Below are positions 1 to 64,000 of a DNA stretch of 64,000 bases, piece by piece. Positions within the stretch are counted from its first letter, which is position 1, and each line of letters opens with the position of its first letter. A model generated the notes under the pieces. The model saw nothing but the letters and a program-made list of their open reading frames with translations. It was not told the origin of the DNA and made no database searches. Both the position numbers and the translations under genes were made by a program. Source of the stretch: Natronorubrum sediminis (GTDB lineage: Archaea; Halobacteriota; Halobacteria; Halobacteriales; Natrialbaceae); the NCBI RefSeq assembly GCF_900108095.1, contig NZ_FNWL01000004.1:186001-250000 (forward strand), given 5' to 3'.

Positions 1-20
1 GAAAAAGGTTCAAGTGACTC

Positions 21-431
21 TCAGCGTCGGATCGAGTTCACGAACTCGAGCCAGCGTTCGTGGCCGTCGAGCGAGGCCGTCCGTGTTTGCGCTGCGAACC
101 GATCCCGTCGAAGGCTCCGCAGTGCGTTACGCGCCCGGTCGATACCGACGATCATCTCGAGGAGTTCCTCGCCTTCCGCGCGATCGATCGGTGCCGACTC
201 GAGGCGTTCGACGAGTCGACTCCGCTCGTCGGTCAGTTCCAGTTCCGTCTCCCGGAGCACCGGCTTCACGTCGTCCGGAATGCCGTCGATCTTGCGCGTC
301 TCGATGAGGAACTCCTCGAGTGGCAGTTGTGCCTCACCGACGGTGATGGTGTCTGGCAGTTCTTGTCCGATGGTCGCACTCTGGCTATTCGCACGCTCGA
401 GGAGCTTTCGTCGTTCGGTCGTATCCATCAT
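21..431 (-). CDS. DUF5788-like conserved haloarchaeal protein
   Basis: A 136-residue acidic, charged, probably all-helical soluble protein with no signal peptide, membrane segment or cysteines. It begins with a tandem Met-Met (starts at 431 or 428) followed by TTERRKLLERA, and has the basic/hydrophobic stretch RARNALRSLRRDR near the C-terminus. From memory it resembles the haloarchaeal DUF5788 family, which has no known function. It is transcribed away from the ABC transporter that follows, and the roughly 160 bases between them must hold both promoters. The gene call is firm because the acidic haloarchaeal composition is clear in this frame. The family assignment is moderate. Confidence 0.75.
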   Translation of the reverse strand: MMDTTERRKLLERANSQSATIGQELPDTITVGEAQLPLEEFLIETRKIDGIPDDVKPVLRETELELTDERSRLVERLESAPIDRAEGEELLEMIVGIDRARNALRSLRRDRFAAQTRTASLDGHERWLEFVNSIRR

Positions 432-590
432 CGTGATCGTATCGACTGGCTGAGTGGCTCAGTCCACTGCTGGCCGAATGGTTCGGTCCATTGCCGGCTG
501 GGTAACTCGATCCAGCGACCTTCTCGATAGTGAGTCATCCAGTGCAATAAGTTATGTCTTTTGAGAAACAACTACTAACTAATACAAACT

Positions 591-1523
591 ATGGCGACGA
601 TCGATATTTCCAACGTGACGAAACGATACGGGTCGGAAACCGCGCTCGAGGATTTGTCTCTCACCGTCCGACGCGGCGACATATACGGCTTCCTCGGTCC
701 GAACGGGGCTGGCAAGTCGACGACGATCAACTTGCTCCTCGACTTTATTCGACCGACGACGGGCGACGTCCGCGTCTTCGGTCTCGACGCTGCCGACGAC
801 ACGCTCGAGATTCGGTCCCGGACCGGAATCTTACCGGAGGGCGTCGCGTGTTACGACCGACTGACCGGTCGCCAGCACGTCGCGTTCGCTATCGAATCGA
901 ACGAGGCGGCCGACGATCCGGACGACCTCCTCGAGCGAGTTGGGATCGCCGACGCGGCCGACCAGAAGGCCGGGGGCTACTCGAAGGGAATGGCCCAGCG
1001 ACTCATGCTCGCGACGGCGCTCGTGGGCGAGCCGGATCTCCTCATCTTGGACGAGCCGTCGACGGGACTCGATCCCAACGGGGCCCGCGAGATGCGCGAG
1101 ATCATCCGCGAGGAGAACGCTCGCGGCGCGACGGTCTTTTTCTCCTCGCACGTCCTCGGCCAGGTGGAAGCCATCTGCGACCGGGTGGGAATCCTCCGGG
1201 ACGGCCAGTTGATCGCCGAAGATACCGTCGACGGCCTTCGGGACTCGATGCCGAATCAGACTCAGCTTCGTCTCCACCTCGATGAGATTCCCGAGGACGC
1301 CTCGGCCGCACGGGCGGCCCTCGAGTCGATTGAAGGGGTCTCGCGGGTGACGACGGACGGATCGACGGTCGTCGTCACCTGTGGGGATGGCACGAAGACG
1401 ACCGTCATGCGGACCATCGAGGAGTACGGCGTCACCGTCGAGGACTTCGCAACCGACGAATCATCGCTCGAGGACCTGTTCGTCGCGTACACCGAGGGCG
1501 ATGCTCGAGAGGTGACTCAATGA
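591..1523 (+). CDS. ABC transporter ATP-binding protein (ABC-2 exporter type)
   Basis: 310-residue ATPase subunit that would power a cytoplasmic-membrane exporter together with the next gene. Visible motifs: Walker A GPNGAGKST (residues 36-44), ABC signature YSKGMAQR (about 131), Walker B LLILDEPSTGLDP, and H-loop FFSSHV. A C-terminal extension of about 90 residues (from about 220) is typical of the CcmA/NosF/DrrA-like subfamily. The start is the ATG before ATIDISNVTKRYG, preceded by an AT-rich stretch (about 548-590). Its stop overlaps the start of the permease by four bases (ATGA), so the two are translationally coupled. The substrate cannot be told from sequence. Confidence 0.95.
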   Translation: MATIDISNVTKRYGSETALEDLSLTVRRGDIYGFLGPNGAGKSTTINLLLDFIRPTTGDVRVFGLDAADDTLEIRSRTGILPEGVACYDRLTGRQHVAFAIESNEAADDPDDLLERVGIADAADQKAGGYSKGMAQRLMLATALVGEPDLLILDEPSTGLDPNGAREMREIIREENARGATVFFSSHVLGQVEAICDRVGILRDGQLIAEDTVDGLRDSMPNQTQLRLHLDEIPEDASAARAALESIEGVSRVTTDGSTVVVTCGDGTKTTVMRTIEEYGVTVEDFATDESSLEDLFVAYTEGDAREVTQ

Positions 1524-2374
1524 GTGCGATCACCGTCGGGAAGAAGGAGTTTCGAGACGCCGTTCGCTCGCGAAAGCTGGCGCTTTTGACGGCCGTCTTC
1601 GCCCTGTTCACGCTCGGCGGCGCGTATCTAGCGTCGTGGGCGGGCGACCTCTTCGCGGAGGTCGACGGCGAGGGTGCCCAGTCGACGACGGAACTCGTCC
1701 TCGCACTGCAGAGTCCCGCGGGGTTTCTCGTGCCGATCATCGCGCTGGTAATTAGCTACGCGGCGATCGCTCGCGAACGCGAGCGAGGGAGCCTGAAGTT
1801 CTTGCTGGGGCAGCCACACAGTCGCCGCGAGGTCGTCGCGGGAAAAATCCTCGGCCGATCTGCCGTCGTCGCCGTCTCGATTCTCGTCGGCTTCGGCGTG
1901 GGCTTCGTCGGACTCATCGTCTTCGTTGGGTCGGTATCGATCGTCGACTATCTGCTGTTTACGCTCGTGACGATGCTGTTCGGGGCCGTCTACGTCTGTA
2001 TCGGCGTGGGGATCTCCGCGATGACGCGGTCGACGACGACGGCAGCCGTCGGAGTCGTCGGGCTGATCGTCGTATTTTGGATCGTCTGGGGCTCCCTCGC
2101 GCAGGGGCTCCTGTTCTGGCGAGAGGGGAGCATGATGGTCGATCCACTGCCCGAGTGGTTCGTGAGCTTTGTCTCTATCCCACCGGATTCGGCCTACAGC
2201 AGTGCACTCAGTGTCGTCCTCGGTGAAGGCGGGTTTGCGATGGCAGACGTCTATCAAACGGAGAGCGTTCCGTTGCTCGCCGAGCCTTGGTTCGGCTTCG
2301 TCCTGCTCGCACTCTGGGCGCTCGTCCCGGTGGCGATCGGTCTGTGGCGGTTCGATCGAGCGGACCTCTCGTAG
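1520..2374 (+). CDS. ABC-2 type transporter permease
   Basis: 284-residue membrane subunit partnering the upstream ATPase. The N-terminus has a cytoplasmic amphipathic start (ITVGKKEFRDAVRSRKLALL) leading into the first membrane helix. Further hydrophobic segments lie at about 70-85, 115-145, 150-180, 185-205 and at the C-terminus (FGFVLLALWALVPVAIGLW), giving about six helices. The cytoplasmic loop ARERERGSLKFLLGQPHSRREVVAGK is the usual ATPase-contact region of NosY-like ABC-2 permeases. It overlaps the ATPase gene by four bases. The likely role is export or membrane remodelling; the cargo is unknown. Confidence 0.92.
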   Translation: MSAITVGKKEFRDAVRSRKLALLTAVFALFTLGGAYLASWAGDLFAEVDGEGAQSTTELVLALQSPAGFLVPIIALVISYAAIARERERGSLKFLLGQPHSRREVVAGKILGRSAVVAVSILVGFGVGFVGLIVFVGSVSIVDYLLFTLVTMLFGAVYVCIGVGISAMTRSTTTAAVGVVGLIVVFWIVWGSLAQGLLFWREGSMMVDPLPEWFVSFVSIPPDSAYSSALSVVLGEGGFAMADVYQTESVPLLAEPWFGFVLLALWALVPVAIGLWRFDRADLS

Positions 2375-2471
2375 CCCGACGTCTCGCTCGACGAACGGGG
2401 CCCGTCGTCGGACTCGATAGTACTCACGAGAGTGTGCAACGTTTTTCTCGGTGCCTACCCACCATAGGCGC

Positions 2472-3179
2472 ATGAAAACGACGGGCGGTTCGGACGCAGC
2501 GAAGCGCCGAGCGGGTGAACGCGCCGCCGAACGGGCCGAAGACGGATTCGTCGTCGGATTGGGAACCGGATCGACGACCGCCTACGCGATCGACGCGCTC
2601 GGTCGGGCCATCGACGACGGACTCGAGATCCGCGGCATTCCGACCTCGTTCCAATCCCGGCAGGCTGCACTCGAGGCGGGCATTCCGCTCACGACGCTCG
2701 AGGAAGTCGACGACGTCGACCTCGCGATTGACGGGGCGGATCAGGTTGCAGACGACCCGACAGCCGACGCCTACGGTGCCCTGATCAAGGGCGGAGGCGG
2801 TGCGCACACTCGCGAGAAACTCGTCGACTCGGCGGCCGACGAGTTCGTCGTCGTCGCCGATCCCTCGAAACTCGCGTCGACGCTCGAGCGATCCGTGCCG
2901 GTTGAAGTGATCCCCGACGCCTACAGTGTCGTCTCCGAGCGCGTGCGGGAGCTGGGCGGCGACCCGACGCTTCGAACGGCGGAGTGCAAGGACGGTCCGG
3001 TCGTCACCGACAACGGAAATCTCCTGTTGGACTGTGCCTTCGGATCGATCGACGACCCCGAACGGCTGTCGTCTGCGCTCGCTCGAGTTCCGGGCGTTCT
3101 CGATCACGGCTTGTTCGTCGACCTGGCCGATCTCACGTATGTCGGGACCGACGACGGCGTCGAAACGCGCGAGTACTGA
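2472..3179 (+). CDS. rpiA: Ribose-5-phosphate isomerase A
   Basis: Interconverts ribose 5-phosphate and ribulose 5-phosphate, supplying PRPP and nucleotide synthesis; cytosolic. The 235-residue product has the RpiA hallmarks in order: GLGTGSTT near residue 30 (phosphate binding), DGADQ (catalytic Asp region), KGGGGAHTREK (catalytic Lys and Glu region), and a C-terminal DHGLFVDLADLTYVG. I chose ATG 2472 because the product starts MKTTGGSDAAKRRAGERAA, as expected for the family; an in-frame GTG at 2451 would add only seven unlikely residues. It is convergent with the small membrane protein that follows. Confidence 0.96.
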   Translation: MKTTGGSDAAKRRAGERAAERAEDGFVVGLGTGSTTAYAIDALGRAIDDGLEIRGIPTSFQSRQAALEAGIPLTTLEEVDDVDLAIDGADQVADDPTADAYGALIKGGGGAHTREKLVDSAADEFVVVADPSKLASTLERSVPVEVIPDAYSVVSERVRELGGDPTLRTAECKDGPVVTDNGNLLLDCAFGSIDDPERLSSALARVPGVLDHGLFVDLADLTYVGTDDGVETREY

Positions 3180-3190
3180 GCCTCGGACGT

Positions 3191-3610
3191 TCACTCGCCC
3201 GTCGAATCGACAGATTCGTTCTCACTGGTTCCCGCCCGTCTCGAGAACGCTGCGACGGCCACGTAGCTCGCTCCGAGAACGCGCGCGATGGGAAGCACCC
3301 ACGGTTTCACCTCGAGGTCGTCCGGATTCTCGTAGGCGACGCGGAGTCCGACCTCGAGCGCCCGGCGTGGAAGCACTGCGAGGACGAATCCGAGCGCAGC
3401 GAGCGCGCCGGAGAGCGCACGAATGTTGGTGGGACTGCGGACGAGGAGCAAACAGAAAACCAGTCCTTTGAGTCGAGCCATCGGCACCGTCCACGGCCGC
3501 CGGTGTCCGACGTCGGCGTTTTCGAACGCGAGTCGCTCCACGGTTTCGACGAACGGCTTCGGAGCGACCGCGACGAACAGTCCCGCTGCGAGCACGAGTA
3601 ATCGTCGCAT
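3191..3610 (-). CDS. Small membrane protein with an internal duplication
   Basis: 139 residues with hydrophobic segments at about 3-17, 45-58, 66-80 and 106-120. The chain contains two related halves: LAFENADVGHRRPWTVPMAR and VAYENPDDLEVKPWVLPIAR both follow a hydrophobic helix and precede a second one, with the pattern (A-[FY]-E-N-x(5-6)-[RK]-P-W-x-[VL]-P-[MI]-A-R). This suggests a two-fold arrangement made by gene duplication. There are no catalytic residues to suggest an enzyme. I do not recognise a named family; homologues are likely restricted to haloarchaea. It sits tail-to-tail with rpiA. Confidence 0.8.
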   Translation of the reverse strand: MRRLLVLAAGLFVAVAPKPFVETVERLAFENADVGHRRPWTVPMARLKGLVFCLLLVRSPTNIRALSGALAALGFVLAVLPRRALEVGLRVAYENPDDLEVKPWVLPIARVLGASYVAVAAFSRRAGTSENESVDSTGE

Positions 3611-3821
3611 ACGAACTCTACGCGTTCCACCCGCATTAACTGATTCCGCGCGTCTCGCTCGCTCGAGGCTCGGTCATCGACCGGGATTTTGTCTACCCCA
3701 CACATCTTCGAAGTAGCGGGTAGCGACCGCTCTCTGTCCCCCGCGTGTCCCGTCGTGCGAGGGTCGGGCAGATGGACACCTTTTCAACACCGTCACACCT
3801 TCGTTCGAGTGAGACGATTCG

Positions 3822-4883
3822 ATGCCCGAAACATCCGACCGGAAAGACGACCACATCCGAATCATCGAGGAAGAAGACGTAGAGACGACTGGTGCCGGGT
3901 TCGCCGATATCGACCTCGTCCACGAGGCGTTACCGGAGATCCACCGCGACGAGATCGACACCGCCACGACGCTGTTCGGTCACGAGTTGTCGGCACCGAT
4001 CGTCATCGAGAGTATGACCGGCGGCCACCCGAACACGACGAAACTCAACCGGGCGCTGGCCGAGGCGGCCCAGGAAATGAACGTCGCCATGGGCGTCGGC
4101 AGCCAGCGCGCCGGTCTCGAACTCGAGGACGAAGCGTTACTCGAGTCCTACACCGTCGTTCGGGACGTCGCCCCCGACGCCTTCCTCTATGGCAACGTCG
4201 GCGCGGCACAGTTACTCGAGTACGACGTCGACGACGTCGAACAGGCCGTCGAGATGATCGACGCCGACGCGATGGCGATCCACCTCAACTTCCTGCAGGA
4301 GGCCGTCCAACCTGAGGGTGACGTCGACGCACGCGGCTGTCTCGAAGCGATCGAACGCGTCACCGAGTCGCTCTCGGTCCCAGTCGTCGTCAAGGAGACT
4401 GGCAACGGAATCTCCCGTGAGACGGCACGGCGATTGGCTGACGCCGGCGTCGACGCGATCGACGTCGCCGGACAGGGCGGAACGACCTGGTCGGGAATCG
4501 AATCCTACCGGGCAGCGGCCGTCGGCGCGTCGCGACAGGAACACGTCGGCCAGTTGTTCCGCGCCTGGGGCGTCCCGACCGCGGTCAGCACGCAGGAAGC
4601 AGCGTCGGTCCACGACTGCGTCATCGCCAGCGGCGGTGTCCGCTCGGGACTCGACATCGCGAAAGCGATCGCCCTCGGCGCTCGCGCTGGCGGTCTCGCG
4701 AAGCCGTTTCTCGCGCCGGCCGCACAGGGAACCGACGCCGTCGTCGACCTGATCGAAACGCTCTCCCTCGAGTTACGAACGGCGATGTTCGTCACCGGTT
4801 CTGCGTCCGTTTCCGACCTCCAATCCGCCGAGTACGTGGTCACCGGTCGAACGAACGAGTATCTCGAGCAGCGACGATCGTAG
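3822..4883 (+). CDS. fni: Type 2 isopentenyl-diphosphate delta-isomerase
   Basis: FMN- and NADPH-dependent isomerase converting IPP to DMAPP, the branch point to archaeal isoprenoid lipids and carotenoids. The 353 residues match the family length. Visible motifs: [20 protein letters not shown], the FMN/substrate stretch [32 protein letters not shown], and the C-terminal phosphate-binding [19 protein letters not shown]. The start ATG begins [10 protein letters not shown]. The neighbours are not isoprenoid genes, so no operon with prenyl synthases is visible here. A sequence of about 220 bases without a gene follows. Confidence 0.96.
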
Positions 4884-5104
4884 CTCGAGAATTCACGCTC
4901 CGCGTCGTATCCGGTTAGGGTGTCTGTTCCTCCGAGTCCACCACGCTCACACTCCTTCGAGTGAGCCAGATCTGTCGAGTTGGAGCCCCCGAGGAACTCG
5001 GTGGTACGCACGGAGCGACCGGTTTCGTCGATCTGGTCGGTGCCCAGTCGATAGCAGTCGCTTACGGGGTGTAGCGTCGATAAAAGAATTCTTACTGGCG
5101 TCCC

Positions 5105-5272
5105 TTACAGGTCGCGTGGCTGGACCGTCTTCCGGTCGTTTGCTTCGGCACGTCGGGCTGCGTCTTCGAGAAGCTCGTCGACTTCCTCGTCGAGTGCTTC
5201 GTAGAAGTCCGAGGCGACGTTCTTGTCATCGAGCGCTTCCTTTACGGCGGCTTTGACGATAAGGTCTGCCAT
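5105..5272 (-). CDS. DUF1931-type single-chain histone-fold protein
   Basis: 55-residue protein starting MADLIVKAAVKEAL and ending RKTVQPRDL. The pattern of a short N-terminal helix, a long acidic central helix (YEALDEEVDELLEDAARRAEAN) and a terminal basic RKTVQPRDL matches DUF1931 proteins, which adopt a histone-like fold. Whether it binds DNA is not known from the sequence. I use ATG 5272, because upstream in-frame extension would run through the TATA box at 5299-5307 and give a non-haloarchaeal composition. It is a single gene with its own promoter. Confidence 0.85.
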   Translation of the reverse strand: MADLIVKAAVKEALDDKNVASDFYEALDEEVDELLEDAARRAEANDRKTVQPRDL

Positions 5273-5298
5273 ACGATGTACGGATTTCGTGTTACCCA

Positions 5299-5307
5299 AT
5301 ATAAAGA
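5299..5307 (-). promoter_or_regulatory. TATA box of the DUF1931 gene
   Basis: On the minus strand this reads CTTTATATT, preceded by an A-rich BRE-like CCAAAAT, and it lies 27-35 bases before the ATG at 5272. That spacing fits an essentially leaderless archaeal transcript. Confidence 0.6.
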
Positions 5308-5660
5308 TTTTGGTTGTGGGCCGGAATACGGGGGTTGCAGCGGTTGCGCTGCCCGTTTCGATGACCGATATCACCGGAAAGTATATGACTGATGAGTCGG
5401 GTGCAGTGACCGATTCCCCGTGAGACGGCTCTCGGTGGCTCGCGCGCGCTCAGTGGTGGCTGCAGCGCCCCTACCGGCGGTTGCATGTGTTTACCTCTCT
5501 CGGTTGGGCGTGTAGTTGCACTTCTCGTCTCACTACCGATCCCAGTAATATCCTCACGAGATGCGCCCTCTCAGGCTGGTTCTCGCCTTGAGCGACGGTG
5601 GCGTGTCGATCCGTCGTGCAACCCGACGGATTCGAGTATATCCGCTCCCTCACCCCCAAT
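5308..5660. other. Divergent intergenic region, no gene seen
   Basis: About 350 bases between the divergently transcribed DUF1931 gene and larB. Short open frames on both strands have no protein-like composition. The larB side has a GTATAT stretch at about 5636-5641, roughly 20 bases before its ATG, as a possible promoter element. I see no RNA gene here. Confidence 0.5.
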
Positions 5661-6434
5661 ATGCGCGAACTCCTCGAGTCGGTCGCCGACGGCTCGCTCT
5701 CTCCGACGGAAGCGGAAGCAAAACTCAACGGCTACGTGACCGGTGACGCCGGCCGATTCGACGCGGCCCGGCGACAGCGACGTGGTATTCCGGAAGCGAT
5801 CTACGCCGAAGGCAAGTCGGCCCCACAGGTGGTTGCACTCGCCGAAACGGCACTCGAGACCACCGATCGGGCACTGATCACACGAATCAGCGACGAACAA
5901 TTTGAGGCCCTCGAATCGACGCTCGCTGACTCTGCACCCGACGCGACGCTCGAGCGGTCCGGGTCGACGGTTCGCGTCCTCGGAGCCGAGTTCGAACAGC
6001 CCTCGCTCGAGGCGACGGTCGGAATCGTCACGGCAGGAACTGTCGACGGACCGGTCGCCGACGAAGCACAGGTCGTCTGTACCGATGCCGGCGCGACGGT
6101 CGACCGCGTCGACGACATCGGCGTCGCCGCCCTCGACCGCACGCTCGACCAGGTCGACAGGCTCCGTGATGCCGACACGCTCATCGTCGCCGCTGGCCGC
6201 GAGGGGGCACTCCCAACCGTCATTGCCGGACTCGTCGATACGCCCGTAATCGCGGTTCCCGTCTCGAGTGGCTACGGTCACGGCGGCGCCGGCGAGGCCG
6301 CGCTGGCGGGACTGTTGCAGTCGTGTACGGTGCTCTCGGTCGTCAACATCGACGCCGGATTCGTCGCTGGGGCGCAGGCAACGCTCATCGCTCGCGCGAT
6401 CGACGCTGCTCGAACCACCGACGTCCCTCGATGA
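5661..6434 (+). CDS. larB: LarB-like nickel-pincer cofactor biosynthesis protein (AIR carboxylase fold)
   Basis: 257 residues. In lactate racemase maturation LarB carboxylates and hydrolyses nicotinic acid adenine dinucleotide to make pyridinium dicarboxylate mononucleotide. The chain has a helical N-terminal third (MRELLESVADGSLSPTEAEAKL) and a C-terminal PurE-like domain with TVGIVTAGTVDG, VAAGREGALPTVIAGL, VSSGYGHGGAGEAALAGLLQSC and VVNIDAGFVAG, the signature of the LarB/PurE-like family. The start ATG 5661 is preferred over upstream options because it gives the family N-terminus. No larC or larE lies nearby, so the pathway must be completed elsewhere or the protein has another role. Confidence 0.88.
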   Translation: MRELLESVADGSLSPTEAEAKLNGYVTGDAGRFDAARRQRRGIPEAIYAEGKSAPQVVALAETALETTDRALITRISDEQFEALESTLADSAPDATLERSGSTVRVLGAEFEQPSLEATVGIVTAGTVDGPVADEAQVVCTDAGATVDRVDDIGVAALDRTLDQVDRLRDADTLIVAAGREGALPTVIAGLVDTPVIAVPVSSGYGHGGAGEAALAGLLQSCTVLSVVNIDAGFVAGAQATLIARAIDAARTTDVPR

Positions 6435-6546
6435 GAATCAAAAATATTCTTCGGAAAACAAAACTCAACTCTGGGAACGGAGAAGCACTTTTGTCCGTTC
6501 GGCGAGTAATTGTTCGTACCGGCCCCGCCGGTGTGACCACCACCCA

Positions 6547-6696
6547 ATGCCTACCTGTGATCACTGCGATGCGCACGTCTCCGAGCGCTTCGCACGCGTC
6601 TTCGCTGATGAGAACGGCGAAATTCACGCCTGTATCAGCTGTTCGGCCAATGCAGGGATCGCCGAAGCGTCACGAAACCGCGAACGAGGTGCGTAG
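6547..6696 (+). CDS. Small CxxC zinc-finger protein
   Basis: 49-residue protein beginning MPTCDHCDAHVSERFARVF and containing HACISCSANAG: two CxxC pairs about 27 residues apart that should bind one zinc ion. Such micro zinc-finger proteins are abundant in haloarchaea (this one resembles the DUF7563 group from memory) and a few are reported to affect growth or biofilm. The function here is unknown. Composition and the paired cysteines make this frame coding despite its size. It lies between larB and the GIY-YIG gene with no obvious operon link. Confidence 0.75.
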   Translation: MPTCDHCDAHVSERFARVFADENGEIHACISCSANAGIAEASRNRERGA

Positions 6697-6787
6697 GCTC
6701 GCACCCCTTGCCCGAGTCATCGTCATCGTCATCGTCGGTTCCCTCGGTACGAGCACTTTTTAGACTACTAGCACGAGCGAACGCACG

Positions 6788-7072
6788 ATGAGTGAGCGTG
6801 AGCACGAGCACGAGCACGAAGCCGAACACGAACACGTCGTTTACGTCCTCGAATGCGCCGATGGGTCGCTGTACACCGGCTACACGACCGACCTCGAGCG
6901 GCGAGTCGCCGAACACGACAACGGTGAGGGCGCGAAGTACACGCGCGGCCGGACGCCAGTCGAACTGCGGTATCACGAACGCTACGCCTCTCGGTCGGCC
7001 GCGATGTCTCGTGAGTACGAGATCAAGCAACTCTCCCGAAGCCGAAAGGAACGACTCGTTGCCCTCGAGTGA
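6788..7072 (+). CDS. GIY-YIG domain protein (UPF0213/YhbQ-like)
   Basis: 94 residues. After an unusual N-terminal run of alternating His and Glu ([14 protein letters not shown]), the GIY-YIG nuclease-like fold follows: [39 protein letters not shown] with the paired Tyr motif, the catalytic-type Arg, then [22 protein letters not shown] carrying the Glu. This is the size and pattern of the YhbQ/UPF0213 group, small putative structure-specific nucleases of unclear role. The His-rich leader could bind metal or be a recent expansion of a GAGCAC repeat in the DNA. Confidence 0.9.
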
Positions 7073-7160
7073 ATGGGCTTTGCTTCGACCCGATTGGAGT
7101 AGTATTCTCCCATCAAGTACCAAAAAATAGATATCATCTCCCTTCCTGTCTCGTAACACC

Positions 7161-8093
7161 ATGGAGATCGATATCGCCGAGGAGCTCAAACAACCGGAGT
7201 ACACCGGCGAAAACCGGTGTGAGCCGTGTACCATACTAAATCTCGCGATTGCGGTCGTCGTCAGCTCGCTCGTCGCCCGGAAGACGAAACTCGGCGGCGT
7301 TCTGGCAATCGGTCTCTCGATCACGCTCATTTACCTCCGGGGATACCTCGTCCCGGGGACGCCGACCCTGACGAAACGGTATCTGCCGCCGGAAGTCCTG
7401 CGCTGGTTCGGCAAGGAACCGGAACTCGAACTCGCGAGCGGCGTCGGTGGCGTCGATAGCGGTGACTCCCCATCCAACGACTCTACCGACACGCCTGCAG
7501 CGGCCGCTGGCTCACCGTCCGAATCCCACGGCGAGTCTAGCGAGGACGACGCACCCGAGGAACCGGTCGAACTCGACCTCGAGACGTTCTTTCTCTCACA
7601 CGACGTCCTCGAGCCGTGTGCCGACCGGGACGATCTCTGTCTCACCGACGCGTTCGAGACTGACTGGCTCGACGCGATCGACGAACTCGACGACGACGGC
7701 GTCGAACCCGCCGACGCCGTCGCCGCGTTCTCCTTCGAGGAAGACCCCGACGACTTCGATATCGAGTCTCGCGACAAGGCACAGTTGCTCGTCGCCTCGC
7801 ACGGTATCGCCGGTCGCTGGCCGTCTCGGCCCGCGCTGATCGCGGATATCGCTGCCAGTGGCGTTCTCGAGGAGTGGACACCCGAGTGGGACGATCAGGG
7901 ACCAGAAACGAAAGGGCAAGTGCTCAACGGGCTTCGGATGTTCCTCGAAACCTGCCCGACGAGCGGCGGCGAGATCAGTATGGACGAGGAGGTCGTCGAA
8001 TCTTGCTGTAGCTCACACGACGTGATCGCCGTCACCTGTGACGAAACCGGCGAACGACTGTTCGAACAGCGCCTCGATACCGTCGACGCCTGA
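7161..8093 (+). CDS. Membrane-anchored haloarchaeal protein with C-terminal Cys cluster
   Basis: 310 residues, family not recognised. The N-terminus has an NRCEPC motif (about 18-24) just before two hydrophobic segments (about 26-39 and 46-60). A Ser/Asp/Glu-rich linker (about 95-135) follows, then a soluble domain with LEPCADRDDLC (about 150) and, near the C-terminus, CPTSGG and ESCCSSHDV. The paired cysteines suggest metal binding or disulfides. Similar membrane-plus-linker proteins are common in haloarchaea. A run of six T at about 8143-8148, after the stop, may terminate transcription. Confidence 0.8.
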   Translation: MEIDIAEELKQPEYTGENRCEPCTILNLAIAVVVSSLVARKTKLGGVLAIGLSITLIYLRGYLVPGTPTLTKRYLPPEVLRWFGKEPELELASGVGGVDSGDSPSNDSTDTPAAAAGSPSESHGESSEDDAPEEPVELDLETFFLSHDVLEPCADRDDLCLTDAFETDWLDAIDELDDDGVEPADAVAAFSFEEDPDDFDIESRDKAQLLVASHGIAGRWPSRPALIADIAASGVLEEWTPEWDDQGPETKGQVLNGLRMFLETCPTSGGEISMDEEVVESCCSSHDVIAVTCDETGERLFEQRLDTVDA

Positions 8094-8173
8094 TTCGTTC
8101 GCGAACGGTACTCGCCGAATCGAGGGCTGGAACAGGGCGTCGCTTTTTTCGCACCCCACAATGAGACACGCGT

Positions 8174-9571
8174 ATGGAGACGATTCGTTTCGGTACCGAT
8201 GGCTGGCGGGCGACGTTAGAGGAGTTCACCACACCGCGCGTTCGGATGGTCGGACAGGCCGTCGGGGCGTATCTTCGCGACGAAGGTCTCGAGGGCTCGG
8301 TCGTAATCGGATACGACGCTCGAGAAACCTCGCGGGGCTTCGCCGAGGAACTGGCCCGCGTGCTGTGTGCGAACGGCTTCGACGTGATCATGCCGGAGCG
8401 AGACCGACCGACGCCACTCGTCGCCCACGCCATCGTCGAGCGGGAGCTGGCGGGAGGGCTCGCGATTACGGCTTCGCACAACCCACCAGAGTACAACGGA
8501 GTCAAATTCATCCCCGAAGACGGTGCCCCGGCGCTGCCCGAGGTGACGGACGCCATCGCCGACCGACTCGCCGAACCCGATCCGCTCCCCGCCGACGAGC
8601 ACGGCACCGTCCGAGAAGTCGACCTCACGACGCCCCACGCCGACGCGACCGTCGACCGCCTCCAGCAACTCGTCGGTCCCATCGATCTCGACGGACGGAC
8701 CGTCGCCTACGACGCCATGCACGGGAGCGGCCGCGGGACGACTGACGCACTCCTCGAGCGTGCCGGCGCCTCACTCGAGTGTTTGCGGTGTGAACGCGAC
8801 CCCGACTTCGGCGGCGGGGCTCCCGAACCCGCGCCCGAGAACCTCGAGACGCTCGCCGACCTCGTCACCGACGACTCGACCGAGCCGACACTCGGTATCG
8901 CGAACGACGGCGACGCGGATCGGATCGCGCTCGTCACTCCCGAACGCGGTTATCTCGACGAGAACCTCTTCTTCGCCGCCCTCTACGACTACTTACTCGA
9001 GTCGGCTTCGGGTGCGGTGATCCGAACCGTCTCCACGACGTTCCTGATCGATCGGGTCGCCCGAGCGCACGATGAAGCCGTCCACGAGGTTCCGGTCGGG
9101 TTCAAGTGGGTCGCACAGGCGATGGCCGACCACGACGCGCTCGTCGGCGGCGAGGAATCCGGCGGCTTCACCGTTCGCGGCCACGTCCGCGAGAAAGACG
9201 GCGTGATGATGGCTCTGTTCGCGGCCGCGATGGACGCCGAAGAACCGCTGGACGAGCGCGTCGATCGGCTGCTCTCCGAACACGGGACAGTCGTCCAGAA
9301 CAAACGAAGCGTCGCCTGCCCCGATCACGAGAAATCGCGGGTGCTCTCGGATCTCGAGGCCGAAATTCCCGACAGCGTCGCCGATACCGACGTCGAAGAC
9401 GTCAACACGGCCGACGGGTTCAAACTGCAACTGACCGACGGCTCGTGGCTCCTGATCCGACCCAGCGGCACGGAGCCGGTGTTGCGGGTGTACGCCGAGG
9501 CGACGGACGAGTCGCGCGTCGACGAACTGCTCACGGCTGGCGAGGGCCTGCTCGAGCCACTCATCGAGTAA
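8174..9571 (+). CDS. Phosphohexomutase (phosphoglucomutase/phosphomannomutase family)
   Basis: 465 residues of the alpha-D-phosphohexomutase superfamily, interconverting hexose 1- and 6-phosphates for glycan, nucleotide-sugar or glucosamine supply. All four family motifs are present: the phosphoserine loop TASHNPPEYNGVKF, the Mg2+ loop GIANDGDADRIALV, the sugar-specificity loop GGEESGGF, and the phosphate-binding loop RPSGTEPVLRVYAE near the C-terminus. The start METIRFGTDGWRA is the classic N-terminus. Substrate preference between glucose, mannose and glucosamine cannot be decided from the motifs. It stands alone as a monocistronic gene. Confidence 0.95.
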   Translation: METIRFGTDGWRATLEEFTTPRVRMVGQAVGAYLRDEGLEGSVVIGYDARETSRGFAEELARVLCANGFDVIMPERDRPTPLVAHAIVERELAGGLAITASHNPPEYNGVKFIPEDGAPALPEVTDAIADRLAEPDPLPADEHGTVREVDLTTPHADATVDRLQQLVGPIDLDGRTVAYDAMHGSGRGTTDALLERAGASLECLRCERDPDFGGGAPEPAPENLETLADLVTDDSTEPTLGIANDGDADRIALVTPERGYLDENLFFAALYDYLLESASGAVIRTVSTTFLIDRVARAHDEAVHEVPVGFKWVAQAMADHDALVGGEESGGFTVRGHVREKDGVMMALFAAAMDAEEPLDERVDRLLSEHGTVVQNKRSVACPDHEKSRVLSDLEAEIPDSVADTDVEDVNTADGFKLQLTDGSWLLIRPSGTEPVLRVYAEATDESRVDELLTAGEGLLEPLIE

Positions 9572-9688
9572 CGCTGGCTTCCGAATTCTCCGCAGTCGTC
9601 CGAGCGAAGCGAGCACCGCCGTCGAAGGTTTGTGGGACCGTGTTCGAGGGGTCGACGTCGCGAACGCTCGAGGGCGACATGCACAATC

Positions 9689-9706
9689 CGGGTACTCGTT
9701 TACCCG
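9689..9706. promoter_or_regulatory. Inverted repeat over the promoter of the next gene
   Basis: CGGGTA (9689-9694) and TACCCG (9701-9706) are perfect inverted arms with a 6-base spacer, enclosing a TATA-like GTTTACC about 25-30 bases before ATG 9729. It could be an operator or an RNA hairpin. Confidence 0.35.
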
Positions 9707-9728
9707 TCTGGCTTCCGATAGGTTCCGT

Positions 9729-10100
9729 ATGAACACACACGATCGCGAGGACGCCGCATACACGGAACTCACGCCCGACTCGTGGCATCAAAACGACGAC
9801 GGCAACTACTACATCGACTGTCCGGAGTGTGGGTCCGCGGCGACGTTGATGAACGTCGTCTCCCACGGCCGCTGTAACGGCTACCTCGACCAGCGCGAAG
9901 GTGAAACCGAACTAGACGAGGAGTCGTTCGAGTGCACCGCGAAACTCTGGTTCGAACTCGGGTACGTCTCCGACGCCGACCCCGCTGCGACCGATTCCGA
10001 AGCCGAACAGTCGGAAGACAGCGTCACCACGGGTGAGGGCGTTCCTGCCGAAGGGTCGCCCGCCGGATCGGACGGCACTGTGGACGACGACCAGAAGTAA
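9729..10100 (+). CDS. Zinc-ribbon-like haloarchaeal protein with acidic tail
   Basis: 123 residues. The folded part (about 1-78) has DCPECGS, then RCNGY and FECTAKLWFELGY: a CxxC pair plus two single cysteines, likely a zinc site. The rest is a disordered Asp/Glu/Ser/Gly tail. ATG 9729 is chosen because it gives MNTHDREDAAY and is well placed behind a promoter-like element at 9689-9706. No named family is recognised, but the pattern is conserved-looking. No operon partner is apparent, as the next gene is convergent. Confidence 0.75.
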   Translation: MNTHDREDAAYTELTPDSWHQNDDGNYYIDCPECGSAATLMNVVSHGRCNGYLDQREGETELDEESFECTAKLWFELGYVSDADPAATDSEAEQSEDSVTTGEGVPAEGSPAGSDGTVDDDQK

Positions 10101-10209
10101 CATTCGTCGATTCTGCGTTTTCACTCGTCACGACAGTGGCTTCGCTCTCGAGTGCAACACACATCGTACATCGAGAATCGTGCCGGCGGCAGGTGAGTTC
10201 CGCTGGGGG

Positions 10210-11148
10210 TTAGTCTCGGTACCGTTTCAGCGCGATTCCGACTCCACCAGCAGCGCCTGCTGCGCCGGTCGTCCCGGCGATACCGAGTTGGGTGGCGGCG
10301 ACGGCGGAGTCACTCGCCGGCACGCTGTCGATGACTGGCCCCGGTGCGAGCATGCCGCCGAGGATCGAGTCGAAGGTCAGACGGATGTGGCCGAGCCACG
10401 GGATGCCAAATCGCGCTTTGCCGGTGACCCACTCGGACTTGACGACGTCACTTTGGCCCTCCTGTGCACCGTACTGTTGGTCGTAGCCCTCGTTCGCGTC
10501 ACCTTTCGTGATGAACCCGTCGTGTTGGGCGGGACACGTGTCGATGTCGTCACAACTCGTGTCGCCGATGATGTCGTCGTCGGCTTTCGTGTCGACCCAG
10601 TTTTCACCCTCCTCGACCCAGAAGTGCGCCCGGTGTATGATCGGCGTCTGGTGTTCCTCGCCGTTCGGCTGGAAGACGATCACGTCACCCGGTTGATCAA
10701 ACCGCTCGTGACCGTTCTCTTCAGCGTCCTCGAGTGGCACGATACCGGTGTCTCCGGCAGGATCATCGCCGACGAACCGATCCTGATCGATCACGAAGAT
10801 GAGATCTCCTCTCTCCATGTTCGGTTCCATGCTGCCGCTCTCGACGGCGACCAGTGGTGGCCAGATCCCACTAAAGGCAAAGAGTAAGAGTCCGATGACG
10901 GCGACGATCGCAACGGAACTCAAAATGTCTCGAGCGAAGACGACGTTCCCCTCTTCGGCTTTCAGGAACCAGTGGACGATGCCGTCGTCTTCGATCGTGA
11001 CTCGGTCGCCGCTGTTCGTCTGGTTGTCCATCCCCAACCCCTCGGCGGTGTCGTTCCCCGCGTCGTCGCGTCGGTGGGTCCAGTCACCGTCGTTATCGTC
11101 ACTCGAGGGAGGATCGTCAGGAGAGTCGCCGGGGTTGGGGCCGCTCAT
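10210..11148 (-). CDS. Archaeal type I signal peptidase (S26B)
   Basis: 312-residue membrane protease that cleaves Sec signal peptides outside the membrane. An unusually long acidic cytoplasmic N-terminus (about 70 residues) precedes a membrane helix (VAIVAVIGLLLFAFSGIWPP), then the catalytic Ser in ESGSMEPNM, the His (IIHRAHF, replacing the bacterial Lys as in S26B enzymes) and the Asp motif ITKGDANEGYDQ. Between His and Asp is an acidic insertion with two cysteines (SCDDIDTC). A second hydrophobic segment lies at the C-terminus. ATG 11148 (MSGPNPGDS) is preferred over an in-frame start at 11175. Confidence 0.92.
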   Translation of the reverse strand: MSGPNPGDSPDDPPSSDDNDGDWTHRRDDAGNDTAEGLGMDNQTNSGDRVTIEDDGIVHWFLKAEEGNVVFARDILSSVAIVAVIGLLLFAFSGIWPPLVAVESGSMEPNMERGDLIFVIDQDRFVGDDPAGDTGIVPLEDAEENGHERFDQPGDVIVFQPNGEEHQTPIIHRAHFWVEEGENWVDTKADDDIIGDTSCDDIDTCPAQHDGFITKGDANEGYDQQYGAQEGQSDVVKSEWVTGKARFGIPWLGHIRLTFDSILGGMLAPGPVIDSVPASDSAVAATQLGIAGTTGAAGAAGGVGIALKRYRD

Positions 11149-11289
11149 CGTCACTGGTTTTGCTAGGGTCTGCAATCAACTTTCTGCTCTCTTGACCCGA
11201 CCAAGTCGAACACTTCGAGTGTAGCCTGATTCGCCAGCAGCCGATTTCATTACGGTATCCTTTTTGCTCCGCTCGCGAATGCGATTCGT

Positions 11290-12858
11290 GTGCCACTCGA
11301 GGCGTCTGCACGGATCGTCAGCGAACTCACGAGTCGTGGGTACAACGCCGAACGAGAGGCGGTGACCAAACTCGCCGCTGCCGACGATCCGCAGGCGACC
11401 GTCGAGCGCGTCGTCGACGACCTCCCACCGGGAACGCTCGTCGTTCGAACCGATCACGTCGAAACGGTTCTTTCTTCGAGCGACTCGGGTGAAAAACCAC
11501 GAGACGGCGGCGACGTTTCCGGTTCTGACGAGACGCCCTCCGACCCCTCCGTTTCAACTGGAGATCCTCGTCCTGATCCGACAGCCGTGGATGGGGCGGC
11601 TCCAGTCGAAACGAAGGGGTCTTCGGCTGGTAGCCGATCGAGCGACCCGGCGTTACGGTCGCTCGAGATCGACGGCGATATGACCGGCGACAGTACGGGA
11701 ACGGGGGAATACGGCGACTTCGTCGCCGTGTTCCGAGACCGACTCGAGACGTTGGGAGCAAAACTTCGCGGTCGCGTCAATCACCGACCGGCGACGGCGA
11801 TTCAGAACATGTCGGGCGGTGGCGACGTCGGAATGGTCGGGCTGGTCAACGACATTCGTTCGACTGCCAGTGGCCACTGGTTGATCGAACTCGAGGACGC
11901 GACGGGGACGTTTCCGTGGCTGGTGATGAAAGACCGAGAGTACGCCGATTTAGTCGAGGAGTTGCTCTGTGACGAAGTGTTGGCGATGGAAGGGACGCTG
12001 TCGGACGACGCGGGAATCGCGTTCGTCGACTCGATGTACTTTCCGGACGTACCGCGAACGCACGAGCCCTCGACCGCGGACCGTCACGTGCAGGCGGCGC
12101 TCATCAGTGACGTCCACGTCGGCAGTCAGGAGTTCATGCACGACGCCTGGAATCGATTCGCAGACTGGCTCCACACCCCCGAAGCCCAGCACGTCGAGTA
12201 CCTGCTCATCGCCGGCGACATGGTCGAAGGCGTCGGTGTCTATCCCAATCAGGACGACGAACTCGACGTCGTCGACATCTACGAGCAGTACGAGGTGTTC
12301 AACGAGTACCTCAAGCAGGTCCCCGGCGACATCGAGATCGTCATGATTCCGGGCAATCACGACGCGGTTCGGCTGGCCGAACCCCAACCCGGTTTCGACG
12401 AGGACCTTCGGGAGATCATGTCGGCGCACGACTCACAGATCGTCAGCAATCCGTCGACGATTACGCTCGAGGGCGTCTCCGTTCTCATGTACCACGGCGT
12501 CAGTCTGGACGAGGTGATCGCCGAGTTGCCCGAGGAGAAGGCGAGTTACGACGATCCGCACAAGGCGATGTACCACCTCCTCAAGAAGCGCCACGTTGCA
12601 CCACAGTTCGGGGGTCACACCCGACTCGCGCCCGAGGAGGAGGACTTCCTCATCATGGAGGAGGTACCGGACATCTTCCACACCGGCCACGTCCACAAAC
12701 TCGGCTTCGGCAAGTACCACAACGTGCTCGCGATTAACTCCGGTTGCTGGCAGTCCCAGACGGACTTCCAGAAGAGCGTCAACATCGATCCCGACGCCGG
12801 CTACGCACCCATCGTCGACCTCGATACGCTAGACGTGACCGTCCAGAAATTCAGTTAG
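11290..12858 (+). CDS. polD1: DNA polymerase D small subunit (DP1)
   Basis: 522 residues. PolD is the euryarchaeal replicative DNA polymerase; DP1 carries the 3'-5' proofreading exonuclease. An N-terminal helical region and an acidic Ser/Asp/Gly linker (about 60-145) precede an OB fold (VGLVNDIRSTASGHWLIELE) and a calcineurin-like phosphodiesterase domain. The metal motifs are all visible: LISDVHVGS, AGDMVEG, PGNHDAVR, MYHGVS and HTGHVHKLG. These intact motifs predict an active exonuclease. GTG 11290 is used as start because the product PLEASARIVSELTSRGYNAE matches the DP1 N-terminus. The large subunit gene is not in the window. Confidence 0.96.
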   Translation: MPLEASARIVSELTSRGYNAEREAVTKLAAADDPQATVERVVDDLPPGTLVVRTDHVETVLSSSDSGEKPRDGGDVSGSDETPSDPSVSTGDPRPDPTAVDGAAPVETKGSSAGSRSSDPALRSLEIDGDMTGDSTGTGEYGDFVAVFRDRLETLGAKLRGRVNHRPATAIQNMSGGGDVGMVGLVNDIRSTASGHWLIELEDATGTFPWLVMKDREYADLVEELLCDEVLAMEGTLSDDAGIAFVDSMYFPDVPRTHEPSTADRHVQAALISDVHVGSQEFMHDAWNRFADWLHTPEAQHVEYLLIAGDMVEGVGVYPNQDDELDVVDIYEQYEVFNEYLKQVPGDIEIVMIPGNHDAVRLAEPQPGFDEDLREIMSAHDSQIVSNPSTITLEGVSVLMYHGVSLDEVIAELPEEKASYDDPHKAMYHLLKKRHVAPQFGGHTRLAPEEEDFLIMEEVPDIFHTGHVHKLGFGKYHNVLAINSGCWQSQTDFQKSVNIDPDAGYAPIVDLDTLDVTVQKFS

Positions 12859-12934
12859 CGCTCGCTCGAGGCCGCCGACACTCGGTCGCACGCCGGTCGT
12901 ATTTTTATGGCCGTTCTCGGCGAAGTCCCCGGCA

Positions 12935-13693
12935 ATGGCCCCGACGATCGGCGTGCTCTTCCTCGCGGGAGCGTTGGCCGCGGTTCACCTCGGCGCCGGC
13001 AAACTCCAGTTCCTGCGGGCCGTCCCTCGGAGTCGGTGGCTCTCGCTGTGTGGCGGGATCTCCGTCGCCTACGTCTTCGTCCACTTACTTCCCGAGATCA
13101 CCGAGCACCAGTCGCGGGTCGTCGAGACGACTGAACCGACGAACGTCGTCCTCGAGGCGACTCACGAACGCTCGTTGTTCATCGCCGCCCTCGTCGGCTT
13201 CGCGTTCTTTTACGGACTCGAGCAGGCCGCTCGCCGCTCGTCTCGGGGGGTGGCCCGGCGAGCGACCGCCGGTGTGGCGACTCGACCGGACGCGAGCGTG
13301 TTCTGGCTCCACATCGGTTCGTTCGCGGCGTACAACGCGCTCATCGGCTACTTCCTCTTGCACCGAGAGGAGACCGGGCTCGCGAACCTGGTGCTCTACG
13401 GGACGGCCATGGGACTGCACTTCGTCGTCAACGACTACGGGCTTCGAGACCACCACCGTGACGTCTACGACCGCCTCGGTCGATGGATTCTCGCCGGCGC
13501 GATCCTCGCTGGCACAGTGCTCGGCTTTTTGGTCGGCCTTCCTGAACTGGTCCTTAGCCTGTTGCTCGCGTTCTTGTCCGGCGGCGTCATTCTCAACGTG
13601 ATCAAGGAGGAACTGCCCGAAGACCGCGAGAGTCGATTTTGGGCGTTCGGTGCCGGACTGGCGGGGTACACCGCCGTTCTCCTGGTGATCTGA
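12935..13693 (+). CDS. ZIP-like multi-spanning membrane protein
   Basis: 252 residues with about seven to eight hydrophobic helices. The first contains VLFLAGALAAVHLGAGKL, and the last two, FLSGGVILNVIKEELPEDR and FWAFGAGLAGYTAVLLVI, resemble the end of ZIP metal transporters, where a Gly-Gly helix is followed by Glu-Glu-Leu-Pro-Glu. The ZIP metal-site helices with paired His are not clearly preserved, although HLLPEITEHQ and GLHFVVNDYGLRDHH carry His, Asn and Asp residues within or near membrane segments. Metal transport is therefore only a hypothesis. The DNA start is ATG 12935, close after polD1. Confidence 0.8.
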   Translation: MAPTIGVLFLAGALAAVHLGAGKLQFLRAVPRSRWLSLCGGISVAYVFVHLLPEITEHQSRVVETTEPTNVVLEATHERSLFIAALVGFAFFYGLEQAARRSSRGVARRATAGVATRPDASVFWLHIGSFAAYNALIGYFLLHREETGLANLVLYGTAMGLHFVVNDYGLRDHHRDVYDRLGRWILAGAILAGTVLGFLVGLPELVLSLLLAFLSGGVILNVIKEELPEDRESRFWAFGAGLAGYTAVLLVI

Positions 13694-13779
13694 AAACCCG
13701 GACGTTTCAGCGACCGTCGGTTCCTCGAGCGTCGCTGACAGCGAGCGCCGACGGCTGGAACACTGGGCCGACGAGTCCG

Positions 13780-14217
13780 CTATGGCTCGAGTCGAAATCG
13801 GACCGTCGGCGCGCCGTCGAATTGTGGGCCACTACCGCGGCGCTCGAAGCCGAGATCCTCGGCGGCGTTCGTCACGCAGTCGCTATCGGGCGACGTGAGG
13901 AGTTCGACGGCCATCGACTCAGATTCGGCGAACCGAACCGGTTCGGCGAGCAGCTGTTTACACGCGTCCGCCGTGCCGTCGACCTGGGTGACGTGGACGG
14001 TGTCTTCTTTCGCGTCGAAGCTGATGAACCCGAGTAAGTCCTCCGGGTCGGAGCCGTTGTACTGCGATCCCGAAACGTCCGCGTTCGGATCGTGCGTTCC
14101 GTCTTCGGCGACGCGCACCGTCCGATCGTGAACCAGATTCCGCATTACATCGGTCGGCGAGTCCGCGATCGACGCGAGCGCGTCTGCGTCGGCCTCGAGA
14201 GCGTCCCGTACGTTCAT
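13780..14217 (-). CDS. GNAT-like acetyltransferase-related protein
   Basis: 145 residues. The N-terminus MNVRDALEADADALASIAD matches the first strand-helix of GNAT proteins, and LLGFISFDAKEDTVHVTQVDG looks like the following beta strands. The canonical acetyl-CoA loop (R/Q-x-x-G-x-G/A) is not evident, so the enzyme may be divergent or inactive. Two cysteines (DACKQLL and SDCVTNA) are present. It lies divergently from the aspartate kinase gene and could share a control region with it (14218-14430). The function is unknown. Confidence 0.75.
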   Translation of the reverse strand: MNVRDALEADADALASIADSPTDVMRNLVHDRTVRVAEDGTHDPNADVSGSQYNGSDPEDLLGFISFDAKEDTVHVTQVDGTADACKQLLAEPVRFAESESMAVELLTSPDSDCVTNAAEDLGFERRGSGPQFDGAPTVRFRLEP

Positions 14218-14430
14218 TGGCGTGTGGTAATGATACGCACAAATATAAATCCCGCCTGCGCCGGGATCGAATTGATGGTCTTCGAACCCGAGCGACCCGC
14301 TCGAACGCGTCGTTCTCGAGACACGAATAGTGGTAAAAACACGAGCGATGGGACACAGTTATCTGCTCGCTCTTGTAACGAACTGGCATATGAGCCACGT
14401 GATCCGCACGATGATTGATGGGGTGGAACC

Positions 14431-15609
14431 ATGCGCGTTGTAGCCAAATTCGGCGGAACGAGCCTGGGAAGCGGGGATCGGATCAACCGAGCGGCGGATT
14501 CGATCGCGGCAGCCGTCGAGGACGGCCACGAAATCGCCGTCGTCGCCAGTGCGATGGGGTCGACGACCGACGACCTGCTCGAGGAGATTACCTTCGAAAC
14601 CGACGAAGCCGACCGCGCACAGATCGTCAGTATGGGCGAACGGACGTCCGTTCGCATGCTCAAGGCCGCGCTGGCGGCGCGCGGGATCGATGCGACGTTC
14701 TTCGAACCGGGTGCGGACGGCTGGCCGGTCGTCACCGACGAGTACGGCGAGGTCGACGTCGAGGAGACCCAGAACCGCGCACTCGAGGTCGCAGACGATC
14801 TCGAGGAGACGGTACCGGTGCTCACCGGGTTCCTCGCGGAAGGCCCGGAGGGCTCGATCACGACACTCGGACGGGGTGGCAGCGACACGACGGCGGTCAT
14901 GATGGGCAAGTACATGGACGCCGACGAGGTCGTCATCGTCACCGACGTCGAGGGCGTCATGACCGGCGACCCTCACGTCGTCGAGGGAGCCCGAAACGTC
15001 GGAGAAATTTCCGTCGACGAGCTCCGGAATCTCTCCTTCCGCGGGGCCGAAGTCGTCGCGCCGTCCGCTCTCTCCTACAAGGGTGGAAATCTCGACGTTC
15101 GCGTCGTCCACTATCAACACGGCGACTTGCTCTCGGGCGGGACGAGCATCGAAGGCGAGTTCAAGAACCTCGTCGACCTGCGAGAGCGCCCGCTCGCTTG
15201 CTTGACTGTCGCCGGTCGCGCGATCCGTAACGAACCCGGAATCTTCAACCACCTCTCGGAGGCACTCGCCGAGAGCGACGTCAACATCGACGCCGTCGCG
15301 AGCGGCATGGACACCGTCACGTTCTACATCGACGAAGAAGAGGCCGAACGCGCCGAGAACATCCTCCATCGCGAGGTCATCGCCCGGGACGAACTCTCGA
15401 GCGTCACCGTCGACTCGCCGACCGCCGTCGTTCGCGTGACTGGCGGCGAACTCCCCAACCAGCCGGGCATCATCAGCGAAATCGTCAACCCCATCGCCGA
15501 AGAACGCATCCACCTGCAGGATATCATCACGAGCGCGACCAGCGTCGCCCTCTTCGTCGAGTGGGACGACCGCGAGAAGACCCTCGAGTTGACCCAGGAC
15601 CTCTTTTAA
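14431..15609 (+). CDS. lysC: Aspartate kinase
   Basis: 392 residues. Phosphorylates aspartate as the first step to threonine, methionine and, where made, lysine. N-terminal kinase motifs: VVAKFGGTSLGSGDRI, MGERTSVRML, and GRGGSDTTAVMMGKYMDADEVVIVTDVEGVMTGDP. A pair of ACT domains at the C-terminus (about 245-390: IFNHLSEALAESDVNID and QPGIISEIVNPIAEE) predicts allosteric control by an end-product amino acid. A purine-rich GGGGTGG stretch ending a few bases before the ATG could act as a Shine-Dalgarno. The metY/metX genes about 39 kb away probably act downstream in the same pathway. Confidence 0.96.
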   Translation: MRVVAKFGGTSLGSGDRINRAADSIAAAVEDGHEIAVVASAMGSTTDDLLEEITFETDEADRAQIVSMGERTSVRMLKAALAARGIDATFFEPGADGWPVVTDEYGEVDVEETQNRALEVADDLEETVPVLTGFLAEGPEGSITTLGRGGSDTTAVMMGKYMDADEVVIVTDVEGVMTGDPHVVEGARNVGEISVDELRNLSFRGAEVVAPSALSYKGGNLDVRVVHYQHGDLLSGGTSIEGEFKNLVDLRERPLACLTVAGRAIRNEPGIFNHLSEALAESDVNIDAVASGMDTVTFYIDEEEAERAENILHREVIARDELSSVTVDSPTAVVRVTGGELPNQPGIISEIVNPIAEERIHLQDIITSATSVALFVEWDDREKTLELTQDLF

Positions 15610-15728
15610 TCTCTGTCCGTCGGCTGTTTCGCTGTGTGACTTCTGAGCACGGTACGACGTGCATAACGCTGCCGTCACCCGTCGGTAGCGAGTTCGTAAC
15701 GAATACCGTGAGCCTCACAGTTATTGTC

Positions 15729-16370
15729 ATGACCGACGACTCGCCAGGAACGCGCGTTTTCGAGACCATCGAACCGGACCCCGACGCCGTGCTCGAGGCG
15801 TTTGACGTCGACGCACCCGACGACCTCCTCGAGTCCGAAGGGTCGGACGACGCGGACGGGAACGACGACCCGACCGAGATGGACGATATCGAGATCGACG
15901 ACACGACGGCCGCCGAGTTGTTCGACGAGTTAGCGGCGATCGAAACGGCCGACGAGGACCCCTCGACAGCGGTTTACGCGACGAGTGACGGCGATTCCGA
16001 TTTCACGACGGACGGCACGAGCGAGTCCGACGGTGTCGATGACGCTCTCGAAGAACTCGCGTTCGAGTTCGTCGGCGATTCGGACAGTATCGTTCGAGAG
16101 GAGGGCGACGCGGTCGAGTCGACGGCGGCCGAACTCAGCGCGCTCACCGCGGGGAAATCGACCGCCGCCGAGGACGAATCCGATCACACCGAGAGCCGTT
16201 CTCTCGACGACGGTACCGACGCTATCGGCAGTACCGATGCGACCGTCTCGAGCGGGACGCGAGTCGTCGACTCGGCCGCCGTGGACGGGTTCGAACTCGT
16301 CGGCCCCGATCCGACGCCGACGAGAATTGCTACCGACGCTTTCGGCAGTGACGAGGTCGACGCTCGCTGA
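15729..16370 (+). CDS. Very acidic, largely disordered haloarchaeal protein
   Basis: 213 residues dominated by Asp, Glu, Ser and Thr. Short more hydrophobic islands (TRVFETIEPDPDAVLEAF at the start, TAAELFDELAAIE, VDDALEELAFEF, and FELVGPDPTPTRIATDAF at the end) may be short interaction helices on a flexible chain. No cysteines and no membrane segment. I do not recognise a family. The repeated hydrophobic islands and conserved-looking C-terminus suggest a scaffold or adaptor, but that is inference. It may share a transcript with the tryptophanase gene 150 bases downstream. Confidence 0.7.
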   Translation: MTDDSPGTRVFETIEPDPDAVLEAFDVDAPDDLLESEGSDDADGNDDPTEMDDIEIDDTTAAELFDELAAIETADEDPSTAVYATSDGDSDFTTDGTSESDGVDDALEELAFEFVGDSDSIVREEGDAVESTAAELSALTAGKSTAAEDESDHTESRSLDDGTDAIGSTDATVSSGTRVVDSAAVDGFELVGPDPTPTRIATDAFGSDEVDAR

Positions 16371-16520
16371 ATTTTCGCGGTGACGAGTCGACTCCGCTCA
16401 TCACGATTGCCGTCGACTTCGTCCATCGATGCACCGATTCGTCCGGGAGCGAACGGTTCGAGACGCCACCGGACACGAGATTCCAACTAGACTGAACACG
16501 CGCGGCGACGTCGAGTCGGT

Positions 16521-17867
16521 ATGGTCGCGTACAAGTCCAAGGTGGTCGAGCGAATCCAACTCCCCTCCCGGCAGCGGCGCGAACGAGCGCTCGAGCAGGC
16601 CGGATACAACGTCTTCGATCTCGCTGCAGAGGACGTCTTCATCGACCTGCTGACCGACAGCGGGACCGGCGCGATGAGCGACGAGCAGTGGGCCGCGTTG
16701 CTCCGGGGCGACGAAGCCTACGCGGGGTCGCGAAGCTTCGACGAACTCGAGTCGGCGGTAGCGGAGGTGATGGGATTCTCCCGCGTCGTACCGACCCACC
16801 AGGGCCGCGGCGCGGAGAACGTTCTCTACGGCACGTTGCTCGAGGATGGCGACGTGGCGCTCAACAACACGCACTTCGATACGACGCGGGCCCACGTCGC
16901 GAACCAGGGGGCCGATCCCGTCGACTGTCCGGTCGCTCGAGCCCACGATCTGACAGTCGATGGCCCGTTCAAGGGCAACTTCTCACTCGACCGTGCGCGC
17001 TCGGTCGTCGACGACGTGGGGTCAGAGCGCGTGCCGCTGGTAATTTTGACGATCACGAACAACTCGGCGGCGGGCCAGCCAGTTAGCGTCGAAAACACCC
17101 GCCGGGTCCGTGAGTTCGCAGACGAGATCGACGCGACGTTCGTGATCGACGCCTGTCGGTTCGCCGAGAACGCCGCGTTCGTCGCGCGGCGGGAAGACGA
17201 GTTCGCCGACGCCGAAATCAGTGAAATCGCCCGCGAACAACTCGGCTACGCCGATGCGCTCGTAATGAGCGGGAAGAAAGACGGGTTGGTCAACGCTGGC
17301 GGCTTCGTCGCGACCGACGACGAAGCGCTCTTCGAGAAATGTAAGCAGCGAGCGATCCTCTACGAGGGGTTTCCGACTTACGGCGGGATGGCCGGTCGAG
17401 ACGTCGCCGCGATGGCCGTCGGCCTCCGCGAGGCCGTCGAGGAGGCCTACGTCACGGACCGAATCGACCAGGTCCGTGCGTTCGCCGCGATGCTCGAGGA
17501 CGTCGGCGTCCCGATCTACACTCCGCCCGGCGGTCACGCCGTCTACCTCGACGCGGGGTCCACACTCCCACACCTCTCGGCCGAGGAGTTCCCGGGGCAG
17601 GCGCTGGTCTGTGCGCTCTACCGAGAAGGTGGCGTTCGCGGCGTCGAACTCGGCAGTTTCGCCTTCCCCGGCACCGACCGGCCGGAACTGGTCCGACTCG
17701 CCGTGCCGCGTCGTACCTATCACGACGAGCACCTCGAGCACGTCGCCGAGACCGCCGCCGCCGTCCTCGAAACGCGCGAGTCGATCGACGGACTCGAGAT
17801 CGCTTCCGAACCCGCGGTGCCCGAGTTACGTCATTTCACGGCGTCGCTCGAGCCGATTTCGTCCTGA
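16521..17867 (+). CDS. tnaA: Tryptophanase
   Basis: 448 residues of the beta-eliminating PLP lyase family, predicted to split tryptophan into indole, pyruvate and ammonia. Visible: the cofactor-loop region PTHQGRGAENVLYG, the substrate/PLP region ITNNSAAGQPVS, DACRFAENAAF, and the Schiff-base Lys in MSGKKDGLVNAGG (Lys252/253). The closely related tyrosine phenol-lyase shares these motifs, but the overall pattern fits tryptophanase better. The start is ATG 16521 (MVAYKSKVVERIQLPSRQ). No Trp/Tyr permease or tnaC-like leader is seen next to it. Indole as metabolite or signal in this haloarchaeon is inference. Confidence 0.93.
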   Translation: MVAYKSKVVERIQLPSRQRRERALEQAGYNVFDLAAEDVFIDLLTDSGTGAMSDEQWAALLRGDEAYAGSRSFDELESAVAEVMGFSRVVPTHQGRGAENVLYGTLLEDGDVALNNTHFDTTRAHVANQGADPVDCPVARAHDLTVDGPFKGNFSLDRARSVVDDVGSERVPLVILTITNNSAAGQPVSVENTRRVREFADEIDATFVIDACRFAENAAFVARREDEFADAEISEIAREQLGYADALVMSGKKDGLVNAGGFVATDDEALFEKCKQRAILYEGFPTYGGMAGRDVAAMAVGLREAVEEAYVTDRIDQVRAFAAMLEDVGVPIYTPPGGHAVYLDAGSTLPHLSAEEFPGQALVCALYREGGVRGVELGSFAFPGTDRPELVRLAVPRRTYHDEHLEHVAETAAAVLETRESIDGLEIASEPAVPELRHFTASLEPISS

Positions 17868-17917
17868 CTGGTGTTCGTCTTGCGGGTCGCAAAAAGCAGT
17901 CGCTGACCGTTCGACGA

Positions 17918-18277
17918 TCAGCTCGAGAGCATCCCTCGAGCGCGATCACGAACGGTTGGCTCCGATTCGGACTCGCCCCCCAGTCGACGTTTCGCGACGC
18001 TCCGAACGCCCTGTTTCGCCGCCGGGGAGGTCGCGGCCGAGATCGCCCAGTCGGGAATCTGTGACTCGAGTTCCGCTCGTTTTTCGGCTTTGACCTGGCT
18101 GTACTTGCGTAACGCGAGTCCGACACCGATGAACATCGCGGCGTCGAGCAGCTCTCGCCGGAATCGATCCTGGTCCTTCCGAAGTGCGATCGCTTTGGCG
18201 AGGGAGACGGCGCCAATCGCGAGGTACAGTTTCGAGCGTTTCGATGGGTCGCCACTGAGTATCCGTCCGAAGGCCAT
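17918..18277 (-). CDS. Conserved haloarchaeal membrane-associated protein
   Basis: 119 residues from ATG 18277 (MAFGRILSGDPSKRSKLYLA). Two moderately hydrophobic helices (LYLAIGAVSLAKAIAL and LLDAAMFIGVGLALRKY) separated by a basic/acidic loop with RKDQDRFRREL are followed by a charged C-terminal tail. There is no recognisable catalytic motif. It is convergent with tryptophanase and could be co-transcribed with nothing visible. The family is not recognised. Confidence 0.7.
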   Translation of the reverse strand: MAFGRILSGDPSKRSKLYLAIGAVSLAKAIALRKDQDRFRRELLDAAMFIGVGLALRKYSQVKAEKRAELESQIPDWAISAATSPAAKQGVRSVAKRRLGGESESEPTVRDRARGMLSS

Positions 18278-18457
18278 GCACCCGACGTACCACGGTCTGG
18301 ACGATAAAGCTCGGCCGGAACTCGCCGGCACCCTCGAGTGGGGGTCACTACGACTAGTTTCGTCAACTCCGCCGATACCGACGACGAGACGTGTTGGAAA
18401 CGCCGTCGGTGCTTCCGATATTGCTGTTCACGATATCGGTGCTTTCGACGCTGACGC

Positions 18458-18874
18458 TCACGACTCCTCGGACGCGACCGCGACACCGCGGTACCGGTCA
18501 GATTCGGTTCGCTCGAGAGTGAAGCCGAGTCGGTCGTAAAACGGGCGGACGTCGCCGTCGAAGTGTGCCGTGAGTCGCTCTTCACGCTCGAGTCCTTCTT
18601 CGATCAGCGCGCTGCCGACGCCTCGAGCTCGCTGGCGGCGGCGTACGGCGACGGCTGTCACGTGCGCGCCGCGTTCGTGCTCGTGTGGCTCGAGGACGAC
18701 GGTACCCAGTAGCCGTTCGCTGCCGTCGCTTCCGCCGCGATAATCGCCCGCGACGAGAACGTTTCCACCGTCGATCAGCGTCTCGACGTCGCCGTACTCG
18801 AGCATCGCCGCGTCGAGGATTCGGCGAGCTTCGAGTGCGTCTGCGGTCGTCGCGGGGCGAACGTGAACGGTCAT
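18458..18874 (-). CDS. GNAT family N-acetyltransferase
   Basis: 138 residues. The GNAT core is clear: N-terminal VRPATTADALEARRILDAA, central beta strands with LLGTVVLEPHEHERGAHVTAVAV, the acetyl-CoA pyrophosphate loop RRRQRARGVGSALIEEGLE (Q-x-x-G-x-G/A type) and the C-terminal RPFYDRLGFTLE. The substrate is unknown. It is followed 28 bases upstream on the same strand by the SAMP2 gene (its stop at 18903), so the two may form a transcription unit reading from SAMP2 into the acetyltransferase. Confidence 0.93.
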   Translation of the reverse strand: MTVHVRPATTADALEARRILDAAMLEYGDVETLIDGGNVLVAGDYRGGSDGSERLLGTVVLEPHEHERGAHVTAVAVRRRQRARGVGSALIEEGLEREERLTAHFDGDVRPFYDRLGFTLERTESDRYRGVAVASEES

Positions 18875-18902
18875 GTTGGAACTCGAGTGCCTCGAAAAAT
18901 CG

Positions 18903-19145
18903 CTATCCGCCCTTGATCAGGCGTAACACGGTTACCGATTCGCTCTCGACGGGTTGATCCTCGGGGACGGGCCGGCCGTCGACGAGGACGCTCACCTCGT
19001 GAGGGCTGAGATCGAGTTCGGCCAGCAGGTCCTGGTAGGTCGGGGTCACCTCCTCGGTGTCGGTGGCTCCTGTCGAACGCGGAGACACCGTCTCGAGGTC
19101 GATCTCGTGGGTATCCTCGCCCTTGACGTCGACGGTGACGTGCAT
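18903..19145 (-). CDS. samp2: Ubiquitin-like small archaeal modifier protein SAMP2
   Basis: 80 residues with a beta-grasp fold ending in the di-glycine needed for activation by the E1-like UbaA. In Haloferax SAMP2 is both a protein modifier (sampylation) and a sulfur carrier for tRNA thiolation. The stretch DLSPHEVSVLVDGRPVPEDQ and the end VTVLRLIKGG match SAMP2 nearly residue for residue. Odd features: about 14 extra residues (SPRSTGATDTEEV region, 20-34), and Thr72 where, by my memory of Haloferax SAMP2, the chain-forming Lys58 would be. ATG 19145 is chosen; a GTG at 19151 is also possible. Confidence 0.9.
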   Translation of the reverse strand: MHVTVDVKGEDTHEIDLETVSPRSTGATDTEEVTPTYQDLLAELDLSPHEVSVLVDGRPVPEDQPVESESVTVLRLIKGG

Positions 19146-19210
19146 GGTCACCGTTACGCGAGCCGAAACTTGAGCGCGTCGTTTGTGCAGTCGCGGTGAC
19201 TGCTGACGTC

Positions 19211-20311
19211 TTACTCTGTGGCTGGTCTGTCGGTTCTGGCTCCGGTTCGACGCGAAGACTCTCGTTTCCGGCCTCGACGCCAGTGCCCAAACAGTGCTCG
19301 AGCGAACGCGCCGAGGCCCACCAACAGGACGAACAGGGAAATCACCTCACCGATGACGGGAACGGGGAGCTGTGAGAGGACGACACCGGCGACCAGCCCG
19401 ACGACGAGTGCGAGCCAGCGATTCCCGAGTCCAACGAGCGAGAGGAGCCACGCGGCGACGGCGAACCAGCCGTAGACGAAGCCGATCCAGAGCACCAGTG
19501 CGAATAGCAACCCCCCGAACAGCGACAGTGGAATGCCGACGACGCTGATCGCGAGCGCGATCAGAACGATGGGAATCCCGAGGAGGACGCCGATGCCGAC
19601 CAGACCCGAGCGAAGGGGTTCTCCCGCGACGTGGCCGGCGACGCCGCTCGAAAAGCGCGGGAAGAGGGCGAGCAACAGCGCACCCACCAGCAGATTCGCC
19701 GCGAGGACGTAGGCCGCGAACACCCACGAGGCGAGCGGGCCGATCATCGGCGCGCCGTCGACGCCGAGGGCGGGATCTTCCTCGAGTTCGCCCTCGACGA
19801 CGTCCGTGTCTCCTTCGATCGTCGCGTCGTAGCGCAGGTCGCCGGCGACCTGCGCCTCGTCACCGAGTTGGATCGTATCGGCTCCGATTTCGGCGTCACC
19901 GTCGAGGGTGCCCGAAATCGTCACGACCCCCGCGCCGGCCACGAGCGTGCCGCCGACGGTCCCCGATTCGGTGATCGTGAGACTTCCCGCAGCGGCGTCG
20001 ACGTCGCCGTCGACGGTTCCGGCGATCGTCACGCTTCCGCCAGCAGCCTCGAGGTCGCCGCCGACCTCACCCGTCTCTTCGACGCGGACGTCGCCACCGA
20101 CGGCGCTGACGTCACCGGTAACGGTCCCGCTGACGACGACGGTTCCGCCGAACGCCTCGAGGCTGTCGACCGTTTCGCCCTCCTCGACGACGACGGTCCC
20201 ACCAGTTTGCCCGTCAGTCTGGGCAGCAACCGGTATCGGGACCGTCCCACAGACGATGAGGACGACCAAGACCACGACGAGACCCCGTTTGGGTGACCAC
20301 TGCTCGAGCAT
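19211..20311 (-). CDS. Exported bactofilin-like polymer-forming protein with membrane tail
   Basis: 366 residues from ATG 20311 (MLEQWSPKRG). A Sec-type signal (LVVVLVVLIVCGTVPIPVAA, cut near AAQ) leads to about 130 residues of a repeating Val/Gly/Asp pattern with the units VSGTVTGDV, IAGTVDGDV, ISGTLDGDA: a right-handed beta-helix as in bactofilins (DUF583). The second half has about four to five membrane helices (about 200-335) and a basic tail. The likely role is surface or membrane scaffolding. Upstream in-frame extension is rejected because the Arg-rich sequence there is not haloarchaeal protein-like. Confidence 0.88.
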   Translation of the reverse strand: MLEQWSPKRGLVVVLVVLIVCGTVPIPVAAQTDGQTGGTVVVEEGETVDSLEAFGGTVVVSGTVTGDVSAVGGDVRVEETGEVGGDLEAAGGSVTIAGTVDGDVDAAAGSLTITESGTVGGTLVAGAGVVTISGTLDGDAEIGADTIQLGDEAQVAGDLRYDATIEGDTDVVEGELEEDPALGVDGAPMIGPLASWVFAAYVLAANLLVGALLLALFPRFSSGVAGHVAGEPLRSGLVGIGVLLGIPIVLIALAISVVGIPLSLFGGLLFALVLWIGFVYGWFAVAAWLLSLVGLGNRWLALVVGLVAGVVLSQLPVPVIGEVISLFVLLVGLGAFARALFGHWRRGRKRESSRRTGARTDRPATE

Positions 20312-20478
20312 CGTTGTCCTCGTCACCGAGCAGCCGGTTAGAGCTGTTAGTCGAATCCCATGACCGTCCGAATTTGGCCTATTGGCGTTCCTGACTGTCC
20401 TGTTTGCAGGTTGGCTCCGCAGCCTCGACGGAGGACGACCTTCGGTCGTTTTATCTTCGGCCCACTCCTTTCCCCGGT

Positions 20479-21471
20479 ATGAGCGAGGCCGACGCCGAGG
20501 CGGCGGAGCCGACACCCGGCAAGACCGAAGTCTGGATCGAGAAGTACCGGCCCGAACGCCTCGAGGAGATCAAGGGACACGAGAACATCGTCCCGCGACT
20601 CGAGCGCTACGTCGAACAGGACGACCTCCCCCACCTCATGTTTGCGGGGCCGGCCGGAACGGGCAAAACCACGGCTGCACAGGCCACCGCCCGCGAAATC
20701 TACGGCGACGACTGGCGCGAGAACTTCCTCGAACTCAACGCCTCCGACCAGCGCGGGATCGACGTCGTCCGCGACCGGATCAAGGACTTCGCGCGCTCTT
20801 CGTTCGGCGGCTACAACTACCGTATCATCTTTTTGGACGAGGCCGACGCGCTGACGAGCGACGCTCAGTCGGCCCTGCGCCGAACGATGGAGCAGTTCTC
20901 GAACAACACCCGTTTCATCCTCTCGTGTAACTACTCGAGTCAGATCATCGACCCGATCCAATCTCGCTGTGCGGTCTTCCGGTTCACCGAACTCTCCGAG
21001 ACCGCGATCGAAGCCCAGGTTCGCGAAATCGCCGCGAACGAAGGGATCGACGTAACCGGCGACGGCGTCGACGCGCTCGTCTACGCGGCCGACGGCGACA
21101 TGCGAAAGGCGATCAACGGCCTGCAGGCCGCGGCCGTGATGGGCGAGACCGTCGACGAGGAAACCGTCTTCGCGATCACCTCCACCGCTCGGCCCGAAGA
21201 AGTCGAAGCGATGGTCGAACACGCCATCGACGGCGACTTCACGGCCGCTCGAGCAGCTTTAGAGGATCTCCTGACGGAGCGTGGCCTCGCCGGCGGCGAC
21301 GTCATCGACCAACTCCATCGCTCCGCATGGGAGTTCGATATTCCAGAGCAGGCGACCGTACAGTTGCTCGAGCGCCTTGGCGAAGTCGACTATCGAATCA
21401 CGGAGGGTGCCAACGAGCGACTCCAACTCGAGGCGATGTTGGCGTCGCTGGCGCTCGAAAACGACGGATAG
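20479..21471 (+). CDS. rfcS: Replication factor C small subunit
   Basis: 330-residue AAA+ clamp-loader subunit that helps open and load PCNA. Visible: [15 protein letters not shown], Walker [10 protein letters not shown], Walker [11 protein letters not shown] with the catalytic Glu, and the arginine-finger SRC motif [12 protein letters not shown]. The C-terminal collar (about 240-330) is standard. ATG 20479 ([11 protein letters not shown]) is used; an upstream in-frame GTG-type extension to 20404 is not protein-like. No intein interrupts the Walker motifs. A second RFC-like small subunit lies at 41016-42020. Confidence 0.96.
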
Positions 21472-21517
21472 CGTCGTTCTGAGTGGGTTCATTCTGTCGC
21501 AGAAAGACGTCGTGAAG

Positions 21518-22207
21518 CTACGATTCGACTTGCTCGTCCATCGCTCGCGGCTCTCGCCACGTGCGAAGCGCCGCCTGCCAGTAGCACGCGAGAACGCAGA
21601 CTGGCACGAGCCAGAGTACGCCGAAGGGTGCGTACCACTCGAGTGAACGCGGTGTCGTCGTCGCGACGAATCGAAGGACGCTAGCGGCGGCGACGACCGT
21701 TGCGACGGTGACGAAGATGAGTCGCGCGTTGTCGATTCCGACGCGTCGCCACGGTCGAAGCGACCCCGCTCGTCGAACGTCGGTTGCGAACAGCGCGAGC
21801 GCACAGGCCGCCGCGCCGACGGTTAGTCCGATTACGGCGTCGACGGTGAGGACGTACCGGCCCGCAGCGAGGTACCCGAACCCGACGGGAACCAACGGCA
21901 TCCCCATCGCGAGCGCTGGCCCGCCGTTCCAGACGGCGTAGAGAAACGGCACGATCGTGATCGTCGCCGTCGCGAGCGCGATCAGCCCTGCCGTGATGGT
22001 ATCGAAGCGCGTCGACATCGACTCGAGTGCCACGTCACCGATCGTGACCGTCGTCCCCGCGTAGCTGAGCGCGAAGAGTGCGCTCAGGGCGCCGAGATAG
22101 GCGAGTGCGAGTGCCGTCCGGCGTCGCTCGAGGCCGACGAGCGGGTGGTCGAGCAGTCGGTACCCCGCGTGCCTTCGGCCCAGCGTGTGGTGGTCGTCGG
22201 TGCTCAT
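21518..22207 (-). CDS. Multi-spanning membrane protein paired with a Tat-exported protein
   Basis: 229 residues, about six to seven hydrophobic helices (about 30-48, 65-90, 92-112, 116-136, 157-175, 184-206), with a charged N-terminus MSTDDHHTLGRRH and acidic C-terminal tail. No catalytic motif or named family is evident. Its ATG (22207) overlaps the stop of the upstream Tat-exported protein by four bases, which ties the two together as a coupled operon. A plausible model is a membrane partner for that extracytoplasmic domain. Confidence 0.8.
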   Translation of the reverse strand: MSTDDHHTLGRRHAGYRLLDHPLVGLERRRTALALAYLGALSALFALSYAGTTVTIGDVALESMSTRFDTITAGLIALATATITIVPFLYAVWNGGPALAMGMPLVPVGFGYLAAGRYVLTVDAVIGLTVGAAACALALFATDVRRAGSLRPWRRVGIDNARLIFVTVATVVAAASVLRFVATTTPRSLEWYAPFGVLWLVPVCVLACYWQAALRTWREPRAMDEQVES

Positions 22208-22926
22208 GACTCCTCCGTCAGCGTCGTCTCCTCGCCGTCGGCTCGTTCCGTGATGACCGACGCGATGCCGTCGTGATCGCCCTGTTCGTTGTCGAGGTCG
22301 ATCGCGTCCGGGGAGACGCGCCAGCCAGCGGCGTCGAAGATGGCTTCGATCGCCGTCCGGGCGTCGCTGTACGATTCGATTTCGTGCTCGGGGCGCGCGC
22401 CGGTGTCTTCGTGGGCTTGCATCGAGACGACGCCCTCGAACGACCAACAACGGACGTGGAGGCGACCGCTGGTCCCGTAGTACGTCTCAGCAGCCGTTCC
22501 CTCCTGACGGACGAACGTCTCGTCCGATCGGTCCCAGCCGTATCGCGTGTACTCCTCGGGGCCACGCAGCCACCCCTCGTCGTCGAGGACGGCCATCACG
22601 CGCTCGAGTGGCGCACCGTCGCCTTCGGCGTCCTCGTCCGGAACCAGAACGACGTTTATCGGTGCCGTCGCGACGAAGGCGTCTCTGTCGCCGAAGTCGT
22701 CGACGCCGTCGTCGACCGATCGGTACTGGTAGCGCGCGATTGGGGTTGCCTCCTCGTCGCTGATCGTCTCGTCAGTCCAGTCGGCCACCGAGGTCGGCGG
22801 ATCGGCTCCTTGGACGGTTCGGTCGGCCGGCGTCGTCGCGGGCGGCGAGGGGAGTGCGACGATTCCGGCGACCGTCCCGACCCCTGCCAACGCGCCCGTT
22901 CGGAGCAACGTTCGTCTCGTCGCCAT
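22204..22926 (-). CDS. Tat-exported haloarchaeal protein
   Basis: 240 residues from ATG 22926. The N-terminus MATRRTLLRTGALAGVGTVAGIVALPSPPA is a twin-arginine signal (RRTLLR with a hydrophobic core). The mature domain is acidic and Tyr/Trp-rich (ARYQYRSVDDGVDDFGDRD, EYTRYGWDRSDETFVRQEGTAAETYYGTSGRLHVRCWSFEG), with a single cysteine, and ends with YSDARTAIEAIFDAAGW. The fold is not recognised; it could be a cell-surface or binding protein. Coupling by overlap to the downstream membrane protein gene (21518-22207) supports a membrane-associated complex. Confidence 0.82.
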   Translation of the reverse strand: MATRRTLLRTGALAGVGTVAGIVALPSPPATTPADRTVQGADPPTSVADWTDETISDEEATPIARYQYRSVDDGVDDFGDRDAFVATAPINVVLVPDEDAEGDGAPLERVMAVLDDEGWLRGPEEYTRYGWDRSDETFVRQEGTAAETYYGTSGRLHVRCWSFEGVVSMQAHEDTGARPEHEIESYSDARTAIEAIFDAAGWRVSPDAIDLDNEQGDHDGIASVITERADGEETTLTEES

Positions 22927-23203
22927 CAGTGACACAGTCCCCGTCGCGGCAGACTCTCCCGCCACCGGCCCGTTCGCCCCACCATCGGGTACCCGAATTT
23001 CGGATCCCGATCGAATTTCGCACCACCTGTCATTTCGGTATTACGTATTTATTGTATTTTACTATCCACTATATGTTTTCTCCTTCACATAACTCGCTAG
23101 CACTGCGTTCATCACTCGAGTGTTAATTCGGCTGTCGTCGGTGGATCTCAGCAGATGGGCGTTGCGGAACTGTTTTAGGCGCTGGCTCGCCAACACAGGT
23201 ACA

Positions 23204-25984
23204 ATGAGCGAACTGGCGGACGCGTACCGCCTCGAGTACTTCGAGGAGGAAGGCTTCGAGCGCAAGGAGTGTCCCTCATGTGGCGCGCACTTCTGGACTC
23301 GCGACCACGGCCGGGAGACCTGCGGTGAGCCGCCGTGTGAAGAGTACGACTTCATCGACAACTCCGGGTTCGAGGAAGAATACACTCTCGAAGAGATGCG
23401 CGAGGTGTTCCTCTCGTACTTCGAGGATCACGACCACGAGCGCATCGATCCCTACCCCGTTGCGGCCAATCGCTGGCGAGACGACGTCTTGTTGACCCAG
23501 GCGTCGATCTACGACTTCCAGCCCCTCGTCACGAGCGGCGAGACGCCGCCGCCGGCGAACCCGCTGACGGTCTCTCAGCCGTGCATTCGGATGCAGGACA
23601 TCGACAACGTCGGCAAGACGGGTCGGCACACGATGGCCTTCGAGATGATGGCCCACCACGCCTTCAACGCACGCGAGGACCTCGACGACCCCGACCAGTA
23701 CGCCTATCAGGGCGAAGTCTACTGGAAGGACCGTACCGTCGAACTCTGTGACGGCTTCTTCGAGTCTCTCGGCATCGACCTCGAAGAAGTCATTTACATC
23801 GAAGATCCGTGGGTCGGCGGCGGCAACGCGGGCCCCGCCATCGAAGTCATCTACCGCGGCGTCGAACTCGCGACGCTCGTCTTCATGTCCATGGAACAGG
23901 ATCCAGAGGGCGAGTACGAGATGAAAGACGGCAACCGCTACAGCCCGATGGACACCTACATCGTCGACACGGGCTACGGGCTCGAGCGCTGGGCCTGGGT
24001 GTCTCAGGGCACGCCGACGGTCTACGAGGCGATCTATCCGGACATGATCGAGTTTCTGAAGGACAACGCCGACATCGACCACACCGACGACCAGGCGGAA
24101 CTCGTCTACCGCGCAGCGAAACTCGCCGGCCACATGGACATCGACGAGGCCGAGGACATGGAGACCGCTCGCGGCGAGATCGCCGCCGAACTCGACGTCG
24201 ATGCCGCCGCCCTCGAGGAGCTAATGGAGCCCCTCGAGGACATTTATGCCATCGCCGATCACTGTCGCACCCTCGCGTACATGCTCGGGGACGGCATCGT
24301 CCCCTCGAACGTCGGGACGGGCTACCTCGCACGGATGGTCCTCCGACGGACGAAACGCCTCTGTGACAACGTCGGCGTCGACGCGCCACTGGACGAACTC
24401 GTCGACATGCAAGCCGAGCGCCTCGAGTACGAGAACCGAGACACCATCCGCGACATCGTCCGAACCGAGGTTGAGAAGTACCGCGAGACGCTCGAGCGCG
24501 GGGGCCGTCGCGTCGAGGCGCTCGCCGAGGAGTACGCGAAGAAAGGCGAAGCGATTCCGACCCAGGAACTCATCGAACTCTACGACTCCCACGGCATCCA
24601 GCCCGATATGGTCGCCGAGATCGCCGACGAAGCGGGAGCGGACGTCGACGTTCCCGACGACTTCTACAGTCTCGTCGCGAAGCGCCACGATACGCCCGAG
24701 GCCATCGACGCGGCCGAGGACGAGGAAGACGAACGCTTCGAGGACCTCCCCAAGACGGAGAAACTCTACTACGACGATCAACAGCGCACGCAGTTCGAAG
24801 CCGTCGTCCTCGACGTCTTCGAGCGCGAGGAGGGCTACGACGTCGTCCTCGACCAGACGATGTTCTACCCCGAAGGCGGGGGTCAGCCCGCCGATACGGG
24901 AACGCTCTCGACGGACGATACGACGGTCGAAGTCACGGACGTCCAGATCGAAGACGGTGTCATCCTACATCGAACCGACGAGCGCCCGGGCAAGGGCGAG
25001 TTCGCCAACGGCCAACTCGACGCCGGCCGACGCCGGCAGTTGATGCGCCACCACACGGCCACCCACATCGTCATCCACGCCGCACGCCAGATTCTGGGCG
25101 AGCACATCCGACAGGCTGGTGCCCAGAAGGGCGTCGACAGCTCCCGGATCGACATGCGCCACTACGACCGAATCAGCCGCGAGGACGTCAAGCGCATCGA
25201 GTCGCTGGCAAACGACATCGTGATGGACAACACCGCAGTCACCCAGGAGTGGCCCGACCGTCACGACGCCGAATCGGAACACGGCTTCGGCCTCTATCAG
25301 GGGGGCATTCCGCCGGGCGAGCAGATCCGCCTGATCCACGTCGACGACGACGTCCAGGCCTGCGGTGGCACTCACGTCGCCCGAACCGGCGAAATCGGCA
25401 CGATCAAAGTGCTCTCCACCGAGCGCGTTCAAGACGGCGTCGAGCGAATCACGTTCGCCGCCGGCGAGGCCGCCCTCGAGGCGACCCAACGCAAAGAAGA
25501 CGCACTCTACGAGGCCGCCGAGATTCTGGACGTCTCGCCAGAAGACGTCCCCGAGACCGCCGAACGGTTCTTCGAGGAGTGGAAGGACCGCGGCAAGGAA
25601 ATCGACGATCTGACCGAACAACTCGCCGCGGCTCGAGCCGGTGGCGGTGGCGACGCCGAAGAGGTCGAGGTCGGCGAGACGACCGCGGTCGTCGACCGCA
25701 TCGACGCCGACGTCGACGAACTCCGCGCGACGGCGAACGCCATCAGCGAGACGGGCAAGATCGCGGTGCTGGGAAGCGGCCAGAACAGCGCCCAGTTCGT
25801 CGTCTCGGTGCCCGACGGCGTCGGCGTCAACGCCGGCGAAGTCGTCGGCGAACTCGCCTCGAGAGTCGGCGGTGGCGGCGGCGGTCCGCCGGACTTCGCA
25901 CAGGGCGGCGGCCCGAACGTCGAGGATCTGGACGGGACGCTCGAGGACGCACCGGATATCTTGCGACAGGTCCAGGACGCCTGA
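23204..25984 (+). CDS. alaS: Alanyl-tRNA synthetase (archaeal type)
   Basis: 926 residues, class II. Archaeal AlaRS features are visible: an N-terminal zinc module ([23 protein letters not shown]), the catalytic core ([30 protein letters not shown]), the editing domain with [12 protein letters not shown] and the [14 protein letters not shown] motif, then a C-terminal coiled coil/C-Ala with Gly-rich [17 protein letters not shown]. The editing domain should hydrolyse mischarged Ser/Gly-tRNA. ATG 23204 ([10 protein letters not shown]) is chosen over upstream GTG because it gives the canonical archaeal N-terminus. Confidence 0.98.
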
Positions 25985-26298
25985 GCGACTCGAGGCTCTG
26001 TCGTTGATCGTGTGGTGTTCTTTTTGCGGAAGAACTGATCGGTATTGGTGCTCCGATCTGGGTGCTTGGGCTGTGGTTCTGGTTTCGGTTGCTATTCCGA
26101 GCCATCGGCGTATATGGACCTGACACGAAGCGGGCTCTCGAGGCTTGAGTGCCATTGATAGCGTTTTACGTCGTACTCGATTACCTGCTATCTCAAAGAA
26201 CGGTAGCGCTCAGCATGATTCAGACCGTTGGCGTTCATTCTCCCTGCCCGTACGCTGAGATCCTCCGATTAGCTCTCCACACCGTTCGGTACGGGATC
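25985..26298. other. AT-richer intergenic region, no gene seen
   Basis: About 310 bases between alaS and the HTH/TumE-like pair, with AT content clearly above the flanking coding DNA. Short frames are not protein-like. A T-run TCTTTTTG at about 26019-26026 after the alaS stop may act as its terminator. The altered composition agrees with a more recently acquired segment. Confidence 0.5.
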
Positions 26299-26326
26299 AT
26301 ATATCTGCGCTCTAGAAAAGATATAT
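26299..26326. promoter_or_regulatory. Inverted repeat/TATA operator of the HTH-TumE-like pair
   Basis: ATATATCT (26299-26306) and AGATATAT (26319-26326) are perfect 8-base inverted arms separated by 12 bases, so 20 bases centre to centre, two helical turns. The right arm is also the TATA box, about 25-30 bases before ATG 26351. That layout fits an autoregulatory operator for the encoded HTH protein. Confidence 0.55.
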
Positions 26327-26350
26327 ACTCTCATTCCTCGAAGGGGAACT

Positions 26351-26884
26351 ATGACGGAACGATCAACCCCCTCAACCGATCCGTCGGGACAGTGGGATTC
26401 AGATCGAACGACGTTTCAACGCGTCTACGATATTCTCGTCGGCACGACCGATCCCGTTTCTGCACAGGAGTTCGCAGAGAGGGCACACTGCTCCGAGACC
26501 GGTGCCCGTCACTCACTCGAGCAACTCGTCGAGATGGGAATTGCAGAACAAACCGGGGCGCGACCGACGCTGTATCAGCGTAACCCATCGTACTTCCAGT
26601 GGAAACGTGTCGAGACGCTTGCACGCGAACACAGCGTCGGCGAACTTCGGTCGCGGTTGGCAGAACTCATCGACGCAGATCAGGACCTTCAGGAAACGTA
26701 TGGGGTCCCGGATCCGGATGCAGTCGTCGTCTCTGACGATGCCCTCGAAGATCACGAAGCACTTCACGACCAGTGGGACGACCTCACAACGTGGCGGACC
26801 ATTCGTCAGGACATCACCGTTCTGAAACGCGCCGTTCAGCGAGCCGAATCAGCAAACGACGGCCAAATCCAGTCGAAGACGTGA
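26351..26884 (+). CDS. Winged-HTH regulator, putative antitoxin (DUF7342-like)
   Basis: 177 residues. A winged-helix core fills about residues 20-85 (FQRVYDILVGTTDPVSAQEFAERAHCSETGARHSLEQLVEMGIAEQ, wing TGARPTLYQRN), followed by a helical, acidic C-terminal half (LREL-type: TLAREHSVGELRSRLAELIDAD, YGVPDPDAVVV). From memory this is the DUF7342 haloarchaeal HTH group. Its stop overlaps the next gene's GTG start by four bases (GTGA). With the palindrome at its TATA box this suggests autoregulation. It could be the antitoxin of a toxin-antitoxin pair. Confidence 0.82.
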   Translation: MTERSTPSTDPSGQWDSDRTTFQRVYDILVGTTDPVSAQEFAERAHCSETGARHSLEQLVEMGIAEQTGARPTLYQRNPSYFQWKRVETLAREHSVGELRSRLAELIDADQDLQETYGVPDPDAVVVSDDALEDHEALHDQWDDLTTWRTIRQDITVLKRAVQRAESANDGQIQSKT

Positions 26885-27312
26885 CGGGGCGAGACGAAAC
26901 TCCGAGCGGTCCTCTCGATGTTCCGACGCTCGAAGTACTCGCACAGCGTGCAGCGACGCATTCGCTCGTTTCGACGTGGAAGTTCCGGCCTGATACAATT
27001 TCTCCGCGCGTTCTCGAATTACAGTTAGACGGAACGCAGTATCCGTCCACAGTACGCGATGTTCGCGTCGATATTCGGTGGTTCGTCGGCGGCGACTACA
27101 CAGTCCACTATTTCGAGAGCCGCGAAGACGAGCCCTGGCAGTGTCGCTGGGACCGACACCCAAAACCAGAGGCGCCTCGAGAACACTACCATCCGCCACC
27201 GGAGGCGTCCGCAACTGTAGAGCCGTCTTCGCTCGAGGCCGAACATCATTTAGGTGTCTGCTTCGCCGTGCTCGAGTGGATCGAAGATCGAGTTCGGGCA
27301 CTACACGAGTAG
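26881..27312 (+). CDS. TumE/DUF6516-like protein, putative toxin
   Basis: 143 residues. The core LDGTQYPSTVRDVRVDIRWFVGGDYTVHYFES, then WQCRWDRHPKPEAPREHYHPPPEA and a C-terminal helix VLEWIEDRVRALHE, resembles the TumE family (DUF6516), where a Trp-x-x-Arg-x-Asp-x-His-Pro segment and a His-Pro-Pro-Pro stretch are typical. In bacteria TumE is paired with an HTH antitoxin. The GTG start 26881 lies in the stop of the HTH gene (GTGA overlap), indicating coupled translation. A toxin role is inference from family and pairing only. Confidence 0.75.
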   Translation: MTGRDETPSGPLDVPTLEVLAQRAATHSLVSTWKFRPDTISPRVLELQLDGTQYPSTVRDVRVDIRWFVGGDYTVHYFESREDEPWQCRWDRHPKPEAPREHYHPPPEASATVEPSSLEAEHHLGVCFAVLEWIEDRVRALHE

Positions 27313-27379
27313 CAGGCTATCTCGACAGCCAGCGTACGAATCCGAAACCGTCGCCTTCCTCCAGCCACACCGTTCTTCT

Positions 27380-28168
27380 ATGCCCACCACAACGAATGGC
27401 TCCGTCTCGCTGCACTACGACCGCGAGGGCGAGGGCGAGGGCCAATCGGTCGTCTTCGTCTCCGAGGCCGGCCTCGGTGGCTGGCTCTGGGGCTGGCAAC
27501 ACGCTGCCCTCGCCGGCCCCTCCGAAACCGTCGTCTGGGACCTTCGCGGGACGGGTCGCTCCGACGCACCGCCCGGCCCGTACAGCCTCGAGGACCTCGT
27601 GTCGGACCTCGAAGCCGTCCTCGCCAAGTGTGAGATCACGAACGCCCACCTCGTCGGCTGCGGTCTCGGTGGTGCGATCTCGCTGCGGGCCGCTCGAGAC
27701 TCGAGTCGCGTCGAGACGTTGACGCTCTTCGGAACCGCTCCGCGAGCCGACGCGTTCGACCTCGAGTCCCTCGCCGCGTCCCCCGAAGACGACGAGGCGC
27801 TGCGAACGTCGCTCGAGACGGCGTTTTCGGACGCCTTTCTGGAGGCTCAGACGGACGTCCGCGACGGCATCGTCGACTGGCGGGCCGACGGCGACGCCGA
27901 CCGAGCGGGCTGGGATGCACAATTGGCCGCACTCGAGGAGTTCGACGCGACGGACTGGCTAATCGAGGTCACACAGCCGACGCAGGTGCTCCACGGCGGA
28001 GCGGACGAATTGGTCGCACCCGCCGCTGGCGAAAAACTGGCGAACGGACTCCCCCGCGGCGAGTACGTCGAACTCGAGGGAGCGGGCCACCTCTGCTTTA
28101 TCGAGCGTTCGCGGACGGTCAACGATCGGCTGGCGGGTTTTCTCGAGGCGCACGTCGACGCCGAGTGA
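27380..28168 (+). CDS. Alpha/beta-hydrolase fold protein lacking the nucleophile Ser
   Basis: 262 residues with the alpha/beta-hydrolase layout: oxyanion-side VVFVSEAGLGGWLWGW, then WDLRGTGRSDAP, a nucleophile elbow, a cap region (about 115-190), the acid loop LHGGADELVAP and the His loop LEGAGHLCFIE. The elbow reads VGCGLGG (residues 92-98) where G-x-S-x-G is expected, so Gly95 stands in for the catalytic Ser; Cys94 is next to it. The acid and His positions remain. It is therefore probably non-hydrolytic, or uses Cys94 in an unusual way. ATG 27380 gives MPTTTNGSVSLHYD. It is followed 73 bases later by an AMP-binding gene. Confidence 0.9.
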   Translation: MPTTTNGSVSLHYDREGEGEGQSVVFVSEAGLGGWLWGWQHAALAGPSETVVWDLRGTGRSDAPPGPYSLEDLVSDLEAVLAKCEITNAHLVGCGLGGAISLRAARDSSRVETLTLFGTAPRADAFDLESLAASPEDDEALRTSLETAFSDAFLEAQTDVRDGIVDWRADGDADRAGWDAQLAALEEFDATDWLIEVTQPTQVLHGGADELVAPAAGEKLANGLPRGEYVELEGAGHLCFIERSRTVNDRLAGFLEAHVDAE

Positions 28169-28241
28169 ACAGTCTCCGCCGTCGAACCGATTTCGGTAAT
28201 ATGGGCTTGCGAGTGACTCCCCGGCTACTACGGGGGGAAGT

Positions 28242-29567
28242 GTGGTATGCGTATCCGTGACACTTTCGATGGCACGTCGGGCGGAGCGATTTCCCGATCG
28301 AACGGCAGTCGTCGATACCTCCGAGGAGCGATTGTATGCCCCCGCAGAAACGATACACGAAAACCGGGTCACGTACGGAGAACTCGCGGCGATCGTGGAC
28401 CGAACTGCACAACACCTGACAGCACTCGGCATCGGTGCCGGTGACACCGTCTGTCTCCTCACGCGAAACCGGGTCGCCTCGCTGGCGATTTGCTTCGCCT
28501 GCCGTCGACTTGAGGCCGCCTTCGCACCGATTTCCCACTGGCTCACACCGGTGACCGTCGAGCGCCCGTTCGCGGTTCTCGATCCCGACCTCGTCGTATC
28601 GGAAGCCGCCCAGCGCGACCTCGTCCGGTCGATTCCGTTCGACCGATCGGTCACACTCGAGGAACTCGCGAACGCCGATCGAGCACCGATATCCGACGAA
28701 AACGGGGCCGACCACGACGGTCGTGACGAACCCGATGGCCACAGCGACGACACCCGGACGCCTCTGGCGATTTTCCACGGTACCGAGGGTCGACCGGTCG
28801 TGGGCTACACCGAACGCACACTCGAGTGGAACTGCATCTCGGCGCTTCTCACCTGGGACCTCTCGCGGACCGACGTCGCCCCGCTCGTGGCACCTCTCTC
28901 GAGCGTGGCTGGACTCGTTCGGGTCGCGTTGCCGTTGTTGTACGTCGGGGGGACCGTGTTGCTCGACAGGGCGTTCGACCCCGGTGACACCCTGACAGCG
29001 ATCGCCGACGAACGCGCGACGGTTCTGGCCGGCAACTCACGTCCGTTGGAACAACTCGCAGCTGAACCCGGATTTGCGGAGGCCGCGGCGTCACTCGAGC
29101 GAACCGTCGTCGAGCACTCCATGTCCGACGACGCTCGAACTCGGTATCGAGACGCCGGCGTCTCGCTCGCCAACGCGTACGGACGACTCGAGTGCCCGAC
29201 CGCGTTGAGCCAGTCGTTCGACGGGACCGACGACGACGCGACGGAGACTGCCTCTCGGGTCGTCGGCCGCCCGGTCGTGAACTGTCGCGCCCGAATCGTC
29301 GACGACGCGGGTAGCGTCCTCGCTGGCGACGGCGAGGGCGACCTCGAACTCTCGGGCTCGGTCGTCGCCGACGGTTACGTCGATCCTGCCGGTATCGCGG
29401 ACGGAAACTGGACCGTGAATCTCGAGCGACAACGTGAGACAGTCGACGACAGCGGTTCTGGGGACGAATCCGACGAGGTCGACGGAGACGCACAGCTTTC
29501 AGACGGCTGGCTTCACACCGAACAGTCGGTTCGGCGAACCGAAGACGGAGACTACCAGCTTCGATGA
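28242..29567 (+). CDS. Degenerate, C-terminally truncated AMP-binding (acyl-CoA synthetase-like) protein
   Basis: 441 residues, of class I adenylate-forming type: RVTYGELAAIVDRTAQHL, GAGDTVCLLTRN and late AMP-region YGRLECP and GRPVVNCRARIVDDAG are recognisable. The phosphate loop T-S/T-G-T-T-G-x-P-K-G is reduced to FHGTEGRPVVG (its Lys is Val), the TGD Asp motif is replaced by HTEQSV, and the chain stops just where the hinge and C-terminal domain (A8-A10) would begin. Usual length is about 520 residues, so the catalytic Lys domain is missing. Likely an inactive pseudoenzyme or decaying gene. The start is uncertain: GTG 28242 or GTG 28257, since ATG 28269 gives a shorter N-terminus. Confidence 0.85.
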   Translation: MVCVSVTLSMARRAERFPDRTAVVDTSEERLYAPAETIHENRVTYGELAAIVDRTAQHLTALGIGAGDTVCLLTRNRVASLAICFACRRLEAAFAPISHWLTPVTVERPFAVLDPDLVVSEAAQRDLVRSIPFDRSVTLEELANADRAPISDENGADHDGRDEPDGHSDDTRTPLAIFHGTEGRPVVGYTERTLEWNCISALLTWDLSRTDVAPLVAPLSSVAGLVRVALPLLYVGGTVLLDRAFDPGDTLTAIADERATVLAGNSRPLEQLAAEPGFAEAAASLERTVVEHSMSDDARTRYRDAGVSLANAYGRLECPTALSQSFDGTDDDATETASRVVGRPVVNCRARIVDDAGSVLAGDGEGDLELSGSVVADGYVDPAGIADGNWTVNLERQRETVDDSGSGDESDEVDGDAQLSDGWLHTEQSVRRTEDGDYQLR

Positions 29568-29686
29568 CAGTACCCGCCCCAACTCGTCGGCGAGGCCCTC
29601 GAGCAAAAACTCATCGCCGTCCGTGGTTGCGGCAACGCCGACGACGGACAGAAAGACTATCCCTTCAGAGTAGTCATTACGGAACG

Positions 29687-30427
29687 ATGACTCAGCTTCG
29701 TATTGCCGTCCTGAACGCAGCCCAACAGGACGAGAACACGACACGAAACTTCCGGCGCGAACTGGACGCCTCTATCGCTGAATTCGATATCTCTTCGGGT
29801 GAGGTCCCGGCCAACTTCGAGTTCGATGCAGCCGTCGTTACCGGCTCGAGAACGTCAGTGTACTGGGACGAAGCGTGGATGCAGGCGACCAAGGAGTGGG
29901 TCGCCGACGCAATCGATCGCGACATTCCGTTCCTCGGCGTCTGTTGGGGCCACCAACTTCTCGCCGACGTCCTCGGGGGCACCGTCGAGGATATGGGTGC
30001 CTACGAGGTTGGCTACAGCGAGATAGACCGCCTCAAGTCCGACTCGCGGCTCTTCGATGGGATCAGTGAGGACTTTCTCGCGTTCACCAGCCACTCGGAC
30101 GAAGTTTCGGAACTCCCACCCGGTGGAACGCCCCTCGCGGAGAATCACTACTCCAATCACGGGTTCCGCAAGGATCGCGTCTTCGGCGTCCAATTTCACC
30201 CCGAGTACGACACGAAGACCGCCCGCGAACTCGTCCACCGCAAGGACCTCTCCGACGAGCGCCGCCAGTCCGTCCTCGAAGAGATCACCGAGGAGAACTA
30301 TCAACAGGCCTGTGAAGCCAAGCTCGTCTTCGAGAACTTCCTCGAGTTCGCCCGCGAAATGAACGAAGGTAGCGTCTCCGCCGAGGCCAGCAGCGACGCG
30401 TCGGCGTCGCTTGGCTGTTCTGATTGA
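29687..30427 (+). CDS. Class I glutamine amidotransferase-like protein
   Basis: 246 residues of the type 1 GATase fold. The nucleophile elbow GVCWGHQ has Cys86, and the His-Glu pair is in FGVQFHPEYD (His171, Glu173), so the triad is complete. Upstream a typical VVTGSRTSVYWDEAWM (oxyanion/acceptor area) is present. In haloarchaea such stand-alone GATases (GMP synthase-like) have unknown acceptors. Its ATG overlaps nothing, but lies only 4 bases after a long stop-free stretch that follows the AMP-binding gene. The Ser/Ala-rich tail is disordered. The transferase partner domain is not fused. Confidence 0.92.
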   Translation: MTQLRIAVLNAAQQDENTTRNFRRELDASIAEFDISSGEVPANFEFDAAVVTGSRTSVYWDEAWMQATKEWVADAIDRDIPFLGVCWGHQLLADVLGGTVEDMGAYEVGYSEIDRLKSDSRLFDGISEDFLAFTSHSDEVSELPPGGTPLAENHYSNHGFRKDRVFGVQFHPEYDTKTARELVHRKDLSDERRQSVLEEITEENYQQACEAKLVFENFLEFAREMNEGSVSAEASSDASASLGCSD

Positions 30428-30571
30428 ATTTCTGTGCGGTTTCGGCGTCGCGTCAGTGTGTCAAACGCGTCGACCCTGCATCGCTTTGACTCACGTCTAT
30501 CCGTCGTACTCAGAACGTAGTGTCGCCCTTGCAAAACCGATCGGAAAACAAGTGCACCCTCGAGTTCGTCG

Positions 30572-32785
30572 TTAGTCCGCCGCGACCTCGAGATCAGCCT
30601 TTTCTTCCGCACCGATGGCTTCGACGATGAGTTCAGCGACGTCGACGATTTCGATGTCGTCCTCGTAGCCGCCGGTCTTGCGGCCGTCCTCGTACATCGT
30701 CATGCACATCGGACAGGCGACGACGAACTTCTCGACGTCAGGACCGTTGTCGGTGTCCTCGAGCGCTTCGCGGATTCGTTCTTCACTCGGCTTTGGCTCT
30801 TCTTCGAAGTCCATCCAGAGCCCGCCACCGCCGCCACCACAACAGAACGAGTTGTCGCGGTTGCGTGGCATCTCGTCGAGTTCACAGCCCGTTGCGCGGA
30901 TGAGTTCGCGCGGCGCTTCGTACTCGTCGTTATACCGCCCGAGGTGACACGGATCGTGGTAGGTAACGGTGTAGTCGAGTTCGGTGCCCGACAGCTCGAG
31001 TTTGTCCTCGGTCACGAGTTCTTCGACGGCTTGGGTCCAGTGAAGGACGTCGATTTCGCCGTCTGCGTTCCACTCGTCTTCGTACTCGAAGGGCATCATC
31101 GGATCGTCGGCGAACTCTTCGAAGTCGACCTCCGGATACTCGTTCTTGAACGTGTTGTAGGAGTGTGGGTCCGTACAGACGATCTTATCGAACTCGCAGT
31201 CTTCCCACGTTTCGACGTGGTGACCGGCGAGTTCGACGTAGAGGAACTCCTCGCCGACGCGGCGAATGTCGTTGCCGTCGTACTTCTCGTCGTCGAAGAG
31301 GATGCCGAAGCTGACGTCGGCTTCTTGCAGGATGGTCGCCAGCGAACGGGCGACCTGCTTGTTGCGCTCGTCGTAGCTTGGGAAGTCGCCGACGTACCAG
31401 AGGTAGTCGACCTCCTCTTCGCGGGCGTCGGGAACGTCGAACTCGAGGTCGTCGGCCCAGTCACCGCGGTTTCGTGGACTGTCGCCGAACGTGTTGCCGT
31501 TTTGCATGACGTTCTGGAAGACGTCCTGCATGGAACTCGAGATGTCTCCCTGGTCGGTCATCTGGCGGTTGAGCCGGGTGAACGACTGGAGGTGTTCGAT
31601 TTCGACGGGACAGGCGTCCATACAGGCCATACAGGCCATGCAGGACTCCATCGTCTCGGTGTTGATGACGCTCGTGCCACCGTCGGCGACGATCGGTTTT
31701 TCCTCGCCGCCGGCGTCGAGTTCCTCGCGGTACTTCTTCAGGTCGAGGATGACGTTTCGCGGGTCGAGGGGTCGGTCGGAGGCCTTTGCGGGACAGACCG
31801 ACGAACAGCGACCACACTTGGTACAGGCGTCTTGGTCGAGAATTTCCTTCCAGGTGAAGTCGTCGATGGATTCGGCGTTGGTCGCGTCGAGGTCCGACGG
31901 AACGTTTGGCAGCCGAGCGCCGGCTTTCTCGTCGCGCGTGACGACGTTCGCGAACGAGGAGATCATGTGGAACGGCTTGGCGTAGGGAATCCACGCGATG
32001 AAGAAGAATGCGAGCAGCGAGTGTTTCCACCAGACCAGCCAGTGGAGCGTCTCGGCGTTGTAGCCGAGGTTGCTCACTGCGCTGTAACTCGCACCACCGG
32101 TGGATGCCTCGAGTGCGGCGCCGGTCGTCGGCAGGTCGATCGCCTGAAAGAGTATGGCGATTCCGTAGCCGACGAAGCTCACAACCTCGTGATCTGGCAT
32201 GCCGGTTGCGTAAATTCGCGCGCCCTCGAGGAGGAAGCCACCCACGCCGAGCCCGAACAGCGTCCAGATGAAGATATCGTCTTCGTTCGAGGTGTGACGG
32301 CCCCAGAGACGGTGGTTCTGGACCCAGTAGCGTCGGTACATCGCCATTCCGATCCCGACGACGAACAGCAGCCCCATCGCGTCGACGATGAACTGGTAGG
32401 AGAGATAGAAGTCACCTTCCCAGAAGACGAACCCGAAGATGAGTTCCGTCGTGTACTGCTCGAAGCCGATGATGAGCGTCGCGATGAGCAGCGTCAGGAA
32501 ACCCCAGAGGATAAACGAGTGCATCAGCCCGCCGTAGAGATCCCTGTTGAACTGTTTCTCGTTCGAGAGGACGATCTTTGTCGCGCTGATGATGCGACTC
32601 GGTAGCTCGTTGACTCTGGCGAACGGGTCGTCGTCACCCTCGGCGTAGCGACTGAATCGCTGGTAGATGCCGTAGGCCAAGACGGAAAGCGTAATCACCA
32701 CGAGAAGATAGAACAGCGCGTACCCCACGCTGCCAATTCCCAGGTAGGTTTCCCGTCCCACCTCCGACTGTGCTATGACGTTCAT
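30572..32785 (-). CDS. Membrane Fe-S oxidoreductase (EMO/HdrD-like)
   Basis: 737 residues combining about six N-terminal membrane helices of NarI-like type (about 10-290), a pair of 4Fe-4S motifs (CTKCGRCSSVCP and CMACMACMDACP, about 340-440) and C-terminal CCG domains (YHDPCHLGRYND and the CCGGGGGGLW motif). This is the layout of the ETF:menaquinone oxidoreductases (EMO) that pass electrons from acyl-CoA dehydrogenases via ETF to menaquinone. ATG 32785 (MNVIAQSEVGRE) begins just before the first helix. No ETF genes are adjacent, so partner assignment is inference. Confidence 0.93.
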   Translation of the reverse strand: MNVIAQSEVGRETYLGIGSVGYALFYLLVVITLSVLAYGIYQRFSRYAEGDDDPFARVNELPSRIISATKIVLSNEKQFNRDLYGGLMHSFILWGFLTLLIATLIIGFEQYTTELIFGFVFWEGDFYLSYQFIVDAMGLLFVVGIGMAMYRRYWVQNHRLWGRHTSNEDDIFIWTLFGLGVGGFLLEGARIYATGMPDHEVVSFVGYGIAILFQAIDLPTTGAALEASTGGASYSAVSNLGYNAETLHWLVWWKHSLLAFFFIAWIPYAKPFHMISSFANVVTRDEKAGARLPNVPSDLDATNAESIDDFTWKEILDQDACTKCGRCSSVCPAKASDRPLDPRNVILDLKKYREELDAGGEEKPIVADGGTSVINTETMESCMACMACMDACPVEIEHLQSFTRLNRQMTDQGDISSSMQDVFQNVMQNGNTFGDSPRNRGDWADDLEFDVPDAREEEVDYLWYVGDFPSYDERNKQVARSLATILQEADVSFGILFDDEKYDGNDIRRVGEEFLYVELAGHHVETWEDCEFDKIVCTDPHSYNTFKNEYPEVDFEEFADDPMMPFEYEDEWNADGEIDVLHWTQAVEELVTEDKLELSGTELDYTVTYHDPCHLGRYNDEYEAPRELIRATGCELDEMPRNRDNSFCCGGGGGGLWMDFEEEPKPSEERIREALEDTDNGPDVEKFVVACPMCMTMYEDGRKTGGYEDDIEIVDVAELIVEAIGAEEKADLEVAAD

Positions 32786-32934
32786 ATACAATGACGTGGG
32801 GGGCTGTGACTTAATTCTTGTCACACACCCTCGAAGACAATTGCCCCGCCTTCTTGTGAAAATTTCCACCCTATTCAGAGTTTATAATTGTTTTCTATGC
32901 GTGATCGAGACGCCAACGTAAGCTGGCAACAGGC

Positions 32935-32941
32935 TTAAATA
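32935..32941 (+). promoter_or_regulatory. TATA box of the Cmi4-like gene
   Basis: TTAAATA (32935-32941) lies 25-31 bases before ATG 32966, matching a leaderless archaeal promoter. Confidence 0.5.
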
Positions 32942-32965
32942 GCCACCCGTCGCGAATGACCATCC

Positions 32966-33556
32966 ATGAACGACAAAACGGAGGAACTCCGCGATATCTT
33001 TACCGACGTCACCGACGGCGACGCGACGGTCACCGAATCCCAGGAAAACACGCGCGGATCACTCGAGCGCGACGAGCGAACGGTCGAAGAGCGCCTCGAG
33101 AGCGTCGTCCAGCAGATGCGTGAGCGTTACGAGTTCGATACCACCCTCTCGAACGACGAACTCGCCGACGTGGCGACGGCATTTTACGATGGCGAGACCG
33201 ACGAAGAAATTGCCGACGACGTCGGTATCGATCCCGAGACGGCGTTCGACGCCCGCCTCTCGTTGCACCTCGTTCGAGACGACGACGCCGACGAAGTCGA
33301 CCTCGTCGCTATCCGAGAGCGCGAGGAAGACGATGCGACGCTCGCCGAGGAGTACGACGTCAGCGAGGACCAGATCAGTCGCTACCGACGGGTCGCGACG
33401 GCGACCGACGAGTCTCGGGCCGCCAACGATCGCTACCGAGACGAGTTCGACAGCATCCTCGCGGATGCGGACCTCTCCGAACGAATGGCTAGCGACGTTC
33501 GCGAGGACGGCCTCGAGGACGCGACGGAAGGGATGGAAACGGACGTAGACTTCTAA
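32966..33556 (+). CDS. Conditioned medium-induced protein 4-like, wHTH-type
   Basis: 196 residues. The N-terminus ELRDIFTDVTDGDATVTESQ with TRGSLERDER matches, from memory, the haloarchaeal 'conditioned medium-induced protein 4' group, found by expression response to spent medium in a haloalkaliphile. Two HTH-like repeats are visible: LADVATAFYDGETDEEIADDVGIDPETAFDARL and LVAIREREEDDATLAEEYDVSEDQISRYRRV, so DNA or partner binding is plausible. A role in growth-phase or density response is inference from the family name only. The C-terminus is acidic. Confidence 0.85.
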   Translation: MNDKTEELRDIFTDVTDGDATVTESQENTRGSLERDERTVEERLESVVQQMRERYEFDTTLSNDELADVATAFYDGETDEEIADDVGIDPETAFDARLSLHLVRDDDADEVDLVAIREREEDDATLAEEYDVSEDQISRYRRVATATDESRAANDRYRDEFDSILADADLSERMASDVREDGLEDATEGMETDVDF

Positions 33557-33617
33557 CGCTCCGTCTGCCACCGCTGGCACGTTGCAACGTTGTTCCACCG
33601 AACAGCCGCCACTGTTT

Positions 33618-33623
33618 TTTATA
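33618..33623 (+). promoter_or_regulatory. T-run and TATA box before the Cas4-like gene
   Basis: TTTTTTATA (33615-33623) sits 22-30 bases before GTG 33646. It may serve both as the transcription end of the upstream gene (six T) and as the TATA box of the next one. Confidence 0.45.
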
Positions 33624-33645
33624 CCAACGGGCGGCCAGAGCGTCC

Positions 33646-34326
33646 GTGACTCGAGCCCTCGTTTCGTTGAGCGATCTGCGGACGGCCGCGTACTGTCCGC
33701 GAAAGTGCTACTATCGTCAGACGAGCGACGACGACGGTGAACCGCCGCCCGTCGTCGACTCGATTCGAAACCTCGCGACGCGCTATCCCGAACTGCTGAG
33801 CGCTCCAGCGGGCGCACTCGAGGCCGAACCGATCGCCGCCACTCCGATCCAGTATCGCGAGCGACTCGGGGCGACGAGAGACAGACTCGAAGCGCGCGGC
33901 CACTGGAATCGACTCACGGCGGCGAGTGTGCAAAACACCTACGTCGCTGGCCGCGACTGCCACGGTATCGTCCACAAGGTTCTCGAGGACCCACTCGAGC
34001 CCGTCCTGATTTCGACCGGTTCCCCTCCAGAACAGGGGGTCTGGGACTCTCAGTCGGTCCACGCCGTCGGAGCCGCCAAGGCGCTGTCGTGGGAACACGA
34101 CCAGCGAGTCGAGCACGCCTGGCTCGAGTATCCCGCTCACGGGGTAATTCGACGAATCAAACTCTCGACGCGTCGAAAAGCCCGGTATCGACGAGTCCTT
34201 CGCTCGGTTCGGGAACTCGACGGCCCGCCGGCTCGAACGACCAATCGATCGAAGTGTTCCGCCTGCGAGTTCGCGACGAAGTGTGGCGTCCGAACCCGGA
34301 CGCTTCGCTCGTTACTCGGATTCTAA
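33646..34326 (+). CDS. Cas4-like Fe-S protein with degenerate nuclease motifs
   Basis: 226 residues resembling Cas4/Dna2-type RecB nucleases. The N-terminal LRTAAYCPRKCYYR (Cys17, Cys21) and the C-terminal KCSACEFATKC (Cys204, Cys207, Cys213; CxxC-x5-C) reproduce the 4Fe-4S site of Cas4. The central nuclease motifs look lost: GIVHKVL stands where GxxD is expected, ISTG stands where D/E-x-K is expected, and no Gln-x-x-x-Tyr is apparent. No CRISPR array or other cas gene is in this window. The GTG start (33646) follows a promoter-like TATA. Function likely is DNA-binding or structural, not nuclease, but that is inference. Confidence 0.82.
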   Translation: MTRALVSLSDLRTAAYCPRKCYYRQTSDDDGEPPPVVDSIRNLATRYPELLSAPAGALEAEPIAATPIQYRERLGATRDRLEARGHWNRLTAASVQNTYVAGRDCHGIVHKVLEDPLEPVLISTGSPPEQGVWDSQSVHAVGAAKALSWEHDQRVEHAWLEYPAHGVIRRIKLSTRRKARYRRVLRSVRELDGPPARTTNRSKCSACEFATKCGVRTRTLRSLLGF

Positions 34327-34403
34327 AATACAGGTTAGATGCCGTGATACTCCTCTCTCGGGACGATTCCGGAAGGCGACCGCTCCCGGACCGTCAGACT
34401 TTT

Positions 34404-34417
34404 ACTCAAAACCGAGT
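34404..34417 (+). promoter_or_regulatory. ACTC-N6-GAGT palindrome before membrane protein A
   Basis: ACTC (34404-34407) and GAGT (34414-34417) are inverted arms with a 6-base spacer, preceded by TTT and lying 13 bases before ATG 34431. The same arrangement precedes the paralogous gene at 57108-57509, which argues for a shared operator. Confidence 0.5.
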
Positions 34418-34430
34418 AATGCGTTCTACG

Positions 34431-34793
34431 ATGATGTGGCAAGACCTTGTGTTTCTCGCTGGAAGCGTTCTCTCGATCGTCTTCCTCGCACCGACGATCC
34501 GAGATACCTCCGCCCGAATCCCGCTCGGCTCGAGCGTTCCGTCGATGACGATCGGTGGCATCTACGCCTTCACGTACGCGACGATGGGGATGACCTTCTC
34601 TGCGCTCGGGTCCGCCGGCGTCGCGATCATGTGGTCGTTGATCGTTTGCTATCGCTCACCTGGCGTCCAGACAGGTCCCAGAAACGTCCTCCGATTTGTC
34701 GATTCACTGTTTCGCCAAAGCGCTCGCCTCGCAATCAGCGCTCTCGGCTGTGACCAGCACGCTCACGCCGACCACGAACAGGCGGCCGACTAA
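34431..34793 (+). CDS. Three-helix membrane protein with His-rich tail (paralogue A)
   Basis: 120 residues beginning MMWQDLVFLAGSVLSIVFLAPTIRD. Helix 1 at about 5-22, then PLGSSVPSMTIGGIYAFTYATMGMTFSALGSAGVAIMWSLIVCY forms two more helices, and the cytoplasmic or exposed tail ends CDQHAHADHEQAAD, with three closely spaced His and a Cys. It is clearly paralogous to 57108-57509: shared M-W-Q-D, LSI-x-FLAPT-x-RD, PSM-x-IG and T-x-GMT-x-SALG. No named family is recognised; the His tail suggests metal binding. The ACTC-N6-GAGT palindrome precedes both genes. The next gene is convergent. Confidence 0.82.
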   Translation: MMWQDLVFLAGSVLSIVFLAPTIRDTSARIPLGSSVPSMTIGGIYAFTYATMGMTFSALGSAGVAIMWSLIVCYRSPGVQTGPRNVLRFVDSLFRQSARLAISALGCDQHAHADHEQAAD

Positions 34794-34805
34794 CGCGCTT
34801 CGCGA

Positions 34806-35495
34806 TCAGTTATTCTCGAGCCACGCGTCGATCGCTGCCGCGTTCGCTCCGCGGCGGTGGATCGTTCCCGTCGAAACGTCGACGACGGTGCTTTCGGTTC
34901 GTTCGTCCCCGTTGTTCGCTTCGTCCCTGTCGGCTTCGTCGTCACCGTCGGTCGTTTCGTTCACTTCGTCCGTTTCGCGACCAGACGCGTACAGCTGGTC
35001 GGCCCCGACTACGAACGCCGCGTTTCGAACCTGCGAGCCGATATCGGCGACGCGGCGGGCGCTTGGCTCACCGCTGACGTTTGCACTCGTCGCCGTGATT
35101 GGTCGTGCCGCCCGCTCGAGTAGTGCGAGTGCGGGTTCGCAGTCGGGAACGCGCACGCCGACGCGGTCCGCGCCGGCGGTGAGCACGTCCGGAATCGCCT
35201 CGCCGCGTTCACAGAGCACCGTCACCGGTCCCGGGAGGAACTCCGCCGCGAAGGCGCGTTCGCGCTCGTTCGCGTGAACGTACTCGGCCTCGACGGCCGT
35301 CTCGAACGATGGGACAGCAAACGAGACCGGCTTCGACCGATCCCTCCCTTTCACCTCGAAGACGCGCTCGACGGCGTCAGCGTCGAGCGCGTCGGCTCCC
35401 AGTCCGTAGACCGTCTCGGTGGGATACACGACCAACTCCCCCGCACGGATCGCCGCTGCGCCTCGCTCGAGCGTCTCCGCGTCCACCGTGTCCAT
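34806..35495 (-). CDS. Sua5/YrdC-type L-threonylcarbamoyladenylate synthase with acidic insertion
   Basis: 229 residues. Forms threonylcarbamoyl-AMP for t6A37 of ANN-decoding tRNAs. Visible motifs: VVYPTETVYGLGADA, KGRDRSKPVSFAV, FLPGPVTVLC, VGVRVPDCEPA and ITATSANVSGEP. Near the C-terminus there is an inserted acidic stretch (EVNETTDGDDEADRDEANNG, about 185-208) that separates the core from the end (VVDVSTGTIHRRGAN). The start is ATG 35495 (MDTVDAETLERG). It converges on the membrane protein gene at 34431. Confidence 0.93.
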   Translation of the reverse strand: MDTVDAETLERGAAAIRAGELVVYPTETVYGLGADALDADAVERVFEVKGRDRSKPVSFAVPSFETAVEAEYVHANERERAFAAEFLPGPVTVLCERGEAIPDVLTAGADRVGVRVPDCEPALALLERAARPITATSANVSGEPSARRVADIGSQVRNAAFVVGADQLYASGRETDEVNETTDGDDEADRDEANNGDERTESTVVDVSTGTIHRRGANAAAIDAWLENN

Positions 35496-35573
35496 ACAGT
35501 AGCGTCGCCGCGTCTGGGCCAAAAACGTAGCGTCCTTGGGTGGCCAGCCTCCGTCGCTGGAGCCGTATCCGTT

Positions 35574-36092
35574 CTACCGCGACTCGAGGCCGAGTTCCGA
35601 CTCGAGGGCGTCGTAGTCGGGGAACTCGGGCCACTCGGTCGCGACCCAGGCGGCGTCGACGGTCAGATCCGGTTCGACGGCGAAAAACGCTACTCGCGGC
35701 TCGCTGACGCCGGCCATCCCGTCGAGATCGTGGTCGATGCCGTAGGCGGCCGCGACATCGTTGCTCGGGTCGGCAAAGAGCGTGAACGGGAGCTCGTTTT
35801 CCTCGAGAAACTGTGAAATTCCGTAGGGCGTCGAGGCGGTGACGCCGACGACCGAATTCGCCCGCTCGGCCCACGCTCGCTCCTCGAGTTCGCTCCAGAT
35901 GTAGGTGCCGACGAACGAGCCGATCATCGGGGTGAACACGACGATTGTGCGTCCTTCCTCGCTGAGCAGTTCGGATAGCTGGCGATCCTCCCAGAACTCG
36001 TCGGTAACCAGCGGCCGCGTGAAGTCCTCGATGGCCTCCCCTGGCGTCGGATGGTTGGCGGAGCCGAGTTCGACGACTTCGAAGTCGGGCAC
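35574..36092 (-). CDS. Cysteine-less redoxin-domain protein
   Basis: 172 residues with the AhpC/TSA-like thioredoxin fold: DFTRPLVTDEFWEDRQLSELL, TIVVFTPMIGSFVGTYIWSELEERAW, VVGVTASTPYGISQFLEENELPFTLFADP and the Val-rich end. The position of the peroxidatic Cys (usually F-V-C-T-x-E) reads FVGTYIW, and there is no Cys anywhere in the chain, so peroxidase chemistry is excluded. The GTG start at 36092 overlaps the stop of the upstream glutaredoxin gene by one base (TAGTG), so they are one operon. It may serve as a binding or regulatory subunit. Confidence 0.9.
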   Translation of the reverse strand: MPDFEVVELGSANHPTPGEAIEDFTRPLVTDEFWEDRQLSELLSEEGRTIVVFTPMIGSFVGTYIWSELEERAWAERANSVVGVTASTPYGISQFLEENELPFTLFADPSNDVAAAYGIDHDLDGMAGVSEPRVAFFAVEPDLTVDAAWVATEWPEFPDYDALESELGLESR

Positions 36093-36406
36093 TAGTGCCC
36101 CCCTCCGTTTCTGTTCGCGTTCGCGTTCTCACCGTCGGGGTCGTAGGTCGACTCGAGATAGTCGACGATGTTCGCACTCTCGGCCATCGTGACGCCGGTG
36201 TTCTCGTCGACGATGACGGGAACCGTACGGACGCCGGCGACGCGTTTGACGACGTCGCGTTTGGAGTGTAGCGGTTCGACGAATCGTGAGTGATACTCGA
36301 GACCGGCGTCTTCGAGCACTCGAGTGACGCGTTCGCAGTACGGACACGCCTGCAGACGATAGAACGTGATCGGCGCGTCGGTGTCTGTACCGTGCGTATC
36401 TCCCAT
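36092..36406 (-). CDS. Glutaredoxin/GST-N-type thioredoxin-fold protein
   Basis: 104 residues. Active-site motif ACPYCERVTRVLEDAGLEYHSRFV has the glutaredoxin CPYC; the cis-Pro region is VRTVPVIVDENTG, and the GST-like AESANIVDYLESTYDP follows, so it is close to the glutaredoxin-like N-terminal GST fold. It should reduce disulfides or mixed thiols; haloarchaea use gamma-glutamylcysteine rather than glutathione (established knowledge of the group). A disordered Asn/Gly tail ends the protein. It is first in the operon with the Cys-less redoxin gene. Confidence 0.93.
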   Translation of the reverse strand: MGDTHGTDTDAPITFYRLQACPYCERVTRVLEDAGLEYHSRFVEPLHSKRDVVKRVAGVRTVPVIVDENTGVTMAESANIVDYLESTYDPDGENANANRNGGGH

Positions 36407-36514
36407 ACCCGGTTGTACGGGAACCGATCTGGTAAACGTGTCGTCGGCGGCGTTCGTATCGCTTCCTCCTCCCCTGTAGAGATGTCTGGCTCGCGGCGAC
36501 CCGTAAATGGTAAA

Positions 36515-36524
36515 CGGTTAACCG
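36515..36524. promoter_or_regulatory. Palindromic TATA-like element before the CNNM gene
   Basis: CGGTTAACCG is a perfect 10-base palindrome whose TTAA lies about 28 bases before ATG 36549. It could be the promoter TATA and a regulator site at once. Confidence 0.35.
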
Positions 36525-36548
36525 GTTCGGCTATTAAGTCCCACATCA

Positions 36549-37946
36549 ATGGCGACGTCTCTGCTGTCTGGGATCGTGTTTGCGGCGTATGAAGTTCCCG
36601 TCGCGGGACTCGAGATCGATCAGACGACGGTGACCGTTCTCGGGGTGCTCGCAGTAACGATCCTCATCGCACTCTCCGGATTCTTCTCTTCCTCGGAAAT
36701 TGCGATGTTCAATCTCCCAAAACACCGTCTCGAGGGGATGGTCGAGGATGAGGTCCCCGGAGCGAGTCTGGTCAAGGCGCTCAAGGACGACCCACACCGA
36801 CTGCTGGTGACGATCCTCGTCGGCAACAACATCGTCAACATCGCGATGTCGTCGATCGCGACTGCCCTATTGGGACTGTACTTCGGCGGATTGTCGGCCG
36901 TTTTGCTGGCGACGTTCGGCATCACTGCGATCGTCCTCTTGTTCGGTGAGAGCGTCCCCAAATCCTACGCGGTCGAAAACACGGAATCGTGGGCCATCCG
37001 CATCTCGAAGCCCCTGAAAGCGACCGAGTACCTCCTCTACCCGCTCATCGTCCTCTTCGATTACCTCACTCGCCAGGTGAACAAACTGACCGGTTCGACG
37101 GGGGCGATCGAGTCGCCGTACGTCACCCGCGACGAAATTCAGGAGATGATCGAGTCGGGCGAACGCGAGGGTGTGCTCGCCGAAGAAGAACACGAGATGC
37201 TCCAGCGAATCTTCCGTTTCAACAACACTATCGTCAAGGAGGTGATGACGCCCCGACTCGACATGACCGCCGTCCCGAAAGACGCGAGCATCGACGAGGC
37301 CATCGAAACCTGCATCCAGAGCGGTCACGCCCGCGTTCCGGTCTACGAAGGTAGTCTCGACAACGTTCAGGGCGTCGTTCACATCCGCGACCTCGTTCGC
37401 GACCTGAACTACGGCGAGACGGACGCCGATGATCTGGAACTCGAGGACCTGATCCAACCGACCTTACACGTCCCCGAGTCGAAGAACGTCGACGAACTCC
37501 TCACGGAGATGCGCGAAAACCGGATGCACATGGCCATCGTCATCGACGAGTTCGGGACCACGGAGGGACTCGTGACCGTCGAGGACATGATCGAGGAGAT
37601 CGTCGGCGAGATCCTCAAATCCGGCGAGGACGAACCGATCGAGGAGGTCGACGACCGGGCCGTCATCGTCCGCGGCGAGGTCAACATCGAGGACGTCAAC
37701 GAAGCCCTCGATATCGAACTTCCCGAGGGCGAGGAGTTCGAGACCATCGCCGGCTTTATCTTCAATCGCGCGGGTCGTCTCGTCGAGGAAGGCGAGGAGA
37801 TCACCTTCGACGGCGTCCGGATCACCGTCGAGGGCGTCGAAAACACCCGCATCATGAAAGCTCGCCTGCGAAAACTCGAGCAGCCATCCGAACCCGACGA
37901 AGAGACAACGGGCGAAGAGAACGAAGAATCGGTTGCTCGAGACTGA
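36549..37946 (+). CDS. Hemolysin C/CNNM-family membrane transporter (DUF21-CBS-CorC)
   Basis: 465 residues. Order: short N-terminal segment, DUF21 with about four helices (LGVLAVTILIALSGFFSSSEIAMFNL, LLVTILVGNNIVNIAMSSIATALLGLYFGGLSAVLLATFGITAIVLLFGESVPKSYA), a CBS pair (ITRD-EI: VTRDEIQEMIESG, VMTPRLDMTAVPKD, ARVPVYEGSLDNVQGVVHIRDL, MAIVIDEFGTTEGLVTVEDMIEEIVGEI) and the C-terminal CorC/HlyC domain (ELPEGEEFETIAGFIFNRAGRLVEEG). Such proteins export Mg2+/Co2+ or Na+-linked divalent ions. The adenine-nucleotide-binding CBS pair may gate transport. Start ATG 36549 follows a TTAA-containing palindrome. Confidence 0.93.
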   Translation: MATSLLSGIVFAAYEVPVAGLEIDQTTVTVLGVLAVTILIALSGFFSSSEIAMFNLPKHRLEGMVEDEVPGASLVKALKDDPHRLLVTILVGNNIVNIAMSSIATALLGLYFGGLSAVLLATFGITAIVLLFGESVPKSYAVENTESWAIRISKPLKATEYLLYPLIVLFDYLTRQVNKLTGSTGAIESPYVTRDEIQEMIESGEREGVLAEEEHEMLQRIFRFNNTIVKEVMTPRLDMTAVPKDASIDEAIETCIQSGHARVPVYEGSLDNVQGVVHIRDLVRDLNYGETDADDLELEDLIQPTLHVPESKNVDELLTEMRENRMHMAIVIDEFGTTEGLVTVEDMIEEIVGEILKSGEDEPIEEVDDRAVIVRGEVNIEDVNEALDIELPEGEEFETIAGFIFNRAGRLVEEGEEITFDGVRITVEGVENTRIMKARLRKLEQPSEPDEETTGEENEESVARD

Positions 37947-38155
37947 TTCTTTCGAGCATCCAATGCAAGATCGGTGAAAGGGGCGCTCTCGAAACCGTCA
38001 ATCTTGACAGGAACTGCGTGTTGAATACACGTCGCGAATCTTGCACACCAGTTCCTGTAGATTCAGTCAGATCGAATCGTTTGGTCCAGTTCGCTGATCT
38101 CTGAACGTCGTCGAATGACAAACCTATATCTGCCACTTGCGTAGATTCGTTTACA

Positions 38156-38473
38156 ATGCAATTCTGCGACGGGTGTGGGTCGATGATGCATACGGAGGGC
38201 GACACGTGGGTGTGTCGCTCATGTGAGAACGAGGACCCGCGGGACTCCCAAGCAGAAGCGGCAATGTCGATCCAGGAGGACCAACAGGACGACGAGGCAC
38301 CCGTCGTGGCCGACGCGACCCAAGGCTCCACTGAGACGATGCAAGAACCCTGTCCAGCGGACGACTGTGACAGCGACTGGGCCTACTACGAGATGATGCC
38401 GAAGCCGGGCGGTTCCTATGAGGTTCGACTGTTCACCTGCGTCGAGTGTAGCCACAAGTGGCGCGAGTCTTGA
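38156..38473 (+). CDS. Transcription factor S-like zinc-ribbon protein lacking the catalytic acidic pair
   Basis: 105 residues. The N-terminal zinc ribbon (MQFCDGCGSMMHTEGDTWVCRSCENEDPRD) is standard for TFS and RPB9/M-like subunits. The C-terminal TFIIS ribbon (CPADDCDSDWAYYEMM, LFTCVECSHKWRES) is altered: its first pair is C-x4-C rather than C-x2-C, and the hairpin tip that normally carries the Asp-Glu dipeptide reads PKPGGSYEV. TFS uses those acids to stimulate RNA cleavage by backtracked RNA polymerase. This protein should therefore be cleavage-defective, perhaps competing with an active TFS elsewhere. Start is ATG 38156; promoter AT-rich upstream. Confidence 0.85.
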   Translation: MQFCDGCGSMMHTEGDTWVCRSCENEDPRDSQAEAAMSIQEDQQDDEAPVVADATQGSTETMQEPCPADDCDSDWAYYEMMPKPGGSYEVRLFTCVECSHKWRES

Positions 38474-38812
38474 GGGCGCATCTCGCGAACCTTGCCTTTA
38501 CGTACGCACAGACGCCCCTCCTCGTTCCTTCCAGTAACGAACGCAGAGACGCACCTGCTGTCTGCTGGTTTTGCTCTCAAACGAATCTCTCTCACTATAC
38601 CTAGTTTGACCAAACTATCGCTAGCGTCGGCACTGAGATGTTGACTTACGAACGCCAGCGTGAAACTAACGTTTCGACTGCTAAAACCAACGCACCGACT
38701 GCTAAATACAGGACATGTCTTCACCACCGGGATTCAGACTCATCGCTCACAGCGCATTTCAACAGAGCCGTGGAAGACTGTTCTGCTGGCCGGTTGGGAT
38801 GGCGCGGGCTGA
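38474..38812. other. Convergent intergenic region with orphan regulatory-looking repeats
   Basis: About 340 bases between convergent genes. It contains a palindrome at 38602-38617 and two copies of CGACTGCTAAA at 38675-38685 and 38696-38706, but no gene-like frame downstream of them on either strand. No T-run terminator is obvious. Confidence 0.5.
38602..38617. promoter_or_regulatory. 16-base palindrome TAGTTTG-AC-CAAACTA
   Basis: Perfect 7-base inverted arms with a 2-base centre, flanked by a TATA-like ACTATAC. Compatible with a dimeric repressor site, but no gene starts nearby, so its target is unclear. Confidence 0.4.
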
Positions 38813-39256
38813 TTACGACTCGGCTTCGGTCTCGAGCATTCGTTCTCGGAGTTTTCGTCCTCGCTCTGAGTCGACCGTGAGTTCCGGAACGGCGACTGGA
38901 GAGCCGTCCTCGTCGATCGCGACGAACGTGAACGACGACTCCGTCGTTCGCTCCATCTCACCGGTCGTTGGGGTTTCACGCCACGCTCGGAGACCGACGT
39001 GCACGCTCGTCCGACCGGTATCGTAGACGAACGCCTCGACGACGGCCGTGTCACCGATTCCGATCGGCCGCTCGAACTCGAGTTCGTTGACGCGGGCGGT
39101 GACGCAGGTCTCGCCGGAAAAGCGCATCGCGGACATCGCGCCGATCTCGTCGAGCCACTTCATCAGGTTGCCGCCATGGAGCGTCTCGTTGTTGTTCGCG
39201 TGATTTGGCTGAACGCGAAAGCGATTCTCGATACGTGTCTCGAGTACCGTAGGCAT
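38813..39256 (-). CDS. Acyl-CoA thioesterase (hotdog fold)
   Basis: 147 residues of the YciA/acyl-CoA hydrolase type. Characteristic features: NRFRVQPNHANNNETLHGGNLMKWLDEIGAMSAMRF (with the catalytic-type Asp/Asn and the Glu of the hotdog helix), VTARVNELEFERPIGIGD, and the EAFVYDTGRTSVHVGLRAW strands. It would cleave acyl-CoAs, probably as a housekeeping thioesterase. The start ATG begins MPTVLETRIENR. It converges on the TFS-like gene. Confidence 0.92.
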   Translation of the reverse strand: MPTVLETRIENRFRVQPNHANNNETLHGGNLMKWLDEIGAMSAMRFSGETCVTARVNELEFERPIGIGDTAVVEAFVYDTGRTSVHVGLRAWRETPTTGEMERTTESSFTFVAIDEDGSPVAVPELTVDSERGRKLRERMLETEAES

Positions 39257-39361
39257 AGGAGCGTATTTCCGGCTAGTACGGGCAGTGATATGAGCGTATC
39301 CCGATCGCTACGCGAGCGTCGACGGTGAAGCGCACGTTCCGAGACGGCCACTGCTGTCAGC

Positions 39362-40951
39362 TCACTCGACGAGGCGTTCCTCCCACTCAAGGTACGCACG
39401 CTTGTTATCTCGAAAGCCCTCTCCGGTCAGGTCGTAGACGTCGTCTCGAGGCTCGACGGTCAGCCCCGTCTCGCCGTCGGCGAGGGGCTGTTCGGCGTCC
39501 GCCCACGCCTCGACGCCGCCCCGGAGTACCCGCACGTCAGAGCGGTCGCACTCGGCGACGAGCATCGCTCCAGCGGCCCTGGAAATCGAGCCGTCGTCGC
39601 AGGTGAGGACCAACGTTTCGCTCGTCTCGTTCGATCGGATGTGCGCCTCGAGTTCGTAGCGGGGAACCCACTTCGATCCGGGAATGTGACGGTCGCGAAA
39701 CGCGCCGCTCGCGTCGACGTTCCGGATCGCTACGCGTCCGTTTGTTCGGAGCCGCTCGAGTTGCTCCGGCGCGATGGTCCCGACATCGTCGAGGAGCGCC
39801 GGAGCGACGACCGAGCTCTCGGGCGAATCAGTCGTGAGATCCCGTCCGGCTTCCATCCAGGCTGATACCCCGCCCTCGAGGGCGGTGACGTTCTCGAACC
39901 CCATCTCGTCGAACCAGTAGGCGGTGATCGCCGACCGGACGTGGTCGTCCGAGACGAAGACTATCTCGGCGTCGCGGACGGCAATGTGTCGCTCGGCCGT
40001 CTGAATCGCCTGTCCGCCGGGAACCGAGACGGCGTTGGGAAGGTGGCCGTCAGCGTACTCCGCTTCGGTTCGCACGTCGATCCGATACACCGTCTGTCGC
40101 TCGTCAACCGCGGCCTCGAGGCGTTCTATCTCGAGAGGATCGAGCAGTTCCACGTCGGTGTCCGCGAGCAGTTTCTCGACCGAACGGCGGAGTCGCTCGC
40201 GTCGTTCCCCGTCGACGTCGAGGTCCGGTGACCGTCGGTCCGGATTCTCCTCGAGGGATTGGTCGGCCAGCTCCCACCCCATCGTCCCGTTCTCGAGTGC
40301 GTAGACGTTCTCGAGGCCGAGCTTCTCGAGCGTCGCGACTCCGATGATACTTCGCGTCCGACCGGCGCAGTGAACGACGAGGGGTCGCTCCTCGTCGCGG
40401 CGGAGCGTCTCCGCGTAGAGGGCGGCGTCGACTCCCTCGAGGTTGACCGACCTGGGGATCGTGCGGTCCGCGTACTCCTCCGGCGTCCGTACGTCAACGG
40501 TCAGCGGCTCTGCCGACGACAGGTCGTCGAACTCCTCGGGCGTCAGCTTCGACAGGCGCTCCTCGGCTTCGACTCGCTCCCCGAACTCCTTGCTGGTGAA
40601 GTCGAACCCCGTGTGGGGGACCCCGTCGATCGCCTCGATCACCTCGTTGCCGGCGGCCTCCCACGCCGCCATTCCGCCCTCGAGGAACGAAACGTTCTTG
40701 TACCCGTTTCGAACGAGCCACGCGGTGTCGAGGGGCGCGCGGTCGCCCGAGCGATCACAGAGGACGATCGGGGTCGATCGGTTCGGGACTAGCGTCGCGA
40801 GGCGCTCCTCAAGGACCGGTCGGTGGACCGGCGTGCACTCTCGAACGTGGCCGTTCGCGTAATCCAGTGGCTCGCGGATGTCGAGGACGGCGAGCGGATC
40901 CGTCGATTCGATCGCCGACGCGAGGCGATCCGGACTGAGTGAGCTTGGCAT
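39362..40951 (-). CDS. Four-domain rhodanese (sulfurtransferase-like) protein
   Basis: 529 residues with four tandem rhodanese domains, at roughly 1-107, 120-235, 275-375 and 390-490. Each opens with a V-x-D-V/I-R type strand and ends with an EGG-x-x-A-W motif. The active-site Cys is present in domain 1 (Cys65, CDRSGD), 2 (Cys195, CAGRTR) and 4 (Cys451, CDDGSI), but domain 3 has Ser334 (SDDHVRS), so it is inactive as a sulfur acceptor. The chain may relay persulfide sulfur between domains. The start ATG 40951 (MPSSLSPDRLASAIE) follows 64 bases after the RfcC-like gene's stop; both run on the minus strand. Sulfur carrier role near SAMP2 pathway is inference. Confidence 0.9.
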   Translation of the reverse strand: MPSSLSPDRLASAIESTDPLAVLDIREPLDYANGHVRECTPVHRPVLEERLATLVPNRSTPIVLCDRSGDRAPLDTAWLVRNGYKNVSFLEGGMAAWEAAGNEVIEAIDGVPHTGFDFTSKEFGERVEAEERLSKLTPEEFDDLSSAEPLTVDVRTPEEYADRTIPRSVNLEGVDAALYAETLRRDEERPLVVHCAGRTRSIIGVATLEKLGLENVYALENGTMGWELADQSLEENPDRRSPDLDVDGERRERLRRSVEKLLADTDVELLDPLEIERLEAAVDERQTVYRIDVRTEAEYADGHLPNAVSVPGGQAIQTAERHIAVRDAEIVFVSDDHVRSAITAYWFDEMGFENVTALEGGVSAWMEAGRDLTTDSPESSVVAPALLDDVGTIAPEQLERLRTNGRVAIRNVDASGAFRDRHIPGSKWVPRYELEAHIRSNETSETLVLTCDDGSISRAAGAMLVAECDRSDVRVLRGGVEAWADAEQPLADGETGLTVEPRDDVYDLTGEGFRDNKRAYLEWEERLVE

Positions 40952-41015
40952 ACGTATTCGACCGTGATTCGACTCTCTTCGAGAAAAGTGTATGCGAAGG
41001 GGTAGCGCATACCAC

Positions 41016-42020
41016 TCAGGCATCCCGTCCCAGTTCTGCCAGCAAGTGAGAGACGTGGATCCGGTCGCTCGAGCCCTCGTGCATCTCGAACTCGATATCA
41101 GCGGCGAGTCGGTGAATTCGGGCCAGATGCTCGCCCTGGTATCGTTTGCGAGCGACGCCGAGGATCGAATCGATGACTTCCTCGCCGTCGAGCCCTTCGT
41201 CGACGAGCAGGTCGTCCAGCGCGCTGCGGGCGTCCGTGAACTCACCGGCTTCGGCGTCGTCTAACATCTCCTCGATTTCGTCCTCGAGGCCGACCTCGCC
41301 GATGGTCTCGTAGGCCGCTTGCATCGTGAGTTCGCCCTCGTCCTCGACGGTGGTCTGGGCGGCCAGGATAGCCTGCCGGAGATTGCCGTTGGCGTAGCCG
41401 GCGACGAACTCGAGGCCGTCGGCTTCGTACGCGACGTCCTCGCGCTCGACGATTCGCTCGAGGACGGCGACGGTCTCTTCACTCGAGGGGGAACGAACGG
41501 AGACTGGGAAACACCGCGAGCGGATCGGCGGGATGAGCTTCGTCGGCTGGCGCGTGGCGACGATGAATTGGGTCGTTCGGTGGTGTTGTTCCATGATCCG
41601 GCGAAGCGCCTGCTGGAAGTCCTCGCGGACGTCCTCGGCGTTGTCGAGCAGGATCGTCTTGTACTCGCCGGAGACGGAGGCGTAGCTCGCCGATTCTTTG
41701 AGGACGCGGTTGATCATGTCCCGTTTGGACATCGAGGATCGCCCGACGAGGAACTGCTCGAAGCGCGGATCGTTCTTGATCTCCGTCTTCGTCCGACCGA
41801 AGAAGTCGGCAACGTTGATCTCGATCAGGTCGTTGTCCGGGTCTTCGTGTGCCTCACGGGCAAGTGCGCGCGCCGCTGCGGTCTTCCCGCTGCCGGGTGG
41901 ACCCTGCAACAGGAGGTTGATTGGCTCGTCGACGGCTCGCTCTAAGTACTCGCGAGCGTCGTCCTGTGGCAACTCGGCCAGCTCCGGGGCGTGGGTGTCG
42001 GTCCACAGCGGCGCGTCCAT
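41016..42020 (-). CDS. rfcC: RfcC-like clamp-loader small subunit with altered Walker B
   Basis: 334 residues, AAA+ RFC type, more divergent than 20479-21471. Walker A GPPGSGKT (residues 40-47) is intact, the Walker B motif is ILLDNAED (Asp125-Asn126 in place of Asp-Glu), and the SRC finger IPPIRSRCFPV is present. The missing Glu predicts nucleotide binding with little hydrolysis. Haloarchaea combine RfcA, RfcB (large) and RfcC subunits, so this protein is probably the second small subunit and a structural or sensing partner in the clamp-loader ring. Confidence 0.88.
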   Translation of the reverse strand: MDAPLWTDTHAPELAELPQDDAREYLERAVDEPINLLLQGPPGSGKTAAARALAREAHEDPDNDLIEINVADFFGRTKTEIKNDPRFEQFLVGRSSMSKRDMINRVLKESASYASVSGEYKTILLDNAEDVREDFQQALRRIMEQHHRTTQFIVATRQPTKLIPPIRSRCFPVSVRSPSSEETVAVLERIVEREDVAYEADGLEFVAGYANGNLRQAILAAQTTVEDEGELTMQAAYETIGEVGLEDEIEEMLDDAEAGEFTDARSALDDLLVDEGLDGEEVIDSILGVARKRYQGEHLARIHRLAADIEFEMHEGSSDRIHVSHLLAELGRDA

Positions 42021-42136
42021 CGCCGGATAGTAGGGGCGGCCCGAAAGTTAGTCTTTGGAAGTCGATTGTCACGGTCCAATTCAGCGTCGGCCGTCGTGAT
42101 TCGACCTCGCGTCAGTCGTCTCGAGTCGATGTTGCG

Positions 42137-43270
42137 TTACTCGTCGCTGTCGTCCCCATCGTCTTCGTCGTCCGCGTCGTCCGCTTGGGCTTCCACCTCG
42201 GCGATCGTGAACGTCTCTTCGATTGGCTCGCCGGTGTCTTCGTCCTCGAGTGGCACGCCCGTCTCGTCCGGATCGCCGTCATAGAGGACGGCGGTGAGTT
42301 CTGCCTCCTCGTCGACGTCGGCGTCGTCCTCGAAGTCCGCGGTCACGTCCTCGTGTTCGCCGGGATCGAGTTGCTCGCTCGAGGCGACGACCGTGCCGTC
42401 TTCGTCTTCGATCACGAGCGCTCCCTCGGTGGGGATCGCGACATCGGCCGTCACGCGCTCGTCGCTCGCGTCGACGACGTCGACGCTTGGGTCGGTGTGG
42501 AACTCGAGGTCGATCATTTCGATCTCCCCGTCGCCCTCGGTGTAGACGCCGATCGGTTGCTCGCCGGGCGGGGAACTGCTCGTTTCGACGTCGAACGTTA
42601 CGTCGCTGGATTCGCCGCCGCCGAGTTCGAGCGGCCGTTGCTCGAGGACGGTCCCGCCGAGACGAATTTCGACGTTCTGTTGGGTCTCGATCTCCGTCGG
42701 ATTCCTGATTTCGGCGGTGATTTCGATCTCCTCGTCGGTCGTCGCCGACGTCGGTGCGTCGATGGATTCGACGACGAAGGAGTCCGAGAACGACTCGTCG
42801 TCGTCGGTCGTCATCACCGTCGCTGTCTCTTCGACGGGGAATCCGCCCTCGAGGTAGGGCTGGTCGTCTTCGCCCTCGCTTTCCTCGTGGACGAACTCCT
42901 CGTCGTTCGTCGTGTCCTGGTGGACCGTCGCGGTGAGTTGGCCGACGAGTTCGTCGTCGGCGTCTTCGTCGCGATCGATGGTCACATCCTCGTGCGTCCC
43001 GGAGCCGAGGTATTCGGAGACGGCGAGTGATTCGCCACTGCCGTCGGTAACGACGATAAAGCCGCCATCAGAGAGAGATACTTCCTCGATCGTCACGTTC
43101 TCGCCGTCGCTTTGTTGATCGTCGAACTCGATCGACGCTTCGGGATCGTCCTCGACGCCGAAGAGGGTGGGTGCCTGCCCGACGATGATCCCGGCGGCGA
43201 GCACGACCGCGATCGCGATCAGAATCGCGACCACGCGCTTGATCGTGCCAAACGTCAGTCCTGAACTCAT
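42137..43270 (-). CDS. Membrane-anchored surface protein with two DUF7282-type repeats
   Basis: 377 residues from ATG 43270 (MSSGLTFGTIKR). One N-terminal helix (VVAILIAIAVVLAAGIIVGQ) anchors it, with the bulk outside. Two related domains lie at about 45-150 and 270-350, both with a Val-x-I-x-D core followed by GTHEDV or GEHEDV and a VDEEAELTAVLYDG/VGQLTATVHQD strand, matching what I recall as DUF7282. Between them is a CARDB-like beta region with ITAEIRNPTEIETQQNVEIRLGG. The protein is very acidic, as expected outside a halophile cell. Likely adhesion or surface structure. Confidence 0.83.
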   Translation of the reverse strand: MSSGLTFGTIKRVVAILIAIAVVLAAGIIVGQAPTLFGVEDDPEASIEFDDQQSDGENVTIEEVSLSDGGFIVVTDGSGESLAVSEYLGSGTHEDVTIDRDEDADDELVGQLTATVHQDTTNDEEFVHEESEGEDDQPYLEGGFPVEETATVMTTDDDESFSDSFVVESIDAPTSATTDEEIEITAEIRNPTEIETQQNVEIRLGGTVLEQRPLELGGGESSDVTFDVETSSSPPGEQPIGVYTEGDGEIEMIDLEFHTDPSVDVVDASDERVTADVAIPTEGALVIEDEDGTVVASSEQLDPGEHEDVTADFEDDADVDEEAELTAVLYDGDPDETGVPLEDEDTGEPIEETFTIAEVEAQADDADDEDDGDDSDE

Positions 43271-43585
43271 AGAGACTGGTATCGTTCTCGGATACACACT
43301 CGAGGGACGTAAAACGCTGAGTCTGTTCACAGGACTCGAGCATTGGTGCCACGCGACAGTACATCCTCACCGACACTGACCGGTTGTACCCCGTCTCAGT
43401 CGGGTCCTCGTGACGGTAATGTCACGTTACTCGTGGATTTCACTATCGACCATCGTCCATCGCCGACTTTCGAGAGTCGACAAAATAGACAGCTTCGCTC
43501 GAGCGGACTGTTTTCAACCACAACGAATCGAGTCGGTCAGCACCATCCGAAGGGGGTTTAGTGACGGCACTCCCAGTAGGGAGCG
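43271..43585. other. Intergenic region upstream of RNase Z, no gene seen
   Basis: About 315 bases of divergent control sequence between the DUF7282-type gene and rnz. Small frames are not protein-like. I see no RNA gene or repeat here. Confidence 0.5.
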
Positions 43586-44512
43586 ATGCCACTGCGTGTG
43601 ACGTTTCTGGGGACGGCTGGGGCGATTCCGACGACCGACCGCAACCCGAGCAGTATCTTCGTCGCTCGAGAAGGCGAGCAGTTGCTCTTCGACGTCGGAG
43701 AGGGAACCCAGCGTCAGTTGATGCGCTTTGGAACTGGCTTCTCGATCTCACAGATATTTATCACGCACCTCCACGGGGACCACGTCTTTGGCATTCCGGG
43801 ACTGCTCCAGACGATGGCCTTCAACGACCGCGAGGAGTCGCTCACGATCCACGCGCCCCACGGAACCCGTCGCAAAATTTCGGGACTGGTGAACGCGCTC
43901 GGAAACCGCCCGTCGTTTCCGGTCCACATCAACGAGGTCGGCGACGGCGACGTTGCCTACGGCAGTGAGGACTACGAGGTGCGAGCGTTCGCCACCGATC
44001 ACGACGCTCGCTCCGTTGGCTACGCGCTCGTCGAGGACGACCGAAAGGGGCGATTCGACCGCGAGCGTGCCGAAGAACTCGGCGTCCCCGTCGGCTCGAA
44101 GTTCTCCACGCTTCACGAGGGCGACTCCGTCGAACTCGAGGACGGGACCGTCGTCGAGCCCGAGCAGGTCGTCGGCGACCCTCGCCCCGGTCGATCGATC
44201 GTCTACACGGGCGACACGCGACCGACCACGGAGACGATCGAGGTCGCGGACGAACCAGACCTGTTGATCCACGACGCGACGTTCGCTGACGACTGGGCCG
44301 ATCGAGCCGCGAAGACGGCTCACTCGACGGCCAGACAGGCGGCCGAAATCGCGAACCGGGCTGGTGCGGACCGCCTCGCACTACTGCACCTCTCCTCGCG
44401 TTACGCGGGTCACACCGGTGACCACCTCGAGCAAGCCCGCGAGGTGTTCGACGGTGAGGTGTTTCTTCCAGACGACGGCGACGAACTCGAGATTTTCTAT
44501 CCGGACGCCTGA
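43586..44512 (+). CDS. rnz: Ribonuclease Z
   Basis: 308 residues, matching the short RNase Z form. It cuts tRNA precursors 3' of the discriminator base to make mature ends. Metallo-beta-lactamase motifs are complete: FLGTAGAIPTTDRNPSS, the HxHxDH motif FITHLHGDHVFGIPGLL, DHDARSVGYALVE, VYTGDTRPT, HDATFADDW and the C-terminal His region LLHLSSRY. The start ATG 43586 gives MPLRVTFLGT. It is probably monocistronic. It precedes the DUF460 gene by about 205 bases on the same strand. Confidence 0.97.
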   Translation: MPLRVTFLGTAGAIPTTDRNPSSIFVAREGEQLLFDVGEGTQRQLMRFGTGFSISQIFITHLHGDHVFGIPGLLQTMAFNDREESLTIHAPHGTRRKISGLVNALGNRPSFPVHINEVGDGDVAYGSEDYEVRAFATDHDARSVGYALVEDDRKGRFDRERAEELGVPVGSKFSTLHEGDSVELEDGTVVEPEQVVGDPRPGRSIVYTGDTRPTTETIEVADEPDLLIHDATFADDWADRAAKTAHSTARQAAEIANRAGADRLALLHLSSRYAGHTGDHLEQAREVFDGEVFLPDDGDELEIFYPDA

Positions 44513-44717
44513 ATCGAGGTGTGACAGCGTCCTGCTCACGTTCTCGTGGCCGTTGGCGACACAGCCCGACGACTCCTCACGAGCAACCGATGTCGATTAG
44601 TCCTCGTACTCTCGATTATCCATCTCTCTGTCACGACAGCTCGTTCCGTCGCAGTTGGGCCGACGGCCGGCACGAACCCGCGCCGGATTTATCACCGACT
44701 CGTCCCTAGACGCTCTT

Positions 44718-46691
44718 GTGAGTACGCGAACGAGTGCCCTCGACGCGGTCGTCTTCGGTGTCGATATTCAGAGTGGGGACGTCCGTGGCGACGCCCCATC
44801 GTACGCACTCGTCGTCTACGACGGCGAGGGCGTCACTCGAGACGTCGTCACCCATCGCAAACTCCGCAGACTGATCGACGACGAGGAGCCAGCCATCGTT
44901 GCGACGGACAACATGTACGAGCTGGCGGCGGACAAGGATCAGCTCATCCACCTCCTCGGCTCGCTGCCTGCCGAAACGAAACTCGTGCAAGTGACGGGGG
45001 CCAATCAGCCCGAGCCGCTCTCTCGAGTCGCGAAACGCCACGGCATCCCCTACGGCAAGGACCCCATGGAGGAAGCCGAGGCCTCGGCTCGACTGGCCGC
45101 CCACAACGTCGGCCACGAAGTCTCCGCGTTTACGGACACCACTGAGGTCAAGGTCGCTCGCGGTCGCTCGACGGGCAGCGGCGGCTGGAGCGAGGACCGC
45201 TTCACCCGCCGCATTCACGGCTCCGTGAAGAAACGAGCCCGCGAGGTCGAATCCGAACTCGAGGAGGCGAACCTCGAGTACGACCGAGACGTCAGAGAGG
45301 CCTACGGCGGCTTCGCGAACGCCGTGTTCACCGTCGAGAGCCGTCCCCAGGATATCCCCGTCTCACGAAACAGATCGGGCGACGTTCGCGTCGAAATCGA
45401 ACGCGAGCGCCGCGACGGGATCGAATTTCGCCCGCTCGTCAAACGTCGGGATCACGTCCTCGTCGGCATCGACCCCGGGACGACGACTGCCGCCGCCATC
45501 GTGAGCCTCGAGGGCGAGGTGCTCGACGTCTGGAGTTCGCGAACCAGCGACACGGCCGACGTGATCGAGTGGATCGTCGAACGCGGCCGCCCGATCGTCG
45601 TGGCTGCGGACGTGACGCCGATGCCCGAAACGGTCGAGAAATTTCGTCGGAGCTTCGACGCCGCGGGTTGGACGCCGACGAGCGACTTGCCGATCGACGA
45701 GAAACAACATCGGACGCGGGAGGAGCCCTACGACGACGATCACCAGCGCGACGCCATGGCCGCCGCGCTCTACGCGTTCGACGCCCACGAGGATCAGTTC
45801 GAACGCATCGCCAGAAAGCTCCCGCCGGGAATCGACCGCGGCGAGGTGATCGCCCGCGTCGTCGCCGGCGAGGAGAGCGTCGAAGCCGTCCTCACGGACC
45901 TGTCTGACGACGACTCGAGCGACGAGGATGCCACCGAGCACGAGCCGCGAGAACTGACCGAGGAGGAAAAGCGAATCAACTCCCTCGAGCGCCAGGTCGA
46001 ACGCCTCGACTCACACGTCGACACGCTCGAGGGACGGATTTCCGAGCGCGACGAGCGAATCGAGGAACTCGAGTCGAAGCTGACGCTCGCCCGTCGTGAA
46101 GAACGGACGCAGGTTCGAACGGACCGAGAGGTCAGCCGCCTCGAGCGAAAAGCGAACCGGCTGGAACGCGAGCGCGACGACGCCCGCGAGGATGTCTCTG
46201 AACTCGAGGACAAAGTCGAGCGAATGAAGGCGCTCTGGAAACTCGATCACTCGAATTTCAGTGACGTCTCGGCGAAAAAGGAGGGACTCGTTCCCGTCAA
46301 AGTCGTCGAGAAGTTCACGAAGGGGGCGATTCGCGAGGCTGACGAACAGTACGGCATCATCTCGGGCGACGTCGTCTACGTGCGAGACGCGAGTGGCGCC
46401 GGGAAATCGACGGCCACGCTCCTCGCGGAGTTCGAGCCTCGAGTCGTCTTGAAAGACGGCGGCCTCTCGGAGATCGCAGACGAGATTCTCTTCGACAACG
46501 AGATTCCGGTCGGTCCGGCGGACGACGTCGCGATGCAGGAAGTCGACGAACTGGCCGTCGCTCGCGAAGACGACGTCGAGGCGGTCATCGACGACTGGCA
46601 CGAACGAGCGACGGAGCGAGAACTCGATCGTAAGGCGGCGATGGTCGATCAACTCATCAGCGAACACCGAGCCGGCGACAACGAGGTCTGA
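44718..46691 (+). CDS. DUF460 RNase H-like/coiled-coil protein
   Basis: 657 residues, archaeal COG2433/DUF460. Regions: an N-terminal RNase H-like domain (VVFGVDIQSGDVRGDAPSYALVVYDG), a middle second one (VLVGIDPGTTTAAAIVSLEG...VVAADVTPMP), an acidic linker, then a coiled coil (about 415-510: KRINSLERQVERLDSHVDTLEGRISERDERIEEL...), and a C-terminal globular domain (VPVKVVEKFTKGAIREADEQYGIISGDVVYVRDASGAGKSTATLLAEFEP). The function is unknown; nucleic-acid processing is suggested by the RNase H folds. GTG 44718 (VSTRTSALDAVVFG) is used; upstream in-frame start is less protein-like. Confidence 0.88.
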   Translation: MSTRTSALDAVVFGVDIQSGDVRGDAPSYALVVYDGEGVTRDVVTHRKLRRLIDDEEPAIVATDNMYELAADKDQLIHLLGSLPAETKLVQVTGANQPEPLSRVAKRHGIPYGKDPMEEAEASARLAAHNVGHEVSAFTDTTEVKVARGRSTGSGGWSEDRFTRRIHGSVKKRAREVESELEEANLEYDRDVREAYGGFANAVFTVESRPQDIPVSRNRSGDVRVEIERERRDGIEFRPLVKRRDHVLVGIDPGTTTAAAIVSLEGEVLDVWSSRTSDTADVIEWIVERGRPIVVAADVTPMPETVEKFRRSFDAAGWTPTSDLPIDEKQHRTREEPYDDDHQRDAMAAALYAFDAHEDQFERIARKLPPGIDRGEVIARVVAGEESVEAVLTDLSDDDSSDEDATEHEPRELTEEEKRINSLERQVERLDSHVDTLEGRISERDERIEELESKLTLARREERTQVRTDREVSRLERKANRLERERDDAREDVSELEDKVERMKALWKLDHSNFSDVSAKKEGLVPVKVVEKFTKGAIREADEQYGIISGDVVYVRDASGAGKSTATLLAEFEPRVVLKDGGLSEIADEILFDNEIPVGPADDVAMQEVDELAVAREDDVEAVIDDWHERATERELDRKAAMVDQLISEHRAGDNEV

Positions 46692-46720
46692 AGGGCCGCA
46701 TGTGCGGCTTCGCGATTATT

Positions 46721-46975
46721 CTACTCTGGCGATTCGATCGGTGAGAGCACCTTCGGCACCGCTTCGGGTTCGACTTCCTCGGTCAGATCCGCCACTTCGT
46801 CGACTGGGCCGTTGACGAACAACGCGTGAACGATAAATCCGATCGACACGAGTCCGAGTGCAACGATCGAAAGCTCGAGGGCGACCGGCGTGGCGTAGCC
46901 GATAACTGCTCCAAGACCGAGACTCGCGGCGATACAGACCAGGACGAGGTCGTAGTACTGGAGCGTGTAGTCCAT
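46721..46975 (-). CDS. Small two-helix membrane protein
   Basis: 84 residues from ATG 46975 (MDYTLQYYDLVLVC). Two hydrophobic helices (LVLVCIAASLGLGAVIGYA and ALELSIVALGLVSIGFIVHALFV) are followed by an acidic tail NGPVDEVADLTEEVEPEAVPKV. Family not recognised; many haloarchaea carry similar small membrane proteins. A GTG two codons upstream (46981) is an alternative start. It is convergent with the DUF460 gene. Confidence 0.72.
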   Translation of the reverse strand: MDYTLQYYDLVLVCIAASLGLGAVIGYATPVALELSIVALGLVSIGFIVHALFVNGPVDEVADLTEEVEPEAVPKVLSPIESPE

Positions 46976-47035
46976 ACGCACCGTACGGGTGTGTGCGACA
47001 AAATGGTTCGGAGCGCGATGGCAACGTCGGTTTGA

Positions 47036-47215
47036 TTAGAACATGCCGAAACTCTGGAGCAGCCCCGAGACCAGCGCCTTGACGACGAGTCCGAGCCCCC
47101 CGAGAACGAGCGCGATCCCGATGGCGATTAGCGGACTCACGTACGCGATGAGCCCAATTCCGGCGAGTACGAGCACCAACCCAGCGATTCCCAACGGGCC
47201 GAGATTCTGCAGCAT
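47036..47215 (-). CDS. 59-residue two-helix membrane protein (DUF7470-like)
   Basis: MLQNLGPLGIAGLVLVLAGIGLIAYVSPLIAIG... : two hydrophobic helices connected by YVSPLI, ending LVSGLLQSFGMF. From memory this matches small haloarchaeal proteins in DUF7470, of unknown function. ATG 47215 is chosen because the upstream in-frame region is not membrane-like. It is preceded on the + side by the divergent aIF1A gene, with a TATA-like promoter region between. Confidence 0.72.
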   Translation of the reverse strand: MLQNLGPLGIAGLVLVLAGIGLIAYVSPLIAIGIALVLGGLGLVVKALVSGLLQSFGMF

Positions 47216-47333
47216 ACGAGTTTTGTCCTGTCGAAGGAAATAAACGACGTGGTTTCCCGCCTCGGGCCCGTCCTCGGCTGGTCTGCGATGCAATCAGTAA
47301 AGGGTTAAACGGATCGCCTCCGAAAGGCGAACT

Positions 47334-47624
47334 ATGAGCGACGACGGTGAGGGCGGCCGGAAGAACCTCCGGATGCCGGACGACGACGAGGTCTTCGCGA
47401 CCGTCACCAACATGCTCGGAGCGAATCGCGTTAAAGTACGCTGTGCAGACGGCCAAGAACGCACTGCACGCATCCCCGGCAAGATGCAAAAACGTATCTG
47501 GATTCGCGAGGACGACGTCGTTCTCGTCGAGCCCTGGGATTGGCAAGACGAGAAGGGCGACATCACCTGGCGCTACGAGAAGAGCGAGGCCGACCAGCTC
47601 CGACGAGAAGGCCACATTCAATAG
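47334..47624 (+). CDS. eif1A: Translation initiation factor 1A (aIF1A)
   Basis: 96 residues of OB-fold type: [85 protein letters not shown], a full-length archaeal factor that helps assembly of initiation complexes on the 30S subunit. The start ATG follows GGTTAAACGG (TATA-like, about 47296-47305) and a short hairpin CGCCT-N5-AGGCG at about 47315-47331. Spacing fits a leaderless transcript. Confidence 0.97.
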
Positions 47625-47882
47625 CGACGACACGACCGTTTCTTCCGATAGCTTCCGGCGAGAGCGCCAGCGACGCTCTTTTCGGGCGCGCTCTCGAGTC
47701 TCTCCTGTTGGCTCTCGGGACTCGAGGCACTATCTTCACGAGCGTGGCTCGTTCGGGGCACTAGGTCTCAGATCACCCCGTGGCTCCGTACCGCGCTTTG
47801 TTCGCGTACCACTACATACCATTTCGAATGACTGTCACGATTACACGGAAGACTTATTCCGAACTTGGTCGTGTGACCGTGC

Positions 47883-49265
47883 ATGCAACTCAGTCGGCGG
47901 CGGGTGCTCCAGGGTGTCGGTGCCGGGGCCGCGGTCGGCGTACTCGGGACGCCCGGATCGGCCACTGAACCCGATACCGATACTGACTCCGACGACGACG
48001 ATGGGAGCGACACCGAGCGACTGTTCGTCCACCCCGAGACTGGACTGCTCGAGGGAATCGGTGACCTCCTCGACGTCATCGAGGCCGTCGGCGGCACAAC
48101 GCTCCTCGAGTACGACAACTTCGAGTTCGTCGTCGCGGAGGTGCCGGCCGAGAGCCGTTCGACCCTGCTCGAGGATCGGCTCGTCTCGGACGTCGAGGAG
48201 GACGACGAGACGGGGATTCCCGACGAGTGGTCGCCGTCTATTCCGGATCTTCTGGACCCCGGCGGTGGGAGCGACTGTTCGAGACACCCGAGCCAACAGC
48301 CGTCGTGGGGCATCGAACGAATCGGTGCCGACGACGTCGAGCCGGACGGGTCTGGCGTCGACGTCGGGATCCTCGACACGGGAATCCAGACGGACCACTG
48401 CAGCGTTTCGGTCGCCGGCGGAGAGAACGTCACTACCTCGGGGACCTCGAGTGACTACGAGGACCGTCACGGCCACGGAACTCACGTTGCGGGGGTCGCC
48501 GGGGCGTCCGACAACGACGTCGGCGTCGTGGGCGTGGCACCGGAAACCGACCTCTACGCGGTGAAAGTTCTGAACGACGACGGCGAAGGCCGATACAGCG
48601 AACTCGTGGCCGGAATCGACTGGTGTCTCTCCAACGATATCGAACTCATCACGATGAGTCTAGGGGGCGACTCCTCGAGTTCGACGGTCGATCAAGCGAT
48701 CGAAGAGGCGCACGCGGCGGGGCACCTCCTCGTCTCTGCCGCCGGCAACGAGGGCAACAATGGTGACGGCTCCTGTGACGAGGCGACGCTCACCTATCCC
48801 GCGACCCACGACGATGTCGTCGCCGTCACCGCGATGAACGAGGACGACACGCTCGCGTCGTACAGTAGCGTCGGCTCGGCAATCGACTTGCTCGCGCCAG
48901 GAACTGACGTTACGTCGACCACCGTCGACAACGAGTACGCCGAAGCCAGCGGCACGAGCGTCGCCGCTCCATTCGTCGCCGGCGTCGCCGCGCTCTGCTG
49001 GGAGACCCGCGAAGAGGATGGTCCGGGGCCAAACGACTCCATTCGAGAGATTCTCGGCGAGACCGCGGAGCCGGTCCTCGAGTCCTGTGAGGAAGGAGAC
49101 GGACTGATCGACGCGCGTGGTGCAGTCGGCGACGACCGCGCGACCGACGGCGGTGAGTACCCGGTCGTCTCTTCCTCGCCAATCGATCGCGTCGTCTCGA
49201 CGTTCGAACGAGTCGTGGACCTGTTTACCGGCTTTCTCGAGTGGCTCGGTGGATTGTTCCGGTAG
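47883..49265 (+). CDS. Halolysin-like S8 subtilase, Tat-exported
   Basis: 460 residues. The N-terminus has a Tat signal (SRRRVLQGVGAGAAVGVLG). An N-terminal inhibitory I9-like propeptide (about 40-115) precedes the S8 domain with catalytic Asp165 (ILDTGIQ), His198 (HGHGTH), oxyanion Asn289 (SAAGNEGN) and Ser359 (GTSVAAPF). After the protease there is a C-terminal amphipathic/hydrophobic helix (VVSTFERVVDLFTGFLEWLGGLFR), which could attach it to the membrane or surface; no C-terminal PPC-type domain is seen. Halolysins are extracellular proteases induced in late growth, by knowledge of the family. Confidence 0.93.
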   Translation: MQLSRRRVLQGVGAGAAVGVLGTPGSATEPDTDTDSDDDDGSDTERLFVHPETGLLEGIGDLLDVIEAVGGTTLLEYDNFEFVVAEVPAESRSTLLEDRLVSDVEEDDETGIPDEWSPSIPDLLDPGGGSDCSRHPSQQPSWGIERIGADDVEPDGSGVDVGILDTGIQTDHCSVSVAGGENVTTSGTSSDYEDRHGHGTHVAGVAGASDNDVGVVGVAPETDLYAVKVLNDDGEGRYSELVAGIDWCLSNDIELITMSLGGDSSSSTVDQAIEEAHAAGHLLVSAAGNEGNNGDGSCDEATLTYPATHDDVVAVTAMNEDDTLASYSSVGSAIDLLAPGTDVTSTTVDNEYAEASGTSVAAPFVAGVAALCWETREEDGPGPNDSIREILGETAEPVLESCEEGDGLIDARGAVGDDRATDGGEYPVVSSSPIDRVVSTFERVVDLFTGFLEWLGGLFR

Positions 49266-49284
49266 CAACACGGAGCGGTATACC

Positions 49285-49321
49285 GTCAGTTCCTGAATGC
49301 TCTCGAGGTCGTGTTCGCCCA
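49285..49321. repeat. Duplicate of the pucG 3' end, copy 1
   Basis: 37 bases identical to 49553-49589, which lie inside the last codons of the aminotransferase gene (minus strand, encoding GEHDLESIQELT). This copy sits 201 bases beyond the gene's end, between it and the protease gene. Confidence 0.9.
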
Positions 49322-49349
49322 CGTAGACCCCCTTTTGCGCTGCGCGTTT

Positions 49350-49405
49350 GCCGAGCGTGCGCGACAAGCCGCATCCGCTGCGCACGCTCGGCGACGCTCG
49401 GCAAA
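49350..49405. repeat. Nested inverted repeats in the duplicated segment
   Basis: GCCGAGCGTGCGC (49350-49362) pairs perfectly with GCGCACGCTCGGC (49380-49392), and TTTGCCGAGCGT (47-base scale, 49347-49358) with ACGCTCGGCAAA (49394-49405). The two right arms compete for the same left arm, so alternative hairpins are possible. The DNA here differs from both flanking genes. Confidence 0.7.
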
Positions 49406-49521
49406 AGCTGGACCAAACGCACTCCTCGCACCCTCTGTGCGGCGCTTCGCGCCGCGCCCCGGTCGCTCGTCGGCCCGCTCACTCACTTCGTTCGCTCGCG
49501 GTCGAAGTACGTCGTAGACGG

Positions 49522-50634
49522 CTACAATCCAGCAACGTCCTCGATGGCATCGGTCAGTTCCTGAATGCTCTCGAGGTCGTGTTCGCCCATGTGGCCGATG
49601 CGGAACGTCTCTTCGCCGAGTTGGGAACCATAGCCGTTCGAGAAGACCATGCCGTACTCCTCGTCGACGGCGTCGATGGTCGCCGCGACGTCGATCCCTT
49701 GCGTGTTCTCGATGCAGGCGACCGTCTGCGATTCGTAGCCGTCCTCTGGGAACATCGCGAAGTGTTCGTTGGCCCACTCGCGGGTGTACTCGGCCATCTC
49801 GCGGTGGCGCTCGTCGCGGGCAGCGTGGCCCTCGGAGAGCATGTACTTCATCTGCTTGCGGTAGGCGAGCATGATCGGAATCGCGGGCGTCGAGTGGGTC
49901 TGGCCCTTTCGGTCGTAGTAGTCGAGGGTTCGCTGGAAGCCGCCGTACCACGAGGCCGAGTCGGACTCGAGTTCGCGTTCGTAGGCGTCGTCGCTGACGA
50001 CGCAGACCGCTAATCCGGGTGGCATCGCGAAGGCCTTCTGGACCGAGGTGAAGATGACGTCGATGTTGTGCTCGTCGATGTCGACGAAGTCTCCGCCGAG
50101 CGAGGAAACGGCGTCGACGATGAAGTACGTATCCGGATAGTCGGCGAGGACGTCACCGATTTCCTCGATTGGATTTCGGACGCCTGTCGAAGACTCGTTC
50201 ATCACGCAGGTGACGGCGTCGTAGTCGGTGTCGCGTTCCTCGAGCGTTTCGCGGACGTCTTCGGGTTTGACGGCCTGTCCCCACTCGTACTCGAGGGTGT
50301 CGACCGATTTGCCGAGGCGTTCGGCGACGTTGGCTTGGCGTTCGCTGAAACTGCCACAGGTCGTGACGAGGACGTTTTCGTCGACGAGGTTGAGGATCGA
50401 ACTCTCCATGAACTCGGTGCCCGACCCCGTGAGGATGACGACCTCGTTGTCGGTGCCGAGGAACTCCTTCGTGTCCTCGACGATGGTCGTGTAGAGGTCG
50501 GTCATCTGATCCATGCGGTGGCCGAACATCGGCTCGCACATGGCGTCGATCACGTCTTCGCGTACCTCCGTTGGGCCCGGGATATACAGCGTCTTGTCGG
50601 GATAGTCGCCCGTGTACTCGGATTTCTTGGTCAC
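49522..50634 (-). CDS. PucG-type serine/alanine-glyoxylate aminotransferase
   Basis: 370 residues, class V fold. Features: LYIPGPTEVREDVIDAMCEPMFGHRM, VILTGSGTEFMESSI, DAVSSLGGDFVDID, and the PLP Lys200 in TSVQKAF. Members use glyoxylate, alanine, serine or ureidoglycine; which one is unclear. No in-frame ATG precedes TKKSEY; GTG 50634 gives VTKKSEYTGDYPDK and is preferred over GTG 50643. A duplicated copy of its 3' end lies at 49285-49321. Glyoxylate/serine metabolism would link it to serA/serB elsewhere in the window. Confidence 0.93.
   Translation of the reverse strand: MTKKSEYTGDYPDKTLYIPGPTEVREDVIDAMCEPMFGHRMDQMTDLYTTIVEDTKEFLGTDNEVVILTGSGTEFMESSILNLVDENVLVTTCGSFSERQANVAERLGKSVDTLEYEWGQAVKPEDVRETLEERDTDYDAVTCVMNESSTGVRNPIEEIGDVLADYPDTYFIVDAVSSLGGDFVDIDEHNIDVIFTSVQKAFAMPPGLAVCVVSDDAYERELESDSASWYGGFQRTLDYYDRKGQTHSTPAIPIMLAYRKQMKYMLSEGHAARDERHREMAEYTREWANEHFAMFPEDGYESQTVACIENTQGIDVAATIDAVDEEYGMVFSNGYGSQLGEETFRIGHMGEHDLESIQELTDAIEDVAGL
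49553..49589. repeat. Duplicate of the pucG 3' end, copy 2 (in gene)
   Basis: The in-gene partner of the 37-base repeat at 49285-49321; encodes the residues GEHDLESIQELT of the aminotransferase C-terminus. Confidence 0.9.
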
Positions 50635-50643
50635 GCAAACCAC

Positions 50644-51036
50644 CTGATAATATCCACTGCGGAGCGAGACGGTATGGTACTTTTGATGCCGAATCGAGAC
50701 GGGACCCTCTCGTCAGTTTCGCGAGGCCACTGCTCGCGGCGTCTGTGCGAATATTTCGGTGAGTAGGACGTGGTGCTGTGGGATCCTTTCGGTCCCGTAT
50801 TCACACTCAGATTCATTCGCTGAGGTGGGTTCGATCTTGGCTGTCTCACCACGTTGGTGAAACCCGGTATGGAGCAGCCGCTGGCTCTCGAGTCCCTCGT
50901 TGAAAACGAAAATTCGGCAAATCTCGACTGAGTCGAGAAGGCCGACAGCACATCTCCAATAGCCGGAGTCGTGAAAACTCGGCGATGAGTCGTCGGCGCG
51001 ACGACAGTGGCCGCCTGCGATTGGTGAATTGTCGCG
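50644..51036. other. Intergenic region upstream of pucG, no gene seen
   Basis: About 390 bases between the aminotransferase start and the halocyanin stop, both minus strand. A short hairpin CACCACGTTGGTG is present at about 50850-50862. A minus-strand TATA-like element around 50672-50680 could drive pucG. No protein-like frame or RNA gene is seen. Confidence 0.45.
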
Positions 51037-51510
51037 TTATTCGACTTCGATGGTACCGATCATGGCGTTGTCGTGAGGTGCACAGACGTACTCGACCATG
51101 TCTTCGGTGGCTTCGAATTCGAGCATCTGGTCGTCACCGTCTGGCTCGTCGACCTCGTCAGTCTGGTGGCCGTCCACGACGCTGCCGCCGTCGTCGCGAA
51201 TCTCGATGTTGTGGCTGGAGCCGTCGCCTTCTTCCCAGCCGATGGTGTACGATTCGCCTTCCTCGAGGATGAGCGTCGGGTTGACTTCGCCATCGATGTC
51301 GTCTGGGGACTCGCCTTCCCAGCCGTCACTCTCGGCGAAGAAGATGATCTCGTCGTCAGGCTCTGCTTCGTACTCTGCGGTGTCATCGTCGCCGTTGTCG
51401 TCGTCGCCGTTGTCGTCATCGTCGGAACAACCGGCGACGAGTGCGGTTGCCGCTGCCGCACCCGTGACCTTCAGTGCTGTCCGCCGTGAAATTGCGTTAT
51501 CTCGTGCCAT
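51037..51510 (-). CDS. Halocyanin-like blue-copper lipoprotein
   Basis: 157 residues. The N-terminus MARDNAISRRTALKVTGAAAATALVAGC is a Tat lipobox (twin Arg, then V-A-G-Cys), so the mature protein is a lipid-anchored, external copper protein. After an acidic linker (DDDDNGDDD...) the plastocyanin fold includes His in SSHNIEI and the C-terminal ligand set Cys-His-Met in YVCAPHDNAMIG: the His-Cys-His-Met of a type 1 site. It shuttles electrons to terminal oxidases or denitrification enzymes in halophiles. ATG 51510 chosen; longer in-frame start not supported. Confidence 0.94.
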   Translation of the reverse strand: MARDNAISRRTALKVTGAAAATALVAGCSDDDDNGDDDNGDDDTAEYEAEPDDEIIFFAESDGWEGESPDDIDGEVNPTLILEEGESYTIGWEEGDGSSHNIEIRDDGGSVVDGHQTDEVDEPDGDDQMLEFEATEDMVEYVCAPHDNAMIGTIEVE

Positions 51511-51638
51511 CACCTTCTCGTTAGAGTTGAGCACATAAAAATTCATACGCTCTACCGCGACGCTGTCATGCGGTTACATACCAGTGTAAATCCTGGTAGT
51601 TCTCGGGTCTAAACTCGTTGGAAATTACGTGATGACGG

Positions 51639-52860
51639 TCAGATACGATCGTAATCGAGACGGTCACTCTTAGTGAGAGACCAGTGTAAAAATGCCGGCA
51701 CGGCGATCACGGCGATCGCGATCTCGAGCCCGCCGACGGTGAGGAACGCGAGGTCGTAGCCGTAGGTGCTCGCGACCGTGCCGCCGATGAGAAACCCGCC
51801 GAGGAAGCCGAGGCTGCCGGCGACGTTGAAGCCGGCCATCGCGAGGCCGCGCTCGTCTTCGGCGGCGATGTCGGTGACCAGCGCCATCGTCGCGGGCGAG
51901 ACAAGCGCGCCGAGGACGCCGACGGTGATCATCGCGAGCGCGACGGTCGTGACCGAGGGCGCGGCACCGACGGCGAGGATACCGAGTCCGTAACACAGCG
52001 AGCCGACGACGATCGGAATCGTGCGCCCGATTCGGTCCGAAAGTGCGCCCATGGGGTACTGCAACAGCGCGAACGGGGCGAAAAAGCACGCGAGTAACAG
52101 CCCCGTCGTCGCGGGACCGACGCCGAACGTCTCCTGAAAGTACAGCGTGCCGACGAGGGCGAAAAAGCCGGCCGTCAACCGGTCGACGAATCCGAACGCG
52201 TACGGAATCGAGAGCGACGGCCGACAGCGGATGCCCTCGAGCAAGTCGCGCGCGCTCCGACTGTGCGCCTGCGTTCGATCACGGGACGCGCGTGACGAGC
52301 GCGCCGACACAGACGAGGAGGATGGCGGCGCCGGCGAGTGGTGCGACTGGATCGACTTCGGTGAGTTGCCCGCCGATCGGTGCGCCGAGTGCGGCACCGA
52401 GGCCGATAGCGATTCCTGCGGCACCCATGTTTCGGCCGTGGCCCCCCTCGAGATCCATCAGCATCGTCATCGTGAGCGAGAACGCGCCGATGGTCATCGC
52501 TCCCTGAACGACGCGAATGAGGAGGACGCCTTCGAACGGAATCGAGCCGACCGCGGGAACGGCGGCGAGCGCGGCGTAACTGACGGCTCCGGCGAGCGCG
52601 CCGGCGACGATGAACGGCGTTCGCCGACCGGTTACGTCGCTCGCGGCACCCCAGACCCCGACGAAGGCGACGTACGCGGCGAACTCAGCGACGAGAAACC
52701 ACATGCTCGCATCGAGTTCGCTCGTCGCGAAGGACGTCGTCTCGTCGGCACCCAGCGTCTCGACGAGCGTCCCGACGCCCGGATAGAGCAACAGCTGGGA
52801 GAACAACACGGCGAAGACGACGGCTGCGAGGACGATCCGGTCGCGGTCACTCGAGTGCAC
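51639..52860 (-). pseudogene. MFS transporter split by a frameshift
   Basis: Two collinear reading frames together make a full MFS permease of about 12 helices. The first (from ATG 52860, MHSSDRDRIVLAAVVFAVLFSQL to VGALVTRVP) stops at TGA 52279-52281, and the second continues in the next frame (from about DRTQAHSRSARDLLEG to the C-terminus SLTKSDRLDYDRI). The joint lies at one extra base near 52281: removing the T from CCCGTGATCG would restore ...TRVPDRTQ... in phase. Both halves are otherwise intact with normal signatures (SDVTGRRTPF and SDRIGRTIPI), so the break is recent or a sequence error. The cargo is unknown. Confidence 0.85.
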
Positions 52861-52965
52861 GCTCGTCGCTTGACACTATGGAACCATCAAGTCGTTCGTT
52901 TTCCCTCGCTCGTGGGGGGACGCCAACAGGTAGTACGGCCCGAAAACGGGGCTCGAAGATGGAGG

Positions 52966-52994
52966 CCGTTCAGGGGCGGATGTAGGCGTATCCC
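52966..52994. repeat. Duplicate of the dsrE 3' end, copy 1 (outside the gene)
   Basis: 29 bases matching 53002-53030 with two differences. On the minus strand it encodes the same ending, GYAYIRP plus stop, as the gene's own terminus, but lies beyond the real stop. Looks like the remaining end of a lost tandem paralogue. Confidence 0.85.
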
Positions 52995-53001
52995 ATCGGG
53001 T

Positions 53002-53030
53002 CCGTTCAGGGACGGATGTAGGCGTACCCC
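53002..53030. repeat. Duplicate of the dsrE 3' end, copy 2 (gene end)
   Basis: The in-gene partner of 52966-52994, spaced 7 bases from it; codes the true C-terminus GYAYIRP. The two differences (G/A and T/C) are synonymous. Confidence 0.85.
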
Positions 53031-53344
53031 TCGTGTTGCAAGCGCGTGAGTTCGCCGCCGCCGGAGGGAACCGTCTCGACGCCCTCGAGCAAATCCTCTT
53101 CTGACAGCTCTTTCAACTCGAGCGTGTTGTGACAGGCTTTGAACGAGATGCCGGACTCGAGCATCGATTCGACGGTGTCGCTGCCTTCACCGTCGGCGGT
53201 CAGCGGTTCGATGCCGTGGGACTGGGCGACGACTGCGACGTCGTCCATCTCGACGGAGTCGTCTTTCGTGAGGTTCTCCGCGATAGCTAGCGTCGTTTGT
53301 TGCTCATCGTGATCGTCGGTCGTGAGGTGAAACACCGTCTGCAT
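53006..53344 (-). CDS. DsrE family protein
   Basis: 112 residues from ATG 53344 (MQTVFHLTTDDHDEQQTT); ATG 53377 would add 11 residues. DsrE fold with VFHLTTDD..., VAVVAQSHGIEPL, and SGISFKACHNTLELKEL, a small sulfur-related fold; the single Cys (KACHN) matches the conserved Cys seen in many DsrE/TusD-like proteins, but such stand-alone haloarchaeal members are of unknown specific function. C-terminus GELTRLQHEGYAYIRP. Divergent from metY, with a shared 150-base upstream region. A duplicate of its last 29 bases follows its stop. Confidence 0.9.
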   Translation of the reverse strand: MQTVFHLTTDDHDEQQTTLAIAENLTKDDSVEMDDVAVVAQSHGIEPLTADGEGSDTVESMLESGISFKACHNTLELKELSEEDLLEGVETVPSGGGELTRLQHEGYAYIRP

Positions 53345-53477
53345 GGGCGTCGCTGCGTTTCCCGAGACGGTAGTCATACGGCCTGCGAGAGACGTGACTG
53401 CTCTCACCGCCTTGTGTGTGAATCACATCGAGTCGACTGCGGTTTTTGCCGTTACTGACGCGCATATGTGGCTCCAG

Positions 53478-53491
53478 TAGTATGCATACTA
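53478..53491. promoter_or_regulatory. 14-base palindrome just before metY
   Basis: TAGTATGCATACTA (53478-53491) is a perfect palindrome ending three bases before metY ATG 53495, in the 150-base region shared with the divergent dsrE gene. A TATA-like GCATATG lies about 25-30 bases upstream (53462-53468), which would put the start of transcription on the palindrome, a position typical for a repressor site. Confidence 0.5.
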
Positions 53492-53494
53492 AAC

Positions 53495-54850
53495 ATGAGC
53501 GACGACGCGAGCGACGGGACCGTCGACGAATCGGACTGTCCCGAGCGCGGTCTCGGGACGCGGAGCGTACACGCCGGACAGACCCCCGACTCCGAGACGG
53601 GTGCGATGGCACCACCGATCTACCAGACGACCTCTTACGTCTTCGACGACGCCGATACCGCGGCCGATCTCTACGCCCTCGAGGCCGAGGGCTACATCTA
53701 CTCGCGGATCGCCAACCCGACCGTGACCACGCTCGAGGACCGACTCGCTTCCCTCGAGGGTGGCGCGGGCGCGGTCGCGACGGCGAGTGGGATGGCCGCG
53801 CTCGATTCGGCGACGCTCGTCCTCGCCGAGGCGGGTGACAACGTGGTCTGTTCGACCGACACGTACGGTGGAACGACGGCGTACTTCTCGAAGACGGCCT
53901 CTCGCCGGGACATCGGGACGAAATTCGTTCCGACGCTCGAGTACGACGCCTACGCCGAGGCTATCGACGAGAACACCGCGTTCGTCCACGTCGAGACCAT
54001 CGGCAACCCCTCCCTCGTCACGCCCGACTTCGAGCGCGTCGCCGATATCGCCCACGACCACGGCGTTCCACTCGTCGTGGACAACACGTTCGCGACGCCG
54101 GCGCTCTGTCGCCCGCTCGAGCACGGCGCGGATATCGTCTGGGAGTCGACCACGAAGTGGCTCCACGGCTCGGGCACGACCGTCGGCGGCGTGCTCGTCG
54201 ACGGCGGCACGTTCCCGTGGGGCGAACACGGATACGACGAAATCGCGGGCGAGAATCACGCCTACCACGACGTGGACTTTTCGCGAGACTTTCCTGACGC
54301 CCCCTTCGCCGAGACGGTTCGCTTTCGCTCGCTGCGAAGTCTGGGCAACCAGCAGTCACCCTTCGACGCCTGGCAGACCCTGCAGGGACTCGAGTCGATG
54401 CCCCTTCGCGTCGAGAAACACTGCGAGAACGCCGCCATCGTCGCGGAGTACCTCGCGGAACACGAGGACGTCGCCTGGGTGACCCACCCCGGACTCGAGG
54501 ACCATCCGACGCACGACAACGCTCGGACGTATCTGAACGACTTCGGCGGCATGGTCGCATTCGGACTCGAGAGCGGTTTCGAGGGCGGGAAGACCTTCTG
54601 CGAGGAAGTCGAGGTCGCGCAGTTCCTCGCGAACATCGGCGACGCGAAGACGCTCGTGATCCACCCCGCGAGCACGACACACGGTCAACTGACGCCCGAA
54701 GAACGCGCGGATGCGGGTGTGACGGAGGACCTCGTCCGGATGTCCGTCGGAATCGAGAATCCCGAGGACATCTTAGACGACCTCGAGCAGGCAATCGACG
54801 CAGCGACACGTGCCCAATCCACCCAGACGGACGCGACGGGAGGTGACTGA
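53495..54850 (+). CDS. metY: O-acetylhomoserine aminocarboxypropyltransferase (MetY)
   Basis: 451 residues, Cys/Met metabolism PLP family: sulfhydrylates O-acetylhomoserine to homocysteine. Features: LGTRSVHAGQTPD, PIYQTTSYVFDD, YSRIANPT, MAALDSATL, HVETIGNPSL, DNTFATPALCRPLEHGAD, the PLP Lys in VWESTTKWLHGSGTTVGG, and SLRSLGNQQSPFDA. The start is ATG 53495 (MSDDASDGTVDES), three bases after a 14-base palindrome. It is followed by metX after 6 bases, so a single metYX operon makes homocysteine. Confidence 0.96.
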   Translation: MSDDASDGTVDESDCPERGLGTRSVHAGQTPDSETGAMAPPIYQTTSYVFDDADTAADLYALEAEGYIYSRIANPTVTTLEDRLASLEGGAGAVATASGMAALDSATLVLAEAGDNVVCSTDTYGGTTAYFSKTASRRDIGTKFVPTLEYDAYAEAIDENTAFVHVETIGNPSLVTPDFERVADIAHDHGVPLVVDNTFATPALCRPLEHGADIVWESTTKWLHGSGTTVGGVLVDGGTFPWGEHGYDEIAGENHAYHDVDFSRDFPDAPFAETVRFRSLRSLGNQQSPFDAWQTLQGLESMPLRVEKHCENAAIVAEYLAEHEDVAWVTHPGLEDHPTHDNARTYLNDFGGMVAFGLESGFEGGKTFCEEVEVAQFLANIGDAKTLVIHPASTTHGQLTPEERADAGVTEDLVRMSVGIENPEDILDDLEQAIDAATRAQSTQTDATGGD

Positions 54851-54856
54851 CCGCTC

Positions 54857-56062
54857 ATGACGACCAAGAACACGATCGATCTCGGCGAGTTTCAGTTCCT
54901 GTCGGGAGAGTCGATTCCGTCGCTCGAGGTGGCCTACGAGACCTACGGCGAGTTCGACGGTGACAACGCCGTCTTGGTTTGTCACGCGCTCACGGGGAGT
55001 TCACACGTCGCCAGACGGCCCGATGCGGGCGACGAGACGGCCGGACAGGCTCGCGCCTGGTGGGGCGACGTCGTCGGGCCCGGAAAAGCCATCGACACCA
55101 CCGAGTACTACGTCGTCTGTGCGAACGCGCCGGGGTCGTGCTACGGAACGACGGGACCCTCGAGTGAGAATCCCGAGACGGGCGAACCGTATGGCACCGA
55201 CTTCCCGCCGGTGACGGTCGGGGACTGGACGCGCGCACAGCGGACCCTCCTCGACGAACTCGGCGTTGGCCGCCTCCACGCCGTCGTCGGCGGCAGCGTC
55301 GGCGGCATGAACGTCCTCGACTGGCTGCGACGGTTCCCCGACGATGTCGACCGAGCGGGTGCCGTCGCCACCGCCGCCCGCCTCGATCCGCAGTGTCTCG
55401 CGCTCGACACCGTCGCGCGGCGGGCGATCACTGCGGACCCGAACTGGAACGGCGGGCACTATTACGACGGCCCGGACCCCGAAGAGGGACTGGCTCGAGC
55501 GCGCCAGATCGGTCACATCATGTACCTCTCGAAGGCCTCGATGGCTCGCAAGTTCGGGAGGCGGTCGGCAGGCCGGGAAACGGTCCGCGAGGAGCCGCCG
55601 GATCCCGCGGCTGCCTTCTTCCCGTACCGGGAGGTCGAGTCCTACCTCGACTATCAAGCCGAGAAGTTCACCGATCGATTCGACGCGAACAGCTACCTCT
55701 ACATGACGCGCGCGATGGACGACTTCGACCTCTCGGCGGGCTACGAGTCCGACGCGGACGCCCTTGCGGCGTTCGAGGGCGAACTGCTGGCGCTCTCGTT
55801 CACCGGCGATTGGCACTTCACCGTCGAGCAATCCGAGGCGCTCGCGGACGCCTGTCGCGAGGCCGGCGTCGACGTGGCCCACCACGTCGTCGAATCCGAC
55901 CACGGCCACGACGCCTTCCTCGTCGAACCCGAAAAAGTCGGGCCGCCGCTCTCGGAACTGCTCGAGGAGGGAATTTCGGGACGGACGATCACCGATACCG
56001 ACTCCTCGCCCGATGAGACCGACTCGTTCGCGCCGGTGCACACGAGTTTGTTTTCAGAGTGA
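54857..56062 (+). CDS. metX: Homoserine O-acetyltransferase
   Basis: 401 residues, alpha/beta-hydrolase fold. Provides O-acetylhomoserine for MetY. Features: [47 protein letters not shown], the nucleophile Ser in [15 protein letters not shown], and the acid and His in SFTGDWHFT and [12 protein letters not shown]. Start ATG 54857 ([15 protein letters not shown]). The gene is close behind metY (6-base gap). A stand-alone acetyl- rather than succinyl-transferase is consistent with archaeal methionine pathways. Confidence 0.96.
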
Positions 56063-56176
56063 CACTCCACGCTGTCTGTTAGCAGTAGCCGTCTCTGATT
56101 CCTCTCCCCAACTCGAAATATTGCTTCGTAGTACAATATCGAAATACATAATATCAAGATATCTTACCTATCATGC

Positions 56177-56953
56177 GTGGTGGAAGATAGCGAACTCGAA
56201 TACGAAGACGAACAGCACGATGATCAGCGGACACAACAACCGCAAACTCATCAAAATACAAACAATGGCCTGCCGTTCAAACAAGGGGCAGTAATCGGTG
56301 CAATTGCGGTCATCGCGACGTACCTTTCACACCTTCTGGTGACGGTCATCGCGACGGCACAGGCGAGTCCGGTCGGAAGTGGAGAGGACGTTACCGAATT
56401 GGTCGCCTCGTGGGAGGCTGCCGGTTGGAGTTACCTCAGCGTGTTCGGTGCCGGATTCGAGGCCGAGGGTGAACGTGCCGTTCTCGCTGACGTTCCGAAT
56501 CAGGCCGCCGCATTCGTCTCGACTCCCTTCTTGCTCTCGTCGTCGCTGTTGTTCGTAGTGGCAATCGGCGGTGCAGTTGGTGCGGGATACGCAATCGCTC
56601 GCTACACAGAAGCCGAAGACGCGACTGAGGCGGTCAAAGCCAGTTTGACCGTGGTTCCGCCGTACCTCGTGTTCGCGCTCATCGCCGCCGTCGTGATGAC
56701 CCACACGTTCACCGAGGATGCTACGGTCACCGCGTTCTTCGGGGACCTCGGTGTGAACGCAGCACCGGGCCTCGAGGAAGGAGAGTACATCGACGGTGAC
56801 GGCGTCTCGGACATCGAGTTCGGCCCAGCAACGAGTAGCGCCGTTCTCTACGCTGGACTCCTCGTCCCTGCTGTGCTCGCCGCAATCGGCGGTCTCATCA
56901 CGCAGTGGCGTGACGCACTCGAGACCGTGATGGCGAAAGTCGACCAGCAGTAA
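56177..56953 (+). CDS. Haloarchaeal multi-spanning membrane protein, function unknown
   Basis: 258 residues from GTG 56177. A polar Gln/Asp-rich start (EDEQHDDQRTQQPQTHQNTNN) precedes about four helices at about 36-60, 112-138, 150-172 and 215-240. The extracytoplasmic stretches include acidic EGERAVLADVPNQ and GLEEGEYIDGDG. No motif suggests a class of transporter or enzyme; I do not recognise the family. The upstream 110 bases are AT-rich, with ATATTG (56118-56123) and CAATAT (56134-56139) forming an inverted repeat, so the gene may be locally regulated. Confidence 0.78.
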   Translation: MVEDSELEYEDEQHDDQRTQQPQTHQNTNNGLPFKQGAVIGAIAVIATYLSHLLVTVIATAQASPVGSGEDVTELVASWEAAGWSYLSVFGAGFEAEGERAVLADVPNQAAAFVSTPFLLSSSLLFVVAIGGAVGAGYAIARYTEAEDATEAVKASLTVVPPYLVFALIAAVVMTHTFTEDATVTAFFGDLGVNAAPGLEEGEYIDGDGVSDIEFGPATSSAVLYAGLLVPAVLAAIGGLITQWRDALETVMAKVDQQ

Positions 56954-57107
56954 GAGCATCTCGACGTGACACTGCCGACTCAGTGTGGTGGGGGAACCCA
57001 CAGGAATCGGCCGGTGTTTTCGCGACTACTGCTTCTCTTCGGGAGCGCCAGCATTCGACGGAGAAGAGCTACCGAGTTGAAGCCCGTTCGAATTCTAGGC
57101 TCGCGCG

Positions 57108-57509
57108 TCAATCTGCAGCGTGATCGCTCGAGGTGTGGGTGTGGGTATGCGTTTGGTCACCCGTCGTGTACTGGTCGACGTCGACCGACGAGCGAACCGC
57201 CTCGAGCCACCGTCGGAGGTCGGTTGCGAGGAGCGTCGGGCTCTCGAGTCGGAGGAGTCGCCCGGTCAGGTGCTTGCCAGTCGGTGAACGAATCGCGGCG
57301 ATCAGTGCCCACATCGTGCCCGATGCGAGTGCGCCGAGCGCGGAGAGCGTCATACCGAGGGTCATGAACGTTATCCCGTAGACGACACCGATCGCCATCG
57401 ACGGCAGACTCGTTCCGAGTGGCACTCGAGAACTGGCATCCCGAAGCGTCGGTGCCAGAAAGGCGATCGAGAGGCTGCTACCGATCATGAAGACGAAGTC
57501 TTGCCACAT
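57108..57509 (-). CDS. Three-helix membrane protein with His-rich tail (paralogue B)
   Basis: 133 residues from ATG 57509 (GTG 57512 one codon upstream is an alternative). Paralogous to 34431-34793: MWQDFVFMIGSSLSIAFLAPTLRD, PSMAIGVVYGITFMTLGMTLSALG. Three hydrophobic helices precede a longer polar region (SPTGKHLTGRLLRLESPTLLATDLRRWLE) and a tail with alternating His, DQTHTHTHTSSDHAAD (four His). The His-rich ends of both copies suggest metal binding, but function is not known. Upstream, ACTC-N6-GAGT occurs on the plus strand at 57522-57535. Confidence 0.82.
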   Translation of the reverse strand: MWQDFVFMIGSSLSIAFLAPTLRDASSRVPLGTSLPSMAIGVVYGITFMTLGMTLSALGALASGTMWALIAAIRSPTGKHLTGRLLRLESPTLLATDLRRWLEAVRSSVDVDQYTTGDQTHTHTHTSSDHAAD

Positions 57510-57521
57510 CACAAGGGGCTT

Positions 57522-57535
57522 ACTCGATTACGAGT
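57522..57535 (-). promoter_or_regulatory. ACTC-N6-GAGT palindrome before membrane protein B
   Basis: ACTC (57522-57525) and GAGT (57532-57535), with TAAAA after it on the plus strand (the minus-strand TTTTA). It lies 12 bases before ATG 57509 of paralogue B, matching the element at 34404-34417. Confidence 0.5.
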
Positions 57536-57735
57536 TAAAACTCTCTCGGTGGCGAAATAGGCTATTACAACGGATTTTCAGCACTACGAACGCGTGCTGT
57601 GAGAACGGTCGGCCGAGTGCTCCACAAACCGATTTTCGTCTGCAACTCGCTGGTAATCGCCGCTTGTCAGCCGATTCTACGGTCTCTACTCGAGTCAACA
57701 TCCTGACGTGAGTGACTCGATCGGCCAGTCCGTCC

Positions 57736-58395
57736 TCAGTACGCCGTCAGCACGTTCTCGTCGACGAGGACCTCTCGCGCCTCCGCCATCGTCGAAACGA
57801 CGACGTCACAGTGTGGTTCGACGGCTGGCTTTGGCTCGAAGCCGATGGCGAGACCGGCGACCTCGAGCATCGGCAGATCGTTCGCGCCGTCGCCGACCGC
57901 GACGGTCTCCGCGAGGTCGACACCGACATCGGCGGCAAGGTCCTCGAGCGCGTCGTCTTTCGTGCCCTCGATGAGCGGCCCTTCGACGTCTCCTGTGAGT
58001 GCTCCCGGCTGTTCGCCGTCGTCGGCCATCGGCAGCCGATTCGAGACGATGTGATCGACGGTGACGTCCTCGGCCTCGAGTGCAGCCGCGACGCCGCGTT
58101 CGAAGCCACCGGTGAGGATTGCGGTCGTCACGCCCGCGTCGTTGAGTTCCTCGATGAGGTCCGCTGCGCCGGGGCGGAGTTCGACCTCGTCGAAGGCGGC
58201 GGTAACGTCGGCTTTCGCCAGCCCCTCGAGTAAGGCGGCTCGTTTCCGGAGGCTTTCGGCGTAGCCAATCTCGTCGTTCATCGCCCGTTCGGTGATCTCG
58301 GCCATATCGTCGGCGACCCCACAGCGATCGCCGAGCAGTACGGTCATTTCCGAATCGGAGAGCGTTCCGTCGAAGTCGAAGGCGACGACTGTCAT
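57736..58395 (-). CDS. serB: Phosphoserine phosphatase
   Basis: 219 residues from ATG 58395 (MTVVAFDFDGTLSDSEM). HAD motif I DFDGTLSD, motif II-like TAILTGGFERGVAAALE, motif III KDDALEDLAAD and motif IV GDGANDLPML are all present, and the GNDxxD-type cluster supports SerB. It would finish serine synthesis after SerA, which is encoded 3 kb away on the other strand. Residues upstream of the ATG are rejected because the Arg-rich extension is not protein-like. Confidence 0.94.
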   Translation of the reverse strand: MTVVAFDFDGTLSDSEMTVLLGDRCGVADDMAEITERAMNDEIGYAESLRKRAALLEGLAKADVTAAFDEVELRPGAADLIEELNDAGVTTAILTGGFERGVAAALEAEDVTVDHIVSNRLPMADDGEQPGALTGDVEGPLIEGTKDDALEDLAADVGVDLAETVAVGDGANDLPMLEVAGLAIGFEPKPAVEPHCDVVVSTMAEAREVLVDENVLTAY

Positions 58396-58485
58396 CGGCC
58401 GGTGGTTGTGCGCCCCCGAATAAACCAGTTCAGGTTTGGCGTCGCTCGCGGTCAGTAGTCGTAATCGGTACGAGGGCTGTCGACG

Positions 58486-58516
58486 GCCAGCGCCGACTCG
58501 CCCCGTCGGCGCTGGC
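58486..58516 (-). terminator. Strong hairpin downstream of the three-paralogue cluster
   Basis: GCCAGCGCCGAC (58486-58497) pairs perfectly with GTCGGCGCTGGC (58505-58516), a 12-bp GC-rich stem with a 7-base loop. It lies about 90 bases after the last cluster gene's stop on the minus strand, so may limit transcription into serB or stabilise the mRNA end. Confidence 0.5.
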
Positions 58517-58607
58517 GGGTCGGCCCGTTGGTATCGGCGAGTGACGCAGTAGCCTCCGGTGAGTCGGCCAGTACCCACCGGCGAGTCGGACGTGACCGGG
58601 TCGCCGC

Positions 58608-59174
58608 TCAGTCCGAATCCACGCGCCGTGCCCGCGATTCGAGCAGTCGCAATTGCGTACTGAACACCTGCGCGTCCGGCTCGAGCGCGTACTCGGCGTC
58701 CGTCTCGAGGCTGTCGCGCGTGAACAGGAACGTCGTCGCGTAGACCGAGTCGGTGTTCTCGTCGCGAGCGACGTAACCGGCGTACTCGTCGGGACGCTCG
58801 AGGACGGCGATCGTCTCCCCGTCCGGCGGCCGAAGGAGCTGGACGGTAAGCGGTGCCGGCAGTCGGTCGACGACGCGGAAGGAACTGCCCGGCTGATAGT
58901 CGTCCATTGACACCAACAGCGGTCGGTCGAGGAGATCCGGTTCGGGTTCGTTTGCTTCTTCGGTCTCGTCGTCGCTCGTCGACGCTACCTCCCCGTCTTC
59001 GGGTCCGTCGTTCGAGGCGCGGCCGCCGTCGATCGAACCCGAGGACCCGACTACGAGAATCCCTGCAGCGCTCGTCTTTCGTTCCGCTTCGCGACAGCGG
59101 TTCTCTCCGTCGGTGTTCGTCGAGTCGGTCGAACTGTTCGTCGGTCGTCTGGGTGGGTCGGATCGATGTGCCAT
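58608..59174 (-). CDS. Cluster paralogue C (long N-terminal polar region)
   Basis: 188 residues from ATG 59174 (MAHRSDPPRRPTN). The first 90 residues are polar and disordered, with a single Cys (ENRCREAERK) and a short stretch ILVVGSSGS. The C-terminal domain (about 97-185) is homologous to the two upstream genes: LLVSMDDYQPGSSFRVVDRLPAPLTVQLLRPPDGETIAVLERPDEYAGYV...TTFLFTRDSLETDAEYALEPDAQVF. It diverges the most of the three. It may be transcribed from the same promoter. No family is recognised. Confidence 0.75.
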   Translation of the reverse strand: MAHRSDPPRRPTNSSTDSTNTDGENRCREAERKTSAAGILVVGSSGSIDGGRASNDGPEDGEVASTSDDETEEANEPEPDLLDRPLLVSMDDYQPGSSFRVVDRLPAPLTVQLLRPPDGETIAVLERPDEYAGYVARDENTDSVYATTFLFTRDSLETDAEYALEPDAQVFSTQLRLLESRARRVDSD

Positions 59175-59397
59175 TGTCTCGAGAGTCGTCGGGTCGCCCC
59201 CTGTGGTGGTTGGCCCGGTTGTAGTCACAGGTCGCCTGTGATCACGGGTTACTTCGGTCTGCCAGTCCGTTCGTCCGCGGGTGGAACGCGGGTCCGCCGT
59301 ATCGGTTCGGAACGGATTCCGTCGTGGTGGTTCGGAGTGGATCGCGAGTCGGGGACCGTGTAAACGAATCAACGCGCGAAAAAGTGGTGAGTGGGTG

Positions 59398-59724
59398 TTA
59401 GTCTAGCGTCGTTTCGAGGAGGTTCAGCCGGGAACTGAACATCGTCGCGTCCTCGCCGAGTGTGCCGCTATCGTCTGCACTCAGGCTCTCGTCGCTGAGG
59501 AAGAGCAACGTCGTCGGTGCAGTCGCCCCATCACCGTCGTTGTACCGGATAACGTGTCCAGTGTAGTCGTCCGGCTGGGATATCTCTGGAACTGTCTCTC
59601 CGTCTCCGGTCTGAAGAATATCGACCGTCGTACTCGTCTCGAGTTGCGCAACGACGTCGAAACTCTCGCCGGATTCGTAGTCGTAGGTGAACACCAGTGC
59701 GCGGTCTTCTTGATCTTGAACCAT
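59398..59724 (-). CDS. Cluster paralogue B (domain alone)
   Basis: 108 residues that are just the shared domain, with no signal: LVFTYDYESGESFDVVAQLETSTTVDILQTGDGETVPEISQPDDYTGHVIRYN...TTLLFLSDESLSADDSGTLGEDATMFSSRLNLLETTLD. It is not exported by sequence, so should be cytoplasmic. Its ATG (59724) follows the stop of paralogue A by only two bases, a tight operon. Beta-rich, no cysteine, acidic. Function unknown. Confidence 0.8.
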   Translation of the reverse strand: MVQDQEDRALVFTYDYESGESFDVVAQLETSTTVDILQTGDGETVPEISQPDDYTGHVIRYNDGDGATAPTTLLFLSDESLSADDSGTLGEDATMFSSRLNLLETTLD

Positions 59725-59726
59725 GG

Positions 59727-60332
59727 TTAGTTCCCTCCGTTTCCGATTACGTCGTCGTCGTTTTCGTCGTCGACGTCGTTATCGAAGTCGTCGTCATCGT
59801 CGACGTCATCCTCGAAGTCGTCGTCATCATCCAGATCGTCATCGTCCAGGTCATCGTCCTCGAGGTCGTCATCATCGTCGACATCGTCGTCTGGCTCCGC
59901 AGCGTCGTCCAGGGACGTGCTGAGGAGGTTGAGATCCGGACTCAACATCGAAGCGTCTTCGCTGATCGTCCCGGTGTCACCGGCGCTCAGCTGCTGACCG
60001 TCGGCGAACAGGAACGTCGTAATTCCCGCTTCTTCTCCGATATCGTAACGGATGATGTGGCCGCCCCACTCGTCGGGCTGGCTGATCTCGTCGACGGTCT
60101 CGTCGTCGTCTTGGAGGATGTTGACCGTCGTACTCGTTTCGAGTACCGCGATGACGCTGAAGTCCGCGCCGGGATAGTAGTTGTTCGCGAAGACGGCTAC
60201 TCGATCCGACTCCTGTGCGCCCACGGTGGCGGTGCCAAATCCGGCCGTTCCGAGCGCAAGCGCACCCGTTGCGAGGGCACTCTTGGCCATGAACGACCGT
60301 CTCGAGTCGCCAGTTTGATCTTGGTTGCTCAT
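59727..60332 (-). CDS. Cluster paralogue A (Tat-exported, Asp-rich tail)
   Basis: 201 residues. A Tat signal (SRRSFMAKSALATGALALGTAGF, twin Arg, then a cleavable core ending at VGAQ) is followed by the shared domain (VAVFANNYYPGADFSVIAVLETSTTVNILQDDDETVDEISQPDEWGGHIIRYDIGEEAGITTFLFADGQQLSAGDTGTISEDASML) and an Asp-rich tail of about 50 residues (DDDVDDDDDLEDDD...), which could bind Ca2+ or Mg2+ outside the cell. First gene in the paralogue operon. Family not recognised. Confidence 0.82.
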   Translation of the reverse strand: MSNQDQTGDSRRSFMAKSALATGALALGTAGFGTATVGAQESDRVAVFANNYYPGADFSVIAVLETSTTVNILQDDDETVDEISQPDEWGGHIIRYDIGEEAGITTFLFADGQQLSAGDTGTISEDASMLSPDLNLLSTSLDDAAEPDDDVDDDDDLEDDDLDDDDLDDDDDFEDDVDDDDDFDNDVDDENDDDVIGNGGN

Positions 60333-61290
60333 TTGTCTCTCACGCCCCTTACGGGACAGACAAGAGTACCCCCAGTTTCCAGATTAACACCGACGACTGT
60401 TCCTTCTCATATCAATGAATTTCCTTCGGGGCAATCAGGCGTGCAGAATACCCCTCGATTGCTCTGTAATTCGGTGTTCACGTCAAATCACACCGATAAC
60501 TCATCGATTGAAACTGTCTCGGATCCATCAAACTATATTCCGACGACGGTGATGCCAACCACTCGACATAGCCACAACCGCCGCTAAAACACGTGATTGC
60601 GTCGTTCTAACGAGGTGAGGATCACCGGCTCACGGAGGTCGCTCACCGATGGCATTTTGTACAGTTTCTCGCCGGTCAATTCCCATCTAACCGCTAGTTA
60701 GCTCTCGGACACCCCTCACTAGTGAGTCGTTCCATGGACGTGACGTGAAACGGCGTTTCACTCGAGATAGCGGGCGTACATTACCGTCATTGGCCACACA
60801 GAGGCGAGCGTCGGCTGGAAACGAACTCCTTCTGATTTAACGGTTCGAAACGACCGTGTTACACGTCGCCAACTGTTTATTCTGCCGACAATCGAAGAAC
60901 GTGCCACGTCAGTTGTTCATACTGAATTACGAACTGGTAACTACGATCTCATCCTCGAGCGAAAAACACGCCCTCACGGCTCGAGGTGCGCCTCTCCGGC
61001 TGTTTCGTCTTCGCGTCCGACGGTGTGCGTTCCCCTCCGTTCCGATGAAACGAAACGAGCGGTTGACTCAGCGTCTCATCGCACGATCTCGCCTCACAAC
61101 CGTCTGCCGACACCAGAATACCGACAGTACGTGCCAGTGGTAGCGGTGGTGGTCGTACCGGTTGGTGGTAGTCGTGGTGGTGAACACGTCTCGAGCAGTC
61201 CGTACTCGCTTGGCTCGCGCCGATGAGGTAGTTTTTGCCAGCGCTGGCGACAACGGAAGGGTTTACACGCTCCGCACGATTGTCTCGCGC
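60333..61290. other. Gene-poor region before serA
   Basis: 958 bases without a gene I can support, AT-richer than average. Open frames here (the longest about 95 codons, 60856-61143) have a mixed, Arg/Cys-rich composition unlike halophile proteins. It must hold the promoter of the paralogue cluster on one side and of serA on the other. Near 61136-61182 is a G-rich run of GGT/GGTGGT units. The stretch TTTACAC (about 61262-61268) is a good serA TATA candidate. Confidence 0.55.
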
Positions 61291-62877
61291 ATGAAGGTAC
61301 TCGTCACGGATCCGATCGCTGATGCGGGTCTGGACGTTCTCAGAGATGCCGGCCACGAGGTCGAGACTGGCTACGAACTCGAGGGTGGGGAACTGCTCGA
61401 GGCCGTATCTGACGCCCACGGACTGATCGTCCGCTCGGGAACCGAAGTCACCGAAGAAGTCCTCGAGGCGGCCGAAGAACTCGCGATCGTCGGCCGAGCA
61501 GGGATCGGCGTCGACAACATCGACATCGAGGCTGCGACCGACGAGGGGATCATCGTCGCGAACGCGCCCGAAGGAAACGTTCGCGCGGCCGCCGAACACA
61601 CCGTCGCGATGACGTTCGCCGCCGCTCGTTCGATCCCGCAGGCACACATTCGCCTGAAAAACGGCGAGTGGGCGAAAAGCGACTATCTCGGTGCCGAACT
61701 CGACAGCAAGACGCTCGGCGTCGTCGGCCTCGGACGCGTCGGCCAGGAAGTCGCCAAGAAACTCGACTCGCTGGGCATGGACATCGTCGCGTTCGACCCC
61801 TACATCTCCGAGGAGCGCGCCGACCGACTCGGTGCCGAACTCGTCGAGTTCGAGGAGTGTCTCGAGCGCGGCGACTTCGTCACCATCCACACGCCGCTGA
61901 CGCCCGAGACGGAGGGCATGATCGGCGAAGACGAACTCGACCTGCTCGAGGACGGCTACATCGTCAACGTCGGCCGGGGCGGCATCATCCAGGAAGACGC
62001 TCTCGCCGCGAAGGTCGAAGACGGCACGCTCGCCGGCGCTGCACTCGACGTCTTCGCCGAAGAGCCACTGCCGGTCGACTCGTCGCTGCTCGAGCACGAA
62101 GACGTCATCGTCACGCCCCACCTCGGTGCCTCGACGGAGGCGGCCCAGGAGAACGTCGCAACCTCGACGGCCGAACAGGTCGTCGCTGCGATCGCGGGCG
62201 AACCGGTCATGAACGCCCTCAACGCACCCTCGATCGACGAGAGCGCGTTCCCGCGCCTCGAGCCCTACATCGAAATTGCCGACACCGCGGGCAAGGTCGC
62301 CGCACAGTTACTCGACGGTCGAATCGAGCGCGTCGAAATCACGTACGAAGGCGACATCGCCGACGAGGACGTCGAGTTCGTTACCGCGAGTGCACTCAAG
62401 GGCGTCTTCGAACCCCTCGAGTGGCAGGTCAACGCGGTCAACGCCCCCCAGATCGCGGAGGACCGCGGCGTCGACGTCACCGAGTCCAAGACGCGACAGG
62501 CAGCCGACTTCCAGAGTCTGATCTCGGTCACCGTCGGCAACGATGACGACGAAGTCGCGGTCGACGGCACCCTCTTCGCTGGCGACGATCCACGGATCGT
62601 TCGCGTCGACGGCTACCGCGTCGACGCCATCCCGCACGGAAAGATGGTCGTCACGCGAAACACCGACGAACCCGGCGTCATCGGCCTTATCGGGAGCGTC
62701 ATGGGCGAACACGGCGTCAACATCGCCGGCATGTTCAACGCTCGCGAAACCCACGGCGGCGAGGCCCTGACCGTCTACAACGTCGACAGTCAGGTTCCCG
62801 ACGCCGCGAAGGAGGACCTCGAGTCCGACGATCGGATCATCGGCATCGACTACATTACGCTGAACGGACAGGTCTGA
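61291..62877 (+). CDS. serA: D-3-phosphoglycerate dehydrogenase
   Basis: 528 residues, the long form. Domains: substrate/NAD+-binding (VLVTDPIADAGLDVL, VRSGTEVTEEVLE, the Rossmann GVVGLGRVGQEVAKKL at about 145), the catalytic Arg/Glu/His set (VNVGRGGIIQED, ..., TPHLGASTEAAQENVA), an intervening ASB-type domain (about 315-450) and a C-terminal ACT domain (VTRNTDEPGVIGLIGSVMGEHGVNIAGM) that is typical for serine feedback. Start ATG 61291 (MKVLVTDPIADAG). Followed by a T-run at 62896-62902. Confidence 0.97.
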   Translation: MKVLVTDPIADAGLDVLRDAGHEVETGYELEGGELLEAVSDAHGLIVRSGTEVTEEVLEAAEELAIVGRAGIGVDNIDIEAATDEGIIVANAPEGNVRAAAEHTVAMTFAAARSIPQAHIRLKNGEWAKSDYLGAELDSKTLGVVGLGRVGQEVAKKLDSLGMDIVAFDPYISEERADRLGAELVEFEECLERGDFVTIHTPLTPETEGMIGEDELDLLEDGYIVNVGRGGIIQEDALAAKVEDGTLAGAALDVFAEEPLPVDSSLLEHEDVIVTPHLGASTEAAQENVATSTAEQVVAAIAGEPVMNALNAPSIDESAFPRLEPYIEIADTAGKVAAQLLDGRIERVEITYEGDIADEDVEFVTASALKGVFEPLEWQVNAVNAPQIAEDRGVDVTESKTRQAADFQSLISVTVGNDDDEVAVDGTLFAGDDPRIVRVDGYRVDAIPHGKMVVTRNTDEPGVIGLIGSVMGEHGVNIAGMFNARETHGGEALTVYNVDSQVPDAAKEDLESDDRIIGIDYITLNGQV

Positions 62878-62895
62878 GGTCTCAATCGGCGAAGG

Positions 62896-62902
62896 TTTTT
62901 TT
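62896..62902 (+). terminator. T-run terminator of serA
   Basis: Seven T in a row 19 bases after the serA stop codon, a typical archaeal transcription end. Confidence 0.55.
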
Positions 62903-63230
62903 CGCGACTCTTCGTTCGTCGCCCGTCCCGTTTCGGCTCAGATTCGATGCCCGTCAGGGCGTGCGGGAAGCGTTCGGAGGCAGTTTCGACAGTACGTATA
63001 GCAGTGGTCGTTCGTCGTCTCACAAACCCGGCAGGTAACCGGCTTCTCGAATGTCCTGCGAGAACTCATCGTCGATGGCTCCACCCGCGATTGCAATAGC
63101 GTCCGCGCTCACGCTTGCAAGGCTGCGCGGAAACCGCCGCGGGGACGCGCTCTCTGCGTGTGATAGGTCGGTTTGCCAGCACACAGCGTTATCTACGTCG
63201 GCGGTCGAGACCCAACTCGAGGGACGACCC
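62903..63230. other. Intergenic region, no gene seen
   Basis: About 330 bases between serA and the next small membrane gene. In-frame codons upstream of ATG 63231 exist but are Arg/Ala/Ser-rich and unlike the gene itself, so I leave them out. No RNA gene is visible. Confidence 0.45.
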
Positions 63231-63500
63231 ATGTCATGTGCACACCATCCAGACGAACCCGACTCGACGCCAAGTTCCGAATCGGACGCGGCGGAGATGC
63301 AGTGGATGCTCCGCAAGGGAATCGCCCTCGCACTCATCTCCATCGTTGCCTTGCTCGTCTTGATCGTCGGGCTCGACGTGATGACGGGCTTGATCGACCT
63401 CTCGCTCGGAACCGGGCAACTCGCCCTCGGTGGCGTCCTCGTCATCCTCTCGCTGGTCGTCATCGGCTTCGCGTGGCCGTCCGACGACCGAGAGGAGTGA
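63231..63500 (+). CDS. Small two-helix membrane protein
   Basis: 89 residues from ATG 63231 (MSCAHHPDEPDSTPSSESD). An N-terminal polar part with Cys-Ala-His-His is followed by helix 1 (GIALALISIVALLVLIVGLDV) and helix 2 (LALGGVLVILSLVVIGFAW), ending in acidic DDREE. A small halophile membrane protein of unknown function. It may be co-transcribed with hisI, 139 bases downstream. Confidence 0.75.
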   Translation: MSCAHHPDEPDSTPSSESDAAEMQWMLRKGIALALISIVALLVLIVGLDVMTGLIDLSLGTGQLALGGVLVILSLVVIGFAWPSDDREE

Positions 63501-63639
63501 TCGCCGCCGTCCTGAACGGCCGCTGAATACGACGTTCGGATTTTGCTTCTCGAGTGTCCCGAGTACACGCTAGCACCCCGCCATCCCCGGGCGAGCGCCG
63601 TGGCAAAAGACCTATCGCCCTTCCAGACAACCATCGCAT

Positions 63640-64000
63640 ATGGACGACGCCGTTGCGGTCGACTTCGGCGAGGACGGACTCGTCCCTGCCGTCGCACAGG
63701 ACGCGACGTCGGGCGAGGTGCTCATGCTCGCGTACGTCTCGCCCGAGGCGCTCGAGCGCACGCGCGAGACGGGTGTCGCACACTATTATTCCCGAAGCCG
63801 CGAGGAACTGTGGCAAAAGGGCAAGACGAGCGGCCACGAACAACACGTCCAGGAGGTTCGCGTCGACTGTGACGCCGATACGTTGCTCTACGTCGTCGAG
63901 CAAGACGGCGGGGCCTGTCACACCGGTTATCGCTCGTGTTTCTATCGCACTATCGAGGGTGAGACGGTCGGCGAACGGGTGTTCGATCCCGACGCAGTCT
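63640..64000 (+). CDS. hisI: Phosphoribosyl-AMP cyclohydrolase (partial at window end)
   Basis: Start ATG 63640 ([21 protein letters not shown]); the frame is still open at 64000 after about 120 codons, and the family is about 120 residues, so little is missing. HisI hydrolyses phosphoribosyl-AMP in histidine synthesis. Visible motifs: [43 protein letters not shown] and the metal cysteines [29 protein letters not shown]. The promoter area contains no clear T-run. The stop lies outside the window. Confidence 0.96.

Follow-up and report, generated by a model that had tools for sequence, protein, structure and literature searches.

The Tat pathway can export a signal-less protein by way of a tagged partner, and this mechanism is well established (PMC10924467, PMC4273604). 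The described hitchhikers, among them the periplasmic Ni-Fe hydrogenases, the formate dehydrogenases and PaoABC of E. coli, consist of one twin-arginine subunit plus signal-less partners, and Tat moves the folded complex (PMC10924467, PMC4273604). In the haloarchaea, 39 to 55% of the secreted proteins are predicted to use Tat (PMC2945643). Here, we consider a tandem trio of genes, P1, P2 and P3, in a 64,000-nucleotide stretch of the Natronorubrum sediminis genome (the window). The trio is like the known systems in that one twin-arginine member stands beside signal-less ones. It differs in that the known partners are different enzyme subunits, whereas the members of this archaeal trio share one small domain as close paralogues, and in that a complex of them is a prediction. 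We tentatively propose that the tagged and untagged copies pair inside the cell and leave together via Tat with P1 as the carrier, and that P3 joins or modulates the assembly. The genes and the elements between them are as follows.

P1, 59727..60332, minus strand: Tat signal at about residues 1-39, a domain of ~95 aa and a 58-aa Asp-rich tail.
P1-P2 junction, 59725..59738, minus strand: GGAGG within the end of P1, the TAA stop, 2 bases (CC) and the ATG of P2.
P2, 59398..59724, minus strand: the bare domain, with neither signal nor tail.
T5 run, 59379..59383, minus strand: 14 nt past the P2 stop, a putative archaeal terminator.
P3, 58608..59174, minus strand: the domain plus a long polar N terminus, with ATG 59174 as the probable start.

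The initial annotation had described three consecutive minus-strand paralogues at 58608-60332, and this description holds: the open reading frames are in place, and they have in common a domain of ~95 residues with 33 to 56% identity in pairwise BLASTP (P1/P2, 56%, E 2e-32; P2/P3, 43%, E 2e-19; P1/P3, 33%, E 5e-11), which is homology far above chance. The Tat signal and Asp-rich tail ascribed to P1 were likewise recovered, in that the signal just passes TIGR01409 (16.9 bits versus the NCBIfam cut-off of 16.7) and the tail contains 34 Asp and 4 Glu among its 58 residues; P2 was correctly read as a signal-less bare domain, with CC between the P1 stop and the P2 start. The long polar N terminus reported for P3 is present too, but the listed TTG start at 59372 is probably wrong; the alternative ATG at 59174, at which the counterpart in the sister genome L069 also begins, would give a protein of ~188 aa. 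Compared with the sister genome, the dN/dS values of the domains are 0.05 for P1, 0.10 for P2 (0.10-0.18 across three pairs) and 0.23 for P3, which argues that all three are maintained by purifying selection. The polar N terminus of P3 is fast-evolving and relaxed, with a dN/dS of 0.60 in the same comparison.

The arrangement of P1 and P2 is conserved in detail. In most orthologues, P2 starts 2 bases past the P1 stop; in a few, its start and that stop overlap by 1-4 bases. A Shine-Dalgarno sequence, GGAGG or one close to it, lies inside the end of P1. The P2 N terminus, MVQDQEDR, matches the predicted mature N terminus of P1, QESDR, so that P2 starts at the predicted signal-cleavage point of P1 (MVQDQEDRALVF versus A-QESDRVAVF); the same is true of nearly all orthologues. 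Because MVQD aligns with the predicted mature P1 start, A-QE or A-QD, in the P2 orthologues, P2 would in effect be the mature P1 domain made inside. In most of the 16 trio genomes, the adjacent tagged and untagged genes appear to be arranged for co-translation, and P1 and P2 look like one coupled, presumably co-transcribed unit. Does this unit extend to P3? A T5 run is found within 90 nt past P2 in 13 of 17 loci, including the window, compared with a background of 2% of random 90-nt stretches, and this run is a possible archaeal terminator. U-tracts have a part in termination in archaea (PMC8716108), and with such a run after P2, expression of P3 on its own or through read-through is probable. 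The operon structure initially attributed to the whole trio is thus retained for P1 and P2 and given up for P3, which lies beyond the T-run and a gap of ~223 nt in the window.

The N terminus of P1 has a twin arginine (RRSFMAK), a hydrophobic stretch and an AxA site (VGA-Q), making P1 a predicted Tat substrate. No twin-arginine signal was found in P2, which has ~7 residues before the domain, or in P3, in which a weak hydrophobic stretch has no adjoining RR motif. To what extent does this split recur? A gene was placed in the RR class if it had an RRx[FVLMI] motif with a hydrophobic stretch after it; two P1 genes that the script scored as "weak" (L080 and L083) were set to RR by eye because they read RRSFMAK. 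The counted set comprised 51 tandem clusters with 131 genes, 63 of them RR. A clear-RR member stands with other members in 48 of the 51 clusters (mean of 32 and maximum of 43 in 20,000 label shuffles), and exactly one clear-RR member is present in 42 of the 51 (shuffle mean, 22; maximum, 36), although these shuffle figures are too strong given that clusters of related genomes are not independent. Under this clear-RR scoring, leaving out cluster L102 in the typed list gives 47 mixed clusters of 50. When the doubtful ("weak") signals are scored as intact, 41 of 51 clusters are mixed, a number reached in 38 of 20,000 shuffles (mean, 32).

This pattern is not one inherited event, since the tree requires at least 14 changes of the signal trait on well-supported branches and 17 in all. 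In some lineages, little beyond the twin arginine is altered (RH, RS or RD), with the rest of the signal intact, and such changes are more suggestive of selection acting on the route of export than of decay. We posit that the signal/no-signal split in most clusters is probably a working partnership. The early suggestion of cooperation between external and internal copies is strengthened by the excess of mixed clusters and by the coupled P1-P2 start; the cooperation itself is still something that we infer. A partner is not always needed, given that many members are single Tat genes with no partner in their locus. There are also non-RR copies, in part of the family, that retain a hydrophobic stretch at the N terminus and have a leader of their own.

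In a profile search, the family was matched in at least 65 of 391 Halobacteria genomes and at least 20 genera, both lower bounds, and all matches fell in two families, which the named loci and tree labels give as Natrialbaceae and Haladaptataceae. A phylum-wide draw of 393 genomes yielded 12 matches, all in these two families, and copy number ranges from 0 to 6 per genome. Gene order in relatives had been set beforehand as a check on the trio, and the order P1-P2-P3 with a bare P2 is kept in at least 16 genomes of 10 genera, two more fitting by coordinates. The three members form separate clades on the tree, of 15 rows for P1 (support, 96/93), 15 rows for P2 (100/98) and 17 rows for P3 (100/99). 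The bare copy clusters instead with its own P1 in G056 and Saliphagus. For L070 and L005/L006, where P2 joins the P1 of its own locus outside the P2 clade, the cause may be gene conversion or an independent origin of the bare copy. A decaying trio is seen at L084:12311-13021, where a second P2-like copy with a broken N-terminal half lies beside an intact P3. Haladaptataceae loci (L012, L018, L010, L020, L086 and L088) carry a similar pair, in which a Tat-tagged gene comes first and an untagged one from another subfamily second.

Upstream of P1, the trio has a leader of its own, with these elements.

Putative promoter, 60383..60403, minus strand: GGAACAGTCG-N6-TTAAT.
Whole leader element, 60333..60376, minus strand: matched by the sequence model R1 (E 2.3e-4).
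Leader hairpin, 60343..60358, minus strand: TGTCCC-GTAA-GGGGCG, followed by GTGAGAG and the P1 start.

In relatives, the upstream element is often GRAACRRTCG-N-TTTAT or CTTAT. The pattern C3+ N3-7 G3+ occurs shortly before the start in 64% of 91 Tat-type genes. Its frequency is 2.9% in 313 control ORFs and 2.4% in shuffles, and 0 of 37 control ORFs that have an RR motif show it. Because R1 is a sequence-only model, stem pairing was counted by a separate script: the pair beside the core is formed in 44 of 44 nonredundant cases, with five pair types (shuffle mean, 28), a figure somewhat inflated because the register was chosen for best pairing, and the next pair is formed in 21 of 44 (shuffle mean, 13.5). 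R1 gave 36 matches in 61 genomes, each just upstream of a family gene by coordinates and some in genomes beyond the profile-search set (G399 and G395, the sequences of the latter being also L005 and L006). A regulon in which the leader or promoter serves other genes was rejected, as R1 matches family genes only in the 61 genomes. Strict leader and promoter patterns find P1 only, or nothing, in the window's own genome, and the combined promoter-leader pattern finds P1-type genes only across 125 genomes. The leader hairpin thus appears to be family-specific and to precede most Tat-type members. Based on a TATA-like box ~55 nt before the start codon, transcription would start close to the hairpin, and the leader may act as an RNA hairpin or as a DNA palindrome. 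Stem-loops in haloarchaeal 5' untranslated regions can be needed for translational control (PMC2636863).

In total, these observations are consistent with a model in which the family consists of small, acidic, mostly beta haloarchaeal domains that would be exported folded via Tat. P1 would be the exported, tailed form, and P2 would be the same mature domain made in the cytoplasm, translated off the P1 message directly after P1. The two would bind each other in the cytoplasm, and P1 would carry P2 out through Tat; the product would be an assembly, at the surface or outside the cell, in which tailed and untailed subunits are combined. P3 would be an older paralogue that lost its twin-arginine motif and that joins or modulates the same assembly. 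Co-transcription, physical contact, co-export, the outside location and the role of P3 are all steps that we infer. The hitchhiking model is supported by the start of P2 at the P1 cleavage point, with its internal Shine-Dalgarno sequence and its 2-base gap or 1-4 base overlap; by the joint inheritance of separate, supported P1, P2 and P3 clades in at least 16 genomes and 10 genera; by the mixed clusters and repeated signal changes; by purifying selection on the P2 and P3 domains; and by the precedent of tagged-partner export via Tat (PMC10924467, PMC4273604). Against it stand the many single Tat genes without a partner, the non-RR copies whose hydrophobic stretch and own leader would be superfluous for a pure hitchhiker, and the apparent transcriptional separation of P3. 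More speculatively, and with rather less conviction, one could extend the model to a surface-protein family of paralogue hetero-oligomers in which one copy lost and another retained the RR on about a dozen or more occasions, the untagged copies are co-exported by the tagged ones and the leader hairpin sets expression. If the pairs do cooperate, they would amount to a repeated natural experiment on how duplication gives an exported protein a partner that stays inside or is exported with it, and they would offer a simple case in which to test hitchhiking by the archaeal Tat route.

Could the signal-less copies instead stay in the cytoplasm and bind the mature domain there, acting as decoys, chaperones or self-protection partners on the exported copy, or on its self-assembly, before it leaves? 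This is the main rival, and sequence alone would not separate it from hitchhiking. That P2 lacks any signal and yet is conserved and coupled to P1 fits a resident partner, as does the independent loss of the RR in P3 and several partner copies. However, there is no toxin-like or catalytic signature, the domains of P1, P2 and P3 contain no Cys, and there is no sign of harm or aggregation caused by P1 inside the cell. We regard a resident partner as possible, though on the unlikely side.

Less likely again is a simple birth and death of tandem duplicates, in which spare copies lose signal and tail, take on minor or unrelated roles and drift. Such turnover would account for the variable copy number, for the relaxed N terminus of P3 and the broken P2 copy in L084, and for the bare copies of G056 and Saliphagus that group with their own P1. 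It does not sit easily with the low dN/dS of the P2 domain in all three pairs, with the same P2 start point and junction in 16 genomes or with an excess of mixed clusters over shuffles under both scorings. Drift is possible for P3 and the broken L084 copy; it fits P2 poorly.

What, then, is the domain? Its assignment to no named family is upheld: with Pfam and NCBIfam, the Tat signal alone was recognized in the window proteins, a PHROG search gave no match to the domain family, and no PDB chain was matched by a 125-row profile, with which earlier PDB matches to trichosurin and a dipeptidyl-peptidase disappeared. The close set has eight invariant residues (Y16, L37, P51, D52, R60, F75, L100 and L103), and the broad set has 0 invariant positions. 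A fold model built from 125 relatives (m3b06a3b8aada; mean pLDDT, 83.8; all five models, 80-84) superseded a first model with two model groups of unequal confidence and predicts a small, mostly beta domain whose one helix, residues 30-36, falls in the sequence segment that resembles SH3. Its Foldseek neighbors include small beta-barrels, namely EutN/CcmL shell proteins, ribosomal S28e and phage ssDNA-binding proteins, but all at E >= 0.3 and query TM-scores of ~0.35-0.40, so kinship is unsupported. Given the lack of a supported Pfam, NCBIfam, PHROG or PDB match and the insignificant Foldseek scores, we view the domain as a family still without a name; it may be a small beta-barrel, and no enzyme signature is obvious in it.

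An identity as a bacterial SH3-like (SH3b) ligand-binding domain, through which these proteins would attach to a cell-envelope polymer, is very improbable. Short, weak Pfam matches do occur among the 125 members, to SH3_3 in 3 and to SH3_16 in 6 (best E, 0.0012), but 122 of the 125 have no SH3_3 match, none of the three window proteins matches SH3b (PF08239, PF18348), and no profile match among the 125 members is convincing. Moreover, the matched segment is the predicted helix in the better model, a secondary structure that differs from SH3, it reads like TRDDILES in divergent members, and no SH3 was found among the Foldseek matches. SH3b was therefore rejected.

The tails raise a separate question of function. 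Calcium binding by the Asp tail, as initially suggested, is unsupported and was rejected as a property of a conserved tail: among the long tails of Tat members, 65 in number, D/E-rich ones account for 32 and G/N-rich ones for 21, none has a hydrophobic anchor, and neither a shared motif nor a conserved acidic Ca2+ site was found. The PLSDB plasmid proteins H1, H4 and H5, named "calcium-binding protein" or "twin-arginine translocation signal domain-containing protein" in their records, are family members (47-56% identity). These labels appear automatic. No Ca-binding motif is common to the family, and many members have Gly/Asn tails in place of the acidic one; the "calcium-binding" label probably rests on composition. 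The work also delineates an unnamed family of proteins that has a leader element of its own and in which some members currently bear the "calcium-binding" name without support.

With regard to genomic site, serA and serB flank the trio in the window and in L069, L076, L077, L079 and L080, and serA alone is adjacent in L078 and L084; other trios occupy several different places. As the flanks are common to several genera, the window's site is old, and the initial view of the block as an insertion between serB and serA has to be withdrawn, while its companion statement that the block is not a mobile element is sustained. A mobile or viral cassette is scarcely credible and was rejected: members do occur on plasmids and trios in several places, but the regular serA-trio-serB order across several genera largely refutes it, no viral relatives were found in PHROGs or in a single-protein scan of viral contigs, and there is no transposase in the block.

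The neighborhood also holds an unnamed Tat-signal protein that is the divergent neighbor of the trio in 9 examined loci.

~640-aa Tat protein, L077:8515-10425, plus strand: equivalents in L004, L070, L073, L076, L079, L082, L084 and L146.

Searches with the L077 copy gave nothing in Pfam, NCBIfam or PHROGs and nothing significant in the PDB. The protein is absent from the window's genome, with no remnant near the window trio. Its nearest relatives (at least 60% identity) all adjoin a trio, and more distant paralogues elsewhere show ~42-56% identity. In Halovivax sp. KZCA124, a protein with a Cas12f1-like TNB domain (TnpB type; L004:7058-8434, minus strand) adjoins the trio. Near serB in the window are two unnamed ORFs with no Pfam match, at 57108-57512 (minus strand) and 56177-56953 (plus strand), the first of which is kept in L069, L076, L077, L079 and L080, the loci with the serA-serB context.
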